Origin: Desulfurellaceae bacterium bin18
Lineage (GTDB): Bacteria > Desulfobacterota > Binatia > Bin18
Length of the DNA stretch: 64,000 nucleotides
Assembly: GCA_002238415.1 (NCBI GenBank)
Contig: MPMI01000014.1
Location: forward strand, 48,545-112,544
Reading direction: 5' to 3'
Shown: piece by piece, positions 1 through 64,000 of the stretch
Position numbering within the stretch: position 1 is the first letter of the stretch
How the letters are laid out: every line of letters starts with the position of its first letter
Notes under the pieces: generated by a model
What the model saw: the letters and a program-made list of their open reading frames with translations, nothing else
Database searches by the model: none
Told to the model about the DNA's origin: nothing
Made by a program: the position numbers and the translations under genes

Positions 1-203
1 CCAGCCCGGTCGCGTCGGGGCATCGCCTTATGCAGGGCCAGATTGTCACAACCCGAGGAGAGGTAGGCATTGTCCGGGTCGGGCTGCCAGACGACCTGCA
101 TCCCAAACAGGGTTGTGTAAAACTCGACTGAAACGGCAACATCCGCCACATTCAGGGCGATATGTCGCAGGCCGGAATGGGAGATTTTTGCCTCAGACGC
201 CAT
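1..203 (-). CDS. VOC/glyoxalase-superfamily protein (3' part cut by window edge)
   Basis: Only the first 67 codons lie in the window; the gene runs off the left edge. The translation opens MASEAKISHSGLRHIALNV and continues with a stretch reading FYTTLFGMQVVWQPDPDNAY, which is the usual beta-alpha-beta start of a vicinal-oxygen-chelate (glyoxalase/dioxygenase) domain, with the conserved H in LRHIALNV as a probable metal ligand. VOC proteins bind a divalent metal and act on small substrates (glyoxalase, dioxygenase, fosfomycin-resistance types); which one cannot be told from the N-terminal part. It starts 65 bases upstream of the MltA stop, on the same strand. The ATG at 203 is the first start in frame with good VOC similarity. 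Confidence 0.75.
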   Translation of the reverse strand, partial: MASEAKISHSGLRHIALNVADVAVSVEFYTTLFGMQVVWQPDPDNAYLSSGCDNLALHKAMPRRDRA

Positions 204-267
204 GGATGCCTGTCCTCTCGCAGAGTGTACGTATTGTGACAAATCTGGTTCGCGTTGAGTAGGGTGG

Positions 268-1416
268 CTATGGTTTTTTGAGAAAAATATACAGTTCGCC
301 GCGTTGGGCCATCAGGCCGGCCTCGGGTTGCGACCCACTCCCCCAATAGATATCCGCGCGGCCAGGACCGGTAATGGCCGCGCCGCGGTCTTGCAGGGCC
401 ACAAAACGTGAAAAAGGTTGCCACGAGACCTGCCCGTTTTCCTTCAGGTGCGGCCTGGTGGTACGGATAAAGCCGACCGCTCCCGGCGGATACCAGTTGG
501 GATCGATCGCAATCGAACGGCCCGGTGTGAGCGGGACGCCCAGGCTGCCCAGCGGTCCGGCAGAGACGACGCGAAAGAAAATATAACGCCGATTATGGAA
601 CAATATCTGATCTTGTTCGGCTGGATGCTGCCTCAGATAGTGACGGATACCCTGGGCCGACGCCTCTCCGGACTGGAGTTTTCCCTGACCGAGGAGCATC
701 TTGCCGATACTCCGGTACGGCCAGCCGTTTGAAGCCGCATAGCCGACCCGAAACCAGGTGCCGTCCGGCAGCCGAATTTTCCCGGAGCCTTGAATATGGA
801 GAAAAAAACGCTCAACGGGATCATCAAGCCAGACGAGTTCTTTGTGCTGAGGCGCGAGCATACGCTGTCCATCAATCTGAGCCCGAGAGAAATAGGGGAC
901 GAGTCCCCCGTTTGCGACGCGACCGTATACGTCTTGTGGGAAGAGTTGGGTCGTAAATTGAGAGACGTCAACCTTCACCAAATCCGTAGGACGACGATAC
1001 AAGGGATAACGATAGCGCTCGGTCCGGATAAAGCTGCCTTGCAGTTCGGGTTCGTGGTAGCCAGTGAAAAGCACTGGTGTGCTTGCACGATAGAGGTCGA
1101 ATTCTCGCCGGACCTCCAGAGCGAGGTCTCCGGGCCGATTGAGCAGCGCAAGAAATGCGCCGAGACTATTCCGGACCCGGTCGACACTGACCTGTTTCCG
1201 GCCAAGGGAAAATGCTTGGGAGCCTGGCTTCTGCTCCAGAGCTGAGAGGCTCTGCTGGAGCACGGTTTTGAGAGATCTGCGGTCAAGATCGTCCACTAAG
1301 GGGGGGATCTGATTGGCGGACAGAAGGGTGAGTGTCGGCTCAGCCCGGCTGTCTGTCGTAGGAAACAGGAGAGCAAAGAAACACAGCAAGAAAAGGAGAC
1401 TGGCGGACACTCGCAT
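268..1416 (-). CDS. mltA: Membrane-bound lytic murein transglycosylase A (MltA) homologue
   Basis: A 382-residue secreted enzyme that cleaves the MurNAc-GlcNAc bond of peptidoglycan with 1,6-anhydro product formation. The first 25 residues form a hydrophobic signal peptide ending near SRAEP; there is no clear lipobox cysteine, so unlike E. coli MltA it may be periplasmic and not lipid-anchored. The MltA barrel domain is seen in the middle (VLFTGYHEPELQGS, FFLHIQGSGKIRLPDG) and the C-terminal 3D domain at about residues 296-360 (IAIDPNWYPPGAVGFI, then DRGAAITGPGRADIYWG, where the Asp corresponds to the catalytic Asp of the family). Length is normal. It stands alone between the VOC gene and an aminotransferase, all on the minus strand. 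Confidence 0.93.
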   Translation of the reverse strand: MRVSASLLFLLCFFALLFPTTDSRAEPTLTLLSANQIPPLVDDLDRRSLKTVLQQSLSALEQKPGSQAFSLGRKQVSVDRVRNSLGAFLALLNRPGDLALEVRREFDLYRASTPVLFTGYHEPELQGSFIRTERYRYPLYRRPTDLVKVDVSQFTTQLFPQDVYGRVANGGLVPYFSRAQIDGQRMLAPQHKELVWLDDPVERFFLHIQGSGKIRLPDGTWFRVGYAASNGWPYRSIGKMLLGQGKLQSGEASAQGIRHYLRQHPAEQDQILFHNRRYIFFRVVSAGPLGSLGVPLTPGRSIAIDPNWYPPGAVGFIRTTRPHLKENGQVSWQPFSRFVALQDRGAAITGPGRADIYWGSGSQPEAGLMAQRGELYIFLKKP

Positions 1417-1506
1417 TATTCCTCGGCACTTCTCTTGCCGCTCTCACAACAGGTGGGCAGACGGCTGTTGTGGTGAACTCTTTTACCCAATCCCATGTTG
1501 ATTGAG

Positions 1507-2700
1507 TCACGACCCGGATTCCCGCGTTGCGTAGACCTCCTGGGCGGCGCTGACGCCAGCCCCGGCTGCGCAGGCATGCCCATTTTTCTGTAAGACGGCC
1601 TCCAGTGCGCTTAAAACGAGCAGCACATTACTGCGGGTGCTGGATTCTCCCATCAGGCCAATGCGCCAGACTTTTCCGGCGAACACGCCCAAGCCTGCAC
1701 CAATCTCGATATTGTACTCAGCGAGGAGATGCTGACGAACGGTCGCGTCGTCAACACCCTCAGGAATGGCGACGCTGTTGAGCATCCAGAGACGGGCGCC
1801 TTCCTGGGCGACCAGCCGCATCCCCAGCGCGTTGAGGCCGGCAGCGAGGGCCAGATGATTGTCCTCGTGGCGACAAAAACGTGCTGCCAGGCCTTCTTCG
1901 GAAATCAGCCGCAAGGCTTCCCGCAGGGCGTAGTTCATGGAGATAGGCGCGGTGTGATGATACACGCGTTCCTCGCCCCAATATTGCGCAAGCAGGCTCA
2001 GGTCCAGATACCAACTCTGAACCTTGTGCGTGCGGTTTCGTAACACCTCTTGGGCGGCCGGACTAAAGGTGACGGGCGAGAGGCCGGGCGGACAGCTCAG
2101 GCACTTCTGGGTGCCGCTGTAACAGACATCAATCTGCCATGCATCTATTTTGAGGGGACAGCCGCCGAGCGACGTCACCGCATCAACGAGAAACAGCGCT
2201 CCTGCCTCATGGACGAGCGGAGCGATGTCTGCCAGAGGCTGCCAGGCTCCGGTTGACGTTTCGGCATTGACGATCGCTACCAGCTTTGGTCGCGTGCAGC
2301 GCTTGAGGGCCGCGCGGATATCGTCCGGGCTAAAGACGGCCCCCCAGGGAGCTTCCATGATAACGGGCGTTCCGCCGCAGCGTTGCACCACATCGACCAT
2401 GCGGGTACCGAATACGCCGTTGACGCCGATGACGACCTCGTCTCCAGGTTCGACCATATTCACAAAGCAGGCTTCCATGCCTGCGCTGCCGGTCCCTGAA
2501 ATTGGAAGGGTGAGGGGATTCGAGGTTTGAAAGACAAACCGGAGGAGCGCCTTGGTCTCTTCCATCAGCCGAATAAACTCGGGGTCAAGGTGACCAACAA
2601 GCGGGGTGGACAGGGCACGCAGGACCCGAGGGTGGACATTGCTCGGGCCGGGACCTAACAGGGTTCTCGGAGGCGGGGATAACTCACCACAGGCTTCCAT
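1507..2700 (-). CDS. Class V aminotransferase (alanine-glyoxylate / serine-pyruvate type)
   Basis: A 397-residue PLP enzyme of the alanine-glyoxylate/serine-glyoxylate aminotransferase group. It has the family opening LLGPGPSNVHPRVLRAL, a glycine-rich PLP-phosphate segment SGTGSAGMEA (residues 69-78), the cofactor Asp in LVDAVTSLGG (about 173) and the Schiff-base Lys in SGTQKCLSCPPG (Lys199). The C-terminal part reads IEIGAGLGVFAGKVWRIGLMG, also typical. Likely role is interconversion of glyoxylate with glycine using alanine or serine as amino donor, in cytoplasm; substrate preference cannot be read. A GAGAGGA ribosome-binding stretch precedes the ATG at 2700. It diverges from the GNAT gene at 2925. 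Confidence 0.92.
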   Translation of the reverse strand: MEACGELSPPPRTLLGPGPSNVHPRVLRALSTPLVGHLDPEFIRLMEETKALLRFVFQTSNPLTLPISGTGSAGMEACFVNMVEPGDEVVIGVNGVFGTRMVDVVQRCGGTPVIMEAPWGAVFSPDDIRAALKRCTRPKLVAIVNAETSTGAWQPLADIAPLVHEAGALFLVDAVTSLGGCPLKIDAWQIDVCYSGTQKCLSCPPGLSPVTFSPAAQEVLRNRTHKVQSWYLDLSLLAQYWGEERVYHHTAPISMNYALREALRLISEEGLAARFCRHEDNHLALAAGLNALGMRLVAQEGARLWMLNSVAIPEGVDDATVRQHLLAEYNIEIGAGLGVFAGKVWRIGLMGESSTRSNVLLVLSALEAVLQKNGHACAAGAGVSAAQEVYATRESGS

Positions 2701-2924
2701 ACATGTCCTCTCTTGGCTGTTTTTAGCGACGCTGAAAAAATCCCGGCTACGGTACCACGCTCGGACAGGTGGGAAAAGTCAGGGTGGCCCGGCCGGCCAT
2801 TCTGGGGCGGGCATCCAGAAAATATGCTCTCGAGGGCAGACAGCGGGAAAGTTTTTTGTTACAAGGCTGAAATATACTGTCCTTTACTGGTGTCGGCACG
2901 TAGGGGGAGGGAAGAGGGGGCGTA

Positions 2925-3812
2925 ATGACCGTGACGATTCGCCACATGCTAGCGGAGGATATCCCCCGCGTTGGGGCCGTCATGGTTGCCGCCTTCAACG
3001 ACGTCTTTCGTCGCCACGGCTACCCCGAGCCGTTTCCGTCCTCGGCTGCCGGGACATCTATCGCACAAGGGTATGCGCGGCTTGAGCCCAACGAGTGTTT
3101 TGCCGCGCTCCAGGATGGACAGATCGTTGGGTCCGGGTTCCTCCATCTTCGGGGCGATACGGCCGGTATTGGCCCGATTACTGTTGATCCGAGGGCCCAA
3201 ACCAGAGGGATCGGACGGGCTCTGATGCAGGCCGTGATTGAGGCTGGGGGAGGGTGTCCTTCGCTCCGGCTGGTCCAGGACGCCTTTAACGTGGTGTCCT
3301 TTCCGCTGTATAGCTCGCTCGGTTTTGAGGTGTGTGGCACGGTCGCTTCATTGGTTGGGCGCAACATTCGGGGAGATGTTTCAGAAGATGTCGAAATCCG
3401 GGAGTGGCAAGCGGAGTATATCGAACACCTGGCGGCACTGGATACGCGCTTAACCGGTATCGGGCGTGAACAAGATCTGCGATTTTTCCATGCCCAGCCG
3501 CCGCATATTGCCGCCCTCGTTCAGGGGCAGCTTGCGGGCTACCTGTGCTTCCTGCGCACAGAGGCGGGGACGTTTTTCGGTCCTGCCGTAGCAACGCAAC
3601 CCTCGGTCTTACGCGCATTGATTCTGTCTGCGGCTGAGCGTGAACAGGGAAAGGCCCTGCGTATGCGTTTTCCTACACGGCACGCAACATTATTACGAGA
3701 GTTGCTCGCCGTGGGCTTTCGAGTGGAAACCCTCCAGACCTATATGGTTCGCGGGGCGTGGCAGACCCCGGACGGGGCGGAGTTGCTGGCGCTCTTTCCA
3801 GAGGCGTTGTAG
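2925..3812 (+). CDS. GNAT-family N-acetyltransferase, two-part protein
   Basis: A 295-residue protein whose first half is a plain GNAT acetyltransferase domain: MTVTIRHMLAEDIPRVG at the N-terminus, and the acetyl-CoA pyrophosphate loop AQTRGIGRALMQAV at about residues 91-104 (Q/R-x-x-G-x-G). The second half (from about residue 150) has the look of a second, degenerate GNAT fold, ending near VGFRVETLQTYMVRG, as in the double-domain GNAT proteins. Substrate unknown. A purine-rich leader (AGGGAAGAGGGGG) lies just upstream of the ATG. It is followed after 19 bases by the MetE-like gene on the same strand, so the two are probably co-transcribed. Confidence 0.85.
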   Translation: MTVTIRHMLAEDIPRVGAVMVAAFNDVFRRHGYPEPFPSSAAGTSIAQGYARLEPNECFAALQDGQIVGSGFLHLRGDTAGIGPITVDPRAQTRGIGRALMQAVIEAGGGCPSLRLVQDAFNVVSFPLYSSLGFEVCGTVASLVGRNIRGDVSEDVEIREWQAEYIEHLAALDTRLTGIGREQDLRFFHAQPPHIAALVQGQLAGYLCFLRTEAGTFFGPAVATQPSVLRALILSAAEREQGKALRMRFPTRHATLLRELLAVGFRVETLQTYMVRGAWQTPDGAELLALFPEAL

Positions 3813-3831
3813 GGAGAAAAAGGAAGCGGGT

Positions 3832-4884
3832 ATGCCGACCCTCAATGGGACCGATCTCGGGCTTTTCCCCACAATGGGCATCGGCTCCTACGCCTCACCC
3901 TCGTGGTTGATTGCGACCAGAAGAGCCCTCCGCGCCGGAACTGCCGGACCGGCAGATGTCGAAGAAGCCATTCAAGACGCAGTAAAAATGGCAGTGTGGG
4001 ACCAGGAAGAAGCCGGGCTGGACATTCTGACTGATGGTGAGATTCGTCGGCAGCGCTTTCTGTGGAATGTGGTCGAAAAATTATCCGGACTCAATATGGT
4101 CCGGGCGCAGCGCAAGCTCGGTATCATGAGCTACGATAGTGCGCCGCGTTTTGAGACAACCGAACGGGTCAGCGCCCCTGACGGGTTCGGGTTAGTTGAT
4201 GAATTTACCTTTGTCCAAGCGCAAACCGATAAACCGCTCAAAGTCTGCTGCCCCGGTCCGCTCACAATCGCTATGCCTATCCGGCTTAAGGCCGGCTATC
4301 CGCAGGGTGACTATCTGCCCCTCCTGTACGACTTGGCGGAACTCGTGAATAAGGAACTCCGCGGTGTTGTTGCGGCTGGCGCGACCTTTATTCAGCTTGA
4401 CGAACCCTCCGCCGTGGGTCGGGAGCCAGCCCTGTCCATCGAAGAAACAGTGAAGCTGTTCAATACAACCCTGGAGGGTGTGGAGGCCAAAATCGCCCTC
4501 CACGTCTGCTTTGGCAATAATCAGGGCCGGCCGGCCATGAAGCGGACGTATAAACCGCTATTCCCCGGCATCCTTGACGTTAAGGTCGATCAATTTGCCC
4601 TGGAATTTGCGAATCGAGAAATGGCCGAGCTGGCGCTCTGGAGCCAATATGGCGATGATCGTGAGTTTGCGGCTGGGGTCATTGATGTGAAATCCATGTA
4701 CCTGGAGACGGCGGAAGATGTGGCCGAGCGTATTCGTCTGACTCTTGAACATGTGCATCCGGAAAAGCTCTACTTGACCTGTGATTGTGGTTTTTCTGCG
4801 TCGTCCCGGAATTTAGCCCGCGCCAAGCTGGGAGCCCTGGTGGCAGGAGCCCGGCTTGTCCGACGAGAGGTCAGTGGAGCGTAA
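3832..4884 (+). CDS. MetE-like cobalamin-independent methyltransferase (catalytic domain only)
   Basis: A 350-residue protein matching the C-terminal catalytic barrel of methionine synthase MetE, without the N-terminal half of classical MetE (about 750 residues). Zn ligands are visible: His and Cys in ALHVCFGN (near residue 224), an Asp/Glu-rich stretch FIQLDEPS, and the last Cys in TCDCGFS (near 318). Such core-MetE enzymes transfer a methyl group to homocysteine or a related thiol from a donor that is often not methyl-folate. I chose the ATG at 3832, 19 bases after the GNAT stop and preceded by GGGAGAAAAAGGAAG; an upstream reading in the same frame overlaps the GNAT gene and has no similarity. 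The next gene starts inside its 3' end. Confidence 0.88.
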   Translation: MPTLNGTDLGLFPTMGIGSYASPSWLIATRRALRAGTAGPADVEEAIQDAVKMAVWDQEEAGLDILTDGEIRRQRFLWNVVEKLSGLNMVRAQRKLGIMSYDSAPRFETTERVSAPDGFGLVDEFTFVQAQTDKPLKVCCPGPLTIAMPIRLKAGYPQGDYLPLLYDLAELVNKELRGVVAAGATFIQLDEPSAVGREPALSIEETVKLFNTTLEGVEAKIALHVCFGNNQGRPAMKRTYKPLFPGILDVKVDQFALEFANREMAELALWSQYGDDREFAAGVIDVKSMYLETAEDVAERIRLTLEHVHPEKLYLTCDCGFSASSRNLARAKLGALVAGARLVRREVSGA

Positions 4885-5389
4885 ATCATCCAAACGATTT
4901 GTCCCCTCCATCCCCGCCTCGCCTGGTTGGGATGAGGAGTGGCCCGGCGAACAGCCTGGAGGTGTCCTGCCGGAAGAGTCCCCTCTGCCGGTGCCCGGCC
5001 CTCAGGCGACAGTGGGGACGTGCGAGGTCTGGTGCATCAGTCCCGAGGGCTATGAATGCCGTCTGGAAATGCCGGTTGATGGCGCCGGTGGTATGGCCGC
5101 TGTGATCGTTGAGCTCGAAGCGATGGGTTTTACCCCCCGCCAACCAAAAATAAAGCCCGCTCCACGACCCCAGCACCAGCAGCTTAAACCCCAGCACCAG
5201 CAGCTTAAACCCCAGCACCAGCAGCCTATTCCCCCTCCACCCCAGACAGAGCCCAGCCCGCCGTGGTGTGACGAGCATGGCTGTTTGTTTAAACTCTTTC
5301 GCAAAAATGGCCGGCGGTGGTGGGCGCATTATGACGAAGCCGGTGGTCGCTGGTGTAACTCGCCGATTCCCGTGCGGGATGGCGAGTAG
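4856..5389 (+). CDS. Hypothetical two-domain protein with Gln/Pro repeat linker and Cys-rich C-terminus
   Basis: Not recognised as a named family. About 177 residues, starting at a TTG at 4856 that overlaps the MetE-like gene by 29 bases and has AGGAG six bases upstream. Residues about 50-90 form a compact segment (CEVWCISPEGYECRLEMP, then AVIVELEAMGF). A linker follows made of QHQQLKP repeats and prolines. The C-terminal 45 residues contain PWCDEHGCLFKLF and later GGRWCNSP, a Cys-x4-Cys...Cys pattern seen in small zinc-binding tails of phage and mobile-element single-strand DNA proteins; that likeness is an inference. Translational coupling to the upstream gene is likely; function unknown. 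Confidence 0.65.
   Translation: MSDERSVERKSSKRFVPSIPASPGWDEEWPGEQPGGVLPEESPLPVPGPQATVGTCEVWCISPEGYECRLEMPVDGAGGMAAVIVELEAMGFTPRQPKIKPAPRPQHQQLKPQHQQLKPQHQQPIPPPPQTEPSPPWCDEHGCLFKLFRKNGRRWWAHYDEAGGRWCNSPIPVRDGE
5171..5233 (+). repeat. Three tandem 21-base repeats encoding QHQQ(L/P)(K/I)P
   Basis: Unit CAGCACCAGCAGCTTAAACC plus C occurs twice exactly (5171-5191, 5192-5212) and a third time with changes at its 3' end (5213-5233). The period is seven codons, so the repeat adds Gln/Pro linker length without changing frame. Copy number of such a repeat is likely to vary between strains. Confidence 0.95.
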
Positions 5390-5393
5390 ACTT

Positions 5394-6071
5394 TTATCCG
5401 TCCGAGTGCTGAGCGGGCCGCAGGTTCGACAGCGCCGCTTCCACTCTGTCCAAACGTTGAAGAATTTCCTGTTGCGGGTCGGCCCGCAAATAGCCCTGCT
5501 CAACCAGTTGTATGAAATTGCTCGCAACCTCATCGGCAGAGAGTCGCCCTTCGGGTTGGTACCACTGATACAGCCAGTTGCACATGCCGAGAATGGCAAA
5601 TGACACAAGCTTGGCCGGGAGCGGGGCGAGGCGTCCGGCTTTGACGCCTGCTGCAATAACTTCCTCAATAAGTCCGTCATAGACCCGTCGTTCGGCGCGT
5701 GCCCGTTCGGCAATCTCCCCTGGCAGATTGCTCTCTTCACTAAAGAAAACCGTCAGAAAATTTCGGTGATCCGCCATGAGACGGACCTGATGCCGGATAA
5801 TCTGCCGCAGCTTCTCTTCGGGTGCGATGGGCTGCAAGCAAATCTGTCGCAGGTCGCGTTGAAAAATAGCGATGGAACGCTCAAACACCCGAATCAGCAG
5901 TTCTTCTTTACTCGGACAGTAGCGATACAGGGTGACCCGGGATATCCCCAAGCGCTCGGCGATTGTTTCGAGCGTCGTTGCGCGGTAGCCCTGCTCGCCG
6001 AAACAGTCTGCCGCGGCTTGCAGGATGGCCTCTTCGCGCAGGGCCCGGGTGCGTCCGTTCTTTGTCGCCAT
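5394..6071 (-). CDS. TetR/AcrR-family transcriptional repressor
   Basis: A 225-residue regulator with an N-terminal TetR DNA-binding domain: residues 12-58 read EEAILQAAADCFGEQGYRAT and then TTLETIAERLGISRVTLYRY, the helix-turn-helix with the family's YxY(F)xSKEEL continuation (CPSKEELLIRVFE). The rest is a helical ligand-binding and dimerisation region without a recognisable effector motif. It is transcribed away from the cupin gene at 6227 with 155 bases between them, the usual arrangement for a repressor controlling its neighbour and itself; no clear operator palindrome could be picked out. It converges with the hypothetical gene ending at 5389. Confidence 0.92.
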   Translation of the reverse strand: MATKNGRTRALREEAILQAAADCFGEQGYRATTLETIAERLGISRVTLYRYCPSKEELLIRVFERSIAIFQRDLRQICLQPIAPEEKLRQIIRHQVRLMADHRNFLTVFFSEESNLPGEIAERARAERRVYDGLIEEVIAAGVKAGRLAPLPAKLVSFAILGMCNWLYQWYQPEGRLSADEVASNFIQLVEQGYLRADPQQEILQRLDRVEAALSNLRPAQHSDG

Positions 6072-6226
6072 GCCCTGCGCTTACTGGATTCCCTCCGTCC
6101 ATGCAAGCGGCCCTATGGGGAGGTGGACAGGCTCTGCTTCCAATGATTCCACTCAACTCTTGCACCTCCCGGTCAGACCGGGGTAAGGAAAAAGAAGCAC
6201 GGCAGAAGACGGATAAGGAGGGACCA

Positions 6227-6751
6227 ATGACAAACATCCACGTCTCAAAAGAAGCGATGCTCGAACGCGTCGCCCGTTTCAAAGAACTCAGGTCCAGCGC
6301 GCAGGCGTTTGTTGATAGCAAGATCCCAGGCCACGAACGGGATATCTATAACGTGATCGGCCGCGGCGTCACCGAGGATACGAATCTCAACCCCGCGATT
6401 ACCGCTGTCCAGGACTTTAACGTCACCTATGTTGGTGCGAGTCCGGGCAAAGGCGCGGCGCTGCACAGCCACAGTACGGTCGAGGTGTTTATCCCGCTGT
6501 CAGGGCACTGGTCCATCTACTGGGGGGATGAGGGAGAACAAGAAGTGATCCTGGATGCCTGGGATACGGTATCCGTCCCGCCAGGCGTGATGCGCGGATT
6601 CAAAAATGTCGGCGATGCAGACGCGCATCTGATGGCCATTTTAGGTGGAACCGATGCCGGTCATGTGGCCTGGGCTCCGAAAGTACTTGCGCAAGCTCAG
6701 CAGACGAATCTCCGGCTCGATGAGCAGGGGAATCTGCTGCCAAACGACTAG
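6227..6751 (+). CDS. Cupin-domain protein
   Basis: A 174-residue single-domain cupin. Motif 1 is complete: GAALHSHSTVEVFIPLSG gives His80, His82 and Glu86 as metal ligands with the spaced Gly93; motif 2 is degenerate (DTVSVPPGVMRGFKNVGD, lacking the usual metal His: the motif PxGxxHxxxN has R-G-F in that place). Such proteins are oxygenases, isomerases or ligand binders; the substrate is unknown. The start at 6227 is fixed by AAGGAGGG five bases upstream. Divergent from the TetR gene, which may regulate it. Its stop codon overlaps the end of the convergent 4Fe-4S gene by four bases. Confidence 0.88.
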   Translation: MTNIHVSKEAMLERVARFKELRSSAQAFVDSKIPGHERDIYNVIGRGVTEDTNLNPAITAVQDFNVTYVGASPGKGAALHSHSTVEVFIPLSGHWSIYWGDEGEQEVILDAWDTVSVPPGVMRGFKNVGDADAHLMAILGGTDAGHVAWAPKVLAQAQQTNLRLDEQGNLLPND

Positions 6752-7512
6752 TTCGCTCTCTTGGACTTCTCGAAATACGCCTGCGCTGTGGCAAGGCTGA
6801 AACGCTGATGATAGGCGAGTTCGTCCTCAGGATAGCGATGCTCACGACCGTAGACGCAGGTGTACCGGGTGTGGCATCGTTCAGCGCAATCGGTCGGGAC
6901 GCGTAGACGATGTCGCGTACAGGTACGCAGGTCCCAGCCTCGTGCGGCGCTGACGGCCTGGGCCGGACAGGCGGCTATACAGGGACGCTCCACGCAGGTC
7001 GAACACGGATCAAAGTCTTGAGCCGGAGCCGGGAGCGCCGGTAAGTCACGGTCAATCAAAACCGCGGCGCGCCAGGCTATCCAGGGGCCATACCGGGGAT
7101 GGATTTGGACGCCAAGGATACTGGGCACTGACAGCCGCGCGGCCTGTGCCAGGTGCATGAAGGATACGGTCAGGCCGCTGAAAAACTGAAATGGATAAAT
7201 AACACGATACTGAGCGCGGGTCGCGTCTAAAAGCGGACTAAGCCGGGCGCTTATAACCTCGACGGTATAGTCATCCAGCGGATGGTCATGCTGCTGGAGA
7301 TAGTCTGGCTGCGCCGCGGCATACTCCCGAAAGTGTCCCCAAAATTCTCTACCGCCATTCCCAATAACAACGACGGTCTCGGCCTCAGGAAACCGCTGTG
7401 TGATATGATACTGCGCCGGAACCAGAGCTTCATAGTCAGACCTCGGCGTTGTCCCGATGAGGTTGAGTCCGACAGGAGCGAGGGCTGCCATGATATCCTG
7501 GAGAAGTTCCAT
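6748..7512 (-). CDS. 4Fe-4S-cluster protein (ferredoxin-like, epoxyqueuosine-reductase-related)
   Basis: A 254-residue cytoplasmic protein with a C-terminal iron-sulfur region. Cys170, 173, 178 and 182 form a ferredoxin-type CSTCVERPCIAACP motif; further cysteines at about 198, 209, 213 and 219 do not form a standard second ferredoxin motif. The N-terminal half (VPAQYHITQRFPEAETVVVIGNG is close to the QueG/ferredoxin-like fold) may bind a corrinoid or substrate, but this is inference. The ATG at 7512 lies 14 bases after the truA stop, so it is expressed with truA. A longer upstream frame exists but lies inside truA in another frame and was ignored. Confidence 0.8.
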   Translation of the reverse strand: MELLQDIMAALAPVGLNLIGTTPRSDYEALVPAQYHITQRFPEAETVVVIGNGGREFWGHFREYAAAQPDYLQQHDHPLDDYTVEVISARLSPLLDATRAQYRVIYPFQFFSGLTVSFMHLAQAARLSVPSILGVQIHPRYGPWIAWRAAVLIDRDLPALPAPAQDFDPCSTCVERPCIAACPAQAVSAARGWDLRTCTRHRLRVPTDCAERCHTRYTCVYGREHRYPEDELAYHQRFSLATAQAYFEKSKRAN

Positions 7513-7526
7513 AGCTGTCTGCCTTT

Positions 7527-8258
7527 TTAATAGCGGACGGTAACCAAGAACAAGCCTTGCGGCGGTGCGTTCAGTCCGGCCCGAGATCGGTTGCGCGCCG
7601 CAAAGACGGTGGAAAATTCGTCTACGCTCAAAGCGCCTCGACCGACGTCTACCAAGGTGCCGACGATATTCCTGACCATATGGCGCAGGAATGACCGGGC
7701 TTCGACCGTATATACGAGAAAATCGCGCTCGCGACAGACGGCACTGTGCATCACCGTGCGCCACGGCGTCCGTTCTACGGAGTCCGCTCCCTGAAAAGAC
7801 GAAAAATCGTGCTGCCCGATGAGCAGGGCCGCGGCGGCATTCATTGCCTCCTGATCCAAAGGATAGGGGATATGCCACGAGTAGCGGACATGCATGGCCG
7901 AGGGAGAGGGCTGGTTCCAGATGCGGTACTGATAGGTCCTGCTGTGCGCGTCGTAGCGCGGATGAAACGTGTCTGCCACCTCGCTGATCGCCCGGATGAC
8001 AATATCTGAGGGCAGAACCGAGTTGAGGCTATGCTGAAACCGTACCAGGTTGAGAGGAGTGGTGGCCTGAAAGGTGGCCACTTGGCCCAGCGCGTGAACC
8101 CCTGCGTCTGTTCGCCCAGCTACCCGTACGCGAACGGGCGTATTCAGAATCCGGGATAAGACGGCTTCGAGCGTCCCTTGAACAGTGGCGCCCGTGGGCT
8201 GAATCTGCCAGCCATGATAATTGGTGCCATCGTATTCGAGCAGCAATTTGTAATGCAC
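7527..8258 (-). CDS. truA: tRNA pseudouridine(38-40) synthase TruA
   Basis: A 243-residue enzyme that isomerises uridines 38-40 in the anticodon arm of many tRNAs to pseudouridine. The catalytic Asp is Asp51 in AGRTDAGVHALGQVA, the family signature. Other expected segments are LLLEYDGTNYHGWQ at the N-terminus and FLRHMVRNIVGTLVDVG near the C-terminus. Full length. Preceded on its strand by the amidohydrolase gene, from which a terminator separates it, and followed closely by the 4Fe-4S gene. Confidence 0.96.
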   Translation of the reverse strand: MHYKLLLEYDGTNYHGWQIQPTGATVQGTLEAVLSRILNTPVRVRVAGRTDAGVHALGQVATFQATTPLNLVRFQHSLNSVLPSDIVIRAISEVADTFHPRYDAHSRTYQYRIWNQPSPSAMHVRYSWHIPYPLDQEAMNAAAALLIGQHDFSSFQGADSVERTPWRTVMHSAVCRERDFLVYTVEARSFLRHMVRNIVGTLVDVGRGALSVDEFSTVFAARNRSRAGLNAPPQGLFLVTVRY

Positions 8259-8309
8259 GGGATATGGTGTACGGAAAGTGGTCTCCGCCCGGCCGGTCCG
8301 GGCATCAGT

Positions 8310-8335
8310 AAAAAGGCCCGCAACTATTGCGGGCC
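8310..8335 (-). terminator. Rho-independent terminator after the amidohydrolase gene
   Basis: On the minus strand GGCCCGCAA, a short loop, TTGCGGGCC and then TTTTT. The stem is nine perfect base pairs (8315-8335) and the T tract falls at 8310-8314. It sits 31 bases after the amidohydrolase stop and 52 bases before truA, so the two genes are separate units or truA receives reduced read-through. Confidence 0.85.
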
Positions 8336-8366
8336 TATGGGTCTCAGGTTGTCGGTCCGCCAGGAT

Positions 8367-9533
8367 CTATTGCCCCAGCTTATAGACCTCAGCCACGTTT
8401 GCCCCGATGACCTGCTGCCGGGCCGTTTCGGAGAGTGGCGTGACCAGCCGTTTCAGGGCCGGCATATACTGGTCGCTGTGGTCCGGGTGCGGGAAGTCCG
8501 ATGCCCAGAAGAATTTGTCGGCTCCGACGAATTCGATGATGTGCTGCAAGGCTTTTTCGTCCGGGTCGGCCGAGATCCAGCACTGGCGCTGAAAATAAAA
8601 GCTGGGCCGCTCCTTGAGCTGGGTCGAATGGGCCAGCGGACCCTCAAACACGGCATCCATCCGGTCGAGCAAATAGCCAATCCAGCCGGCCTGGGATTCG
8701 AGCACGACGGCCTTCACCGTGGGGAAGCGCTCGAACACGCCATGGTGAAAGAGTGATACAAACGCCTGCTGCATGTTTTGGGCGACCAGCACATCAAAAT
8801 ACCAGTTGAAGTCGATCGGCTCCGTCGGCACGAGTTCTTCAAAGCGCCCGTGAGGCATGAATTGGATCGGCTCGAAGGTCGGATGCAGGGCAACGGGCAC
8901 ATCCAGTTCCTGTGCCTTTGCCCAGACCGGATCATAGTCTGGATGCCCATGCGATTTCTTCGTCCAGGTAAACGGCGCGAAAAAGGCGCCTTTGCAACCC
9001 GCCTTGACTGCCCGCTCCAGTTCTTTCGCCGCTTCGTTGGCATCGGTACCGGACAGATGGGCGATAGGGATGAGGCGTCCACCCGACTCGGAGCAAAAGT
9101 CCACAATCCAGCGGTTATAGGCCCGGCAATAGGCAGCCGAGATTTCCGGGTCCTGGACCTCAGACTCCCACAAGAGCCCGATGGTGGGGTAGAGAATCGA
9201 TTTTGCCAGCCCTTCGCCGTCAATCCGCTCTACGCGTTCCTTGGCGTCCATTGAGCCAAGCGGCGCGCCATCAATATAACGGCGGTCCGGACCTGGCACG
9301 ATATCCGGCTGGCCCATGGCGCCCAGAATGCCGGGGAAACCGCGCTGGCACAGTCGGGACGGTTTCCCGTCAAACTCAAAATGCTCCCAGCCCTCATCGT
9401 CTGTTTTAATCCGAATGGCCCGCTCGCGGTATTGCGGCTCAAGATATTGCTCCCACAAATCGGGCGGCTCCAAAATATGGCCATCACAATCGATAGAACC
9501 CTCAAGACTGACTTCACCGTTCGCCGTTGACAT
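8367..9533 (-). CDS. Amidohydrolase-family (TIM-barrel, COG2159-type) metal-dependent hydrolase
   Basis: A 388-residue enzyme of the amidohydrolase-2/ACMSD-like group. The N-terminal metal site reads SIDCDGHILEPPDLW, a D-G-H form of the usual H-x-H motif; FWASDFPHPDHSDQ near residue 350 gives the conserved C-terminal Asp/His site. Members hydrolyse or decarboxylate aromatic and hydroxylated substrates; this kind, with the DGHILEP opening, is common in uncultured environmental bacteria and is functionally uncharacterised. The start at 9533 is set by AGGAGG seven bases upstream (AAGGAGGTTGGTATG); an upstream extension in the same frame lacks similarity. Confidence 0.88.
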   Translation of the reverse strand: MSTANGEVSLEGSIDCDGHILEPPDLWEQYLEPQYRERAIRIKTDDEGWEHFEFDGKPSRLCQRGFPGILGAMGQPDIVPGPDRRYIDGAPLGSMDAKERVERIDGEGLAKSILYPTIGLLWESEVQDPEISAAYCRAYNRWIVDFCSESGGRLIPIAHLSGTDANEAAKELERAVKAGCKGAFFAPFTWTKKSHGHPDYDPVWAKAQELDVPVALHPTFEPIQFMPHGRFEELVPTEPIDFNWYFDVLVAQNMQQAFVSLFHHGVFERFPTVKAVVLESQAGWIGYLLDRMDAVFEGPLAHSTQLKERPSFYFQRQCWISADPDEKALQHIIEFVGADKFFWASDFPHPDHSDQYMPALKRLVTPLSETARQQVIGANVAEVYKLGQ

Positions 9534-9722
9534 ACCAACCTCCTTTTTGGTGCTGCGTTTGATCGTATTCCCTTCCCTTACCGAGAATCCCAAAAAAATA
9601 CTAGGCGGCAAAAGGACTGGTACACGCACTCCTGGCGCGAAGACCGCGAGTGCTCTAGTTCTCCAGCCGGAGAACTGGTAAAGGAAGCGACAGGCCGTAT
9701 CGGAAGACAAGGAGTTTTGCGC

Positions 9723-9905
9723 ATGCTTGGAACAGTATTAGGAGTAGGCCTTGGGGCGGTAATACTTGTCGGGGCTTGGTCTGCTGCGGGCCTTGCCGAC
9801 GGGTTCGTGTCAACTGGGGCCGTGACGCTGGGCGTCTTGGGCGCACTCAGCGTGGCCACGTTTGTTGCCTTTCTGGCCAACGCCGGTCATCAGGAGCCGG
9901 AGTAA
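9723..9905 (+). CDS. Small two-helix membrane protein, unknown function
   Basis: A 60-residue protein with two hydrophobic segments: residues about 3-24 (LGTVLGVGLGAVILVGAWSA) and 32-52 (TGAVTLGVLGALSVATFVAF), and a short charged tail (NAGHQEPE). The ATG at 9723 has AAGGAG nine bases upstream, which favours it over the TTG two codons earlier. It stands alone between the amidohydrolase gene (divergent) and tRNA-Leu. No family recognised; the coding call rests on the ribosome-binding site and clean membrane pattern. Confidence 0.6.
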   Translation: MLGTVLGVGLGAVILVGAWSAAGLADGFVSTGAVTLGVLGALSVATFVAFLANAGHQEPE

Positions 9906-10075
9906 GAGCCGGGCTCGGATTTCTTACCCTTCAATCTTCGTTTTGGGCCGGAGTGGGCTGTTCAGGAATGATTCGTCCCGCCAGGCAAGGAGCCCTGTCG
10001 TGGTCTCCGGCATCCTGCGCCCCCGCGGGATTGACAGCCGAACAGCGGGGCGGGTAAGTACTTCACGTACTTTAC

Positions 10076-10159
<84 letters not shown>

Positions 10160-10166
10160 TAGGTCA

Positions 10167-10201
10167 GGGGGCCTTTCTCAAAAAGAGGGAGGCCCCTTTT
10201 T
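10167..10201 (+). terminator. Rho-independent terminator of tRNA-Leu
   Basis: GGGGCCTTTCTC, a short A-rich loop, GAGGGAGGCCCC and then TTTTT. It lies eight bases after the tRNA 3' end and separates it from valS. Confidence 0.85.
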
Positions 10202-10268
10202 ACTGGGCTTCTGATACAACAGACTGCCTGTTTCAGAGTATGAGTCCGCCTTTCCAAGGAGCGAGTTG

Positions 10269-13541
<3,273 letters not shown>

Positions 13542-13632
13542 GCGCTTGACGCCCAGTAGGGGGCTTTATAGGCTACTGGGGCAACAGGCCATCCATTAGC
13601 AGGTGGACGGGTAAAAACCATGAGGCACTCCA

Positions 13633-13827
13633 ATGACTCCCCAATTTCTTGTTGACGCAAACGGACAAAGAACCGCCGTCGTTTTGCCGCTTCAGGACTT
13701 CCGGGCACTGGTCGAACGCTTGGAAGAGTTGGAAGACCTCAGGCTCATTGAAGAACGAAAAAGTGAGCCGACCATTCCCATTTCTTCCCTGGAGGACCTT
13801 CTAGCTAATGTTGAAGCTGGCGATTAA
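13633..13827 (+). CDS. Antitoxin of a RelBE/Phd-type toxin-antitoxin pair
   Basis: A 64-residue protein opening MTPQFLVDANGQRTAVVLPL followed by an alpha-helical segment VERLEELEDLRLIEERK, the pattern of Phd/YefM/RelB-like antitoxins that bind DNA with the N-terminus and the toxin with the C-terminus. It ends 19 bases inside the start of a RelE-like reading frame (13808), the standard overlap of such pairs. The toxin partner is broken, so this antitoxin has no working partner here. First gene of the island after valS. Confidence 0.75.
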   Translation: MTPQFLVDANGQRTAVVLPLQDFRALVERLEELEDLRLIEERKSEPTIPISSLEDLLANVEAGD

Positions 13828-13945
13828 ACGCAGTGTTTTGAAGGACCTGCGTTCATTGCCGAAAGATGTCAGAGGCCGGGCCGCGCTCTCGATACTCGAA
13901 CTGGCTACGTCGCCTTCTCCACCTAAAACAGATTCCAGCAATCTC
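13808..13945 (+). pseudogene. RelE-like toxin, 3' half lost
   Basis: The reading begins MLKLAIKRSVLKDLRSLPKD and continues VRGRAALSILELATSP to a KTDSSNL segment, which is the N-terminal half of a RelE-family mRNA interferase (normally 85-95 residues). Instead of the expected continuation (K-G-Y/L..., then the RVGDYRVVY strand carrying the catalytic residues) the frame passes into unrelated sequence, overlaps the helicase start, and stops at 14035. The catalytic C-terminal half is therefore missing. The break point near 13945 may mark where the helicase segment was joined. Confidence 0.7.
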
Positions 13946-13986
13946 ATGAAGCCTGGGAACCCACCTCCAAAGGGTGAACGTCAGCC

Positions 13987-16900
13987 ATGCCTCGCATTTT
14001 CGACAACATCGAACAGTCTCTCCAGCCCGTATTAGCGGAGACCCTGAAGCTTGCCGACCGAGCCGACTTCTGTGTCGGATATTTCAATTTGCGCGGCTGG
14101 CGGTTGATCGATTCATATGTGGAGCAATGGGACGGGGGCGAGGGGCATTGCTGCCGCGTCCTGGTCGGAATGCAGCGCCTGCCGCATGAGGAATTGCGGC
14201 TTGCCAGGAGTCTGTCCGACGGCCAATCGGCACTCGATAACCAGACGGCGCTTCGGCTCAAAAAAAGACTTGCTGAAGAATTCCGCGAACAACTTACGCT
14301 GGGCGCTCCGACCAATGAAGACGAGGCAGGTCTGCGCAAGCTGGCCAAGCAGATCAAGGCAAAGAAGGTTGTCGTCAAGCTGTTCCTCAGACATTCGCTT
14401 CATGCCAAACTCTACCTGATGTTTCGGCCCGACCCGGCCAACCCGATCATCGGCTATCTCGGCAGTAGCAATCTCACCCAAGCGGGGCTCTCTCATCAGG
14501 GTGAACTCAATATTGACGTGCTCGACCATGACGCCAGTCAGAAGCTCGCCACATGGTTTGAAGATCGATGGAATGACCGCTGGTGTATCGATATCTCGAA
14601 AGAGCTTGTTGAGATTATCGAGGAGAGTTGGGCACGTGAAGAACTGATACCGCCCCACCACATCTACATCAAAATCGCCTACCACTTATCGCAGGAAGCA
14701 CGGGCTGGGTTGACCGAATTTCGTATCCCCAAGGACTTTGGTAACAAGCTGCTCGACTTCCAGACAGCGGCCGTGAAAATCGCAGCACACCATCTGAACC
14801 GGCGGGGCGGTGTCATCATCGGCGATGTTGTCGGGCTGGGCAAAACACTCATGGCGACCGCCCTGGCGCGCGTGTTCGAGGACGACCACGGACTTGAAAC
14901 TTTAATCATTTGCCCGAAGAACCTCGTTCCGATGTGGGAGGATTACCGTGAGCAGTACCGCATGCGTGCTCGCGTATTGTCGGTCAGCCGCGCGATCAGA
15001 GAGTTGCCCGACATGCGCCGTTACCGCTTGGTGCTGATAGACGAGAGTCATAATCTGAGAAACAGAGAAGGCAAGCGATACCGGGCCATTCAGGAATACA
15101 TCCGGGAAAACGACAGCAAATGCGTCTTGCTGTCGGCAACGCCCTATAACAAGACGTATTTGGACCTGTCCAGCCAACTCCGCCTGTTTGTGCCCGAGGA
15201 TGAAGACTTGGGGATTCGCCCGGAACGCTTGCTGAGAGAGATGGGCGAGACGGGGTTCGTACGCCAGCATCAAGCACCGGTTCGGTCCCTGGCCGCGTTC
15301 GAGAAATCCGAGCATGCAGAGGACTGGCACGAACTCATGCGTCTTTATCTCGTCCGCCGGACCCGTGGTTTCATCCAGAACAACTACGCCTCCACCGACC
15401 CGGCCACCGGGCGTCAATACTTGACGTTTGAAGACGGAAGAAAATCCTATTTCCCGACACGGGTCCCAAAGACGGTGCAGTTTAATACCGATGGCCAATA
15501 TGGCCAGTTGTTCGCGGATGATGTCGTTGAGGCCATAAATCGCCTGGAACTGCCACGCTATGGGCTCGGCAACTACGTCTCTGATGTTCCGCGTATACCG
15601 CCGACACAAGCCGAAGCCACAATCCTGAACGATTTATCGCGTGCTGGTAAGCGCCTGATGGGCTTCTGCCGAACCAACCTATTCAAACGTCTGGAGAGTA
15701 GCGGTCATGCCTTTCTGCTGTCGGTCGAACGCCACATTCTCAGAAACTTCATCTTTCTGCACGCGATGGAGAATGATCTGTCGCTCCCAATCGGAACGAC
15801 GGACGCTGGACTTCTTGACCCGCAGTCGTTTGACGAAGATGCCGAGCAGGCCGTTGGTGACATCTTCGATACGGAGGACGACGAAGACAACGGCGAATCT
15901 GAAGGAACGACACCGCTGAGAACCGAAGAGGATTTTCGCAACCGCGCTGCCTCAGTCTACGCACTGTTTACCGATAAATACAGGAAGCGGTTTCGCTGGC
16001 TGGCCTCTCACCACTTTAAGGCAGACCTGGGCAAAGCCCTCAGGGCCGATGCTGAGATTCTCCGCAATCTCCTGGTCACGTTCGGCGAGTGGCGAGCCGT
16101 GGACGATACGAAGTTGGACGCGCTGCAAGAAGTGCTTGTGAATCGACACTCGGGACACAAGGTGTTGGTCTTTACGCAATTCGCGGACACGGTGCGCTAT
16201 CTTGAAAACGAGTTGAAGGCGCGTGGAGTGTCGAGCATGGCGGCGGTAACAGGTGATACGCCAAACTTGACAGAACTTGTCCGGCGGTTCAGCCCGAGGA
16301 GCAATGAGAAAGATATCCCCGCCGAAGAAGAACTGCGCGTGCTGATTGCGACCGACGTGCTGAGCGAGGGGCAGAATTTACAAGACTGTGCTGTCGTGGT
16401 GAATTGCGACTTGCCGTGGGCCATTATCCGCCTGATCCAACGCGCCGGCCGTGTGGACCGCATCGGCCAGCAGGCGGATGCCATCCTGTGTTATTCCTTT
16501 CTTCCGGCCGAAGGGATTGAGCGTCTGATTCGGCTCCGCGCCCGCGTGCGAACACGCCTGCGAGAGAACGCCGAGGTGGTGGGAACGGATGAGGCATTCT
16601 TCGAGGACGAGGACAAACAGAAGGTGCTTGACCTGTATAACGAAAAGGCTGGTATTCTCGACAGTGACGACGAGATGGACATTGATCTGTCCTCATATGC
16701 GTATCAAATCTGGCGGAACGCAACGCAGGCCGACCCGGCGCTTAAAAAGAAAGTCGAAGATATGCCTGCTGTTGTCCATTCATCGAAAGCCCACCGACCG
16801 CAGCCGCAGCGGCCGGCAGGAGCGCTTGTCTACATGCGCACTGCCCAGGGGAATGACGCATTGGCCTGGGTAGACCGCGATGGTAAGAGCGTAACTGAGG

Positions 16901-17340
16901 GCCAATTCGAGATTCTACGTGCTGCGGAATGCGCGCCCGATACGCCGGCTCTCCCCCGGCATGACACGCATCACGAACTGGTCAGCAAAGCTGCGGAACA
17001 TATCGCCCGCGAGGAAAAGCAGGTTGGCGGCCAACTCGGCCGCCCCTCGGGTGCTCGGTTCCGCGTCTACGAGCGGCTCAAGAGCTACGCCGAACAGGTC
17101 AAGGGCACGCTGTTTGATACCGAACTGCTCCGGCGGGCAATTGACGATATCTATCGCCACCCCTTGCGGCAGACTGCTGCGGACACGCTGAACCGTCAGT
17201 TGCGAAGCGGAGTGTCCGACCAGGCCCTTGCCGAGTTGGTCATTGCGCTCCGGGAGGATGACCGACTGTGTATTGTCCATGATGAGGACGAAGGCCGGGA
17301 ACCGAGTATTATCTGCTCAATGGGCTTGATTGGACACTGA
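13987..17340 (+). CDS. PLD-domain / SNF2-type DEAD-box helicase (restriction-like defence ATPase-nuclease)
   Basis: A 1117-residue protein. The N-terminus holds a phospholipase-D-like nuclease domain with one HKD-type site: HAKLYLMF (about residues 139-146) followed by GYLGSSNLTQAG. Next is a superfamily-2 helicase: Walker A GDVVGLGKTL (about 279), Walker B LIDESHN (about 350), motif III LLSATPYN (about 382), and the second RecA lobe with KVLVFTQFADTVRYL, LIATDVLSEGQNLQ and the arginine-finger motif VI QRAGRVDRIGQ (about 817). PLD plus SNF2 translocase occurs in several anti-phage systems (DISARM-like and others) where it cuts or remodels foreign DNA. A methyltransferase gene of similar size follows 400 bases later. 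Start ATG 13987 has a GGGTGA box; the 3' end runs right to the AbrB antitoxin. Confidence 0.88.
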   Translation: MPRIFDNIEQSLQPVLAETLKLADRADFCVGYFNLRGWRLIDSYVEQWDGGEGHCCRVLVGMQRLPHEELRLARSLSDGQSALDNQTALRLKKRLAEEFREQLTLGAPTNEDEAGLRKLAKQIKAKKVVVKLFLRHSLHAKLYLMFRPDPANPIIGYLGSSNLTQAGLSHQGELNIDVLDHDASQKLATWFEDRWNDRWCIDISKELVEIIEESWAREELIPPHHIYIKIAYHLSQEARAGLTEFRIPKDFGNKLLDFQTAAVKIAAHHLNRRGGVIIGDVVGLGKTLMATALARVFEDDHGLETLIICPKNLVPMWEDYREQYRMRARVLSVSRAIRELPDMRRYRLVLIDESHNLRNREGKRYRAIQEYIRENDSKCVLLSATPYNKTYLDLSSQLRLFVPEDEDLGIRPERLLREMGETGFVRQHQAPVRSLAAFEKSEHAEDWHELMRLYLVRRTRGFIQNNYASTDPATGRQYLTFEDGRKSYFPTRVPKTVQFNTDGQYGQLFADDVVEAINRLELPRYGLGNYVSDVPRIPPTQAEATILNDLSRAGKRLMGFCRTNLFKRLESSGHAFLLSVERHILRNFIFLHAMENDLSLPIGTTDAGLLDPQSFDEDAEQAVGDIFDTEDDEDNGESEGTTPLRTEEDFRNRAASVYALFTDKYRKRFRWLASHHFKADLGKALRADAEILRNLLVTFGEWRAVDDTKLDALQEVLVNRHSGHKVLVFTQFADTVRYLENELKARGVSSMAAVTGDTPNLTELVRRFSPRSNEKDIPAEEELRVLIATDVLSEGQNLQDCAVVVNCDLPWAIIRLIQRAGRVDRIGQQADAILCYSFLPAEGIERLIRLRARVRTRLRENAEVVGTDEAFFEDEDKQKVLDLYNEKAGILDSDDEMDIDLSSYAYQIWRNATQADPALKKKVEDMPAVVHSSKAHRPQPQRPAGALVYMRTAQGNDALAWVDRDGKSVTEGQFEILRAAECAPDTPALPRHDTHHELVSKAAEHIAREEKQVGGQLGRPSGARFRVYERLKSYAEQVKGTLFDTELLRRAIDDIYRHPLRQTAADTLNRQLRSGVSDQALAELVIALREDDRLCIVHDEDEGREPSIICSMGLIGH

Positions 17341-17402
17341 TGCCTTTCGCTATGCTTGATGCTGTTGCCTTACCTCCAGAGAGCCTCAGTCAGGAGAAAC
17401 GT

Positions 17403-17645
17403 ATGATTGTTAAAATCACCTCAAAACGCCAAGTTACCCTCCCGGTACAGGTGCTGGATGCGCTTGGTGTGGGTCCTGGCGATCAACTGGAACTGAAAGA
17501 AAGCCCCGACGGCTTCATTCTGCGACCGCGGCGAATCGACTATTCCAAGCTAGGCTCTCTCAAAGACAAGATTGATCCCACAGTCGAGCCGTTCGATATC
17601 GAGAAGTTCAGGAGTGAGCCCTATGACCCGTCGTTACGGGATTGA
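17403..17645 (+). CDS. AbrB/SpoVT-family antitoxin (VapB/MazE-like)
   Basis: An 80-residue protein with the swapped-hairpin AbrB motif MIVKITSKRQVTLPVQVLDA and the continuation LGVGPGDQLELKES, then RPRRIDYSKLGSLK and a C-terminal toxin-binding tail FDIEKFRSEPYDPSLRD, typical of VapB antitoxins that sit before a PIN-domain VapC. The start at 17403 is preceded by CAGGAG; an upstream start in the same frame (17340) overlaps the helicase stop. Its toxin partner starts at 17623 but is only a stub. Lies between the helicase and the methyltransferase gene and could still autoregulate transcription through this point. Confidence 0.82.
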   Translation: MIVKITSKRQVTLPVQVLDALGVGPGDQLELKESPDGFILRPRRIDYSKLGSLKDKIDPTVEPFDIEKFRSEPYDPSLRD

Positions 17646-17697
17646 TACGTTCGCCTACCCCCACGCTGACCCGGAAGTCTTAACGCTGGACTGTTAG
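17623..17697 (+). pseudogene. VapC (PIN-domain) toxin remnant
   Basis: Frame starting at ATG 17623, overlapping the antitoxin end by 23 bases as in intact vapBC pairs. It reads MTRRYGIDT, the standard VapC N-terminus with the first catalytic Asp of the PIN domain, and then breaks into FAYPHADPEVLTLDC and a stop after 24 codons. The ADPEV part still resembles the usual T-x-D-P-E of VapC, so a short deletion/frameshift followed by loss of the rest (normally 125-140 residues) explains it. Too short to be active. Confidence 0.65.
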
Positions 17698-17753
17698 ATG
17701 GTCGCCTTATCTGTATTGTCCAGCGCCCCTAAAACTACCCGAGGACACTGCTA

Positions 17754-20700
17754 ATGCCGACGACCCTCGACAGAGAGAAAATTAGACGCCATCTGGAAGA
17801 CTTCGACCTCCACTCCCTGTTCATCGAGGAGCTTGGCTGGGACCACGGCGGCGAGAACATAGAAGTTACAGTCACAAGCAAGACGTTCGTTCTCGAAGCC
17901 GTAGCCCACAAGCGCGGCATGGTTGTCTACCAATACGTCGCTGATACAGACGAGACCTTCCCGGACCATCCTACCCGCCAGAAGATCGAAAAAGCCGTTT
18001 CCAAAACCGTTCGTGAACACCTTATCGTATACGCCCGGCCCGACCGGAGCGCGCAGCATTGGCAGTGGGTCAAACGCGAACCCGGCAAACCCGACCGGCA
18101 ACGCTCGGAGGCCTATCACCGAAGAGAAGCCGGGGAACGGCTGATCCAGAAGCTGGAGCAAATCGTCTTCACACTGGACGAAGAGGACGACCTGACCATC
18201 GTTGATGTATCAGGCCGGGTGCGGGCTGCCTTTGATGTCGAGAAAATCACCAAGAAGTTCTACGACCGCTTCAAGCAGGAACACCGTGTCTTTCTGGACT
18301 TCATTGAAGGTATCCAGAACATCGCCGACCGGGAATGGTACGCCTCGCTCATGCTGAACCGGATGATGTTCATCTATTTCATCCAGAAGCGGGGATTCCT
18401 CGACAACGACCCGGACTATCTGCGCAATCGTCTGCACCGCATGCAGACCACGCACGGCAAAGACCGCTTTCAGACCTTCTACCGGCGATTCCTGTTGCGG
18501 TTGTTCCACGAAGGCCTAGGGCAGCCCGAGGCCAGCCGCTCGCCTGAACTGGCAACCTTACTTGGAAGAGTTCCGTATCTGAACGGTGGATTGTTTGACG
18601 TACACGACTTGGAGCGTGATAATCCGAAGATACACATTCCCGATGAGGCTTTTCAGAATATATTCGCCTTTTTCGATACCTACCAATGGCACCTAGACGA
18701 CCGACCACTGCATAACGATAGAGAGATCAACCCCGACGTACTGGGCTATATCTTCGAGAAATATATCAACCAGAAGCAGATGGGGGCCTACTATACCAAG
18801 GAAGACATTACCGGCTATATCAGCCGTAATACCATTCTCCCCTTCCTGTTCGACCGGGCGAAAAAAGCGTGTCCGATTGCTTTTATGCCCGACGGTGGAG
18901 TGTGGCGGCTCTTATCCGAAAACCCTGACCGTTATTTCTATGAGGCCGTCCGCCACGGCATCACGTATGACATCCATACAAGAGAGGACCTCGCGGAAAA
19001 ACGCGAGCTGCCACCCGACATTGCCGAGGGCCTGAACGACGTGTCCAAACGCGGCGGATGGAACAAGGCGGCCCCAGCCGACTATGCCTTGCCGACCGAA
19101 ACGTGGCGTGAGCATGTGGTCCGTCGGCAACGCTACGAAGAAGTCCGCGCCAAGCTCGCTACCGGCGAGGTTACGTCTATCAACGACCTTATCACCTACA
19201 ACCTGGACATCGAAAAATTCGCTCATGACGTAATTGTGGAGAGCGAAGGGCCGGAGCTGATCCGTGCTTTCTGGAAAGCCCTCAACGCAGTCTCCGTCCT
19301 TGATCCAACGTGCGGTTCCGGCGCGTTTCTGTTCGCCGCCCTCAGTATTCTGGAGCCGCTGTACACAGCTTGTCTGGAGGTCATGCGTGGCCTTCTTGAC
19401 GATCTGGAGCGTTCGCAACGCCAGCACCGCCCGAAGAAACTGCGCGACTTCCATGCGGTACTGGAGCAGGTCGCCGCACACGCCAGCGAACGCTACTTCA
19501 TTCTCAAGTCCATCATTATCAATAACCTGTATGGCGTGGACATCATGGAAGAGGCCGTAGAAATCTGCAAACTGCGCCTGTTCCTGAAGCTGGTCGCACA
19601 GTTGGAGCGCTATGACCAGATTGAGCCCTTGCCTGACGTTGACTTTAACGTCCGCGCCGGTAACACGCTCGTCGGTTTCACTTCGCTTGAGGAGGTTCGG
19701 AAAACCTTCACAATAACCACTGACAATCAGTACAGAATGCTTTCTCAAAAAGAGAAGGCGAAGTTAAAACGCCTTGAAGAGGACGCCGAAATCACTGACC
19801 GCAAGTTTCGTAAGTTCCGCGAAATGCAGACCGAAAACGGTATGGACGCCGGCGAGTTTGCCGCCTCTAAGGTGAAATTGCGTCAGCAACTTGACGACCT
19901 ACGCGATGAATTAGACCAGTATTTAGCCGATGATTACGGTGTCAAGACCAAGCATCGACGGGCCTATCAGAAATGGCGTGATAGCCATCAGCCGTTTCAT
20001 TGGTTCGTTGAGTTCTACGGGATTATGCACGGCGGTGGATTTGACGTGATTATCGGGAATCCACCGTATGTTGAATACCACAGGGTTAAAGCATCCTACA
20101 CCGTGTCGGCCACCTATACGACATTACCATGCGGTAACCTCTATGCCTTAGTCTTGGAGCGCTCCTATGCACTCAGTCGAAGCAGAGGCTGGGTCAGCCT
20201 TATTGTTCCATTAAGTCTTGTGTGTACCAGCCGGACTGAGGAGGCAAGAAAAATTGTGAAAAAGTTTCCTGCCTGGCTGTCAACCTATGACATGCGGCCC
20301 GATTCCTTGTTCGAGGGTGTCGCCCAGCGCCTCACTATTATCATTTCGCAAAATCGAAAGGCCGATTCAACTTGCTTATTTATGGGGGGATTTCGCCGGT
20401 GGGTTGCAGAGGAACGGCCATTCCTCATTGTACGGACAAATTATTACTCTATCCCAAGGCCGCCAGGAGAAGTGCCGTTTCCAAAGTTGTTCTTCCCTAT
20501 AGAACAGGCCATCCTTGCTAAAATAGATGGGACTCCGCTTGCACAATTTTCGATCAAGACTTCCAATCCAATTCTCGTACACAGAATTGTCCGATATTTC
20601 ATCAAGTCGCTGGATTTTGTTCCCTTATTTGTTGACACAAAAGGGAACCGAGGCAAGTCCGAAGATTATAAGAATTTTCACTTCGAAGATGAACATCGAG

Positions 20701-21068
20701 ACTATATCACTGTGTTGCTTAACAGCACTCTCTTCTATTGGTTCTGGCGAACCCATTGTGATGGCTTTCACTGCGGCTACAATGACGTATACTCCATGCC
20801 CTATAAGGAAATAACCTGTGCTAAAGCTAAGCAATCGTTGAAGAGACTCCTCGCCGATCTAATGCGTCATCTCCAAGACAACTCCGAGGAACGGTCCATC
20901 AGGACCAAGGCGGGAAACATCCGGTATCAAGAATTTTATCCCGCGAGATCAAAGCGCTTCATTGATGAAATCGATCAGGTGCTAGCTGAACACTATGGTT
21001 TCACTGACGAGGAACTAGACTTCATTATCAACTACGACATCAAGTATCGTATGGGGAGAGACGGGTGA
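17754..21068 (+). CDS. Eco57I-type DNA N6-adenine methyltransferase / type IIG restriction-modification protein
   Basis: A 1104-residue protein. The SAM-binding motif I is DPTCGSGAFLFAAL (about residue 516-529) and the catalytic motif IV is NPPYVEYH (about 769), the N-P-P-Y signature of adenine-N6 methyltransferases. A helical region of about 500 residues precedes the methyltransferase, and a target-recognition-like C-terminal region with hydrophobic segments follows (FIKSLDFVPLFVD, HCDGFHCGYNDVYSMPYKEI). The N-terminal 130 residues (LFIEELGWDHGG, then EAVAHKRGMVVYQ) resemble the leading domain of large Eco57I/PglX-like proteins; I could not see a certain PD-(D/E)XK nuclease site. With the PLD-helicase upstream it looks like the modification/recognition part of a defence system. 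The next gene overlaps its stop (GTGA). Confidence 0.9.
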   Translation: MPTTLDREKIRRHLEDFDLHSLFIEELGWDHGGENIEVTVTSKTFVLEAVAHKRGMVVYQYVADTDETFPDHPTRQKIEKAVSKTVREHLIVYARPDRSAQHWQWVKREPGKPDRQRSEAYHRREAGERLIQKLEQIVFTLDEEDDLTIVDVSGRVRAAFDVEKITKKFYDRFKQEHRVFLDFIEGIQNIADREWYASLMLNRMMFIYFIQKRGFLDNDPDYLRNRLHRMQTTHGKDRFQTFYRRFLLRLFHEGLGQPEASRSPELATLLGRVPYLNGGLFDVHDLERDNPKIHIPDEAFQNIFAFFDTYQWHLDDRPLHNDREINPDVLGYIFEKYINQKQMGAYYTKEDITGYISRNTILPFLFDRAKKACPIAFMPDGGVWRLLSENPDRYFYEAVRHGITYDIHTREDLAEKRELPPDIAEGLNDVSKRGGWNKAAPADYALPTETWREHVVRRQRYEEVRAKLATGEVTSINDLITYNLDIEKFAHDVIVESEGPELIRAFWKALNAVSVLDPTCGSGAFLFAALSILEPLYTACLEVMRGLLDDLERSQRQHRPKKLRDFHAVLEQVAAHASERYFILKSIIINNLYGVDIMEEAVEICKLRLFLKLVAQLERYDQIEPLPDVDFNVRAGNTLVGFTSLEEVRKTFTITTDNQYRMLSQKEKAKLKRLEEDAEITDRKFRKFREMQTENGMDAGEFAASKVKLRQQLDDLRDELDQYLADDYGVKTKHRRAYQKWRDSHQPFHWFVEFYGIMHGGGFDVIIGNPPYVEYHRVKASYTVSATYTTLPCGNLYALVLERSYALSRSRGWVSLIVPLSLVCTSRTEEARKIVKKFPAWLSTYDMRPDSLFEGVAQRLTIIISQNRKADSTCLFMGGFRRWVAEERPFLIVRTNYYSIPRPPGEVPFPKLFFPIEQAILAKIDGTPLAQFSIKTSNPILVHRIVRYFIKSLDFVPLFVDTKGNRGKSEDYKNFHFEDEHRDYITVLLNSTLFYWFWRTHCDGFHCGYNDVYSMPYKEITCAKAKQSLKRLLADLMRHLQDNSEERSIRTKAGNIRYQEFYPARSKRFIDEIDQVLAEHYGFTDEELDFIINYDIKYRMGRDG

Positions 21069-21481
21069 GTGACACCGACACCGTTTTCGCAGAAGCCATG
21101 CCTCTCGCCGATACCGCAGGCGGAGGGGGAACAATGATTGATTGGGCGAATCTTCTGCCGATAGGGCTAGCGCTTTTAATCCTCTTTGGCGTTTTTGGAT
21201 TACTGATGTGGAAAAGGCCGGAAAAGTTTACGATGATAAGAATCAACTTGCTTTGGCTGTCCACTCTAGTAGCAGTCCTGACGCTCGTGTTTGGTCACCA
21301 ACTCATTGAATTTCTGGGAGACAATTCCAGTGGAGACACAAAAACGGTAGAGATAGTATTAAGCCCCCTCGTGGGTGTTGGTATCGGTGGTCTCATAGCT
21401 ATTGCCGGTCAATTAGTCCAAGATTCCGACGAAAAATCCACGAAAACCGGCCCACCCGCTAATGACCCAGAGAATGATTGA
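21065..21481 (+). CDS. Small three-helix membrane protein coupled to the methyltransferase gene
   Basis: 138 residues, GTG start overlapping the methyltransferase stop codon by four bases, so translation is coupled. After a soluble N-terminus (about 25 residues) three hydrophobic segments follow: about 28-48 (NLLPIGLALLILFGVFGLLM), 60-80 (LLWLSTLVAVLTLVFGHQLI) and 98-117 (LSPLVGVGIGGLIAIAGQLV), then a hydrophilic tail. No known family. A membrane partner encoded with a restriction-like system would fit an effector or sensor role, as in several abortive-infection systems, but that is inference. Confidence 0.7.
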   Translation: MSDTDTVFAEAMPLADTAGGGGTMIDWANLLPIGLALLILFGVFGLLMWKRPEKFTMIRINLLWLSTLVAVLTLVFGHQLIEFLGDNSSGDTKTVEIVLSPLVGVGIGGLIAIAGQLVQDSDEKSTKTGPPANDPEND

Positions 21482-21495
21482 GATGTGAGAAAAAA

Positions 21496-21702
21496 ATGAA
21501 ATGTACGGCTATAGTCGAACGTTGTAAGGATACCGGCCTCTATGTGGGTTATGTGCCCGGTTTCGCCGGTGCCCATTCCCAGGGCGAGACCTTGGATGAG
21601 CTGAACAGGAATCTGAAAGAAGTGATCGCAATGCTTCTTGAGGATGGCGATCCACATTTGGATACCGAGTTTGTCGGCATCCAGGAAATAGTGACACCCT
21701 GA
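21496..21702 (+). CDS. hicB: HicB-type antitoxin
   Basis: 68 residues: MKCTAIVERCKDTGLYVGYV, PGFAGAHSQGETLDEL and NLKEVIAMLLEDG, the degraded RNase-H-like fold of HicB antitoxins (type with no DNA-binding tail). The ATG at 21496 is favoured over an upstream TTG. Its TGA overlaps the ATG of hicA (one shared base, ATG at 21702), giving order hicB-hicA, the reverse of the classical hicAB order. It neutralises the HicA mRNA interferase; probably functional. Confidence 0.8.
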   Translation: MKCTAIVERCKDTGLYVGYVPGFAGAHSQGETLDELNRNLKEVIAMLLEDGDPHLDTEFVGIQEIVTP

Positions 21703-21929
21703 TGTCCAAGGCGCCGGTGCTCAAACCTCGGGAACTGGCCCGATTGCTTGAGGCATTGCAGTTCCGGGAAGTCCGCCAAAGAGGTTCTCACAGACAATAT
21801 CGTCATGCAGACGGAAGAGCCACGACCGTTCCATTTCACAAAGGAAGAGATATTTCACCGATTCTGTTGCGACAAATCGCAAAAGACATCGGACTAACAA
21901 TTGACGAGATCATCAAGGCACAACGATGA
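21702..21929 (+). CDS. hicA: HicA-type mRNA interferase toxin
   Basis: 75 residues. The double-stranded-RNA-binding-like fold of HicA is seen in LARLLEALQFREVRQRGSHR, with the catalytic His in GSHRQYRH, then TTVPFHKGRDISPILLRQI and the final helix KDIGLTIDEIIKAQ. Complete length for the family, so unlike the other toxins of this island this one appears intact. Cleaves mRNA when HicB is depleted. Its TGA overlaps the ATG of the next gene (ATGA). Confidence 0.88.
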   Translation: MSKAPVLKPRELARLLEALQFREVRQRGSHRQYRHADGRATTVPFHKGRDISPILLRQIAKDIGLTIDEIIKAQR

Positions 21930-22126
21930 GACTACGTGTGGATAAGGAAGCCGACGCGCTCTACCTGCGCCTCGACGACTCCGCTATCGTCGAATCCGAG
22001 GAAGTCTCGTCGGGAGTGGTGCTTGATTACAACGAATCGAACGAAGTGGTGGGTGTGGAAATGCTCCATCTCTCGAAACGTTCCGCCAACCTGAATCTTT
22101 CTACCCTGGAATTTGAGACGGCTTAA
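21926..22126 (+). CDS. DUF2283-family protein
   Basis: 66 residues: MRLRVDKEADALYLRLDDSA, then SSGVVLDYNESNEVVGVEML, the whole of the DUF2283 pattern. Function unknown; members often lie beside toxin-antitoxin genes. It overlaps hicA by four bases, so it is in the same translationally coupled string. Confidence 0.88.
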   Translation: MRLRVDKEADALYLRLDDSAIVESEEVSSGVVLDYNESNEVVGVEMLHLSKRSANLNLSTLEFETA

Positions 22127-22144
22127 CCGTCCAGATGTGAACGA

Positions 22145-22762
22145 TTGAAAACCAGACGCTATGAATCGGGGCCGCCTGACATGCCGGCAGCGTTACGACG
22201 TTGTACTGACGTGGATGGTGCATCTGCGATCACATTAAAGGGCGACCTCGGCATACTCGATAAAAGGCTGATCGGATTCTTCTGCTCGGTGCGTTGTCCG
22301 GGTGACGTGATACTTAAGACCTATGATCTTGCGCGGGTGCTGCGTGAAACCGATGTAACGATCGTCGGCGGATTTCAGTCTCCGATGGAAAAGGAGTGCT
22401 TGGACCTACTGTTACGAGGTTCGGTGTCCGTCGTCGTCTGTCCGGCGCGTGGGCTTGGCAACATGCGGATTCCAAGAGGCTGGAAGAAGCCGCTGGACGA
22501 AGGGCGATTGCTACTCCTGTCCTTTTTTGACGATAACATCCGTCGCCCCACCGCAAATATCGCCGCCAGGCGTAACGCTTATGTCGCCACTCTCGCCGAC
22601 CATCTTCTCATCGCTCACGCCGAACAGAGCGGTAAAATCGAGACGTTATGCAAGGAAGCGCTTGCTGAAGGGAAGCCAGTGTTTGCCCTGGATTCGCTGG
22701 ATAATGTTCATCTTGTTGAATGTGGTGTTGTGCCAGTCCGGGCTGAGGAGTCCTTAGCCTAA
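22145..22762 (+). CDS. DprA/LOG-like Rossmann-fold protein
   Basis: About 205 residues. The segment VTIVGGFQSPMEKECLDLLL and CPARGLGNMRIPRGWK, with LLLSFFDDNIRRPTANIAARRNAYVA and ALAEGKPVFAL, matches the DprA/Smf-like nucleotide/ssDNA-binding fold used in natural transformation and also found as a stand-alone domain in many defence islands. The N-terminal DprA SAM domain and C-terminal winged helix are absent. Start uncertain: TTG 22145 or ATG 22181 (residue 13), neither with a strong ribosome-binding site. It converges with the AT-rich nuclease gene at 22821, with a terminator in between. Confidence 0.72.
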   Translation: MKTRRYESGPPDMPAALRRCTDVDGASAITLKGDLGILDKRLIGFFCSVRCPGDVILKTYDLARVLRETDVTIVGGFQSPMEKECLDLLLRGSVSVVVCPARGLGNMRIPRGWKKPLDEGRLLLLSFFDDNIRRPTANIAARRNAYVATLADHLLIAHAEQSGKIETLCKEALAEGKPVFALDSLDNVHLVECGVVPVRAEESLA

Positions 22763-22770
22763 GGGATTGG

Positions 22771-22812
22771 AAAGTCCGGCGACAAAGCCAGTCATGACTT
22801 TTGTCGGACTTT
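22771..22812 (+). terminator. Rho-independent terminator of the island's plus-strand genes
   Basis: AAAGTCC, a three-base bulge, then GACAAA pairing with TTTGTC and GGACTTT, followed by TTCC; a T-rich end on this strand. It lies eight bases after the DprA-like stop and just before the convergent gene ends at 22821. The reverse strand also has an A/T-rich flank, so it may work both ways. Confidence 0.75.
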
Positions 22813-22820
22813 TTCCAGAA

Positions 22821-24206
22821 TTATACAATCTCATCCAATATTTCTTCTATTTGATTGATGATGTAATGAGTCTTATCAACTAACATAAAGAATTGTTTAG
22901 CTAATCTGAAATGCTCTATTGCCGCGCTATTGCTACCAATGGTTCTCAAGTACATGCCGTAATGAATGTGGATGTTGCCTAGAGCCTTATTGTTATTATG
23001 ATAGATGGATTTCAACTCGCCGACAATTTTATAGAAGATATCAGCGTATGCAGGGCTATCATAAATTGATAACAAGTCTTGCATTATTCTAGGGTTTTCA
23101 GGCGCCAAAGAGAAAAAGCCCAGCGAATATCTTATAGCTGAGTCAATGTTGGATAGATTCAATTCTCCCTTAATCAACGGCTGGATGTTCTCATATATCT
23201 CAGGATGGGTTTCCCAACAAAGCCGCCTATACTCCATGGCTCTGTCATGACTATCCATCTCTGCGTACCAATCCGCTAACTGCCTATATGCGTCTGCTTT
23301 TTCGATAGGGTCTCCAATCGAGCCGCATTTATTTTTAAGCTGTTCTATGACCTTCGTATTATCGAAACTAATTTTTACCGGCATCGAATATTTAAGAATA
23401 TATGCGAGTTTTCTTAAGTTTCTGTTCTCTAACTCTTCTTTGGTAAACAAGACAAAGAATACGATAAATTCGTCACAGTCGATGTAGCCTGTAATTTCTT
23501 GGCAAGGTAGCTGATCCGCGGTAGCTACTCTAATATACGTATTTCTACCATCTTTTCTTTTAGATGGACGATGTTGCCTTATACATAAGTTTGTATAACA
23601 CGCTCGCATCGCGTCGTTTTGCATTTCGACAAGTTCAGAGACAGAGGAAGCTTTTTCGTCTTTATGATAGCAATCAAGATATATCCACTCTTGATTTTTT
23701 TGTGCACTTTTTAGCTCTAACCCTCGCTGATAAAGACAAGCAAGATAATTTGGTTGTCTGCTGCTATCGATCACCCAACCAAAGGGTGCAGGCAGTAATA
23801 TGGAACTTTTGCCTGCATAAGGAATCGCACGAAGACCTTGATAATCCTGCAAATCTTCAAAATTTAATATGTCAAGCTCAAGCCTATTGGGTCCGTAATA
23901 GGCTCGATTGATGGCAGCATCAGAATATCCTTTTTGTGTTATTAATAGACCCTGATCTACCTCTATGTCTTCCATCATCGCTATAAATGACTCGGTGTGC
24001 TTAACATCCACCCGTCGCGAGAAATATTTTGTATCCACCGCAATCTTGATCGGCAATCCAGCAACATCATCCTCAATCAACACATCTACTTGGCGCTCCT
24101 TTTTTGAATAGCGCCCTATCAATCTTGCATTGTAGGTAATTTGGGCCTCGGGATACTGCTCCAAAAAATAGCTATACACTTCTTTTTCGTAGTCTTTCCA
24201 ATCCAT
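22821..24206 (-). CDS. PD-(D/E)XK-type endonuclease with C-terminal TPR-like helical repeats
   Basis: A 461-residue protein with an Mrr-type nuclease pattern at the N-terminus: ERQVDVLIEDD (Asp41) and LPIKIAVDTKYF (Asp58-x-Lys60), that is D...DxK spaced 16 residues, the restriction-endonuclease-like core. From about residue 290 the protein is helical and repeat-like (KADAYRQLADWYAEMDSHDR, AAIEHFRLAKQFFMLV), suggesting TPR protein-binding repeats. A role in DNA or RNA defence is inferred. The gene is conspicuously AT-rich against its GC-rich surroundings, a sign of recent transfer. It is the only long minus-strand gene of the island. Confidence 0.7.
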   Translation of the reverse strand: MDWKDYEKEVYSYFLEQYPEAQITYNARLIGRYSKKERQVDVLIEDDVAGLPIKIAVDTKYFSRRVDVKHTESFIAMMEDIEVDQGLLITQKGYSDAAINRAYYGPNRLELDILNFEDLQDYQGLRAIPYAGKSSILLPAPFGWVIDSSRQPNYLACLYQRGLELKSAQKNQEWIYLDCYHKDEKASSVSELVEMQNDAMRACYTNLCIRQHRPSKRKDGRNTYIRVATADQLPCQEITGYIDCDEFIVFFVLFTKEELENRNLRKLAYILKYSMPVKISFDNTKVIEQLKNKCGSIGDPIEKADAYRQLADWYAEMDSHDRAMEYRRLCWETHPEIYENIQPLIKGELNLSNIDSAIRYSLGFFSLAPENPRIMQDLLSIYDSPAYADIFYKIVGELKSIYHNNNKALGNIHIHYGMYLRTIGSNSAAIEHFRLAKQFFMLVDKTHYIINQIEEILDEIV

Positions 24207-24217
24207 TTTTGCACTTC

Positions 24218-24385
24218 CTATAACACAGCGGCATGAGTGTCGTAGGCCAACTTGGCATGTAGTTTAAGCTGACATTCCTCTACAGCCCGTTCCACGTTGA
24301 TCTCAACAACAGCCGCCCGCCGTTTGCGAATTTCGCCACCAACAGACGAACCGAATCTCACCCACTAGACATCACCTCGTTTCAT
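24218..24385 (-). pseudogene. MazF/PemK-like toxin with in-frame stop (amber at codon 7)
   Basis: Starting at ATG 24385, 14 bases inside the antitoxin gene as usual, the frame reads MKRGDV, then TAG at codon 7, then WVRFGSSVGGEIRKRRAAVV. This is the MazF opening (typically M-K-R-G-D-V-Y-W-V...GSEIRKTRPAVVV). After it the sequence no longer matches (EINVERAVEECQLKL...) and stops at 24218. Both the early stop and the loss of the C-terminal two thirds make the toxin inactive. The stop is TAG, so it is not a selenocysteine codon. Confidence 0.8.
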
Positions 24386-24602
24386 CCCTGATATCCTCGG
24401 CCGTCCCCTCTACCCACTCCATCGCTTCGGCTTCTCGTTCGGTATCTGCCGCCATCTGACGGTAACCCTCCTGAATATCTCCATATACGACGTAGGGCCT
24501 GACCAATGATTCGATAAACCGGCTGATTTTCCGTCTCCCTACGACTTGGTACAGACCTGCGTATACGTCCTCGTCTATGGTAATTGTCAGCTTCTTTTGC
24601 AT
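24372..24602 (-). CDS. Antitoxin of a MazEF-like pair
   Basis: 76 residues: MQKKLTITIDEDVYAGLYQV, then ISRFIESLVRPYVVYGDI and a charged tail TEREAEAMEWVEGTAED. This is the short N-terminal strand plus helices of the CopG-like antitoxins that partner PemK/MazF toxins. The ATG at 24602 has CAGGAG 10 bases upstream; a longer frame to 24782 was not used. Its partner overlapping the 3' end is broken. Diverges from nadC at 24734. Confidence 0.78.
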   Translation of the reverse strand: MQKKLTITIDEDVYAGLYQVVGRRKISRFIESLVRPYVVYGDIQEGYRQMAADTEREAEAMEWVEGTAEDIRDETR

Positions 24603-24733
24603 ACCCACTCCTGACACGTGTGGTACACGTACATTACCATAAAGAGTTTCCAACATCTTTTGTCCATCCGGTACGAGGGCTCGACGCGCTCTCACCTTGT
24701 TTCCGCCTTCCCGGCTGTGTACATTCCTAGGCC

Positions 24734-25588
24734 ATGTCTCCGTTTGACCATCCGGCTGTGGATCGGCTGATTTGCCTTGCACTGGAAGAGGACATTGGTC
24801 GGGGCGATGCGACCACGCGGGCGACTATTCCCAGCAATCAGGCGGCGCATGGAAAAATCATGGCCAAGGCCGACCTTGTGTTGGCCGGGCTGCCAATAAT
24901 TGCATTGGTTCTGGCGCAGACGGATAAAACGGCTGGAGTGCGTTTGCTCGCGCAAGAGGGGCGTCAGGTTCCGGTCGGGACGGTTGTTGCCGAGGTGTGG
25001 GGACAGGCCGCCGGCCTGCTCACTGCGGAGCGGACCTTGCTCAATTTTCTGCAACATCTCTCCGGGGTGGCGACCCTGACCCGAAAATTTGTTGAGGCCG
25101 TGGCCGGAACCCGCTGCACCATTATTGATACCCGAAAAACCCTGCCCGGCCTGCGCCTGCTGGATAAGTATGCGGTTGTCCAGGGCGGGGGAAGAAATCA
25201 TCGGCTCGGGCTGGACGACGGAGTGTTGATTAAAGACAATCACATTGCCGTGTGTGGCGGGGTGGGTGCTGCGGTCCGCCGGGCGCGGAGTCAGGCGTCA
25301 ACGTGGCTGCGTATCGAAGTGGAGTGCACAACTATGGCTGAGGTCCAAGAGGCCCTCGACGCTCAGGCCGATATCATTCTGCTCGACAATATGACCACTA
25401 CTCAGATGACCGAAGCCGTGCAACTGATACATGGGCGAGCCCTGGTCGAAGCCTCGGGCAATATATCGCTGGCGCGCGTGCGGGAGGTAGCAGAAACGGG
25501 GGTGGATTTTATCTCGGTCGGTGTCCTGACCCATTCAACTCCGGCCGCAGACCTGAGCATGTCCGTGACGTGCGAGCCGGGGGCGTAG
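24734..25588 (+). CDS. nadC: Nicotinate-nucleotide pyrophosphorylase (carboxylating)
   Basis: 284 residues; converts quinolinate plus PRPP to nicotinate mononucleotide, CO2 and PPi in NAD synthesis. Expected motifs: EEDIGRGDATTRATIP near the N-terminus, ERTLLNFLQHLSGVATLT, DTRKTLPGLRLLDKYAVVQGGG (shortened here to the part DTRKTLPGLRLLDKYAV) and DDGVLIKDNHI, which holds active-site Lys and Asn. First of three cofactor genes (nadC-birA-coaX) spaced 15-16 bases apart, almost surely one operon. No nadA/nadB nearby. Confidence 0.97.
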   Translation: MSPFDHPAVDRLICLALEEDIGRGDATTRATIPSNQAAHGKIMAKADLVLAGLPIIALVLAQTDKTAGVRLLAQEGRQVPVGTVVAEVWGQAAGLLTAERTLLNFLQHLSGVATLTRKFVEAVAGTRCTIIDTRKTLPGLRLLDKYAVVQGGGRNHRLGLDDGVLIKDNHIAVCGGVGAAVRRARSQASTWLRIEVECTTMAEVQEALDAQADIILLDNMTTTQMTEAVQLIHGRALVEASGNISLARVREVAETGVDFISVGVLTHSTPAADLSMSVTCEPGA

Positions 25589-25604
25589 GGTCTGGAGCAC
25601 GCTT

Positions 25605-26471
25605 ATGGACGACCTGCCTGACCACAGCTTTGAGACGGCTCTCGTGTCTCGGTTGTCCCAACCGGCGACGCGCCTGCTCGGTCGTCCGCTACATTTTTTT
25701 GACACTATTGATTCCACCAATACATCGGCTGCCAGACTGGCACGACAAGGGGCAACCGAGGGAACGGTTGTGACCGCTGATGCGCAGACCGGTGGTAAGG
25801 GCCGCTTGGGGCGGAGCTGGGTTTCGCCGCCCGGAGTGAACCTCTATCTGTCGGTAATTCTCCGTCCCCGGAAACCTACCTCAGCCGCACCGCAATTAAG
25901 CCTGCTGGCCTCCGTGGCAGTGGCCGAAGCCATCGTTCAACAGACGCAGTTGTTGCCCGTCATAAAATGGCCCAATGATGTCCTGGTCGCAGGAAAAAAA
26001 GTATGTGGCATCCTGACTGAGATGCAGGCGAACGGCTCGCATCTCAGGTCAGTCATTGTCGGTATCGGAGTCAATATCAATGCTCCGCTGGCGTCATTTC
26101 CTGAGGAGCTACAGGATAAGGCCTCTTCGCTCCTCCTGATGTGTGGGGAGCCGGTTGACCGGGCGGCGTTTACTGTCAGCCTGCTGACCCATCTTGAGAA
26201 ATTATATGTTCTGTGGCTAGAAACAGGGTTCCCGGTAGTGGGTGCAGCCTGGGAAGGCTATGCGTCTGAGTTGCTGGGAAAATCGATCACGGTGACAGCG
26301 CCTGAAGGGGTAATCTCAGGGACGGCGCGTGGTATTGATCAGGACGGTGCACTCTTGGTTGAAACAGTATCCCCGGAAGGGCAGGCGAGGCCGTCCCCCC
26401 GCGTCCAGCGTATTCTGGCTGGGGATGTGACCGTGGTTGACGGCTATCGAAAGACGGGCACAGTGAACTGA
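25605..26471 (+). CDS. birA: Biotin-[acetyl-CoA-carboxylase] ligase, monofunctional
   Basis: 288 residues. Biotin-protein ligase that makes biotinoyl-AMP and attaches biotin to the carboxyl-carrier protein. Motifs seen: FFDTIDSTNTSAARLA, then TADAQTGGKGRLGRSWVSPP (the biotinoyl-AMP loop; GRLGRSW in place of GRGRxGRxW), IKWPNDVLVAGKKVCGIL and VIVGIGVNIN. The N-terminal repressor helix-turn-helix of E. coli BirA is missing, so it is enzyme only. Coupled to nadC (16 bases) and coaX (15 bases). Confidence 0.95.
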   Translation: MDDLPDHSFETALVSRLSQPATRLLGRPLHFFDTIDSTNTSAARLARQGATEGTVVTADAQTGGKGRLGRSWVSPPGVNLYLSVILRPRKPTSAAPQLSLLASVAVAEAIVQQTQLLPVIKWPNDVLVAGKKVCGILTEMQANGSHLRSVIVGIGVNINAPLASFPEELQDKASSLLLMCGEPVDRAAFTVSLLTHLEKLYVLWLETGFPVVGAAWEGYASELLGKSITVTAPEGVISGTARGIDQDGALLVETVSPEGQARPSPRVQRILAGDVTVVDGYRKTGTVN

Positions 26472-26486
26472 TCGGAGTGGACACCC

Positions 26487-27251
26487 ATGATACTCGCCGT
26501 TGATGTGGGGAATACGCATACGGTCGCCGGTCTCTACGAGACGCAAGACCTGGCCTATCACTGGCGCTTTGTGACTGAGGCGGAGCGAACGGCAGACGAG
26601 TACGGAGTGCTGCTGCAGAGCCTGTTTGCCGCCCGTGGACTCAGCCTGTCGTGTGTGGCTGGTATTATTGTGTCGAGCGTTGTGCCGGCAATGGTGAAAA
26701 CGCTCGAAGACCTCGCCCAGACGTATTTTCAGCTCACCCCTCTCATCGTCGGCCCCGGCATCAAGACCGGGATGCCGATCCTGTACGATAACCCCCGAGA
26801 GGTTGGGGCCGACCGGATCGTGAATGCGGTGGCGGCCTACGAACGTTATCGGGCCGCCACGATCATTGTCGATTTCGGAACCGCCACAACCTTTGACTAT
26901 GTGACGCAAGCCGGAGAATACCTGGGGGGGGCGATTGTCCCCGGCGTGGGGATTTCCCTGGATGCCCTCTTCCACAAAACGGCCAAACTCTACCGGGTAG
27001 AGCTGGTGAAACCGCCCAAGATTGTTGGCCGCAATACGGTCAACGCCATTCAATCCGGTATCTATTATGGATACACGGCTCTGGTTGATGGCATGGTGGA
27101 GCGTATTCAGCATGAAAATGGTGCGCAGGCCCGCGTGATCGCCACGGGTGGATTTGCCCAGCTGATCGCGGCAGAATCAAGAACCATTGAGGAGGTCGAT
27201 GAGTTCGTGACCCTGGAGGGCCTGCGGATTCTGTATGAACGCAATCATTAA
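26487..27251 (+). CDS. coaX: Type III pantothenate kinase
   Basis: 254 residues. Phosphorylates pantothenate, first step of CoA synthesis, using an ASKHA-fold kinase. The P-loop-like phosphate-binding segment is [16 protein letters not shown]; further motifs are [27 protein letters not shown] and [16 protein letters not shown], all family-specific. Type III enzymes need a monovalent cation and are not inhibited by CoA. Last of the nadC-birA-coaX string. Confidence 0.96.
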
Positions 27252-27331
27252 GAGCGTCGTGCAATTATGAAGACGACTGCGACTCAACGCAGTCACTCGG
27301 GTTGTGCAACGCTGCCATGAAGGAGGGAAAT

Positions 27332-29419
27332 ATGGCTGCTGGTGATATACATCGCATCCGAACCATTGGACTACTCGCTGAAGGCGGGGCTGGGAAGACG
27401 ACCCTGGGGGAAGCACTCTTATACGCCGCGGGCGAGACCACCCGTCAGGGACGGGTGGAGGAGGAAAGCTCGGTGCTCGACTTTGAGCCTGAGGAAATGC
27501 GACGGAAAGCGACCCTGTCAACGGCTTTTCATACGCTGAGTTGGAAGAAGCACGATATTTGTTTAATCGACCCGCCTGGATATGGGAACTTTTTGCCGGA
27601 CACCCGCTATGCCATGGAGGCGATGAGTGGCGCCCTCTTCGTCGCCGGCCCAGCGGGCCAGCTCAAGGTCGAGACCGAACGGCTGTGGAACTGGGCCAAG
27701 GACATGCAGCTGCCTCGTATCGTCTGTCTGTCCCGGATGGATCGGGAGGAAGGGGAATTCGGCGCGGCTATCGATGCCCTGAATAGTGCTCTTGAGACCA
27801 CCCTGACTCCGATTCACATTCCGATTGGCTCTCAGGCCGACTTTCGGGGCGTGGTTGATCTGCTGTCCATGCAGACCCTGATGTTTCAAGGTGATAAGGG
27901 CGAAGTCACGACCGAGGCCATTCCCGCTGCTCTCCAAGAGCAAGCGGATGACTATGGTGAAAAGCTGATTGAGGCGGTTGCAGAAATAAACGATGATCTC
28001 CTGACGCGCTATCTTGAGGGCGAGGAGTTGAGCGTGGAGGACATTACCCAGGGATTGAGAGAGGGTGTGGCTGCCGCCCAGATTTTCCCCGTACTGTGCC
28101 TTTCCGGGAGCCAGACTTTGGGCATCCAGCCGATGTTGAACGCAATAGTTGATTTGCTTCCGTCACCAGACTCTCGTCCGAGTGTGGTCTGTACCGATCC
28201 GAAAACCCAGGAATCAGTTGAGCGCAGCCCTGACCCGACCGCGCCGTTTACCGCCCGCGTGTTTAAGACGGTTGATTCGCAGGCGGGAAAACTGGCGCTC
28301 TTCCATGTGATTTCCGGAAAAGTGGAGAGCGACTCGGTCGTGTATAATACGACCCGTGATGCCAAAGAACGTCTCGGCCAGTTATTTCACCTGAAGGGCA
28401 AAAAACAGGAGCCGGTGACCACGGCACTGCCGGGCGATATCATCGGTGTGGCCAAGCTCAAAGAGACGCATACCGGCGATACGCTGTGCGACGAAAAAAC
28501 CCCCGTTCTGCTGCCCCCACTGGTCGAATTCAATCCGGCTATCTCGTTTGCCCTGGGGCTCAAGTCTCGCGGCGACGAAGAAAAGATTATGACCTCCCTG
28601 GACCGGCTCAATGAGGAAGACCCGGCCCTCAGAGTGGACCGCGACCAACAGTCCAACGAAATCCTTATTTCCGGAGCCGGCCAGCTTCATATTGAAGTCG
28701 TAGTCGAGAAACTGAAGCGGAAATACGGGGTTGACGTGGAGCTGAAAGCGCCCAAGGTTCCGTATCGTGAAACCATCACCGGTAGAACCGAGGCCCAGGG
28801 ACGCTTGAAGAAACAATCGGGCGGGCGCGGCCAGTTTGGCGATACCTGGCTGCGTGTCGGACCTCTAGCCCGTGGGACCGGCTTTGAGTTCATCAATGAA
28901 ATAAAAGGTGGCGCGATTCCGCGTCAATATATTCAGTCAGTGGAAAAAGGTGTGGTCGACGCTCTGGGCAAAGGATTCCTGGCTGGCTATCCCATGGTGG
29001 ATGTCCAAGTGGCGCTGTATGACGGCTCCTATCACGATGTGGACTCCTCGGACATGGCGTTTCAGATTGCCGGGTCTATTGGCATCCAGAACGCGCTGGA
29101 AAAGGCCAAGCCCGTGTTGCTGGAGCCCATTATGCACCTCGATATCACCGTGCCAGAGGAGTATATGGGGGATATCAGTGGTGACATCAATCGACGCCGT
29201 GGCAGACTCGTGAGTGTCGACGCCAAGGGCCATAACCAGATCATCAAGGCGTCCGTTCCCATGGCTGAGATATTAACCTATGCGCCTGATCTCCGGTCTA
29301 TGACAAGTGGACGCGGTACCTTTGAGGTTGGTTTTTCGCACTACGAAGAAGTGCCGCATCATTTAACGGAAAAAATCATTCAAGAGAGCAAGCAGGCGAA
29401 AGAAGAAGCGAGTCATTAA
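27332..29419 (+). CDS. Elongation-factor-G-like GTPase (EF-G paralogue)
   Basis: 695 residues with all five EF-G domains. G1 is AEGGAGKTTL, G3 is DPPGYGNF (in place of DTPGHVDF) and G4 is SRMD (in place of NKMD), a departure that may change nucleotide affinity. Domain IV and V segments such as GGRGQFGDTWLRV, HLDITVPEEYMGDISGDI and MTSGRGTFEVGFSHYEEVP are close to EF-G. Such paralogues are often found beside the main fusA elsewhere in the genome and may act in ribosome recycling or special translation states; the role here is open. Start at 27332 is set by AAGGAGGG nearby; an earlier start at 27302 has none. Confidence 0.9.
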   Translation: MAAGDIHRIRTIGLLAEGGAGKTTLGEALLYAAGETTRQGRVEEESSVLDFEPEEMRRKATLSTAFHTLSWKKHDICLIDPPGYGNFLPDTRYAMEAMSGALFVAGPAGQLKVETERLWNWAKDMQLPRIVCLSRMDREEGEFGAAIDALNSALETTLTPIHIPIGSQADFRGVVDLLSMQTLMFQGDKGEVTTEAIPAALQEQADDYGEKLIEAVAEINDDLLTRYLEGEELSVEDITQGLREGVAAAQIFPVLCLSGSQTLGIQPMLNAIVDLLPSPDSRPSVVCTDPKTQESVERSPDPTAPFTARVFKTVDSQAGKLALFHVISGKVESDSVVYNTTRDAKERLGQLFHLKGKKQEPVTTALPGDIIGVAKLKETHTGDTLCDEKTPVLLPPLVEFNPAISFALGLKSRGDEEKIMTSLDRLNEEDPALRVDRDQQSNEILISGAGQLHIEVVVEKLKRKYGVDVELKAPKVPYRETITGRTEAQGRLKKQSGGRGQFGDTWLRVGPLARGTGFEFINEIKGGAIPRQYIQSVEKGVVDALGKGFLAGYPMVDVQVALYDGSYHDVDSSDMAFQIAGSIGIQNALEKAKPVLLEPIMHLDITVPEEYMGDISGDINRRRGRLVSVDAKGHNQIIKASVPMAEILTYAPDLRSMTSGRGTFEVGFSHYEEVPHHLTEKIIQESKQAKEEASH

Positions 29420-29431
29420 GCATATGTAAAT

Positions 29432-29462
29432 CCCTGCGGAGAGCCACTGCTTCTCCGCAGGG
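29432..29462 (+). terminator. Terminator-like hairpin after the EF-G-like gene
   Basis: CCCTGCGGAGA and TCTCCGCAGGG pair perfectly over 11 bases around a nine-base loop, 12 bases after the stop codon. No strong T tract follows, so it may be weak or a processing signal. Confidence 0.5.
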
Positions 29463-29539
29463 TATGGGATGAGACGTTGACAACCTCACTCGGGCTGTAC
29501 TAGAGTTCTCCTCTCTTTTCATTTTCAGGAGGGTTGCTT

Positions 29540-29770
29540 ATGGATGTCAAAGAAGAAGAGTTGATACGTTCCCTGATCGATACTGACCCCGAACTGCGCC
29601 GCCACTATGAGGAACACGCTCAACTCAAACAGCGCCTTCAAGAACTCAGAGAAAAATCCTTCCTGACTGAAGAAGAAGAGATTGAAGAAAAAACGATCCA
29701 AAAACAAAAACTGGCGGGTAAAGATCGCATCATGGAAATCCTCGCCCGCCACAAACGACAAGCAGCATAA
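29540..29770 (+). CDS. YdcH/DUF465-family small protein
   Basis: 76 residues, MDVKEEELIRSLIDTDPELR, HAQLKQRLQELREKSFLTEEEE, then KLAGKDRIMEILARHK. This is the full pattern of the DUF465/YdcH family, short coiled-coil proteins of unknown function that are frequent in proteobacteria. Start taken at ATG 29540, with AGGAGG nine bases upstream; the in-frame TTG six bases earlier is less likely. Confidence 0.85.
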   Translation: MDVKEEELIRSLIDTDPELRRHYEEHAQLKQRLQELREKSFLTEEEEIEEKTIQKQKLAGKDRIMEILARHKRQAA

Positions 29771-29890
29771 CTGAGGATCGCTGCGTTCACGGTTTCGACT
29801 CGCCTGGGAGTACCTCAGCCCCACTCGTGTGGCTGGAGTGTCGCCCGGTTAAACGTTTCCTTCTCAGAAGCTCATTGAGCGACAGGACCT

Positions 29891-30433
29891 ATGCGTCATA
29901 CAATCTCTATCTTAGTTGAGAATGAATTCGGTGTTCTCGCTCGGGTCGCGGGACTTTTTAGTGGCCGAGGCTTCAATATTGACAGCCTGAGCGTGGCAAA
30001 GACCCTGGACCCCTCATTGTCCCGTGTCACGCTCGTTACGGAAGGCGACGATCAGATTGTCGAGCAGATCACGAAACAGCTCAATAAACTGATCTGTGTC
30101 ATCAAGGTCAGTGACTTCCAAGACACGCCGCACGTGGAACGTGAGATGGCGCTCATCAAGGTTGCAGCAGACGAACGTACACGCGGTGAAATTCTGAATA
30201 TTATCGATATCTTCCGAGCCAAGGTGATCGATGCCGGGCCGCGATCCTTTGTGATTGAAGTGACCGGTGATGAGGGGAAGATTACTGCCATCTTGGATTT
30301 GCTCAAGCCGCTGGGTGTCAAGGAGATCGTGCGCACCGGAAAAGTCGCCGTTCAGCGTGGGCTTCAGACACTCTCAGCAACGACCGTGGACAATACATTG
30401 GAGCAGCAGCGAAAGGTGCGTCGGCTGCGCTAG
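29891..30433 (+). CDS. ilvN: Acetolactate synthase, small (regulatory) subunit
   Basis: 180 residues. ACT-domain subunit that gives valine feedback control to the large subunit IlvB in branched-chain amino-acid synthesis. The N-terminal ACT domain reads MRHTISILVENEFGVLARVAGLFSGRGFNI followed by the C-terminal IlvN domain (VAADERTRGEILNIID, VIEVTGDEGKITAILDLL). The catalytic partner ilvB is not next to it in this window, although ilvC follows 73 bases on. First gene of the ilvN-ilvC-psd-pssA set. Confidence 0.95.
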   Translation: MRHTISILVENEFGVLARVAGLFSGRGFNIDSLSVAKTLDPSLSRVTLVTEGDDQIVEQITKQLNKLICVIKVSDFQDTPHVEREMALIKVAADERTRGEILNIIDIFRAKVIDAGPRSFVIEVTGDEGKITAILDLLKPLGVKEIVRTGKVAVQRGLQTLSATTVDNTLEQQRKVRRLR

Positions 30434-30506
30434 GAGCATCCAGAGGCTCTCCGTCATGCCTGCAGACGAGAGAGCTCAGGAGGAAAAGACCTAAGGAGTA
30501 AGTAGC

Positions 30507-31529
30507 ATGAGCATGAATATTTATTATGACAACGATGCCGATCTGTCCCTGCTTTCGGGTAAGAAAATTGTCATCGTCGGATACGGCAGTCAGGGCCACG
30601 CCCACGCTCTCAACCTGCGTGACTCCGGGATGGATGTCCGGATTGGGCTGCGGAAAGACAGCGGCTCCTGGAAAAAGGCCGAGGAGGCCGGCTTTGTGGT
30701 CCAGGAGGTTGGAGCAGCCTCGGCTGACGCCGATATCATTATGATCCTGACACCCGACGAGGTCGCCAGCGAGATGTATGAATCTGACATCAAAGCCGGT
30801 CTCAAAGCCGGGAAATACCTCGCTTGTGCGCACGGATTTAATATCCACTTCAAGAAAATCGTTCCGCCCGAAGAGGTGAACGTTTTCATGGTCGCTCCCA
30901 AAGGTCCCGGCCATCTCGTCCGGAGTGAATTTGAGAAAGGCCGTGGTGTGCCCTGCCTGATAGCGATGGCGCAAGACCCGTCCGGGGATACCAAGCCGGT
31001 GGCCATGGCCTACGCGTCGGCCATCGGTGGGGGACGCGCGGCGATTTTAGAGACCTCGTTCAAAGAAGAGACCGAGACCGATCTGTTTGGGGAACAGACC
31101 GTCCTGTGCGGTGGGGTAACCGAACTCATGCGGGCCGGCTTTGAGACCCTGGTCGATGCCGGCTATGCGCCGGAGATGGCGTATTTTGAGTGCCTGCACG
31201 AAATGAAGCTGATCGTGGACCTCATCTACGAAGGCGGGATCACGAATATGCGCTATTCCATCAGCAATACGGCCGAGTTTGGAGATATGACCCGTGGCAA
31301 ACGGGTCATTGGAGACGAAACTCGTGCCGCGATGAAGCATATCCTGGCTGATATTCAGTCTGGAAAATTCGCCGACGAATGGATGAATGAATATCGGTCT
31401 GGCTTGCCGCGCTTTAATGCCCTGCGCAAAGAGGGCGCGAGTCATAGGGCTGAGGTTGTCGGCGACAATCTGCGCGGTATGATGCCTTGGCTCCAGCAGG
31501 ATAGGCTGGTCGATAAGGCGAAAAATTAA
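30507..31529 (+). CDS. ilvC: Ketol-acid reductoisomerase (NADP+)
   Basis: 340 residues; converts acetolactate or acetohydroxybutyrate to dihydroxy acids. Start motif [20 protein letters not shown] gives the NADPH-binding loop; the catalytic region has [21 protein letters not shown] text ([20 protein letters not shown]), then [20 protein letters not shown] with Mg-binding carboxylates. Class I (short) enzyme length. AAGGAG lies 11 bases before the ATG. Confidence 0.97.
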
Positions 31530-31601
31530 CTCGGGCCATGACGGGGCAGACACGCGGGGAGGGGAGCGTGGCCTCCTCTTTTCGCTTCCCGTGTTGTGAT
31601 T

Positions 31602-32249
31602 ATGCATTTTGCGCGTGAGGGATATCCCTGGATCTTCGGGCTCGGCTCACTCTCTCTCGTACTCGGTCTGCTCGGCTTCCACTCCTCTGGCGGTATTCTG
31701 CTTGGGCTCACCCTCTTTGTTGCCTTTTTTTTTCGTGACCCTGATCGCGAGGTTCCCGGTGACACCGACGTGATTATCTCTCCTGCCGATGGACGCGTTA
31801 TCACGGTTGAGCCGTTGGCACGCGGCAAATACGCCTCAGAGCAACCTGCTTCTCGGGTTGGCATATTCCTGTCTCCGCTCAACGTACATGTCAATCGTGT
31901 CCCGGTGACTGGACAGGTCACCCAAATTCAGTATCAGCCGGGGAAATTTCGGGCTGCGTTCGCCGCTGATGCCGCTGAAGTCAACGAGCAGAACGCGGTC
32001 AGTATTCAGGATACATACGGCCGCCGGGTTGTTCTGGTCCAGATTGCCGGTATGCTGGCCCGGCGGATTGTGTGTCGCCTGACGGGCGGAGAACAGGTCC
32101 AACAAGGCGACCGGTACGGCATGATCATGTTGGGCTCCCGGGTGGACGTGTATTGTCCGGCAGAGGTACAGTTGAAAATAACGGTCGGACAACGGGTAAA
32201 GGCCGGAGAGACGGTGATCGGCGAATACCGCACTCGGGCGAAAACATAA
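31602..32249 (+). CDS. psd: Phosphatidylserine decarboxylase (short type)
   Basis: About 215 residues. Makes phosphatidylethanolamine from phosphatidylserine in the membrane. Self-cleavage site is LGSRVDVYC (Gly-Ser bond gives the pyruvoyl enzyme); catalytic-loop text is SPADGRVITVEPL and FLSPLNVHVNRVPVTG. A hydrophobic N-terminal segment (FGLGSLSLVLGLLGF) anchors it. This is the short archaeal-type psd found next to pssA in many bacteria. Start either ATG 31602 or the GTG at 31596, without a strong ribosome-binding site. Confidence 0.94.
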   Translation: MHFAREGYPWIFGLGSLSLVLGLLGFHSSGGILLGLTLFVAFFFRDPDREVPGDTDVIISPADGRVITVEPLARGKYASEQPASRVGIFLSPLNVHVNRVPVTGQVTQIQYQPGKFRAAFAADAAEVNEQNAVSIQDTYGRRVVLVQIAGMLARRIVCRLTGGEQVQQGDRYGMIMLGSRVDVYCPAEVQLKITVGQRVKAGETVIGEYRTRAKT

Positions 32250-32263
32250 CTGGGAGGTTGCCT

Positions 32264-33142
32264 GTGGCTATGCAGACACGCGAAAAAGTCAGACGGCTGC
32301 CAACTCGTGAAAAAATGCGTCCCCCCCTGCGCAAGGGCGTATATCTGCTGCCTAATCTTTTTACGACGGGCGGGCTGTTTTGCGGGTTTTACTCCAGCGT
32401 GATGACTCTGCAGGGCGAGTTCCGGGTCGCGGCCACCGCGGTTCTGATTGCGCTGATCTTTGATTCCCTCGACGGCCGGATTGCCCGTATGACGAAAACC
32501 TCCAGCCGTTTTGGTGCGGAATACGATTCCCTGTCCGACCTGGTGGCTTTTGGGGTGGCCCCCGGTTTGTTGGCCTATCGCTGGGCCTTGGAGCCGTGGG
32601 GAGCGTGGGGCTGGTTGGCGGCGGCCTTATACGTAGTGTGTGGCGCCCTCCGCCTGGCGCGCTTCAATGTCCAAATCGGAGTAGTGGATAAGGAGAGTTT
32701 TGTTGGTCTGCCTATCCCGGCTGCGGCGGCCGTCATAGCCACGACGATTTGGGTGTATGACTACCTGGGTGGTGAAGGGACGACCAGTAAGCACATCACC
32801 CTCCTCCTGCTGGTGTATGCTCTGGCCGGCCTGATGATCAGTACGATTCGCTATGCGAGCTTTAAAGATTTGAATCTGCGCGACCGGCAGCCCTTTGGCC
32901 TGCTGGTCGCGGGTATCATTCTCTTACACCTGACTATCGCCGAGCCGCAGATCATGTTGTTCACCATTGCCGGCGTGTATGCGTTGTCCGGTCCGGTTGG
33001 TATGGTACTGCGCCTGTGGAAGAAGAGACAGCCAGAAGAGGAAGCCGGGCCTGACGTAGCCCGTGTCCAACCAAAGCAACTCCGTGAACCCTCCGAGCAG
33101 CCGCCCCATTCCCTTGACAATGAGAAAAAGGGTCCGGTATAA
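32264..33142 (+). CDS. pssA: CDP-diacylglycerol--serine O-phosphatidyltransferase
   Basis: About 292 residues. Membrane enzyme that makes phosphatidylserine, substrate of the preceding psd. The CDP-alcohol phosphatidyltransferase signature D-G-x2-A-R-x8-G-x3-D-x3-D is seen in FDSLDGRIARMTKTSSRFGA followed by EYDSLSD. Several hydrophobic helices follow. GTG 32264 is chosen, with GGGAGG six bases upstream; ATG 32270 is the alternative. A C-terminal Pro/Glu-rich tail (from residue about 255) is extra. Confidence 0.93.
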   Translation: MAMQTREKVRRLPTREKMRPPLRKGVYLLPNLFTTGGLFCGFYSSVMTLQGEFRVAATAVLIALIFDSLDGRIARMTKTSSRFGAEYDSLSDLVAFGVAPGLLAYRWALEPWGAWGWLAAALYVVCGALRLARFNVQIGVVDKESFVGLPIPAAAAVIATTIWVYDYLGGEGTTSKHITLLLLVYALAGLMISTIRYASFKDLNLRDRQPFGLLVAGIILLHLTIAEPQIMLFTIAGVYALSGPVGMVLRLWKKRQPEEEAGPDVARVQPKQLREPSEQPPHSLDNEKKGPV

Positions 33143-33152
33143 CGAAAGATGC

Positions 33153-33242
33153 ATGATTCACATGATGAAGCTTGACACTTTAGGTCTCCTGCTTGGCCTC
33201 CTGCTTAGCATCCCGCCTGAGGGATCCGAGGGAGGTGTATAG
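33153..33242 (+). CDS. Leucine-rich leader peptide of leuA (attenuator)
   Basis: An open frame of 29 codons plus stop between pssA and leuA. It reads MIHMMKLDTLGLLLGLLLSI and ends SEGGV; eight leucines fall within 12 residues (codons TTA, CTC, CTG, CTT), a pattern that only makes sense as a leucine sensor. Alternative start ATG 33162 also works. The ribosome-binding site is weak. It is followed by two stable hairpins ending in a T tract before leuA, the layout of leucine transcription attenuation in proteobacteria. Confidence 0.75.
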   Translation: MIHMMKLDTLGLLLGLLLSIPPEGSEGGV

Positions 33243-33259
33243 GTCACACCAGACTCTTG

Positions 33260-33336
33260 GAGGCCACGGGCGGAATATCTGATCCGTGGCCTCTTGTTTG
33301 AGAGGGTTGCGGGTACACTCGCAGCCCTCTTTTTAT
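33260..33336 (+). promoter_or_regulatory. leuA attenuator: antiterminator-like hairpin and terminator
   Basis: Hairpin one pairs GAGGCCACGG (33260-33269) with CCGTGGCCTC (33284-33293), ten perfect pairs. Hairpin two is an intrinsic terminator: AGAGGGTTGCG (33301-33311) pairs with CGCAGCCCTCT (33320-33330), one G-U pair, then TTTTTAT. It ends 24 bases before the leuA ATG. TGGCCTCC inside the leucine codons (33194-33201) is complementary to GGAGGCCA (33259-33266), so ribosome position can switch pairing. Which alternative is made at low leucine was not worked out. Confidence 0.75.
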
Positions 33337-33360
33337 ATGGATAATACTGAGGAGGACGTT

Positions 33361-34914
33361 ATGGAACGCGAAGTTGTAAGGATTTTTGATACCACGCTGC
33401 GCGACGGCGAGCAGTCGCCCGGTGCGACCATGAATATTGAAGAAAAGGTGATGGTCGCCGGCCAACTCGAAAAGCTCAATGTGGACGTGATTGAGGCCGG
33501 CTTTGCTGCGTCGTCGGAGGGCGACTTTGAATCGGTCCGGCGTGTTGCCGAACTCGTCTCTACTCCTATTGTCCTGAGTCTGTCGCGCACCAAGGAAGAC
33601 GACATTCGTCGTTCCATTCAGGCCGTCGAGAAGGCCAAGCACCCTGGGGTGCATATTTTTATCGCCACCTCTGACATCCATCTCAAACATAAACTCATGA
33701 TGAGTCGTCAGGAGTGCATCGACGCCGCGGTCTGGGCGGTCGAATATGCGAAAAAACATCTTGACTATATCGAGTTTTCAGCCGAAGACGCCTCTCGTAC
33801 AGCCCGCGACTTTCTGGTCCAGATTTTCGGCGAGGTCATTCAGGCCGGAGCCGTGACCATTAATGTTCCGGACACCACCGGCTACGCCATCCCCCATCAG
33901 TTCGGTGCCCTGTTTCAGTATCTGCAGGAAACGGTTCCCGGTGGTGGAGACGTGACGTGGAGTGCGCACTGCCACAACGATTTGGGCCTGGCCGTAGCCA
34001 ACTCCTTAGCGGCTATTGAGAACGGCGCCCGCCAAGTGGAATGCACGATTAACGGCATAGGCGAACGCGCGGGGAATACGTCCATGGAAGAGGTGGTCAT
34101 GGCGCTCAGAACGCGAGAGGATGTGTTCTCCCATGTCAGCACGCAGATCGTGACCGAGCAGATTTACCCCTCCAGCCAACTCCTGTCTCAAATTACCGGC
34201 ATTACCGTTCCCATCAACAAGCCGGTGGTCGGTGATAACGCCTTTGCTCACGAGGCCGGCATCCATCAGGACGGCGTGCTGAAATACAAACTGACCTATG
34301 AGATCATGCAGCCTCAGACGATAGGCTTGGACAGCAATAGACTCGTCTTAGGGAAACATTCGGGCCGGCACGCCTTTATTGAGCGGCTGAAATTCCTGGG
34401 CATTGACTATACGGGAACCGATATGAATAAGGCCTTCGTGCGTTTCAAAGCCTTGGCCGACAAGAAAAAGAGCGTCTACGACGAAGACCTGATCGCTATT
34501 GTAATGGAAGAAACGGCCCGTATCCCCGAGAAGTACGAGTTGCTGTATATGAATGTCACCTCATCCAGCATGGCGGTTCCGCATGCGACGGTGAAGATGA
34601 AAGTGAATGGTGAGGAGTTGATCGAAAACGCCTCTGGCGATGGCATGGTTGACGCCTGCTATAAGGCGATTGCTCAGATTGCCGAAATGGACGTGAAGCT
34701 AGAGCGCTATTCGGTCAAATCCATCACTGGCGGAACCGATGCCCAGGGCGAGGTTTCGTGTCTCTTGCGCAAAAACGGTGCCTCCGTGAACGGCCAGGGC
34801 TCCCACACCGATATTATTATGGCCAGCGCTCTGGCCTTCACCAATGCACTCAATAAATTTGCTCAGATAGACCGCTACGGAGACCGGTCCGGCGTCCATC
34901 GCGAAGGGCCATAA
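33361..34914 (+). CDS. leuA: 2-isopropylmalate synthase
   Basis: 517 residues; condenses acetyl-CoA with 2-ketoisovalerate, first step of leucine synthesis. Active-site text [16 protein letters not shown] (metal Asp and Arg), [20 protein letters not shown] (metal His), [18 protein letters not shown]; the C-terminal regulatory LeuA_dimer domain starts at about residue 385 and ends with [20 protein letters not shown], typical leucine-feedback region. Start ATG 33361 has GGAGG five bases upstream. Controlled by the attenuator above it. Confidence 0.97.
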
Positions 34915-34945
34915 GTCTCGTCTACGCGACAACGGGTGAGTATCG

Positions 34946-34969
34946 AGGGGCGACCAGACGGTCGCCCCT
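34946..34969 (+). repeat. Perfect hairpin AGGGGCGACC-AGAC-GGTCGCCCCT between leuA and leuB
   Basis: Ten perfect base pairs around a four-base loop, 31 bases after leuA. It is followed by ATTTGCTTGTG, not a real T tract, so it may be a weak terminator. The GGGGCGACC...GGTCGCCCC palindrome resembles small repeats dispersed in some GC-rich environmental genomes; only this copy was seen here. Confidence 0.5.
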
Positions 34970-35021
34970 ATTTGCTTGTGCTGCGGTTTGTGATGGATTT
35001 GACCGACGAAAAGGAGAAGGT

Positions 35022-36104
35022 ATGGCGCATAATATTGCAGTATTCAGTGGTGACGGCATTGGCCCCGAGGTCATGGGCGAGGCGACGGAAGTCCTCAAGA
35101 TTGTCGGACCGCGATTTGGCATTGAGTTTTCTTTTGAGCCGGCTTTGGCGGGCGGCTGCTCGATTGACGAACACGGCGTGGCCCTGACGGATTCGGCTCT
35201 GCGAACGGCCAAAGAAAGCGATGCCGTCCTGCTGGGTGCCGTCGGGGGGCCGAAATGGGACGACCCGAAAGCCTCGGTCCGACCCGAGCAAGCCATTCTC
35301 GGGCTGCGCAAGGAGCTCGAACTCTTCGCCAACCTGCGACCGGTTCAGGTCAACCGCCATCTGCTGCACGCCTCGACCTTGAAACCTGAAGTCCTGGAAG
35401 GCGTTGATCTCATGGTCGTCCGAGAGCTGACCGGAGGCGTCTATTACGGCCGGCCGAGCGAACGCCGGACCGGCGCGTCCGGGCGGGAGGCGGTTGATAC
35501 GATTTTCTATACCGAGGGAGAGGTCGAGCGACTGATGCGGGCCTCATTCGACTTGGCGCGGAAACGGCGCAAGAAGCTCACCTCGGTCGATAAGGCCAAC
35601 ATCATGGCGTCCTCACGCATGTGGCGCGAAGTCGCCAATGAAGTTGCCCAAGAGTATCCTGATGTCGAGTATGAGGACGTATTGGTGGACGCCATGTCGA
35701 TGCACCTGATCCGGCGGCCCGCCGACTTTGACGTGATTGCCGCAGAAAATATGTTCGGCGATATTTTAACGGATGAAGCCTCCATGTTGGCCGGCTCCAT
35801 GGGGCTGCTGCCTTCTGCGTCGCTCGGCGAAGGCAGCCGCGGTCTGTTTGAGCCCATTCATGGCACGGCGCCGGACATTGCGGGCCAGGACAAGGCCAAC
35901 CCGTTGGCCATGATTCTGTCCACCGCGCTCATGCTGCGCCTCTCTTTTGGCCAGGACGAGGCCGCCCTGGCGATTGAAGAGGCGGTCGATCAGGTGCTGG
36001 GCAGCGGCTACCGCACGCCGGATATTGCCCAGCCCGAGTGCCGGGTGGTTGGCTGTCAGGAAATGGGCCGGCTGGTCCGAGAAAGGCTGGGCGGGGAAAG
36101 CTGA
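35022..36104 (+). CDS. leuB: 3-isopropylmalate dehydrogenase
   Basis: 360 residues; NAD-dependent oxidative decarboxylation of 3-isopropylmalate. Motifs: [38 protein letters not shown] (partly), [12 protein letters not shown] with the substrate residues, the catalytic Tyr/Lys region [20 protein letters not shown] and the Mg site [20 protein letters not shown], then the NAD loop [29 protein letters not shown] precedes the ATG. leuC/leuD are not in the window. Confidence 0.97.
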
Positions 36105-36114
36105 AAGAGGACGG

Positions 36115-36702
36115 CTATCCAGTGCCACGCCTAAGCAGGTCGTACCAATAAAACGCTACGACGACCAAGGCGTGGGTAATACGTTCTTGGCGAACGAGTT
36201 CGGGAAGCTCGCTCGCGTGGACTAAGATCACCTCGGTTTCCTCGGTGGTATCGAAGCTGGGCTCAAAGCGTTTCTCAACGTTGCGGGCCAGGAAGCTGTG
36301 ACAGCGATTGCCCTGAAGGGCCGGGTTGGGATGGATCGCGCCCAGCGGAATAATATCCTTAGAGTCGTAGCCGGTCTCTTCTTGCATTTCCCGCCGGGCG
36401 GCGTGCAGTGCTGAAGGGTCTTCCTGGTCTACCATGCCGCCCGGAATTTCGAGCGTAAAGTCTTCCGTCCCATGCCGGTATTGCCGGATCAGCACAACGT
36501 GGTCATCTGCTGTCACGGGAATGATATTGACCCAGTCGCCGCTGTCGAGCACGAAGAAGTCATGCTCTTTGTTTGTCCGGGGCGAACGGGAACGGTTCTT
36601 TTGCAGAGAAAAGATGCGACACGAATAGACGGTTTCAGAGTCGAGCCGCCGCCAGGGCTTGATCTTGCCAGGGTTTATTTTATTTGAGGACGAGTCGGAC
36701 AT
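36115..36702 (-). CDS. Nudix hydrolase (ADP-ribose pyrophosphatase type)
   Basis: 195 residues. The Nudix box is recognisable as GGMVDQEDPSALHAARREMQ followed by EETGY; the catalytic core REMQEETG is normal, but the spacing between the first glycines and REM is two residues longer than the standard GX5EX7REUXEEXGU, so the first Glu of the box is displaced. Text VVLIRQYRHGTEDFTLEIPG just before it is that of ADP-ribose pyrophosphatases, which remove ADP-ribose and similar compounds. Converges with leuB. Confidence 0.88.
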   Translation of the reverse strand: MSDSSSNKINPGKIKPWRRLDSETVYSCRIFSLQKNRSRSPRTNKEHDFFVLDSGDWVNIIPVTADDHVVLIRQYRHGTEDFTLEIPGGMVDQEDPSALHAARREMQEETGYDSKDIIPLGAIHPNPALQGNRCHSFLARNVEKRFEPSFDTTEETEVILVHASELPELVRQERITHALVVVAFYWYDLLRRGTG

Positions 36703-36711
36703 AACGCAACG

Positions 36712-37146
36712 CTAAAACAGCCGCCGGTATTCAATAGCCGGGCAACGATCCATGACCACGGTCAGCCCCGCCGCCTGCGCCCGCTGGGCTGCCGTGGGGT
36801 CAATGACGCCTAATTGCAGCCACAGTATGGACGCGCCTGTGGTGATCGTCTCCTCAGCGATCTGGCCGACGAACTGTGAGCGCCGGAACACGTCAACCAT
36901 CTCTATGCGAGTCGGGACCTCTCGCAGACTCGGAAAACACGGCTCGCCCAGCACCTCCTGACAGTGTGGGTTCACTGGGATAATGGTATGGCCCTTGGCT
37001 TTGAGCAGGGCTGCGATCTGATGGCTGTCACGACTTGGATCAGGCGAGTAGCCGACAACGGCAATCGTCCGTGGGGTTGCCAGAATATCCCGGATCGTGG
37101 TGTCGGCCGGATTGGTAAAGCCGGCCCATGCTGACGGCTGCGACAT
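36712..37146 (-). CDS. CoA-binding-domain protein (YccU-like)
   Basis: About 144 residues, single Rossmann-fold CoA-binding domain: ATPRTIAVVGYSPDPSRDSH (G-x-S-x-x-P-x-R-x-S), GHTIIPVNPHCQEVLGEPCF, GASILWLQLGVIDPTAAQRA and VMDRCPAIEY with the conserved Cys. Function unknown; this family is widespread. The ATG at 37146 was chosen; a GTG at 37155 overlaps the upstream stop codon. Downstream of the LMW phosphatase gene by one base, same strand, so coupled. Confidence 0.87.
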   Translation of the reverse strand: MSQPSAWAGFTNPADTTIRDILATPRTIAVVGYSPDPSRDSHQIAALLKAKGHTIIPVNPHCQEVLGEPCFPSLREVPTRIEMVDVFRRSQFVGQIAEETITTGASILWLQLGVIDPTAAQRAQAAGLTVVMDRCPAIEYRRLF

Positions 37147-37151
37147 GCTGG

Positions 37152-37643
37152 TCACGCGGCCCGCTGCAAGAGGTCGTTAAACGAATGTTCAAGGCAACGC
37201 TTGATTTCGACCATGCGCGCCCGAAAGGCCTCTTCGCCCTGCATGGCCGGGTCCTCAATGTCTCCCTGCTCACCGGCAAACTCCTTAAGCGTAAAGGCTG
37301 CTTTTCCGTCTGCCTCGGGATAGGCGTCGAGCATGGATTTCTGCTCGTTCGTCATCGTCAGGATGAGGTCGGCATTGGCAATCAGCTCCCGATGCCGTTT
37401 GAGGTCGGTTGAAACGAACTCGTCGCGTTTAATCTGAATCCCATGCTCCTGCAAGATGAAGTAGGCGTCCAGGGAAGCGATCATGCCGTCCCTGGCATAA
37501 ATGGCTATGCCACCGGAGCGCACGTCAATATGCCGAACCGCGCGCTCCGCCAACATTTTTTCCAAGAGGACGTGGGCCATCACGCTGCGGCTGGTATTGG
37601 CGTGACACACAATCAGAATATTATAGGCAGATGGCTGGCTCAC
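37152..37643 (-). CDS. Low-molecular-weight protein tyrosine phosphatase (or arsenate-reductase-like)
   Basis: 163 residues. The P-loop is CHANTSRS, a C-X5-R-S active site near residue 14 (ILIVCHANTSRSVMAHVL), with the second catalytic Asp in the DPAMQG segment near residue 130. Between them: IDVRSGGIAIYARDG and LILTMTNEQKSML, typical of LMW phosphatases. Dephosphorylates tyrosine or related phosphate. GTG start at 37643 without a strong ribosome-binding site. Curiously the first residues MSQPSA also open the next gene. Confidence 0.85.
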   Translation of the reverse strand: MSQPSAYNILIVCHANTSRSVMAHVLLEKMLAERAVRHIDVRSGGIAIYARDGMIASLDAYFILQEHGIQIKRDEFVSTDLKRHRELIANADLILTMTNEQKSMLDAYPEADGKAAFTLKEFAGEQGDIEDPAMQGEEAFRARMVEIKRCLEHSFNDLLQRAA

Positions 37644-37745
37644 AAAAATGTCCGGGTTCTGAAGGTCCTGGAATACAAAGAGAGACGGGCCAGAAGAGCA
37701 GGGCCGGCCCTCCTCCTCTGGTACCGACCGTCTAAGGTCAGCGAA

Positions 37746-38684
37746 TTAGTCCTGTTTGAGGGACTTGAAGATTGATCCCAGGTCTTCTTTGGCGGTGTTG
37801 CCCTTGGCCAGTTCGACCTTGAGTTGCCCGCCCAGCTCGGCCGCGTCCCATATGCCCTTTTTCTTGACGGTTCCGACAGAATGCCAGCCCTGCATCAGCC
37901 ACACACAGCCTCCACCAACCCGAAACACTTCGCCGTGGACATCTGCCGCATCTTCACTCGCCAGCCAAGTGACCAACGGCGCAATATGGCCGGGATCAAA
38001 ATAGTCATGCGCGCCTTCTTCTTCCGGCCCGGCCATCAGACCAGCAGTTTGCGGCGTCGCGTCCACGGTCATCCGCGTGCGCGCCAGTGGGGCGATGGCA
38101 TTGCCGGTGACCCCATATTTCTGCATCTCGCGGTCAACGATAATGGCCATGGTGGCCAGCGCGGCCTTTGCCGGACCGTAGTTAGGTTGGCCAGGACTCC
38201 CAAGCAGACCGGCGTCCGAAGAGGTGTTAATCACGCGGCCATTCAAAAGATTGCCCTGTTTATGCTGCTCGCGCCAGTATTCGCAGGCGTGGCGGGCGCA
38301 GTTGAAAGAACCTTTCAAGTGAACGTTCAGGACCGCGTCCCACTCGTCTTCAGACATATTGAAGATCATCCGGTCACGCAGGATGCCGGCGTTGTTGACG
38401 AGAATGTTGAGCTTGCCAAAGGAATCGAGTGCACATTCGACAATACGTTTGGCACCCGCGAAGTCAGTGACGCTCTCAAAATTCGCCACGGCTTCCCCAC
38501 CCGCAGCCTTAATTTCATCAACCACCTGTTGGGCCGGGCTGTCATCCGAGCCGGTGCCATCGAAGCTGCCACCCAGGTCGTTGACCACAACCTTGGCTCC
38601 GTTTTTTGCGAGGAGCAAGGCTTCTTCCCGTCCGATTCCACGTCCGGCTCCTGTCACAATAGCGACTCTTCCATCGAGCAGCAT
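37746..38684 (-). CDS. SDR-family oxidoreductase (3-hydroxyacyl-CoA-dehydrogenase-like)
   Basis: 312 residues, short-chain dehydrogenase of the peroxisomal multifunctional-enzyme type: NAD-binding IVTGAGRGIGREEALLLAKN, VVVNDLGGSFDGTGSDDSPA (insertion typical of the type), NNAGILRDRMIFNMSEDEWD, catalytic Ser in INTSSDAGLLGSPGQ, Tyr-x3-Lys in NYGPAKAAL. A C-terminal extension of about 50 residues ends in KKGIWDAAELGGQLKVEL. Acts on acyl-CoA or steroid-type hydroxy substrates. After a terminator that ends glnA transcription; so has its own promoter. Confidence 0.92.
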   Translation of the reverse strand: MLLDGRVAIVTGAGRGIGREEALLLAKNGAKVVVNDLGGSFDGTGSDDSPAQQVVDEIKAAGGEAVANFESVTDFAGAKRIVECALDSFGKLNILVNNAGILRDRMIFNMSEDEWDAVLNVHLKGSFNCARHACEYWREQHKQGNLLNGRVINTSSDAGLLGSPGQPNYGPAKAALATMAIIVDREMQKYGVTGNAIAPLARTRMTVDATPQTAGLMAGPEEEGAHDYFDPGHIAPLVTWLASEDAADVHGEVFRVGGGCVWLMQGWHSVGTVKKKGIWDAAELGGQLKVELAKGNTAKEDLGSIFKSLKQD

Positions 38685-38800
38685 AGATTTTTCTCCTTGT
38701 TTAGTTGGTCTTATTTTCTCAGTAAACCAGAGCGTTTACGCCACCCTTGTCTGCCTGAGACACTTGGCTTTGTCAAGGAGTCGAGGCGTCCGGCAAAAGA

Positions 38801-38835
38801 AAAAGCCCTGGAAAACCGAGTCTTCCAGGGCTTTT
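38801..38835. terminator. Bidirectional terminator between glnA and the SDR gene
   Basis: AAAAGCCCTGGAA pairs with TTCCAGGGCTTTT around a nine-base loop; 13 base pairs with A and T tracts on both sides, so it ends transcription in both directions. On the minus strand it lies 24 bases after the glnA stop. Confidence 0.9.
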
Positions 38836-38858
38836 GAGGCAAGGCCGAATTTTCTGCG

Positions 38859-40271
38859 TTATGCGTCGTAATACAGCGCAAATTCGTAGGGGTGGGGCCG
38901 CAGGCGGAGTTCGTCAATCTCCTGGGTCCGTTTGTATTCGACCCAGGTCTCTACCACATCCTGGGTAAATACATCGCCTTTCAACAGGAAATCATAATCT
39001 TTTTCCAAGGCGTCCAGTGCCTCCGGCAGTGAGCCGGGCACGGATGGGACATGGGCCAACTCCTCGGGGGTTAGGGCATAGATGTCTTTATCCAGAGGAT
39101 CGCCCGGATTCAGTTTCCGCTCAACCCCGTCGAGACCAGCCATCAGCATCGCTGAAAAGGCCAGATAGCCATTGCTGGTTGCATCCGGGAAGCGGACCTC
39201 AATGCGCTTCGCCTTGGGACTCATGGAATACATGGGAATACGCACTGCTGCCGAACGGTTGCGGGAAGAGTAGGCCAGGTTAACCGGCGCTTCAAATCCC
39301 GGAACCAGACGACGATAGGAATTGGCCGTTGGAGCGGCAAAAGCACAAATGGCCGGTGCGTGGGCCAAGATACCGGCAATATAGTGCATGGCAAATTCGC
39401 TCATGCCGCCATAGCTATCACCGGCGAAGAGCGGGTTGCCGTCCCTCCAGACCGACTGGTGGGTATGCATGCCCGAGCCATTGTCACCAAAGACCGGCTT
39501 GGGCATAAAAGTCGCGGTTTTCCCGTGCCGCTTGGCCACGTTCTTGACAATATATTTATACCATTGCAGCGCATCGGCCATTTGGACCAGCGGCAGGAAG
39601 CGCAGGTCAATCTCCGCCTGACCGGCGGTGGCTACCTCGTGGTGGTGCTTCTCAACCCGAATCCCAACCCGCTCCATCATCTGAACCATCTCGGTGCGGA
39701 CGTCTTGATACGAGTCGAGAGGCGATACCGGGAAGTAGCCTTCTTTGTGCCGGGGCTTATACCCAAGATTGGGACGTTCTTCCCGGCCGGAGTTCCAGAC
39801 GCCTTCAATCGAATTGACGTGATAATAGCCTTCATACGCATTCTGATCGAAACGGACTTCGTCAAGAATGAAGAATTCCGGCTCAGGTCCGAAATACGCC
39901 ACTTCGCCGAACCCGCCGGACTGGACATAGGCTTCAGCCTTCTTGGCGATGCCGCGCGGGTCACGCGAGTACGGCTCACGCGTGATCGGATCCACGATAT
40001 TGCAGAGCAGGCTGAGCGTCGGCCGTTCGTAGAACGGATCCATGACCGCGGTGCTGGGGTCGGGCATGACCAGCATGTCCGAGGCGTTAATCGGCTGCCA
40101 GCCGCGAATCGAAGAGCCGTCAAAGCCGGACCCGTCCTCGAAGAGGTCTTCGTCATATTCACTCAACGGTATGGTGAAATGTTGCCAGGTCCCGATCAGG
40201 TCCATGAACTTGAGATCGACTAACTCCGCGCCCTTCTCCTTTGCCAGAGCGATAGCTTCTTGTGGCGTCAT
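38859..40271 (-). CDS. glnA: Glutamine synthetase, type I
   Basis: 470 residues; makes glutamine from glutamate, ammonia and ATP. Text: [91 protein letters not shown]. The adenylylation Tyr region is [19 protein letters not shown], so control by adenylylation (GlnE) is probable. A strong AAGGAGGAAAAG box precedes the ATG. glnB lies just upstream (60 bases), both under the sigma-54-like promoter at 40786. Confidence 0.97.
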
Positions 40272-40331
40272 AGTGACTCTTTTCCTCCTTACACTAGCAA
40301 TAATGTTCCGTGCAGATGCTCGCGGGCGGCA

Positions 40332-40703
<372 letters not shown>

Positions 40704-40785
40704 CTAAAATAAAATATGCAACATGTAAAGCGGACAGGCATACTGCGGAGGGCGTAATCCACCTTACGGCACTCTTATAGATATG

Positions 40786-40801
40786 AGCAAGACAAATGCC
40801 A
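40786..40801 (-). promoter_or_regulatory. Sigma-54-type promoter of glnB-glnA
   Basis: On the minus strand TGGCAT-TTGTC-TTGCT, i.e. the -24 GG and -12 GC elements at the standard spacing (consensus TGGCAC-N5-TTGC). The -12 element is 107 bases before the glnB ATG. Nitrogen-regulated PII-glutamine synthetase operons are typical targets of RpoN with NtrC. No clear NtrC palindrome was found upstream. Confidence 0.65.
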
Positions 40802-40840
40802 GTCTGCACTGACCCCAGGAGCTGGAAATTCCTCAAGAAA

Positions 40841-40867
40841 CAGCATGGATGCAGCAGGTCCATGCTG
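40841..40867 (-). terminator. Terminator-like hairpin after plsY
   Basis: CAGCATGGA and TCCATGCTG pair perfectly (nine pairs) around nine bases; on the minus strand they are followed by TTTCTT. It lies 27 bases after the plsY stop and before the glnB promoter. Confidence 0.55.
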
Positions 40868-40893
40868 CCTAGTTCACAGGCAGCGCTCTTTTT

Positions 40894-41544
40894 TTAGGCA
40901 GGAGGGGTCGATTTTCCTGACCGAAATTTTTGCTCCTCACCTTTCAACAACCGCCCGATATTCTCGTGATGGCGGACAATGATCAACCCGGCAACCGAGA
41001 TGCCGGCAAGCAGAACCGGCCGCGGGTAGGCGAAAAGGAAGATGAGGCCGGGGGTGAGCGCCGCGGCCGCGAGAGAGGCCAGCGAGACAATGCGGAACAC
41101 CGCAAACACCAGGGCAAAACCGAGCAGGGCCGTCAGGATGGCTGTTGGCGCGAGGCCCAAAAAAACACCCAGCCCGGTGGCCACCCCCTTTCCGCCCGCA
41201 AAACGCAGAAAGACAGGAAAAAGGTGGCCCAGGGTTGCCATCACGGCGGCACTGGCCTGAACAATCTCGCTCAATCCCAGCCAGCGGATAATGAGAACGG
41301 GGAAGAGACCCTTGCCGACATCCCCTATCAGGGTCAGGATGCCAGCCTTTTTCCCGGCCGTGCGCGCAACATTCGTGGCCCCCACGTTGCCGCTCCCCGC
41401 CTCCTGGATAGCGACCCCCTGTCTCTTTGCGATCAGCGCACCAGTTGGAATGGAGCCACACAGATAGGCAGCAACGCTGGAGAGGAGCAGAACGCCCAGG
41501 TCGAGATCTGACAGCATGAGGTATGAGTCTTCACCCATCGGCAT
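40894..41544 (-). CDS. plsY: Acyl-phosphate--glycerol-3-phosphate acyltransferase
   Basis: About 216 residues (or 207 from the ATG at 41517). Polytopic membrane enzyme that starts phospholipid synthesis by acylating glycerol-3-phosphate with acyl phosphate. Family motifs: AYLCGSIPTGALIAKRQG, AGSGNVGATNVARTAGKK, GHLFPVFLRFAGGKGVATGL and the C-terminal HHENIGRLLKGEE. Five or so hydrophobic helices. Followed by the tRNA-Pro gene upstream on the same strand (46 bases). Confidence 0.95.
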   Translation of the reverse strand: MPMGEDSYLMLSDLDLGVLLLSSVAAYLCGSIPTGALIAKRQGVAIQEAGSGNVGATNVARTAGKKAGILTLIGDVGKGLFPVLIIRWLGLSEIVQASAAVMATLGHLFPVFLRFAGGKGVATGLGVFLGLAPTAILTALLGFALVFAVFRIVSLASLAAAALTPGLIFLFAYPRPVLLAGISVAGLIIVRHHENIGRLLKGEEQKFRSGKSTPPA

Positions 41545-41589
41545 ACCCGATGGATGGGCACGGATCCCCGGAAAGTGGGATAGTCATGG

Positions 41590-41663
41590 TCGGGGTGACT
41601 GGATTTGAACCAGCGACCCCACGGTCCCGAACCGTGTGCTCTACCAGGCTGAGCCACACCCCG
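41590..41663 (-). tRNA. tRNA-Pro (anticodon CGG)
   Basis: Read on the minus strand: acceptor CGGGGTG pairs with CACCCCG, discriminator A; D arm GGCTCAGCCTGGTAGAGC; anticodon stem CACGG/CCGTG with loop TTCGGGA gives anticodon CGG; T arm CTGGTTCAAATCCAG. CCA is not encoded. Confidence 0.96.
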
Positions 41664-41758
41664 ACACGCCGTACTACTCGTCTCCTAATAGCTCGGGCCG
41701 GGTTCCAGGGTCAAGTAGGGGAATCTATCCGGCGTGGTGTTGGACGCCAGCCTGGCTC

Positions 41759-42193
41759 CTATTCCAGGGGGCACGACCAGAACTCTCCGGCCTGTTGAAA
41801 GCCATTATCCCTTAAAAAGGTGGGGGAAAGCGATGCGGTTGACTGGCCCGAACTCGGCAGCCAGACCACGCTGAGACACGCCCGCTTCTGGGCGCGCTCC
41901 TTTGCGAAATCGAGTAGTGCTTGCCCGACCTGCGCCGGCGCAGAAGGCAAGACCGCGATATCGATAATTGCCAGCCAACCCGCGTGCTGGAGGCGACGAA
42001 TATAGCTGACGAGGATCATACCCTGGAGCAGGCCGTCATGCTGAGCCACATAGAAGTCGAGTGCAGGGTCCCGAGCGAGCCGCCGCCAGTGACGAACTTC
42101 CGCCTTACGCCACTCCCCGCCGGAAGCATCCGGGAAGAGCATCGTCTGGCAGGTGCTGAGGTCCGTTCGTCTTCCGCGCCGGATGGTGAGCAT
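41759..42193 (-). CDS. GNAT-family N-acetyltransferase
   Basis: 144 residues; MLTIRRGRRTDLSTCQTMLF opening, then DFYVAQHDGLLQGMILVSYI, AIIDIAVLPSAPAQVGQALL (beta4 and pyrophosphate loop, degenerate: QVGQALLDFAKERA) and FLRDNGFQQAGEFW as the final strand. Substrate unknown. The ATG at 42193 begins the recognisable domain; a longer frame to 42490 opens without similarity. Confidence 0.78.
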   Translation of the reverse strand: MLTIRRGRRTDLSTCQTMLFPDASGGEWRKAEVRHWRRLARDPALDFYVAQHDGLLQGMILVSYIRRLQHAGWLAIIDIAVLPSAPAQVGQALLDFAKERAQKRACLSVVWLPSSGQSTASLSPTFLRDNGFQQAGEFWSCPLE

Positions 42194-42298
42194 GGCTTGT
42201 CTCCTACCACATATTGGCATAAGCCAGGAATACCAGTTGCTCGCCGTCTGCCGGGCGAGTGGCCGTCCGATAACGAACAGACCTAGGTTGAAAGTCGC

Positions 42299-43606
42299 AT
42301 GTCCTCGATTCCAATCTCGCTCACAATTGACAGGCTGTCCTATGGTCCGGCGGGCGTCGGACGGGTGAACGGCAAAGACGGCGGGAAAGTTGTCTTTGTC
42401 CCGCACACGGCCCCTGGGGATCGAGTGGATGTTGTCCTGACCGAAGAAAAAAAACGCTACGCCCACGGACAACTCGTCACTATACGACAAGCCTCACCGG
42501 CCCGGCGGATGCCGCCGTGTCGTTATGTGCCGCGCTGCGGTGGTTGCCCGTGGCAGCATGTGACCTATGCGGAACAGCTCAGGGCCAAGGAAGCGCTCGT
42601 CCGCGAGCATCTGCGGCGTATTGGAGGCGTGGCGGACCCGCCCGTCCTGCCGATTCTTCCTAGCCCGCAGGAGTGGCGCTATCGCCATCGTATCCGTCTG
42701 CGAACCGAACCGTCGGCTCGACTCGGCTTTTATCAGTCTCAGTCGCACGAGTTAGTCGAGCTGGGGGACTGTCTTATTGCCGGGGAGGGCAGTGCGACGC
42801 ATTTGGCGCACGCCCGCGCCTGGCTGACCCGGTTGCGGACCACCGTCCGCCGGGTCGAGCTGATCACGAGCGATCCTGTCCGTGCTGCGACCGGAGGAGT
42901 GGTTCTGATAGGGAATGCAGAAGGTCGTTTTCAGACCGCTGATGAGGAAGCGTGTACGGCTTTTGTCGCCAGGCACGACGATGTTGCCGGGTTGCTGCTC
43001 TTTGGCCGCGGCTGGCGCCGCGCCTGGGGTGAGACCCGTATTGTATTGGACCTGGGCGTTGATGACCTGGTCCTGGAGGTGAAGCGGGGCGGGTTTACGC
43101 AGGTTAATCCCGCGGGCAATCGTGTGCTGATCGCGGCTCTTCTTCGATTGGGCGATTTTCATAAATCACAAAAAGTGATCGAATGCCATATGGGCGCGGG
43201 TAATCTGAGCTTGCCGATCGCCGGGCGGGTCAGCACGCTCATCGGCATCGAACAGGACCCGCATGCGCTTGCCGACGCCCGGGAGAACGTGACCCGGACA
43301 GGGCTGGACAATGTGACCTGCGTTCACGCCTCGGCCCGAGTCGGGCTCCAAACATTAGCCCAACGCAAAGTAGAGGCTGATATCCTGGTACTGGACCCGC
43401 CTCGGACAGGAGCTGCTGACAGCCTTGACGAGATCCCTCGACTCAAGATTCCAAAGATTGTCTACGTCTCGTGCGACCCTACGACACTCGCCCGTGATAT
43501 GCACCGTCTCGGCCAGTTGGGATACCGGCTTGAGTGCCTCCAGCCCGTCGATCTTTTCCCCCATACCTACCACGTTGAAACAATCGCAATTGCTGTATTG
43601 ACTTGA
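42299..43606 (+). CDS. rlmD: RlmD/RumA-family RNA uracil-C5 methyltransferase
   Basis: 435 residues. N-terminal TRAM-like beta domain (ISLTIDRLSYGPAGVGRVNG), an iron-sulfur site PPCRYVPRCGGCPWQH, then a SAM-dependent methyltransferase with VIECHMGAGNLSLPIAGRVS (motif I) and the catalytic Cys/Glu pattern VYVSCDPTTLARD and HTYHVETIAI. Methylates U1939 or another uracil of 23S rRNA in the E. coli enzyme; exact target here unknown. The ATG at 42299 diverges from the GNAT gene. Confidence 0.9.
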   Translation: MSSIPISLTIDRLSYGPAGVGRVNGKDGGKVVFVPHTAPGDRVDVVLTEEKKRYAHGQLVTIRQASPARRMPPCRYVPRCGGCPWQHVTYAEQLRAKEALVREHLRRIGGVADPPVLPILPSPQEWRYRHRIRLRTEPSARLGFYQSQSHELVELGDCLIAGEGSATHLAHARAWLTRLRTTVRRVELITSDPVRAATGGVVLIGNAEGRFQTADEEACTAFVARHDDVAGLLLFGRGWRRAWGETRIVLDLGVDDLVLEVKRGGFTQVNPAGNRVLIAALLRLGDFHKSQKVIECHMGAGNLSLPIAGRVSTLIGIEQDPHALADARENVTRTGLDNVTCVHASARVGLQTLAQRKVEADILVLDPPRTGAADSLDEIPRLKIPKIVYVSCDPTTLARDMHRLGQLGYRLECLQPVDLFPHTYHVETIAIAVLT

Positions 43607-43679
43607 TGAAAACAGCCTCCTATGCTTCGGGCAACATCCCCGTACCGTCCCCGGAAAAGCGCTTCGGTGGAGATAGCAC

Positions 43680-43931
43680 ATGCCATCAAATACACAAGAA
43701 AAACCACACTCTTCAAAAGTGACGCTGATCCCTGCCAAAGGGGTCTCGCAGACCATCAATTACCTGCTGGAAGATCGCGATGAGCTCGAATGGCTGGTGG
43801 CGATCGGACGCAATAAGCGCGGTGAGATTTTCTTTTATGATACCGGCGGCGATATCATCGAAGACCTTGGCAGCCTGGATTATCTCAAACAACGTCTGCT
43901 GCGCGCCCACTTCGGGGACGAGTGGGAATAG
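43680..43931 (+). CDS. Hypothetical small protein
   Basis: 83 residues, not recognised. After a polar N-terminus it reads VTLIPAKGVSQTINYLLEDR, ELEWLVAIGRNKRGEIFFYD and LGSLDYLKQRLLRAHFGDEW; globular, mixed, no signal peptide. Follows rlmD with 73 bases between them and faces the Rieske gene. Confidence 0.55.
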   Translation: MPSNTQEKPHSSKVTLIPAKGVSQTINYLLEDRDELEWLVAIGRNKRGEIFFYDTGGDIIEDLGSLDYLKQRLLRAHFGDEWE

Positions 43932-43982
43932 CGGCTGAGTTTTGAAACCCCTGACTCCCGACAGCTCAACAGGGGCAACGGA

Positions 43983-44360
43983 TCAGTCGAGTTCCTCATC
44001 TTCAATCGGCTGACCGGCCAGAATCCGGTCGCCGTCTATGGTGAGCGGAACGCGGACTAAAAATTTTCCGCACGGCGGACCAAAAATACACTCTCCGGTA
44101 TTCGGTTCAAAAGCGGCCCCGTGCGTGGCGCACAGGATATAGCGGCCGTCTTCGGTCAAGAACTGGTTATCGATCCAGTCCATGGTCATGGGCACGTGAG
44201 CACAGCGGTTGATGTACGCAAAGTACTGGTCGTCGTAGTGCACCAGAAAACACTCGGTTTCCCGTCCCTCGACTGACAACATAAATTTTTTGGTCTCTCC
44301 CGGCTCGATCTCGCCCAGCAGGGCGACGGCGACCGAAGGGGACGTCTCAGACGGTGGCAC
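43983..44360 (-). CDS. Rieske-type [2Fe-2S] ferredoxin
   Basis: 125 residues. The two metal-ligand boxes are CAHVPMT (Cys-x-His) and CATHGAAF (Cys-x2-His), with 20 residues between, in the arrangement of stand-alone Rieske ferredoxins. Electron carrier for oxygenases or other redox enzymes. Start GTG 44360 chosen as AGGAGG lies five bases upstream; an ATG at 44396 gives twelve more residues. Divergent from the DUF2231 gene. Confidence 0.86.
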   Translation of the reverse strand: MPPSETSPSVAVALLGEIEPGETKKFMLSVEGRETECFLVHYDDQYFAYINRCAHVPMTMDWIDNQFLTEDGRYILCATHGAAFEPNTGECIFGPPCGKFLVRVPLTIDGDRILAGQPIEDEELD

Positions 44361-44436
44361 TCCTACCTCCTGTAGTATCAGCGTGTATTTCAACATAGTC
44401 TAGCATCGAGATCGGGGGAGGGAAATCGACCCGCAG

Positions 44437-45075
44437 ATGCCCAGTGCCATGAAAAACGGGAAACTCTGGAGGCAGGTAGGCTGCCTCCTCGTCGCCGGCT
44501 TCGTCCTGACTGTTGGTTTCGGCTGGGCTGATGAAGGCGTTCCGGTGCCTCCGCTTGACGCCGGCCTTATTGTTTCACTGCATCCCGTGTGTGTTCATTT
44601 TGCCATTGCTCTAATTGTCTTTGGCATGCTCCTTGACTGCGGCGGAAGCCTGAGCGGACGGCGGGACTGGCAGCAGGCTGGTCAAATCGGCTTTCTTGCC
44701 GGTGTTGGTGCGGTGGGCCTGGCCGTCCTGAGTGGCTGGATCGAACAACAGCTACCGCAGCCCAGCAGTGTTTTTGATCCCCAGATCGCGGAGCTGCTCT
44801 TCTACCACGAATATGGCGGGTATGTGCTACTCGGATTTTTTATCATCCTGCTTGTGGCACGGTTGCAAATTCGCGGGCGGTTGCCGTACCTGTATCTCAT
44901 CCTGGCCGGAGTGGGATTAATTGGCCTGACGCTCCAGGGGTATTGGGGCGGAGAAATGGTCTACCGCTACGGGGCCGGCGTGCGCGCGGTCCAGGTGCTG
45001 AGTGATACTGCACAACGGACTCTGCCGGAAAACATGAGAATGCCTGAGCTTGATAAGGGTCTAAAGCCCGATTAG
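44437..45075 (+). CDS. DUF2231-family membrane protein
   Basis: 212 residues. Leading hydrophobic segment (VGCLLVAGFVLTVGFGWADE), then the DUF2231 core: VSLHPVCVHFAIALIVFGML, GVGAVGLAVLSGWIEQQ, GGYVLLGFFIILLVARL and LTLQGYWGGEMVYRYGAGV. Four or five transmembrane helices. Such proteins are often linked to Rieske and cytochrome-like genes, here also next to a Rieske gene on the other side; a role in membrane redox is inferred. Its end overlaps the convergent repeat-protein gene. Confidence 0.85.
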   Translation: MPSAMKNGKLWRQVGCLLVAGFVLTVGFGWADEGVPVPPLDAGLIVSLHPVCVHFAIALIVFGMLLDCGGSLSGRRDWQQAGQIGFLAGVGAVGLAVLSGWIEQQLPQPSSVFDPQIAELLFYHEYGGYVLLGFFIILLVARLQIRGRLPYLYLILAGVGLIGLTLQGYWGGEMVYRYGAGVRAVQVLSDTAQRTLPENMRMPELDKGLKPD

Positions 45076-45482
45076 TCCGAGTTGTGAGAGGTCGTGCCGC
45101 TCAGGTTTCGAGCAGTACTTGCCGCGCCGTCAGGCCAGTTGTGGAAGGTGGTACCGCCAAGGTTTTGAGAGAGGCCCGCCGCGCTGTCGGACCAATTGTG
45201 AAAGGTGGTATCACCAAGGTCTCGAGAGAGGCCTACCGCGCCGTCGGACCAATTGTGGAAGGTAGTATCACCAAGGTTTCGGGATGTACCTGCTGAGCCG
45301 TCGGACCAATTGTGGAAGGTCGTATCGCCGAAGTTTTGGGAGGTGCCTGTCGAGCCATCAGAGCATGAATGGAAGGTCGTTCCCCCAATGTTCTGGGAAA
45401 GACAGGCTGCCTCAACGTCTCCACGCAGACCGAAGCCGATAAAGCAGACAAATGCAAACGCGGTAAAAAGGCGTCTTTGCAT
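45072..45482 (-). CDS. Secreted 19-residue tandem-repeat protein
   Basis: 136 residues. Signal peptide MQRRLFTAFAFVCFIGFGLR (cut near VEAA), then five and a part repeats of 19 residues such as SRNLGDTTFHNWSDGAVGL and SQNLGGTTFHNWPDGAAST; the first copy carries SC in place of NW. The GDTTFHNWSDG core resembles repeated segments of small exported proteins of unknown function found in other proteobacteria. Probably periplasmic or surface exposed. The 57-base repeat unit is nearly identical among copies. Confidence 0.72.
   Translation of the reverse strand: MQRRLFTAFAFVCFIGFGLRGDVEAACLSQNIGGTTFHSCSDGSTGTSQNFGDTTFHNWSDGSAGTSRNLGDTTFHNWSDGAVGLSRDLGDTTFHNWSDSAAGLSQNLGGTTFHNWPDGAASTARNLSGTTSHNSD
45075..45398 (-). 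repeat. 57-base tandem repeats in the secreted-repeat gene
   Basis: Five full copies and a partial sixth, in register with the 19-codon protein repeat (residues 29-136). Copies differ by a few substitutions; third and fourth are the most alike. Array length likely varies between strains. Confidence 0.85.
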
Positions 45483-45494
45483 TTGTTCAGTACG

Positions 45495-45698
45495 CTATTC
45501 GGCCGTTTCTTCGCCCTTAAAGCCGGCTGCGGTGTGGGTGCCGTCGCAGAATGGCTTGTTTGCCGACTGACCACAACGACACAGATAAATGGCGTCGTCC
45601 TCAAGCGTGTACGGGTTGCGCTTCTGGTCCGTGACGGTGACGGCACCTTTAACCTCGTACGGCCCGTTTTTGAGCACTCGAATCTTGACCTCGTCCAT
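45495..45698 (-). CDS. CDGSH-type iron-sulfur protein
   Basis: 67 residues. Motif CRCGQSANKPFCDGTH carries the three Cys and one His that hold a [2Fe-2S] cluster, with the N-terminal strand IRVLKNGPYEVKGAVTV, a small prokaryotic CDGSH protein. Likely redox or iron-sulfur handling. Start ATG 45698 is set by GGGAGGA upstream; a longer frame to 45761 was not used. Confidence 0.93.
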   Translation of the reverse strand: MDEVKIRVLKNGPYEVKGAVTVTDQKRNPYTLEDDAIYLCRCGQSANKPFCDGTHTAAGFKGEETAE

Positions 45699-45791
45699 AC
45701 AGTGTCCTCCCTCTGGAATATGGCTTTCCCTCTCGCCTGAACGGAAAGGATTATCGCACACTGCTCTGGGTGTGGCAATGCGACACGGGTT

Positions 45792-46937
45792 TCAGTCTGC
45801 CTCATCGGGCGACTCGTCCGGCCCTGGTGGCGGAAGGGGTTCCCTGGGCAGGGCGAAGGGGGTCAGGTCCAGCGAGGGCTGGTCTGTTGTGATCAGTTCG
45901 TAAATCAACTTGCCGGTAATGGGGGCCAGGACAATGCCGTTGCGATGGTGACCGGTGGCCAGGACAACATTGTCGATGCCGGGCGCCCGGCACAGAATGG
46001 GCCGACGCGTCGGTGAATAAGGCCGTAAACCGGCCCAAAACCGGCTGAGCGGGGCCTTGCTTATCCCTGGTACGAGCGCTTCTGAGCGGTCAATAAAAGC
46101 CTGAATCGTATCCAGCGTAACATCCTTTGTATGCCCGACATACTCGACGCTTGAGCCAATAATGACCTCGCCGTTTTTGCGCGGGACCAGATAATGTTCG
46201 TCACACGAGATCACGTGGCTGAGCTGAGTCGCGCGAACGGCCAGCATCTGACCTTTGGCCGGTTCGACGGGAATCGCGATACCAAACAGGTCTCCGACCT
46301 GCCGCGACCAAGAGCCCGTCGCAATCACCACCGTCCCGGCCTCAACCCAGTCTTCGCCGATGCGAACAGATTGGGCGCGCCCTTGTGTCAGGCGGACCTC
46401 GGTCACCGTCGTGCCCGTTCTCAGTTGCGCGCCGCAGTGTTCCGCCGCTCGCGCCCAGGCCGCGGCCAGCTTGCCGTTATGCAGGTGGTGATCGCCCGGA
46501 AAATGGACGGCCCCACGCAGGTTTGGGGTCAAGGCCGGTTCGGCTTGCCGGACCGCCTCGGCTGACAGCCAGGTGACAGGATGGCCCTGTTCTTGTCTGA
46601 GCCCATACAGCTTACGGTATTTTTTTTCGTCTGCATCGTTGCGGATAAGACACAAAACGCCGACGGTTTGATATTCAACATCAACGCCGGTTGTCTGCTG
46701 AATCTCCTGAATCAGTGCCGGGTAGAGCGCCTGGCTGGCCTTCTTGAGCTGATACATCGGGCCGCGCTTCGAGCGCCCGCTGGAAACGGCCAAAATCCCG
46801 GCCGCCGCAGCAGACGCCTCCTGGCCCGGCTGTTGTTTATCGACCAGGATGGTCTTGTATTGGTGTCGGGCAAAGGTGTGGGCAATGGAGCTGCCGATCA
46901 CGCCCGCCCCAAGAACGACGACATCTGCGCTTGTCAT
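45792..46937 (-). CDS. thiO: Glycine oxidase ThiO (FAD-dependent)
   Basis: 381 residues. FAD-binding Rossmann motif VVVLGAGVIGSSIAHTFARH at the N-terminus, GQEASAAAAGILA and LRPYSPTRRPILCRAPG, then VVLATGHHRNGIVLAPITGK, family-specific of ThiO/DadA. Oxidises glycine to iminoacetate for thiazole formation in thiamine synthesis; other thi genes are not in the window. Last residues are a Pro-rich tail. Confidence 0.9.
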   Translation of the reverse strand: MTSADVVVLGAGVIGSSIAHTFARHQYKTILVDKQQPGQEASAAAAGILAVSSGRSKRGPMYQLKKASQALYPALIQEIQQTTGVDVEYQTVGVLCLIRNDADEKKYRKLYGLRQEQGHPVTWLSAEAVRQAEPALTPNLRGAVHFPGDHHLHNGKLAAAWARAAEHCGAQLRTGTTVTEVRLTQGRAQSVRIGEDWVEAGTVVIATGSWSRQVGDLFGIAIPVEPAKGQMLAVRATQLSHVISCDEHYLVPRKNGEVIIGSSVEYVGHTKDVTLDTIQAFIDRSEALVPGISKAPLSRFWAGLRPYSPTRRPILCRAPGIDNVVLATGHHRNGIVLAPITGKLIYELITTDQPSLDLTPFALPREPLPPPGPDESPDEAD

Positions 46938-46995
46938 GGCCCGCCATTGTAATGATCACCAGCGGAAAAGAAAGAGCAAGCGGCGTGTCTGGGGC

Positions 46996-47847
46996 TTACT
47001 CCTGCAGAAAGGCCGGGGCGTGTCCATTCAGCAGACTGCCGAGCTCTGCGGCCGGAAAACGCAGCCCAAGATAAAACGACCCAAAAAGCCCATACACCGC
47101 GCTGGCCTCGTCAAAGCGCATCTCATAGACCAGTTTTTTGAACACCAGGGGATCGTCGGCAAAAAGGTCCACCCCCCACTCCCAGTCGTCGAAGCCAATC
47201 GAGCCCGAAATGATCTGGGTCACCTGCCCGGCATAGCGACGGCCGATCATGCCGTGCTCGCGCATCATCTGCTGCCGGACGGTGATGGAAAGCTGGTACC
47301 AGTTTTTGTCCTCGCCGCGCTTTTTGTCCATCGGATAGAAGCTGAGATAGCGGCGGGCCGGAATGGACGGCCAGATTCGACTGGCCATGGCTTCACGTTT
47401 TTGAGCCAGCTCTTTCTCTGCGGCTGCGCGCCATTCGGCCGTGTCCGGCTGGAGGCCCTGTTCGGCCAGGCTGCGGTACAGATGGATCGAGGCTTCATAC
47501 AGGCCGAGCTCGACCACCGAGACATACGAGGTCGTGGGCTCAAGAAAGTCGCTCAGCCCAAGCCTTGCGACCTGCAACTCTGCCTCGTTCACGGCATCAA
47601 AGGTCGGCCGAAAATGGACAAGCATGAGATCGCCCTTATGACCCAAGAGGGAAAAGAGGCCGGTTTGTGCCGAGCCTTCCGCCTCCATTGCGGTGAAGGT
47701 TTGTACTGCGTCGTCCAGAATCTCGTTTTGGGCCTTGGCGGATACGGCTCTCCAGTCCGCCCAGCGTACTCGAAACATTTGATGGAGTATGGCCGAGCCT
47801 TCAAGGGCGAGTGGTACAGGAGGAATGGCTGTGGGGTGCTCTTCCAT
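46996..47847 (-). CDS. hemQ: HemQ (coproheme decarboxylase / chlorite-dismutase-like)
   Basis: 283 residues. Two ferredoxin-like halves of the chlorite dismutase fold; RRYLSFYPMDKKRGEDKNWY contains the Tyr of YPMDKKR used for coproheme decarboxylation, and the proximal haem-ligand His is in QMMREHGMIGRRYAGQ. DDWEWGVDLFADDPLVFKK is also family text. HemQ completes haem synthesis by the coproporphyrin-dependent path, so this organism may use that path. Between thiO and the DUF4124 gene. Confidence 0.9.
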   Translation of the reverse strand: MEEHPTAIPPVPLALEGSAILHQMFRVRWADWRAVSAKAQNEILDDAVQTFTAMEAEGSAQTGLFSLLGHKGDLMLVHFRPTFDAVNEAELQVARLGLSDFLEPTTSYVSVVELGLYEASIHLYRSLAEQGLQPDTAEWRAAAEKELAQKREAMASRIWPSIPARRYLSFYPMDKKRGEDKNWYQLSITVRQQMMREHGMIGRRYAGQVTQIISGSIGFDDWEWGVDLFADDPLVFKKLVYEMRFDEASAVYGLFGSFYLGLRFPAAELGSLLNGHAPAFLQE

Positions 47848-47870
47848 TTTTCTATAACTCCCTGAGAAAA

Positions 47871-48764
47871 TTATCGCCGGATAAACGGCGCTGCGGCCTG
47901 GGTTGTTGTGTTGGCGATAAAAGGGCCGCGCCGAATTGAGTGGCCAAGAGGCTTACGAATGATGGACGGCCCGGACGGACGAATCGAGTGGCCGGGACTC
48001 CTCCGGGTGATGGACGGCTTGGACGGACGAATCGAGGGATTGCGGCGTTGAATCGTATGCAGCGGGCGGTAAGCCGCTCGCTCTCTGCGCTCCTGACGGG
48101 GGAAGCGACGGAGCCGCCTGTGCGGACGATAAGGTCGCAGGGCATGCACAACCACCGGCGTTTCAACGTAATAGGGCTCGCGGATAACTTCGATAATACG
48201 CGGTGGTTGTTCGACAACGGCGGGCGCTGTTTGGACGACGGGTTCGGGTGGCGGCGGCGGGATAAAGTCAAGCGCGGCCTGACGGACAATCGCTTCGGCC
48301 CCATCAGCGGAAAGCGCCAGACGCTGGGTTGTTGCCGCGCGCCGAACCGCCGCTACCAGTTGGTCTATACTGTCCGGGTCGAGGGCGTGGTTTACCTGCC
48401 AGCCTCCCGCAGGCTGGACGCCGACTCCGTTCAGCGGGCCTAAGGCGTCGATGCTGCCGTCTTTGATCAGACCAAAGTCCGGGGCGATTTTTTGGGCAAA
48501 GGCTCCCTGGCTGCGCGCGGAATACGTGCGGCTCGGGGTAATGAGGGCCGGTGATGAGGCAATGTCCGAAGAGGCAGAGCGATAGATTTGGACTCGCTCC
48601 TGGTAGGTTTCAGGAATCTCGACGCTTTCATCCACAAAGTGAATCACCCCCCGAGCGTCGGTCCAACGATAGAGGTCGGCCCGTGCCTCAGTCGGGCAGC
48701 CAAAACCGCCCAGATACAGGAAGCCGGCCAAATACGTCGGCCAGAGAAATGGACGTAAGCGCAT
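47871..48764 (-). CDS. DUF4124-domain secreted protein with basic repeat tail
   Basis: 297 residues. Signal peptide (MRLRPFLWPTYLAGFLYLGG), then the DUF4124 text ADLYRWTDARGVIHFVDE, a Pro-rich middle and a basic C-terminal region from about residue 205 (RPYRPHRRLRRFPRQERRER) with repeats like SIRPSKPSITRRSPGHSIRP. Exported, function unknown; the basic tail may bind peptidoglycan or nucleic acid. Runs opposite to argB. Confidence 0.72.
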   Translation of the reverse strand: MRLRPFLWPTYLAGFLYLGGFGCPTEARADLYRWTDARGVIHFVDESVEIPETYQERVQIYRSASSDIASSPALITPSRTYSARSQGAFAQKIAPDFGLIKDGSIDALGPLNGVGVQPAGGWQVNHALDPDSIDQLVAAVRRAATTQRLALSADGAEAIVRQAALDFIPPPPPEPVVQTAPAVVEQPPRIIEVIREPYYVETPVVVHALRPYRPHRRLRRFPRQERRERAAYRPLHTIQRRNPSIRPSKPSITRRSPGHSIRPSGPSIIRKPLGHSIRRGPFIANTTTQAAAPFIRR

Positions 48765-48872
48765 GGCCCGCCATTATAGTCGAGCGAAACCAGAAACCAA
48801 GCCGCTCTTGACCAAGCGCAAGTCACACTACAGAGTGAGATGGAGAACACCAGGCTGTATCCCTGAGCACGG

Positions 48873-49766
48873 ATGTGTATTGCTATGGACGAACTCATTC
48901 AAAAGGCCGATATCCTGTTGGAAGCCTTGCCGTTTATTCGTCGTTTTTCCGGTAAGACGATTGTCATCAAATATGGCGGGCACGCCATGCAGGACGCGGA
49001 CCTCAAGCAACACTTTGCCGAGGACATCGTCCTCCTTAAATACGTGGGTATGAAGCCGGTTATCGTCCACGGCGGTGGCCCGCAGATCGGGCAGTTGCTC
49101 AAGCGCCTGGATATTTCCTCGCATTTTGTGCGTGGTATGCGCGTGACCGATGCCCCGACCATGGAAGTGGTCGAGATGGTGCTCAGCCGGGTCAATAAAG
49201 AGATTGTGACCCTCATCAATCAGCAGGGGAATCCCGCGGTTGGGATTACCGGCAAAGATGGCGAGCTGGTCGTGGCGCGTCAAATGCTGGTCGATGCGGA
49301 AGAAAACGGGCGGACCGTGCAGCACGATATTGGGTGTGTGGGAGAGATTATCGGCGTGAACCCGCGGGTGATTCACGCCTTGGCCGCCCAGGACTTCATC
49401 CCGGTTATCGCCCCGATTGGGATTGGCCTGGCCGGTGAGACGTATAATATCAACGCCGACCTGGTTGCCGGAAAAATAGCCGAAGCCCTCCAGGCCGAAA
49501 AGTTTATTCTCCTGACCGATGTCGCGGGGATTAAGGATAAGGATGATAACCTTCTGCCGACGCTGACCGCGGCCGAGGCGGAAGTGCTCATCGAAGAGGG
49601 CGTCATTCATGCCGGGATGATTCCCAAGGTTGAGTGCTGTATTGCCGCCCTGCACGGCGGGGCGCAAAAGGCGCATATTCTTGACGGCCGGGTACGCCAC
49701 GCCATCCTGCTGGAGATTCTGACCAAAGCCGGTATTGGGACTGAGGTGGTCCGGCGCGCGGCATAA
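48873..49766 (+). CDS. argB: Acetylglutamate kinase
   Basis: 297 residues; phosphorylates N-acetylglutamate, step two of arginine synthesis. Motifs: [44 protein letters not shown]-like region ([20 protein letters not shown]), [16 protein letters not shown] and [12 protein letters not shown]. Start ATG 48873 ([13 protein letters not shown]) or ATG 48885, neither with a strong box. First gene of the arg string. Confidence 0.96.
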
Positions 49767-49916
49767 CGCTTTTTCGCGCGCTCTTGGCAAAAGCTCTTGG
49801 CAAAAACAAGGGGCCGGTGTATAGGGGTGAACTTCCGCCAGAAGCACGAGAGGTGCCAGCGCCCGGCGACGATAAAAGCGTGGTTTTTCTGACAAAGCAG
49901 CCAGGGGGAAAAGAAT

Positions 49917-51104
49917 ATGAACAGCCAGGAAATCATTGACCTGAACAATCAATATCTGTGTTCTACCTATGCCCGTTTTCCGGTTGCCTTTGTCCGGGGT
50001 GAAGGCTGTCGCCTGTGGGACGCGGAAGGGAAGTCCTATTTGGATTTTTTTGCCAGCCTGGCGGTGATGAACCTGGGGCAGTGCCATCCCGCGGTGGTTA
50101 AAGCCGTGCAGGAGCAGGTTGCGACGCTCACGCATATTTCCAATCTGCACCATATTATTCCCCAGGCGCGTCTGGCCGAACTGCTGTGTACCCATTCGTT
50201 TGCCGATAAGGTCTTCTTTTGCAACAGCGGGGCCGAGGCTAATGAAGCCTCGATTAAACTGGCACGCAAATATGGGGTGGATAAACGTGACGGGCGCTAC
50301 GAGATTCTCTCCACGCTGGGCTCGTTTCATGGTCGAACTATGGCCACGATTGCCGCCACCGGCCAGGAAAAAGTGCGCCAGGGGTTCGGACCGGTGCTGG
50401 AGGGCTTCCGCTATGTGCCGTTTGGGGACCTTGCGGCCATGGAAGCAGCCCTGTCGGATAAGACCGTTGCAATTCTGGTCGAACCAATTCAGGGCGAGGG
50501 CGGGGTGGTCGTGCCGCCCGACGGTTACCTCAGAGGACTGCGCGAGCTGTGCGACCGCAACGGGCTACTGCTCATTTTCGACGAAGTGCAAGTCGGTATC
50601 GGTCGGACCGGGAAACTCTTCGCCCATGAACACGAAGGGGTGACCCCGGATATTATGCCGCTCGCCAAGGCGCTGGGCGGGGGGGTGCCGATTGGGGCCA
50701 TGCTGACGACAGCCGAGGTGGCGGAAAGTCTCAGCCTCGGCACGCACGGCTCAACGTTCGGCGGCAACGCGATTGCCTGCGCCGCCGGTATTGCGGTGGT
50801 TGAAACCCTGCTCAACGAGGGCGTGCTCGACAATTGTGCCGAGATGGGAGCCTATTTCCTGAGCCGGCTCCAGGCGCTGAAAGAAAAATTCTCCTTTATT
50901 ACCGACGTGCGCGGGAAAGGATTGATTCTTGGGGCTGAACTCGACCGCGAAGGCGGAAAAATTGCGGACACCTGTCTGACCGAAGGGGTGATGATCAATT
51001 GCGCCGCGGGAAAAGTGCTACGCTTCATCCCGCCGCTGATCATCACCAAAGATGAGATCGACGAAGGCCTGGACATCCTTGAAAAAGTATTGGCCCAACA
51101 ATGA
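49917..51104 (+). CDS. argD: Acetylornithine aminotransferase
   Basis: 395 residues; PLP aminotransferase of class III. PLP Lys is in MPLAKALGGGVPIGAM; other motifs are KVFFCNSGAEANEASIKLAR, GSFHGRTMATIAATGQEKV, LLIFDEVQVGIGRTGKLFAH and HGSTFGGNAIACAAGI. GGGGGAAAAG before the ATG. The next gene overlaps by four bases, so argD-argF are coupled. Confidence 0.97.
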   Translation: MNSQEIIDLNNQYLCSTYARFPVAFVRGEGCRLWDAEGKSYLDFFASLAVMNLGQCHPAVVKAVQEQVATLTHISNLHHIIPQARLAELLCTHSFADKVFFCNSGAEANEASIKLARKYGVDKRDGRYEILSTLGSFHGRTMATIAATGQEKVRQGFGPVLEGFRYVPFGDLAAMEAALSDKTVAILVEPIQGEGGVVVPPDGYLRGLRELCDRNGLLLIFDEVQVGIGRTGKLFAHEHEGVTPDIMPLAKALGGGVPIGAMLTTAEVAESLSLGTHGSTFGGNAIACAAGIAVVETLLNEGVLDNCAEMGAYFLSRLQALKEKFSFITDVRGKGLILGAELDREGGKIADTCLTEGVMINCAAGKVLRFIPPLIITKDEIDEGLDILEKVLAQQ

Positions 51105-52012
51105 AGCGCGACCTGATCAGTATCAGCGATTTGACCCAGGACGAGATTGAAGCACTTTTTTCGCTGGCGCTGCGGCTCAAGGCTGACCGCCAAAAAGGCT
51201 GGCCGCATCCGATCCTGGCGGACAAAACGCTGGCGATGATTTTTGAGAAGCCCAGCTTGCGTACCCGGGTGACGTTCGAGGCCGGCATGGACCAACTGGG
51301 CGGGTATGCGATTTATCTCTCACCCCAGGATATCGGTCTGGGTACACGGGAAACCGTTCCCGATGTTGCCAAGAACCTTTCTCGCTGGGTTGATCTCGTT
51401 ATGGCCAGAACCTTCTCACATCAGGTGCTGACCGAACTCGCCCAGGCCGCGACGATTCCGGTTATCAACGGCTTGTCCGATCTGTTCCACCCGTGCCAGG
51501 TCCTGGCCGACTGTTTGACCCTGATCGAGCATCGGGGTGCGCTGGAGGGTCTGAAAGTTGCCTTTGTCGGCGATGGTAATAACGTGGTGCACTCCTGGTT
51601 ACACGCCGCGGCGAAGCTGCCGTTTCGTTTCGTGCTGGCCTGTCCACCCGGATATGAGCCGGACCGGGCCGTCCTGGAGCAGACGCGCCAAGCCGGCGCG
51701 CGGGTTTCGGTCACCCATACCGTAGCCGAGGCCGTGCGTGAAGCCGACGCGGTCTATACTGATGTGTGGACGAGCATGGGCCAGGAGGAGGAAGGGACTG
51801 TCCGCCGCCGGGCGTTCACCGACTATCAGGTCAATGCCGAGGTGATGAGCCTGGCAAAACCGGACGCGCTGGTCATGCACTGCCTGCCTGCCCATCGGGG
51901 AGAAGAGATCACGGCGGACGTCCTGGATGGCCCGCAGTCGGTCGTGTTTGACCAGTCCGAGAACCGTCTGCATATCCAAAAGGCTATTATGGTCTGGCTG
52001 CTCCAAGGCTAG
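51101..52012 (+). CDS. argF: Ornithine carbamoyltransferase
   Basis: 303 residues; forms citrulline. Carbamoyl-phosphate site [19 protein letters not shown], then [40 protein letters not shown], the ornithine-binding WTSMGQEEE and the C-terminal [19 protein letters not shown]. All normal for OTCase. ATG at 51101 overlaps the argD stop. Confidence 0.97.
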
Positions 52013-52049
52013 TCGGTGCCGAGCCGCCTGTATTGAAAGGAAATCGCTC

Positions 52050-53249
52050 GTGGTGAATGTGAAAAAAGTCGTTCTGGCCTATAGTGGCGGACTCGATACC
52101 TCAGTCATTCTGCGCTGGTTGATTGATATCTATGGCTGCGAGGTGATTGCCTTTTGTGCCGACCTCGGTCAGGGCGAGGAACTTGCGCCCGTCGAAGAGA
52201 AAGCCCAGGCGGTCGGGGCCAGCGCGATTTATATCGAAGACCTGCGCGAGGAGTTCGTGCGCGACTATGTTTTCCCCATGCTGCGCGCTAACACCGCTTA
52301 CGAAGACGGCTACCTGCTGGGGACGTCCATCGCCCGGCCGCTGATCGCGAAGCGCCAAATTGAAATCGCCCGCCAGGAGGGCGCGGATGCGGTTTCGCAC
52401 GGCGCGACGGGAAAAGGCAACGACCAGGTCCGCTTTGAGCTGACCTATTATGCCCTGGAGCCACATATCACCGTCATTGCCCCCTGGCGGGAATGGGATA
52501 TGCAGGGCCGCGCCGACCTGATTGCCTATGCTGAAGAGCGTCAGATTCCTATTCCGGTCAGCCGAGAGAAGCCGTACAGCACGGACCGCAACCTGCTGCA
52601 CCTGAGTTTTGAGGGCGGCATCCTGGAAGACCCCTGGCGGGAGCCGTACGAGGATATGTTTCTGCTGTCGGTTTCACCGGAGAACGCCCCCGACCAGCCG
52701 GAATATATTGAGATCGATTTTGTTGCCGGCGATCCCACGGCGATCAATGGCGAAGTCCTGTCTCCGGCCAGCCTGCTGGCCAAAGCCAACGAGCTGGGTG
52801 GCAAACACGGCATCGGGCGGTGCGACCTGGTCGAGAATCGCTACGTGGGCATGAAGGCACGGGGGGTGTATGAAACGCCCGGCGGGACGATTCTGCATGC
52901 GGCGCACCGGGCGCTGGAGACGCTGACCCTGGACCGTGAAGTCGTGCATCTGCGTGACTCGCTGATCCCGCGCTACGCGGAGATGATCTATTATGGCTAT
53001 TGGTTTGCGCCCGAACGCGAGATGCTCCAGGCGGCCATTGATGAGTCGCAGCAAAACGTCGGCGGCACAGTCCGGCTCAAGCTGTATAAGGGCAATGTGA
53101 TCGTCGTGGGCCGCAAATCCGATCGAAGCTTATACAATCCCGAGGTCGCGTCTTTCGATGAGAGCGGCGAGTATCAACAGGCAGACGCGGAAGGATTTAT
53201 CCGCCTCAATTCCCTGCGTTTGCGGATTCGTGGGCTGGCCCAGAAGTAG
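52050..53249 (+). CDS. argG: Argininosuccinate synthase
   Basis: 399 residues; ATP-dependent ligation of citrulline and aspartate. The PP-loop is [20 protein letters not shown]; other motifs: [51 protein letters not shown] and [19 protein letters not shown] start at 52050 chosen, with GAAAGG nine bases upstream; the second GTG at 52053 is an alternative. 37 bases after argF. Confidence 0.97.
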
Positions 53250-53321
53250 GGACGAACGCCTCCCGGTAGGCAAGAATCGACGGGGTAGGGCCAGCCGCGC
53301 CTCCCCGTCCGGTATGCCTCA

Positions 53322-54698
53322 ATGAAATCAAAAAGCACAAAAGCCTGGGCCGGACGATTCGCTGCTGCGGCCGACCCGCGCATGGAAGCCTTCACGTCTT
53401 CGCTGGCCTTTGATCGACGCCTGGCTCGCTACGATATTCAGGGCAGCGTGGCCCACTGCCGGATGTTAGTCAGACAGAAGCTGCTGAGTCGTGCCGAGGG
53501 ACAGAAAATCCTGACCGGGCTTAAAAACATCGAGCGTGAGTTGGCGCAGGAGCGCTTTCCCTTTCTGGCGTCAGATGAAGACATTCACATGGCCATTGAG
53601 CGGCGGCTCACGGACAAAATCGGCGCGCTGGGCGGCAAGCTGCACACGGCCCGCAGCCGCAACGATCAGGTCTTGCTGGATGTACGCCTCTTTGTGCGTG
53701 ACGAGATCGCGGCGATTCACAAACTCCTCAGCCGCTTGCAGAAACGGCTGGCCCGAGTGGCCAAGCGACATCGGGCTATTGTCCTGCCCGGCTATACCCA
53801 TCTCCAGCGTGCCCAGCCGGTGCTGCTGGCCCACCATCTGCTCGCCTATCACGAAATGTTCAGCCGTGATGTCGAACGTTTGCAGCAGTGCGGCGAGCGC
53901 GTAAATGTCCTGCCCCTGGGGGCAGGAGCGCTAGCCGGTACCACGCTGCCGATTGATCGCGCCTATGTTGCACGGTTGCTCGGTTTTGCCCGGGTGAGTG
54001 AAAACAGCCTGGATACGGTGGCCGACCGGGATTTTGTGGTCGAGTTTCTGTCCTGCGGGGCGATCCTGGGGATGCATCTCAGCCGTTTGTCCGAAGAGCT
54101 TGTGCTGTGGTCGAGCAGTGAATTCGGCTTTATTGACTTACCGGATGCCTTTTCGACCGGCAGTTCCATGATGCCCCAAAAAAAGAATCCGGATGTCCCG
54201 GAAATTATTCGCGGCAAAACGGGTCGCCTGTACGGCAACCTGTTCGCTCTGTTGACCGTGCTCAAGGGATTGCCGCTGACCTATAATCGTGACCTGCAAG
54301 AGGACAAGGAACCGCTGTTTGACACGGTAGACACGCTCAAGGGGATTCTGACTGTCCTTGAGCCCATGCTCGGGCAGTTGCGCTTCCGTACCGAGCGACT
54401 GACTGAGGCGGCGCTGGGCGGATTCATGCTGGCAACCGACGTCGCCGACTATCTGGTTGAGAAGAAGCTGCCATTTCGTCAGGCCCATAGCGTTGTCGGT
54501 GCGGTGGTCCAGTGGTGCGTGGCCGAGGAAAAAGAGCTCCACCAGTTGACGCTTCAAGAATGGCGGCAGTTTTCTCCCTTGTTCGAGGCTGACCTGCTGC
54601 CGCGCCTCAGCCTGGAAGCCGCGGTCGAGCGCCGTCAGTCCTATGGCGGGACGGCCCAAAAGAATGTTGAGCGTCAGCTTCGCTCGGCAGGAGTATGA
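53322..54698 (+). CDS. argH: Argininosuccinate lyase
   Basis: 458 residues; makes arginine and fumarate. Family signature GSSMMPQKKNPDVPEIIRGK, with KAWAGRFAAAADPRMEAFTS at the start, RSRNDQVLLDVRLFVRDEIA and PGYTHLQRAQPVLLAHHLLA. Ends four bases into the lipoprotein gene, so translation is coupled. Confidence 0.97.
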   Translation: MKSKSTKAWAGRFAAAADPRMEAFTSSLAFDRRLARYDIQGSVAHCRMLVRQKLLSRAEGQKILTGLKNIERELAQERFPFLASDEDIHMAIERRLTDKIGALGGKLHTARSRNDQVLLDVRLFVRDEIAAIHKLLSRLQKRLARVAKRHRAIVLPGYTHLQRAQPVLLAHHLLAYHEMFSRDVERLQQCGERVNVLPLGAGALAGTTLPIDRAYVARLLGFARVSENSLDTVADRDFVVEFLSCGAILGMHLSRLSEELVLWSSSEFGFIDLPDAFSTGSSMMPQKKNPDVPEIIRGKTGRLYGNLFALLTVLKGLPLTYNRDLQEDKEPLFDTVDTLKGILTVLEPMLGQLRFRTERLTEAALGGFMLATDVADYLVEKKLPFRQAHSVVGAVVQWCVAEEKELHQLTLQEWRQFSPLFEADLLPRLSLEAAVERRQSYGGTAQKNVERQLRSAGV

Positions 54699-55156
54699 CC
54701 GTGCTGAGGCAATACGCTCTCGCCGGTCTGCTTGGGGCAGGTGCGCTCCTCCTGCTGGTCTCCGCCTGTGGGCATAAAACAGATATTCGTCCTCCCTCGC
54801 TCGTTGCGCCCGAAGCGATTGGTGATTTAGCCTTGACCTTAGGAGACCATGGCGTCACGCTACGCTGGGGCCGTCCCCAACGCTACGCCGATGGCAGCCA
54901 GATGGACGACTTGGGCGGATTTGTGGTACTACGGGCGCAACGAGATGGGGCGGGCGGGCAGCCCTTCACCCGGCTGGCGCTGGTTCCGGTAGAAGACCGT
55001 GATCGCTTTCAACAAGAGAAGCGGTTCAGCTATACGGACGAGCCGCTGACGGCGGGTACCCTGTACCGCTATCGCGTCCTGGCCGTCACCCTGGGCGGCT
55101 ATTTGGGGGATGTCTCCAATACGGTTGAGCTGGGCTGGCAGTGGAAGGCAGTAGGC
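54695..55156 (+). CDS. Lipoprotein with fibronectin-III-like domain, no own stop codon (in frame with dapF)
   Basis: Starts at ATG 54695, four bases inside argH. First 24 residues are a lipoprotein signal (LGAGALLLLVSACGHK, lipobox LVSAC), followed by an FN3-like segment of about 120 residues (IGDLALTLGDHGVTLRWGRP to YLGDVSNTVELGWQWKAV). Small lipoproteins sit between argH and dapF in many deltaproteobacteria. Here no stop codon occurs before the dapF ATG, so a 433-residue fused reading exists; see the separate note. I mark it up to the base before the dapF ATG. Confidence 0.7.
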
Positions 55157-55996
55157 ATGAAACTTCCGTTTACCAAGATGCACGGTATCAGCAACGACTA
55201 TATTTATGTCAATGCGTTCGACACCCAGCTTTCCGACCCTGCCAGGGTTGCCCGGCAGGTGAGCCAGCGCCGAACGGGTATCGGTGGGGATGGGCTTATT
55301 CTGATCTGCCCGTCGGATACGGTCCATGCCCGTATGGAGATGTATAACGCGGATGGCAGTCGCGGTGAGATGTGTGGCAACGGGATTCGTTGCGTTGGGA
55401 AATATCTCTACGACCACGGGATCGCGACCGACAATCCGCTCCGGGTGGACACCGACGTCGGGCTGAAAGTGCTCTTTCTCGAAGTTGAAGACGATAGCGT
55501 GTCCCGCGTGACAGTCGATATGGGCGAGCCCATCCTGGATGGGCCGCAAATCCCCGTTGCCGCAGAAGGCCGCATTGTGAATCAGCCGCTGCATGTGGAC
55601 GGACAAGCGTACGCTGTGACCTGCGTCTCTATGGGGAATCCGCACTGTGTCACCTTTGTCGATGACGTTGAGGCTATCGAGCTGGAAAAAATCGGTCCTC
55701 AGTTTGAGCGTCACGCCTTCTTTCCCAACCGGGTCAATACCGAATTCATTCAGGTGGTCAGTCCGTCCGAACTGAATATGCGGGTGTGGGAACGTGGCTC
55801 CGGTGAAACCTGGGCGTGTGGCACCGGAGCCTGCGGGGCGGCCGTGGCCGCGGTCCTCAACCAGAAATCCGAGCGCCGGGTCACCGTCCACCTGCGCGGG
55901 GGTGACCTGGAGATAGAATGGCGCGCCGAAAATAACCATGTCTATATGACCGGCGCAGCGGAAGAAGTCTTTGAAGGAATGGTCGAAGTCGAGTAG
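55157..55996 (+). CDS. dapF: Diaminopimelate epimerase
   Basis: 279 residues; inverts LL- to meso-diaminopimelate for lysine and peptidoglycan. Motifs: MKLPFTKMHGISNDYIYVN, GIGGDGLILICPSD, GEMCGNGIRCVGKYLYD (first catalytic Cys) and RGSGETWACGTGACGAAVAA (second Cys). Normal length, which supports its own start at ATG 55157 (with GGAAGG upstream) in spite of the open in-frame connection with the lipoprotein. Confidence 0.95.
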   Translation: MKLPFTKMHGISNDYIYVNAFDTQLSDPARVARQVSQRRTGIGGDGLILICPSDTVHARMEMYNADGSRGEMCGNGIRCVGKYLYDHGIATDNPLRVDTDVGLKVLFLEVEDDSVSRVTVDMGEPILDGPQIPVAAEGRIVNQPLHVDGQAYAVTCVSMGNPHCVTFVDDVEAIELEKIGPQFERHAFFPNRVNTEFIQVVSPSELNMRVWERGSGETWACGTGACGAAVAAVLNQKSERRVTVHLRGGDLEIEWRAENNHVYMTGAAEEVFEGMVEVE

Positions 55997-56040
55997 TATG
56001 GGCGTTCTTCTTTCACCGCGAAAGAGAACAGGAGGGCCGC

Positions 56041-56916
56041 ATGTTTTCAGGATCACTGGTCGCGCTGGTTACGCCGTTCAAGAACAATGCCGTTGATGAA
56101 CAACGGCTGGCAGACTTGGTTGAATGGCATATTAAAAGCGGGACGCATGGCATCGTTCCGTGTGGGACAACGGGTGAGTCTGCGACGCTCTCTCACCAGG
56201 AACATACGCAGGTGGTCAAACTGGTTGTCGAGGTCGCCAGGAAGCGTATTCCCGTAGTGGCCGGGACGGGGTCGAACTCAACCGCGGAAGCTATCCACAT
56301 GACGTGCGAAGCCCAAGAGATTGGGGCCGACGGCGCGCTCATGATCTCACCGTATTATAATCGACCGCCGCAAGAAGGCATCTATCAGCACTACAAAGCG
56401 GTGGCCGAGGCCGCCCAGGGCTTTCCCATCGTTTTTTATAATATCCCGAGCCGAACGGGCTCGAATATCCTGCCCGATACCATGGCCCGTCTGGCGCAGA
56501 TTGAGAACATTGTCGGCGTCAAGGAAGCCTCCGGCTCAGTCGATCAGGTGATCGACATCCGGCTCGCCTGCGGTGACAACCTGGCCATTTTGTCCGGCGA
56601 AGACACGCTGACGTTTTCCATGATGGCACTGGGCGGCGCTGGTGTTATCAGCACCGCGGCTAATGTTGCGCCCAAGGCCATGGCCGAGCTGGCAAACGCC
56701 GGGTTGAACAAGGAATGGGACAAAGCGTCCGCCCTGCAACTCAGCCTCGTCCCGCTCATCCGCGCCCTGTTTATCGAGACCAACCCCATTCCGGCCAAGA
56801 CCGCGCTGGCGCTGATGGGAATGTGTGAAGCCGAGTTGCGCCAGCCGCTGGCCCCCATGGCCGAGGCCAATAAGGAAAAGCTGAAAGCTACGCTCAAGAA
56901 GTACGAACTGATTTAG
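56041..56916 (+). CDS. dapA: 4-hydroxy-tetrahydrodipicolinate synthase
   Basis: 291 residues; condenses pyruvate with aspartate semialdehyde. Motifs: GSLVALVTPFKNNAVDEQRL, GIVPCGTTGESATLSHQEHT, ADGALMISPYYNRPPQEGIY, the Schiff-base Lys in NIVGVKEASGSVDQ and LSGEDTLTFSMMALGGAGVI. AGGAGG lies before the ATG. Spaced 44 bases from dapF. Confidence 0.97.
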   Translation: MFSGSLVALVTPFKNNAVDEQRLADLVEWHIKSGTHGIVPCGTTGESATLSHQEHTQVVKLVVEVARKRIPVVAGTGSNSTAEAIHMTCEAQEIGADGALMISPYYNRPPQEGIYQHYKAVAEAAQGFPIVFYNIPSRTGSNILPDTMARLAQIENIVGVKEASGSVDQVIDIRLACGDNLAILSGEDTLTFSMMALGGAGVISTAANVAPKAMAELANAGLNKEWDKASALQLSLVPLIRALFIETNPIPAKTALALMGMCEAELRQPLAPMAEANKEKLKATLKKYELI

Positions 56917-56938
56917 CAACGCTGAATAGTGTGCCCTT

Positions 56939-56975
56939 GCCCCTTCACTCTGGCCAGGGTGAGGGGGCTTTCTTT
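56939..56975 (+). terminator. Terminator between dapA and dapB
   Basis: GCCCCTTCACTCTGG and CCAGGGTGAGGGGGC pair over nearly their whole length (two G-T pairs), then TTTCTTT. It lies 22 bases after dapA and 26 before dapB, so dapB is either read through or has its own promoter. Confidence 0.75.
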
Positions 56976-57001
56976 ATACGGGGCAAAGCGGGGGAAGAGA
57001 A

Positions 57002-57805
57002 ATGGGAACGAATATCGTCATCTGTGGTGCGGCCGGGCGCATGGGAAAAATGTTGGTGCGTCTCATTCACGAACATCCTGATGCTCAGCTCGTTGGCGCG
57101 ATCGAAGCGGCGGGTCATCCTGCCCTTGGCTCGGACGCTGGCGAAACCGCCGGTATCGGACCACTCAGTGTGCCGGTGACGAGCGATTACGCGGCGGCGG
57201 CTGGCCCGGATACCGTTACCCTGGACTTTACTCTGGCCGATGCGGCAATGGACCATCTGCGGACGGCGGTCGCCAGCGGCGCCGGCATTGCCATTGGTAC
57301 GACCGGTCTGTCGGCTGAGCAACGGACCGAGGCGGAACGTATCGCTCCCCAGAGCCGGGTCCTTATTGCCCCCAATATGAGTGTTGGGGTGAATATCTTG
57401 ATGAAAGTCGTCGAGGACGTGGCAAAGATCGTGGGTCCGGACTTCGATCCTGAAGTAGTGGAAATGCACCATCGCTTCAAAATTGATGCACCCAGCGGAA
57501 CCGCGCTCGCTCTGGGCCGGATTATTGCCGAGGCCCAAGGCAAGGATTTCGATCAGAGTGCGAAGTATGGCCGTCAAGGTATTACGGGGCAGCGAACAGA
57601 CGAAGAAATCGGCATGATGACCTTGCGCGGCGGCGATACCGTGGGCGAGCACACCGTGCATTTTGCCGGCTTTGGCGAACGCCTGGAGCTGACCCATCGT
57701 GCCTTGAATCGTGAGTGTTTGGCTCGCGGCGCGGTTCGGGCCGCCCTGTGGCTGGCGGATAAGCCCAACGGGTTGTATTCGATGAAAGACGTGCTGGGTC
57801 TGTAA
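57002..57805 (+). CDS. dapB: 4-hydroxy-tetrahydrodipicolinate reductase
   Basis: 267 residues; NAD(P)H-dependent. Motifs: NIVICGAAGRMGKMLVRLIH (nucleotide site), IGTTGLSAEQRTEAERIA, LIAPNMSVGVNILMKVVEDV, the signature VEMHHRFKIDAPSGTALALG and TVHFAGFGERLELTHRALNR. AGAGAAATG start, with purine stretch GGGGGAAGAG before it. Last of the arg-dap string, then a terminator. Confidence 0.97.
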   Translation: MGTNIVICGAAGRMGKMLVRLIHEHPDAQLVGAIEAAGHPALGSDAGETAGIGPLSVPVTSDYAAAAGPDTVTLDFTLADAAMDHLRTAVASGAGIAIGTTGLSAEQRTEAERIAPQSRVLIAPNMSVGVNILMKVVEDVAKIVGPDFDPEVVEMHHRFKIDAPSGTALALGRIIAEAQGKDFDQSAKYGRQGITGQRTDEEIGMMTLRGGDTVGEHTVHFAGFGERLELTHRALNRECLARGAVRAALWLADKPNGLYSMKDVLGL

Positions 57806-57818
57806 GGCGGGCAACCCA

Positions 57819-57841
57819 CCCCTCCCTGGAGGGGATTTTTT
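57819..57841 (+). terminator. Rho-independent terminator of dapB
   Basis: CCCCTC-CCTG-GAGGGG-ATTTTTT. Six-pair stem, tetraloop and T tract, 14 bases after the dapB stop; ends the plus-strand biosynthetic string before the convergent aat gene. Confidence 0.9.
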
Positions 57842-57876
57842 GTTCAAAGCCGCTCGCCGTCGTCCCTACCTCCGCT

Positions 57877-58551
57877 TCACCACTTCCCGCGTCGGGTTGG
57901 GAACTGCTGGGCCTCGGCGAGGCGCTGAAGAAACGTTGCGCGGGGAATTTCATACGCCCCGAGCCGTTGCAGATGCGGATTGGCGATCTGACAGTCGATC
58001 AATTGAAACTGCCATTGGTGGAGCTGCTGCGTTAAGCGGCAGAAGGCGACTTTTGAGGCATTGGCCACGCGTTTGAACATGGACTCGCCGAAGAACGCGC
58101 GCCCCAAACTCACCCCGTAAATCCCCCCGACAAGCTCACCGTCGTCCCAGGCCTCAGCCGAATGGGCAAAGCCGGCTTCATGCAGGGCGCAGTAGGCGGT
58201 CAGCATATCGGGCGTAATCCAGGTGCCTTCCCCGTTCCGCAGTCGGGTTTCCGCGCAGGCGTAGACCACCTCTTCAAAGGCCCGGTCGAACGTGACCGAA
58301 AAGCGCTCCTGCCGGAGCAACCGGCGTAGGCTGCGGGATATATGAAACCCGTCCGGGTCGATGACACAGCGTTGCGGCGGACTCCACCACAGGATCGGGG
58401 AGTCATCGCTATACCAGGGAAAAATGCCGAGTTGATAGGCCAGCAATAAGCGTTTGAGGCTCAGGTCGCCGCCAACCGCCAGCAGCCCTTCCGGGTTGGC
58501 CCATTCAGGATTGGGAAAGACGAGTTCCTCGGTCAGTTGGTAGACGGGCAT
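57877..58551 (-). CDS. aat: Leucyl/phenylalanyl-tRNA--protein transferase
   Basis: 224 residues; attaches Leu or Phe to N-terminal Arg/Lys of proteins for N-end-rule degradation. Text: FPNPEWANPEGLLAVGGDLS, LLAYQLGIFPWYSDDSPILW, WSPPQRCVIDPDGFHISRSL, SAEAWDDGELVGGIYGVSLG and FFGESMFKRVANASKVAFCR. Full length and typical. Divergent from the selenoprotein gene. Confidence 0.97.
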   Translation of the reverse strand: MPVYQLTEELVFPNPEWANPEGLLAVGGDLSLKRLLLAYQLGIFPWYSDDSPILWWSPPQRCVIDPDGFHISRSLRRLLRQERFSVTFDRAFEEVVYACAETRLRNGEGTWITPDMLTAYCALHEAGFAHSAEAWDDGELVGGIYGVSLGRAFFGESMFKRVANASKVAFCRLTQQLHQWQFQLIDCQIANPHLQRLGAYEIPRATFLQRLAEAQQFPTRRGKW

Positions 58552-58597
58552 GCTGGGCTCTTATGGTTCAGAAAACACAACTACCTGTCAATGCGAC

Positions 58598-58651
58598 AAA
58601 GAGGAAACGTGTCCCGCATCTCCAGGCTGTCGGAGGACACGTTTCCTCTTT
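58598..58651. promoter_or_regulatory. Long perfect hairpin in the leader of the selenoprotein gene
   Basis: AAAGAGGAAACGTGTCC (58598-58614) pairs perfectly with GGACACGTTTCCTCTTT (58635-58651), 17 base pairs around a 20-base loop; A and T runs flank it. It lies between aat and the AhpD-like gene, 83 bases before the latter's ATG, in a divergent gap where no ordinary terminator is needed. It could be an attenuator, a terminator for an upstream transcript, or a repeat element. Confidence 0.6.
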
Positions 58652-58733
58652 TCATCAGCGTGGCTGCCTGCCGCTTGCTTTTTGTCAAAAAATCGCACAA
58701 GAGAAGGGGCAGAGTAAAAGAAGGAGGAATCCC

Positions 58734-59330
58734 ATGGATCGGGTGAGCAAGGTTCCCTTTGATCAGGTTGACGTCGAACTCCAGGCAATTATGCGTGAAT
58801 ACGACCAGGAACTCGGTGGGTCGGAGTTCGTGCAGGTGTTTGCCCACGCGCCTGAGGTGTTCAAGTCGTTTATCAATTTCTATTTCCCATTGGTGTCAGG
58901 CGAGCGGGGCAATGTCGATGTCAAACTGACCGAGTTGGCCCGCCTCAAGGTGGCCGAGCGCAACGACTGCAATTTATGAATGCACGCCCGGTTTGCCTTG
59001 GCAAGGCAACAAGGAGTGACGGAAGAACTGATTGCAGCGCTGCCCCAGTACGATACCAGTGAACTCTTTACACCGCGCGAGAAAGCGGCCATTCGTTTTG
59101 CGGATATTCTTGCCGGTGACCACCGTCAGGCTTCACCCGCGTTGTTTGATGCTTTACGTGAGCATTTTACAGAGCCGGAAATCCTGGAACTGGGCTGGCG
59201 GATTGTGACCTTTGTCGGCTACGGCCGGTTGATTCATGCCCTCGGTCTGGAGATTGGACAGACCTGCCCGCTACACAACGCAGAGGCTGCTCCAGGGCAG
59301 GAGACGCAAGCCTCCGCTCAAGGGGCGTAA
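58734..59330 (+). CDS. AhpD-like (carboxymuconolactone decarboxylase family) selenoprotein with CxxU motif
   Basis: Read as one 198-residue protein with selenocysteine at residue 82 encoded by TGA (58977-58979). The upstream part ends ELARLKVAERNDCNL, then UGA, then MHARFALARQQGVTEELIAA; together this is the AhpD-type active site C-N-L-U with a following His, so UGA takes the place of the second cysteine of CxxC. Downstream: TPREKAAIRFADILAG and ELGWRIVTFVGYGRLIHALG, the normal rest of the family. A SECIS-like hairpin follows the UGA. AAGGAGGAAT precedes the ATG at 58734. Peroxide or thiol redox is the likely role. Ordinary gene callers will split it. Confidence 0.85.
58980..59010 (+). promoter_or_regulatory. 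Candidate bacterial SECIS element
   Basis: Directly after the UGA, TTGCC (58993-58997) pairs with GGCAA (59005-59009) around the loop TTGGCAA, which holds two Gs. The loop begins 19 bases after the UGA, inside the 16-37 base range known for bacterial SECIS hairpins. Stem is only five certain pairs, so it is a candidate. Confidence 0.6.
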
Positions 59331-59341
59331 GCCCACCCGGA

Positions 59342-59548
59342 TTACGCCCGGTCCAGGAAGGCGTCGAACCGGTTGAGCAACTCTTCCGCCGAAACTGGCG
59401 GTGCGGGCGGTGGGGGTGGCGGCGTGACACTGCGCGGCTGAGGTGTGGGCGGCGGCAGCGTGTGGCGCGCTGGAGTGCATTGGCTCAAAACAAGACAGAA
59501 GCTCAGCAGGCAACCGAATCGGGCAAACAATGTCCAAGTGTTGCTCAT
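59342..59548 (-). CDS. Small proline-rich lipoprotein
   Basis: 68 residues: signal peptide with lipobox LVLSQC (Cys24), then a proline-rich stretch PPPTPQPRSVTPPPPPPAPP and a short helical end VSAEELLNRFDAFLDRA. Probably anchored to the outer or inner membrane. Other reading frames here are rich in Ala/His and give no signal peptide. No family known. Converges with the selenoprotein gene. Confidence 0.55.
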   Translation of the reverse strand: MSNTWTLFARFGCLLSFCLVLSQCTPARHTLPPPTPQPRSVTPPPPPPAPPVSAEELLNRFDAFLDRA

Positions 59549-59603
59549 ACGCAGTTACAACCAATGCCGGCCGGGGGCCTGTACGGAGAATCGACTCACT
59601 ATA

Positions 59604-60683
59604 TCAAGGCTGGCTGGGATGAGCGACCGCATGCGCAGCCTCAGCCAGGACGACGGCGCGGTGATCAAAATCGCTGAGCCGCTCATCTTTCAACTGGCCG
59701 TTCTTGTACAACACAAAGAGCTGCATGCCCACGACGGCGGTTTTCCACAGGGCGAAGGTTTCATAGAATTTGATATTGCCGACGTCACGGCCACTCCGCC
59801 GAGCATAGCGCTGGACAATATCGTCCCGAGACAAGAACCCCGGTAAAACGGGCATCTGGGCAATCTCCAGCCGGCCCGGCGGGTCATCGTGCTGAGTCCA
59901 ATAATTGAGTAACAGACCCAGGTCAATGAGTGGGTCGCCGAGTGTGCATTGGTCCCAGTCAAAAAGGGAAATAATCCGGGAAATGTCTGTCGGATCGACC
60001 ATCAGATTGTCGAGCTTATAGTCATTGTGCAACAAGGTCGGAGGGGGCGAAGTTGGCAGGTGGCCAGCCAACCACTGTCCGAGTTCATCCATAAGTGGGA
60101 GTTCTTCGACCTTGGCCTGATCCCACCGCTTGCGCCAGTTGCGGACCTGCCGTTCGACAAAACCCTGGGGTCTGCCCAAGGTTTCGAGGCCGACCGCCCG
60201 GTAGTCTACTGCGTGGAAGTCGACCAGGGTGTCCACAATGGCTTCACTCAGACGGGCATACACGACCGGTTGCCCGAGCTGCTCAGCCGGCAGGTCCTTA
60301 TGGATGACCAGGCCGCTCCGACGCTCCATGACAAAAAACGGTGCACCCAGAACGCTCGCGTCGTCACAAAAAAAATAGGGGCGCGAGGCTGGTGGAAAAA
60401 CCGGCCACAGGGCGGACAGCGCCCGAAATTCTCGAGCCATATCATACGCACCCACAGCCAACGGACCGCTGGGCGGCCGGCGGAGGACGTATTCGTGGGC
60501 ACCAAAGCGCACCAGATAGGTCAGATTGGCATGCCCGCCGGCAAATTGCACAACCGTCAGCGGGCCGTCAGCCTCAGGCAGCCGCGCACGCACATAGGTA
60601 TCCACCACGTTCAGGTCAAGGGTGGCTTCCGGACGAACAGAGACGGTTTCAGGTTCGGTCCAGCCTGGCGGAATATGTTCCAT
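59604..60683 (-). CDS. Phosphotransferase-family (APH / ACAD10-like) kinase
   Basis: 359 residues. Kinase-like fold: FAGGHANLTYLVRFGAHEYV, the N-lobe VLRRPPSGPLAVGAYDMARE, then catalytic loop LLHNDYKLDNLMVDPTD (Asp of HNDYKLDN) and metal-site IISLFDWDQCTLGDPLIDLG. This subgroup, resembling the N-terminal part of human ACAD10/11, phosphorylates hydroxyacyl groups during degradation of unusual fatty acids. No acyl-CoA dehydrogenase is adjacent here. Start at ATG 60683. Confidence 0.9.
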   Translation of the reverse strand: MEHIPPGWTEPETVSVRPEATLDLNVVDTYVRARLPEADGPLTVVQFAGGHANLTYLVRFGAHEYVLRRPPSGPLAVGAYDMAREFRALSALWPVFPPASRPYFFCDDASVLGAPFFVMERRSGLVIHKDLPAEQLGQPVVYARLSEAIVDTLVDFHAVDYRAVGLETLGRPQGFVERQVRNWRKRWDQAKVEELPLMDELGQWLAGHLPTSPPPTLLHNDYKLDNLMVDPTDISRIISLFDWDQCTLGDPLIDLGLLLNYWTQHDDPPGRLEIAQMPVLPGFLSRDDIVQRYARRSGRDVGNIKFYETFALWKTAVVGMQLFVLYKNGQLKDERLSDFDHRAVVLAEAAHAVAHPSQP

Positions 60684-60758
60684 CGGTGTTCCTTCTCTCC
60701 CGGATGTGACCCGTGGAACAGGTCTGTGTCATGCATAGGTAATGGAAGCTGCGGGAGT

Positions 60759-61130
60759 TTACAATAATCTGCCAAGCCAGAATCCGCACACGACGGCCAG
60801 CAGGCCGACCATAACGCTGCCGACAATATTCAGCAGGCCGAGTAGAATGCTACCGTTCTGAAACAACTGCATCGACTCATACGCGAACGTCGAGAAGGTG
60901 GTATAGGCACCCAGAAAACCAACGACAAAGAAGTGTCGCTGTGGAGATGCCAAGAGCGCCCGGTCGTGCAGAACGGCGATGGTAACGCCGAGGAGAAGAC
61001 TGCCGGTTATATTGGCGAGAAATGTTCCGTACGGAAAGTGAGATCCCAGGAGCCGAGCCGCCCAGCTTGAAACCAGAAAGCGCGCGTTTGCCCCGAAAAA
61101 GCCGCCAAGTCCAATCAGAAGATATTGCAC
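60759..61130 (-). CDS. crcB: Fluoride ion exporter CrcB/Fluc
   Basis: 123 residues, four hydrophobic helices. Signature text: LLIGLGGFFGANARFLVSSW, FPYGTFLANITGSLLLGVTI, GFLGAYTTFSTFAYESMQLF. Forms dimeric fluoride channels. Start GTG 61130, with GAGGGGG eight to nine bases upstream; a start at 61169 gives a longer N-terminus and no gain. No fluoride riboswitch was seen upstream. Confidence 0.93.
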   Translation of the reverse strand: MQYLLIGLGGFFGANARFLVSSWAARLLGSHFPYGTFLANITGSLLLGVTIAVLHDRALLASPQRHFFVVGFLGAYTTFSTFAYESMQLFQNGSILLGLLNIVGSVMVGLLAVVCGFWLGRLL

Positions 61131-61298
61131 GCGATTTTCCCCCTCGGGTACGAGCCCAGCGTTTCGCACGGAGATAGCGAGTCGTCCTCAATGCAGTCTC
61201 TCAACCTGTCAGATTGCCGCCCCGTTATTGACTCCTGCCACGCGACAGTCTTTAGTGGAAGCACAGGAGAAGAGGCTGAGTCATACGGAGGAAAGACG

Positions 61299-61922
61299 AT
61301 GGACGATATTCTACAAGCGCTATTCCGCTGGGTCCACCTACTAGCCGGTATCACCTGGATCGGACTCCTGTACTACTTCAATCTGATCAACGCCCACTTC
61401 CAGGGCGCGCTCGAAGCGGATGTCCGCAAACAAGTTGTGCCGCAAATCATGCCGCGCACGCTGTGGTGGTTCCGCTGGGGAGCCATGTTCACCTTTCTGT
61501 CCGGTCTGTTGCTGATTCTGTGGAAGTATTTCCTGCTGGGGAGCGGCTTTACTGGTGATGCCGGTCTGTTCGGATCGAGTGCGGGGCTGTGGATCAGCAT
61601 GGGTGCGCTGTTCGGTACGATCATGTGGTTTAACGTCTGGTTCATTATCTGGCCGGCCCAGCAGCAGATTATCACCGCGACGGTCAAGGGCGAAGCGCCA
61701 GACCCGGCCCTGCCCAAGCGGGCACTGCTCGCCTCTCGCACAAACACCTTTCTATCCGTTCCCATGCTGTTCGGTATGATCGCCGGCGCCGGGCATTATC
61801 CGTCGATTACCTTTGGACCGCTGTGGCTGATTATTGTCCTGGGGCTGGGCTTTGGCCTGGCCTATCACCTGATTTTCCAGGTTGGCGGAAAAGTCGCTAA
61901 GGACTGGCCGGTAGAGGAGTGA
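61299..61922 (+). CDS. PuuD-like (urate hydroxylase-type) membrane protein
   Basis: 207 residues with four or five hydrophobic helices: LFRWVHLLAGITWIGLLYYF, WWFRWGAMFTFLSGLLLILW, WISMGALFGTIMWFNVWFII, SVPMLFGMIAGAGHY and FGPLWLIIVLGLGFGLAYHL. His in WVHLLAG and the FNVWFIIWPAQQQII text match the membrane domain of PuuD/DUF989 proteins, which in some bacteria carry a cytochrome c tail and oxidise urate. No haem CXXCH is present here. Start at ATG 61299, GGAGGAAAG upstream. Confidence 0.82.
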   Translation: MDDILQALFRWVHLLAGITWIGLLYYFNLINAHFQGALEADVRKQVVPQIMPRTLWWFRWGAMFTFLSGLLLILWKYFLLGSGFTGDAGLFGSSAGLWISMGALFGTIMWFNVWFIIWPAQQQIITATVKGEAPDPALPKRALLASRTNTFLSVPMLFGMIAGAGHYPSITFGPLWLIIVLGLGFGLAYHLIFQVGGKVAKDWPVEE

Positions 61923-61925
61923 CGA

Positions 61926-62690
61926 CTACTCCTGAGGCGCGTCTGATTGAAACGTCAGTGTGACCTTCGCTTCTCCTTTTTCAGACAGGGCAATCTCCTG
62001 TGAGCGAGTGCCAAACCGCTCGTGCCAGGCCGCGATAGTATATTCGCCGGGCGGAACATTGTGGAGCCTGAAGGTCCCGTCCTGATCGCTCAGGGCAAAA
62101 TACGGATGGTCGAACACGCCTAGATAACTCCGCATCCAGCCGTGGATGTCACACTTGACCTCAATGCCGACCTCCTCCGTATCGATGCTTAGGATCCGTG
62201 ACGTGCCCTTGAGCCCCAGACTGAAATTCCAGTGTGACGAATTGTGCGGCAGACCGTGGACATTATGGGCCATGGGGTCGCTATTGAGATAGCGAATCGG
62301 TTGATCGACCCGAATCGCCATAATACGCGGTAGAAAGATGCAGCCTTTTTGGTCGCTCTCAACCGGTTCTTCAGGAACGGCAAAAACCCGCTCGTTCAGA
62401 CCGTCTTTGATATATACCAGGGCGTTTTGCAGTCCGCCGTTAGTGACCAGCACATCGCCGGCGTAGACTGTACCCTCGTGTTGGGCGGCGCATTCCGACC
62501 AGCCGCCGAGTTGCAGCACGCTTTGCTCCGGCACGGGACCCTCGAAATGGATGCCCCCGGAAATCGTGCCCACCGTGGACAGATCGAGCGGGGTGGGTTG
62601 GCGGGGCGGCTTGGGCGGATCGTTGCAGCCCAGGAAAAAGGCGAGCAGGGCACCAACGGAAATCTGCCAGACCGATTGAGAGCAATGCAT
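61926..62690 (-). CDS. Lipoprotein with cupredoxin/carboxypeptidase-regulatory-like domain
   Basis: 254 residues. Lipobox signal MHCSQSVWQISVGALLAFFL then GC. Segment HNVHGLPHNSSHWNFSLGL and VKCDIHGWMRSYLGVFDHPY give a His and a Cys-x2-His of a copper-type site, as in methylamine-utilisation and plastocyanin-like lipoproteins; the C-terminal FRLHNVPPGEYTIAAWHERF is a carboxypeptidase-regulatory-like strand set. Probably periplasmic, redox or metal related. Start ATG 62690. Overlap-free with the PuuD-like gene, converging. Confidence 0.8.
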   Translation of the reverse strand: MHCSQSVWQISVGALLAFFLGCNDPPKPPRQPTPLDLSTVGTISGGIHFEGPVPEQSVLQLGGWSECAAQHEGTVYAGDVLVTNGGLQNALVYIKDGLNERVFAVPEEPVESDQKGCIFLPRIMAIRVDQPIRYLNSDPMAHNVHGLPHNSSHWNFSLGLKGTSRILSIDTEEVGIEVKCDIHGWMRSYLGVFDHPYFALSDQDGTFRLHNVPPGEYTIAAWHERFGTRSQEIALSEKGEAKVTLTFQSDAPQE

Positions 62691-62700
62691 AGAGAAGAAA

Positions 62701-63666
62701 TTATTTGGCCTGGACTTCTGCCAGATTGACACAGTTGATGGGCGGCTCGCCGGCACGCAGGCGGTTGACATTGGCGGCCAGGCCGCGCGCGATGTCGTTA
62801 TACGACAGATCGGTCACACCGGCGGTATGGGGTGTGGCAATCACATTGTGTTTGAACAGTGGGTCGGCCGGGTCGGTCGGCTCGTCCCAAAAAACGTCCA
62901 GGGCCGCCCCGGCGATGTCTTTATTGGCCAGAGCTGTAACCAGGGCGTCATGATCGATAACCGGGCCGCGCCCAACATTAACGAGGTAGGCCGTATTCTT
63001 CATGCTGGCGAGGGCCGGCGCATTGATGATCTCCCGCGTGTGGGGCGTGACCGGAAGCGCCAGGACAACGAAGTCGGCTTCTGCCAGGACGTGACTGAGG
63101 TCGCCCTGCCCACCAAGAAACTCAAATCCGTATTCTTCTTTGACGCGCTCGGACGGGTGCTGTTTCAGACCCAGCAGACGCATGTCAAAATGGCGCAGGC
63201 GGCTGGCCAGTTCTGTCCCGATACTCCCGACGCCGAGAATGGCGACCGTCTTGCCCAGCAATCCCTTGCCCATGGGCGAGCCAAAGACACCGTTTCGTAC
63301 GTTCTCGGCCGCCTGAGGAAATTTTCGGGCCAGGGCGAGCATGAGAAAAATGGCGTGCTCCGAGACTGAGGCGGCATTGCCCGTCCCTTCGTGGCCGGGG
63401 ACGTTGGCCACATAGATACCCTGTTCGGTCGCAGCCGGAATATCCACGCCTTCAAGCCCGACGCCGAATTGATGTATCATGCGTGCCGAGGTGGCTCGAA
63501 TAATATCCGCATCCACGCGGTGCATGGTCGGCACAACCACATCGGCGTCGCGCGTCGCACTCAGCACCTCCTCCGCCGGGCAGGCAATAATAGTGTCATC
63601 AGGCAGATGGTTACGCAGCGTCTCGGAACAGTGGGGGAAATGGGTGGAGCACAGAACGATTTTCAT
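62701..63666 (-). CDS. D-isomer-specific 2-hydroxyacid dehydrogenase
   Basis: 321 residues. NAD-binding GKTVAILGVGSIGTELASRL, then VGLEGVDIPAATEQGIYVAN, TAYLVNVGRGPVIDHDALVT, GAALDVFWDEPTDPADPLF and the catalytic His in VIATPHTAGVTDLS. Reduces 2-keto acids; the substrate cannot be told. ATG at 63666 begins the fold (MKIVLCSTHFPHCSETLRNH). Confidence 0.93.
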   Translation of the reverse strand: MKIVLCSTHFPHCSETLRNHLPDDTIIACPAEEVLSATRDADVVVPTMHRVDADIIRATSARMIHQFGVGLEGVDIPAATEQGIYVANVPGHEGTGNAASVSEHAIFLMLALARKFPQAAENVRNGVFGSPMGKGLLGKTVAILGVGSIGTELASRLRHFDMRLLGLKQHPSERVKEEYGFEFLGGQGDLSHVLAEADFVVLALPVTPHTREIINAPALASMKNTAYLVNVGRGPVIDHDALVTALANKDIAGAALDVFWDEPTDPADPLFKHNVIATPHTAGVTDLSYNDIARGLAANVNRLRAGEPPINCVNLAEVQAK

Positions 63667-63703
63667 GCGACGCGTCTTCCTGGATGGGACCGACTCAACC
63701 GAC

Positions 63704-64000
63704 TCAATACTGACGGGCGGCGTCCATGACCTTTTCAATATCCAGCACACGCGGGCCGTCCCAGGAAAGTTCGACTTCCCACCGGTCGTCTGCATTCACA
63801 ACCAGTTCCCGCTCACCGTCGAGCGCGATAATCGAGGGCGTGAAAGTAACGGGCATCCGAGTGCCAAGCTCCATCAGGCTGTAATGCTGGACAGGGACGG
63901 GGACCACCATTCCGGGGGCAATGGGCGCGTTGATCGAGCGAGTATTGCCCCCGAAGCGGACATACAGTCCGGCGTCGTCAGCCGGATGGATAGGATGAAG
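63704..64000 (-). CDS. ATP-NAD/AcoX-kinase-like protein, N-terminal part cut by window edge
   Basis: 99 codons in the window, the C-terminal end of a protein running off the right edge. Text LYVRFGGNTRSINAPIAPGM, VPVQHYSLMELGTRMPVTFT and SIIALDGERELVVNADDRWE, where ALDGERE is the usual segment of ATP-NAD kinase-like proteins (AcoX group). Whether it phosphorylates NAD is not known. Ends 38 bases upstream of the dehydrogenase, same strand, so co-transcription is likely. Confidence 0.65.
   Translation of the reverse strand, partial: LHPIHPADDAGLYVRFGGNTRSINAPIAPGMVVPVPVQHYSLMELGTRMPVTFTPSIIALDGERELVVNADDRWEVELSWDGPRVLDIEKVMDAARQY

What the first reader, a model, noticed from the sequence alone, without database searches (positions are those of the whole stretch)
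58734..59330. AhpD-like gene with an in-frame UGA at the CxxC position: a selenoprotein
The sequence shows two abutting in-frame reading parts joined by TGA, giving ...ERNDCNL-U-MHARFALARQQG. The UGA replaces the second Cys of the AhpD active site, and both halves are needed for the family fold. A SECIS-like hairpin (TTGCC loop GGCAA) starts 14 bases after the UGA. CxxU AhpD-like selenoproteins are known; what is new here is the case itself, and automatic annotation would call two short genes.
Basis: partly seen in the sequence, partly recalled or inferred. Interest (0 to 1): 0.85.

Follow-up and report, generated by a model that had tools for sequence, protein, structure and literature searches.

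The report
AhpD-like selenoprotein with CxxU site
This bacterial gene has a UGA stop codon at its active site that is very likely read as selenocysteine, making it a predicted selenium version of a family of likely antioxidant enzymes; it looks real, but it is of a kind already known.

Summary
Window 58734-59330 is one 198-codon AhpD-like (CMD) gene with an in-frame UGA at codon 82, the second Cys position of CxxC. The 7 nearest loci (MAGs titled Binatia, Binatota or Deltaproteobacteria) all keep the UGA; 9 other close relatives have Cys there. Both halves are under purifying selection (pN/pS 0.13 and 0.15). Codons 84-93 are identical in 8 orthologues (next longest run 3) and encode a 7-bp hairpin with a GGC loop 20 nt after the UGA; 6 of its 7 pairs change in compensation among paralogues, and Cys homologues lack it. 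It meets the published bacterial SECIS model. The genome has selA, selB, selD and tRNA-Sec, and 16 CMD places, 7 of them with UGA at CxxU. Sec insertion is therefore very likely, though no selenium was measured. Function is inferred: a selenol/thiol redox enzyme, most likely a peroxidase or its adaptor, with Arg instead of the usual AhpD His. CxxU AhpD-like selenoproteins have been in print since 2005, so this is a new member, with a modest twist: a set of them in one genome, and no curated NCBIfam model over its cut-off.

The parts
58721..58727 (+). Shine-Dalgarno-like AAGGAGG, 6 nt before the ATG
   Evidence: sequence read directly
58734..59330 (+). AhpD-like/CMD gene, 198 residues with UGA read as Sec, TAA stop
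   Evidence: translation; Pfam CMD 45.3 bits, cut-off 23; pN/pS 0.131 before and 0.154 after the UGA in 8 orthologues
58968..58970 (+). Cys79 codon TGC, first position of CxxU
   Evidence: invariant in alignment A1
58977..58979 (+). in-frame UGA, codon 82, predicted selenocysteine
   Evidence: TGA in 7 of 7 near loci; Cys in P0002-P0010
58989..58991 (+). Arg86 codon, at the place of the AhpD relay His
58993..59009 (+). predicted SECIS hairpin, 7 bp
59000..59002 (+). apical loop GGC
   Evidence: 34 of 51 distinct UGA contexts have GG at these two first places; GG invariant in alignment A2, which was made of such rows
59265..59267 (+). Cys178 codon, present in the 14 closest rows of A1; possible third redox residue
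   Evidence: alignment A1; function not tested

Best explanation
This AhpD-like (CMD-fold) gene has an in-frame UGA at codon 82 that is very likely decoded as selenocysteine, directed by a conserved hairpin just downstream that is predicted to bind SelB, so that the protein would carry a Cys79-x-x-Sec82 redox site. Shown: the UGA, the hairpin with compensatory change, selection on both halves, and the set of Sec genes in the genome. Inferred: SelB with Sec-tRNA(Sec) reads the UGA; Sec82 acts as the reactive selenol and Cys79 closes a selenenylsulfide; the enzyme reduces a hydroperoxide or passes electrons to a peroxiredoxin, and is recharged by a thioredoxin- or lipoyl-type donor. Glu67 is in the place of the AhpD relay Glu; Arg86 replaces the relay His, so the acid-base chemistry probably differs from M. 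tuberculosis AhpD.
Against: No selenium or protein data. The single-sequence fold is not unusual. In 16 of the 17 contexts without GG at this place this stem does not form in this register. In one search the number of pairs with two-sided change (54 of 500 shuffles as high) and the number of pair types (327 of 500) do not stand out. The conserved His of AhpD is missing, so peroxidase activity is a guess. The neighbours (aat upstream; a lipoprotein-like ORF and an APH-like gene downstream, named from their translations only) say nothing on function.
Confidence: 0.85

Rival explanations
1. UGA is a true stop and the downstream ATG restarts a second short protein (a split gene or coupled pair).
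For: TGAATG here, with ATG next to the UGA in 18 of 61 loci; the protein collection holds C-terminal pieces alone.
Against: The next codon is not ATG, GTG or TTG in 39 of the 61 loci. The CMD domain spans the UGA. The hairpin covaries.
Confidence: 0.03
2. UGA is read as Trp or another residue by a changed code or by leaky read-through.
For: Four metagenome relatives, P0012-P0014 and P0016, are stored with Trp at this place.
Against: 22 of the 61 UGA genes end in UGA, the own-genome copy on C7 among them, so UGA also stops. selA, selB, selC and selD are present. Nine other close relatives have Cys, not Trp. The Trp rows may come from gene calling under code 4; their DNA was not seen.
Confidence: 0.02
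3. Pseudogene or sequencing error.
For: None beyond the stop itself.
Against: The same UGA is in other assemblies, and pN/pS is 0.154 after it.
Confidence: 0.01
4. A selenoprotein, but not a peroxidase: another electrophile is reduced, for example a carbon-halogen bond as with the CMD-fold debrominase Bmp8.
Against: 16% identity to Bmp8, and by Z the AhpD-like 6k40, 2oyo and 2prr come first (20.2, 19.9, 19.1), as they do by TM-score for 6k40. The mutated Cys82 of 6ohj is the first Cys and matches Cys79 here, not Sec82.
Confidence: 0.1

Closest known systems
AhpD-like CxxU selenoproteins (COG2128; listed under TIGR01926), Sargasso Sea 2005 and GOS 2008
   Same: CxxU in an AhpD-like protein, bacterial SECIS after the UGA, widespread Cys homologues (PMC1088965, PMC2398784: passages seen)
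   Different: TIGR01926 scores 47.8 against a cut-off of 81.8, so this is outside its curated bounds; direct comparison with the Sargasso sequences was not made
NCBIfam NF053654 GroundWater_YciW, YciW-related (seleno)protein
   Same: best NCBIfam match, residues 1-154
   Different: 71.1 bits against a cut-off of 310, so not this equivalog
AhpD of M. tuberculosis and PA0269 of P. aeruginosa
   Different: UGA for the second Cys and Arg for the relay His
Debrominase Bmp8 (6ohi, 6ohj)
   Same: CMD fold, CxxC
   Different: 16% identity, Cys for Sec; no shared substrate is known to me

Membership tests
bacterial selenoprotein gene | in-frame UGA with Cys homologues at the same site | tested here: met
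   UGA82 in 7 of 7 near loci; Cys in P0002-P0010
bacterial selenoprotein gene | bSECIS: loop 3-9 nt, stem 4-16 bp, G in the first two loop positions, spacing 16-37 nt, MFE <= -7.5 | tested here: met
   loop GGC, 7 bp, spacing 20 nt, MFE -14.0 for the 44 nt from the UGA (model quoted). 184 of 1123 TGAs of the window also have 6 bp or more by the first four rules, so this test alone is weak
bacterial selenoprotein gene | selA, selB, selC, selD in the genome | tested here: met
bacterial selenoprotein gene | Se in the protein | not testable with these tools
   needs 75Se labelling or mass spectrometry
CMD/AhpD-like superfamily (PF02627) | profile score over the gathering cut-off | tested here: met
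   45.3 against 23 bits
TIGR01926 peroxidase-related (COG2128-type) | score over the curated cut-off | tested here: not met
   47.8 against 81.8 bits
NF053654 GroundWater_YciW | score over the curated cut-off | tested here: not met
   71.1 against 310 bits
AhpD with classical proton relay | His four residues after the second Cys | tested here: not met
   Arg86 there (relay described)
AhpD with classical proton relay | peroxide reduction or transfer to AhpC | not testable with these tools
   needs an enzyme assay

The most novel reading that the evidence does not exclude
This Binatia lineage has built a whole battery of CMD-fold CxxU selenoenzymes, seven in one genome, four of them without the AhpD catalytic His, and those have moved away from peroxide reduction to other selenol chemistry, such as reductive attack on halogenated or other electrophilic compounds.
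Probability: 0.12. Interest if true: 0.65.

Novelty: new member of a known kind. Interest (0 to 1): 0.4.

Why it matters
It adds a well-supported selenoprotein gene, and six sister genes in the same genome, to an uncultured group for which two searches found no selenoprotein paper in the held library (Binatota with selenocysteine, one paper, where the word stands in a reference title only; Binatota with selenoprotein, none). No NCBIfam model scored over its cut-off, and pieces starting after the UGA are what the protein collection holds for several relatives, so such genes are probably often stored truncated. Paralogues that share one covarying hairpin are good material for testing what a SelB other than that of E. 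coli needs in its SECIS, and what Sec does in a CMD enzyme that lacks the relay His.

Tried and rejected
Rejected: split gene with restart, code change to Trp, pseudogene (see rivals). Rfam gave nothing on the hairpin (one weak hit elsewhere, on the other strand). Single-sequence folding was not significant. A PLSDB plasmid search gave 112 records, all under 60% identity, of no use here. A fifth R1 match in the genome (C13:894-931, E 0.0136) has no TGA at the model's first position and no reading frame that looks like a gene by eye: chance. I took the number Cys82 in Bmp8 for a parallel to Sec82 at first; the alignment shows that it is the first Cys, so the parallel fails. The tree of 81 rows puts a Cys clade of 9 rows among UGA rows and needs 5 changes of state; several long branches meet and the fork is open, so the direction of Sec/Cys change is left open. 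deep-Sep paper: four words sought, none found. Paper searches on Bmp8 debrominase found nothing.

Full report
What is there. The frame 58734-59330 starts at an ATG with a Shine-Dalgarno-like AAGGAGG at 58721-58727, holds one in-frame TGA at 58977-58979 (codon 82), and ends in TAA after 198 residues. Read through, it is a CMD/AhpD-like protein: PF02627 at 45.3 bits against a cut-off of 23, residues 40-124, so the domain spans the UGA. The window's genome is placed in the same genus as G402, whose match has the same contig coordinates as that in the genome of L002, titled Candidatus Binatia.

Conservation of the UGA. A scan of genome contigs gave 16 relatives; the 7 nearest (L002-L008, six titled Binatia or Binatota and one Deltaproteobacteria) have TGA at residue 82 and Cys at 79, and the 9 distant ones (L009-L017) have CxxC. 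In the protein collection P0002-P0010 (62-68% identity) have Cys at residue 82, and P0012-P0014 and P0016 are stored with Trp there. Searches of 395 genomes of the phylum (54 with a match), 7 genomes reached through loci and 58 relatives (54 with a match) led to 61 different loci with TGA exactly at this column, down to about 25% identity. These were picked for having TGA there; 36 distinct contexts from the fetched loci do not have it (23 Cys, the rest mostly Glu).

Selection. In 8 orthologues (own, six congeners, one of another genus) pN/pS is 0.131 for codons 1-81 and 0.154 for codons 83-180, so both halves are kept as protein. Codons 84-93 show no change at all, synonymous or not; this run of 10 is the longest, and the next is 3. 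In three less diverged paralogue groups there are runs of 8, 11 and 9 codons at the UGA, the longest of the gene in one group only.

The hairpin. Positions 17-23 pair with 27-33, counted from the U of UGA (window 58993-59009), around a GGC loop. Among 51 distinct contexts, 34 have GG at 24-25; these have on average 6.47 of 7 pairs, the other 17 have 2.06 in this register, and 23 Cys homologues have 2.39. On 27 of the 34 contexts, 94.2% of cells pair, 6 of 7 pairs have two-sided changes, and the covariation score is 0.785, against 0.238 in shuffles and at most 0.218 with slid partners; the number of pairs with two-sided change and the number of pair types do not stand out from shuffles (54/500 and 327/500). 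The bacterial SECIS model quoted in PMC13188914 (passages seen) asks for a 3-9 nt loop, 4-16 bp, G in the first two loop positions, spacing 16-37 nt and MFE at or under -7.5; here 3 nt, 7 bp, GG, 20 nt and -14.0 kcal/mol. As a control, the loop, stem and spacing rules with 6 bp or more hold for 52 of 56 UGA contexts with 60 nt at hand, 4 of 23 Cys homologues, 9 of 36 of all contexts without TGA, and 184 of 1123 TGAs of the window's + strand. A covariance model of A2 finds this site in the window at E 9.4e-11, the next match at 0.087, and in the whole genome this gene and those on C64, C7 and C77 first (E at or under 2.1e-6; three of the four were in the training set, C7 was not but has near-copies in it), the next at 0.0136. 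Against: the fold of this one sequence is matched by 24 of 200 shuffles.

Sec machinery. The own genome (83 contigs, 96% complete) has selA (602.8 bits), selB (382.1), selD (310, fused behind an NADH-dehydrogenase-like part, with Cys) and a tRNA-Sec (70.7 bits; ARAGORN: anticodon tca). Of 58 genomes (own included), 26 have a checked UGA82 gene, and 25 of these have selA over the cut-off; of the 14 without selA over the cut-off one (G437) has a UGA82 gene, and it has a tRNA-Sec of 81.4 bits. Fisher p is 0.0014, not corrected for kinship. Only listed hits were checked; TGA-bearing hits in G432, G360 and G426 were fetched but not confirmed, and one in G425 was not fetched. The tRNA-Sec cut-off itself does not separate well: other tRNAs score 47-55 bits, so I used it only for scores over 65.

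A set of genes. PF02627 matches 16 places in the genome, 7 with a TGA inside; in these 7 the TGA is the U of CxxU: C36 CNLU (this gene), C7 CALU, C77 CQLU, C64 CLFU, C60 CHYU, C81 CPYU, C20 CHYU. The 7 each have a hairpin of 6-8 bp that meets the loop, stem and spacing rules. Three (C60, C81, C20) have His four residues after U, the other four do not (motifs). Six kindred genomes have 13-18 CMD places each, with 4-7 TGA-bearing ones; there the place of the TGA was not checked for all.

Structure and function. AlphaFold2 on alignment A1 gives mean pLDDT 86.1. By Z the best solved folds are the AhpD-like 6k40 (20.2), 2oyo (19.9) and 2prr (19.1), then Bmp8 (18.2); by Foldseek E-value Bmp8 is first. 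PMC3141380 (passages seen) gives the AhpD relay as Glu118, Cys130, His132, Cys133, His137 and calls the two Cys and the last His invariant in the family members it compared. By sequence alignment Cys79 and residue 82 lie at the CxxC pair and Arg86 at the His of PA0269; Glu67 is 12 before Cys79, as Glu118 is before Cys130. Cys178 is present in the 14 closest rows. From these I infer a selenol/thiol redox enzyme, most likely a peroxidase or adaptor; that the second Cys is the attacking one in AhpD is recalled and not shown here.

Known or new. CxxU AhpD-like and CMD selenoproteins are in print since the Sargasso Sea survey (PMC1088965, passages), the GOS survey, with 299 AhpD-like 1 and 70 AhpD-like 2 sequences (PMC2398784, passages), and reviews (PMC9312934, passages; PMC13188914, passages and the first of three parts of section 7). 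NCBIfam models do not reach their cut-offs here: NF053654 71.1 against 310, TIGR01926 47.8 against 81.8. So: a new member of a known kind, in a lineage with several of them per genome.

Noticed in passing
window 58598-58651: 17-nt perfect inverted repeat with 20 nt between the arms, terminator-like by eye, between the aat-like gene and this gene.
   Followed up: partly
window 54695-55996: One 433-aa ORF looks like a lipoprotein part fused to diaminopimelate epimerase (DapF), judged from the translation only.
   Followed up: no
L075 1208-4444: SelD of this genome is fused behind an NADH-dehydrogenase-like part and has Cys in its active site; Ndh-SelD fusions with CxxC are mentioned in PMC2398784.
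   Followed up: partly
P0012, P0013, P0014, P0016: Metagenome relatives stored with Trp at the Sec site; they form one clade beside UGA rows, perhaps UGA read under code 4 by the gene caller.
   Followed up: partly
L151 (G412:C17:159000-160900): A relative matching only residues 1-50 and 127-183, without the CxxU part: perhaps a broken or rearranged copy.
   Followed up: no
G437: Genome with a UGA82 gene and a strong tRNA-Sec but no selA match; perhaps an assembly gap.
   Followed up: no
tree: A clade of 9 Cys relatives (P0006 named as Nevskia by its source) lies among UGA rows, which would fit Sec to Cys change; the fork is not resolved.
   Followed up: partly
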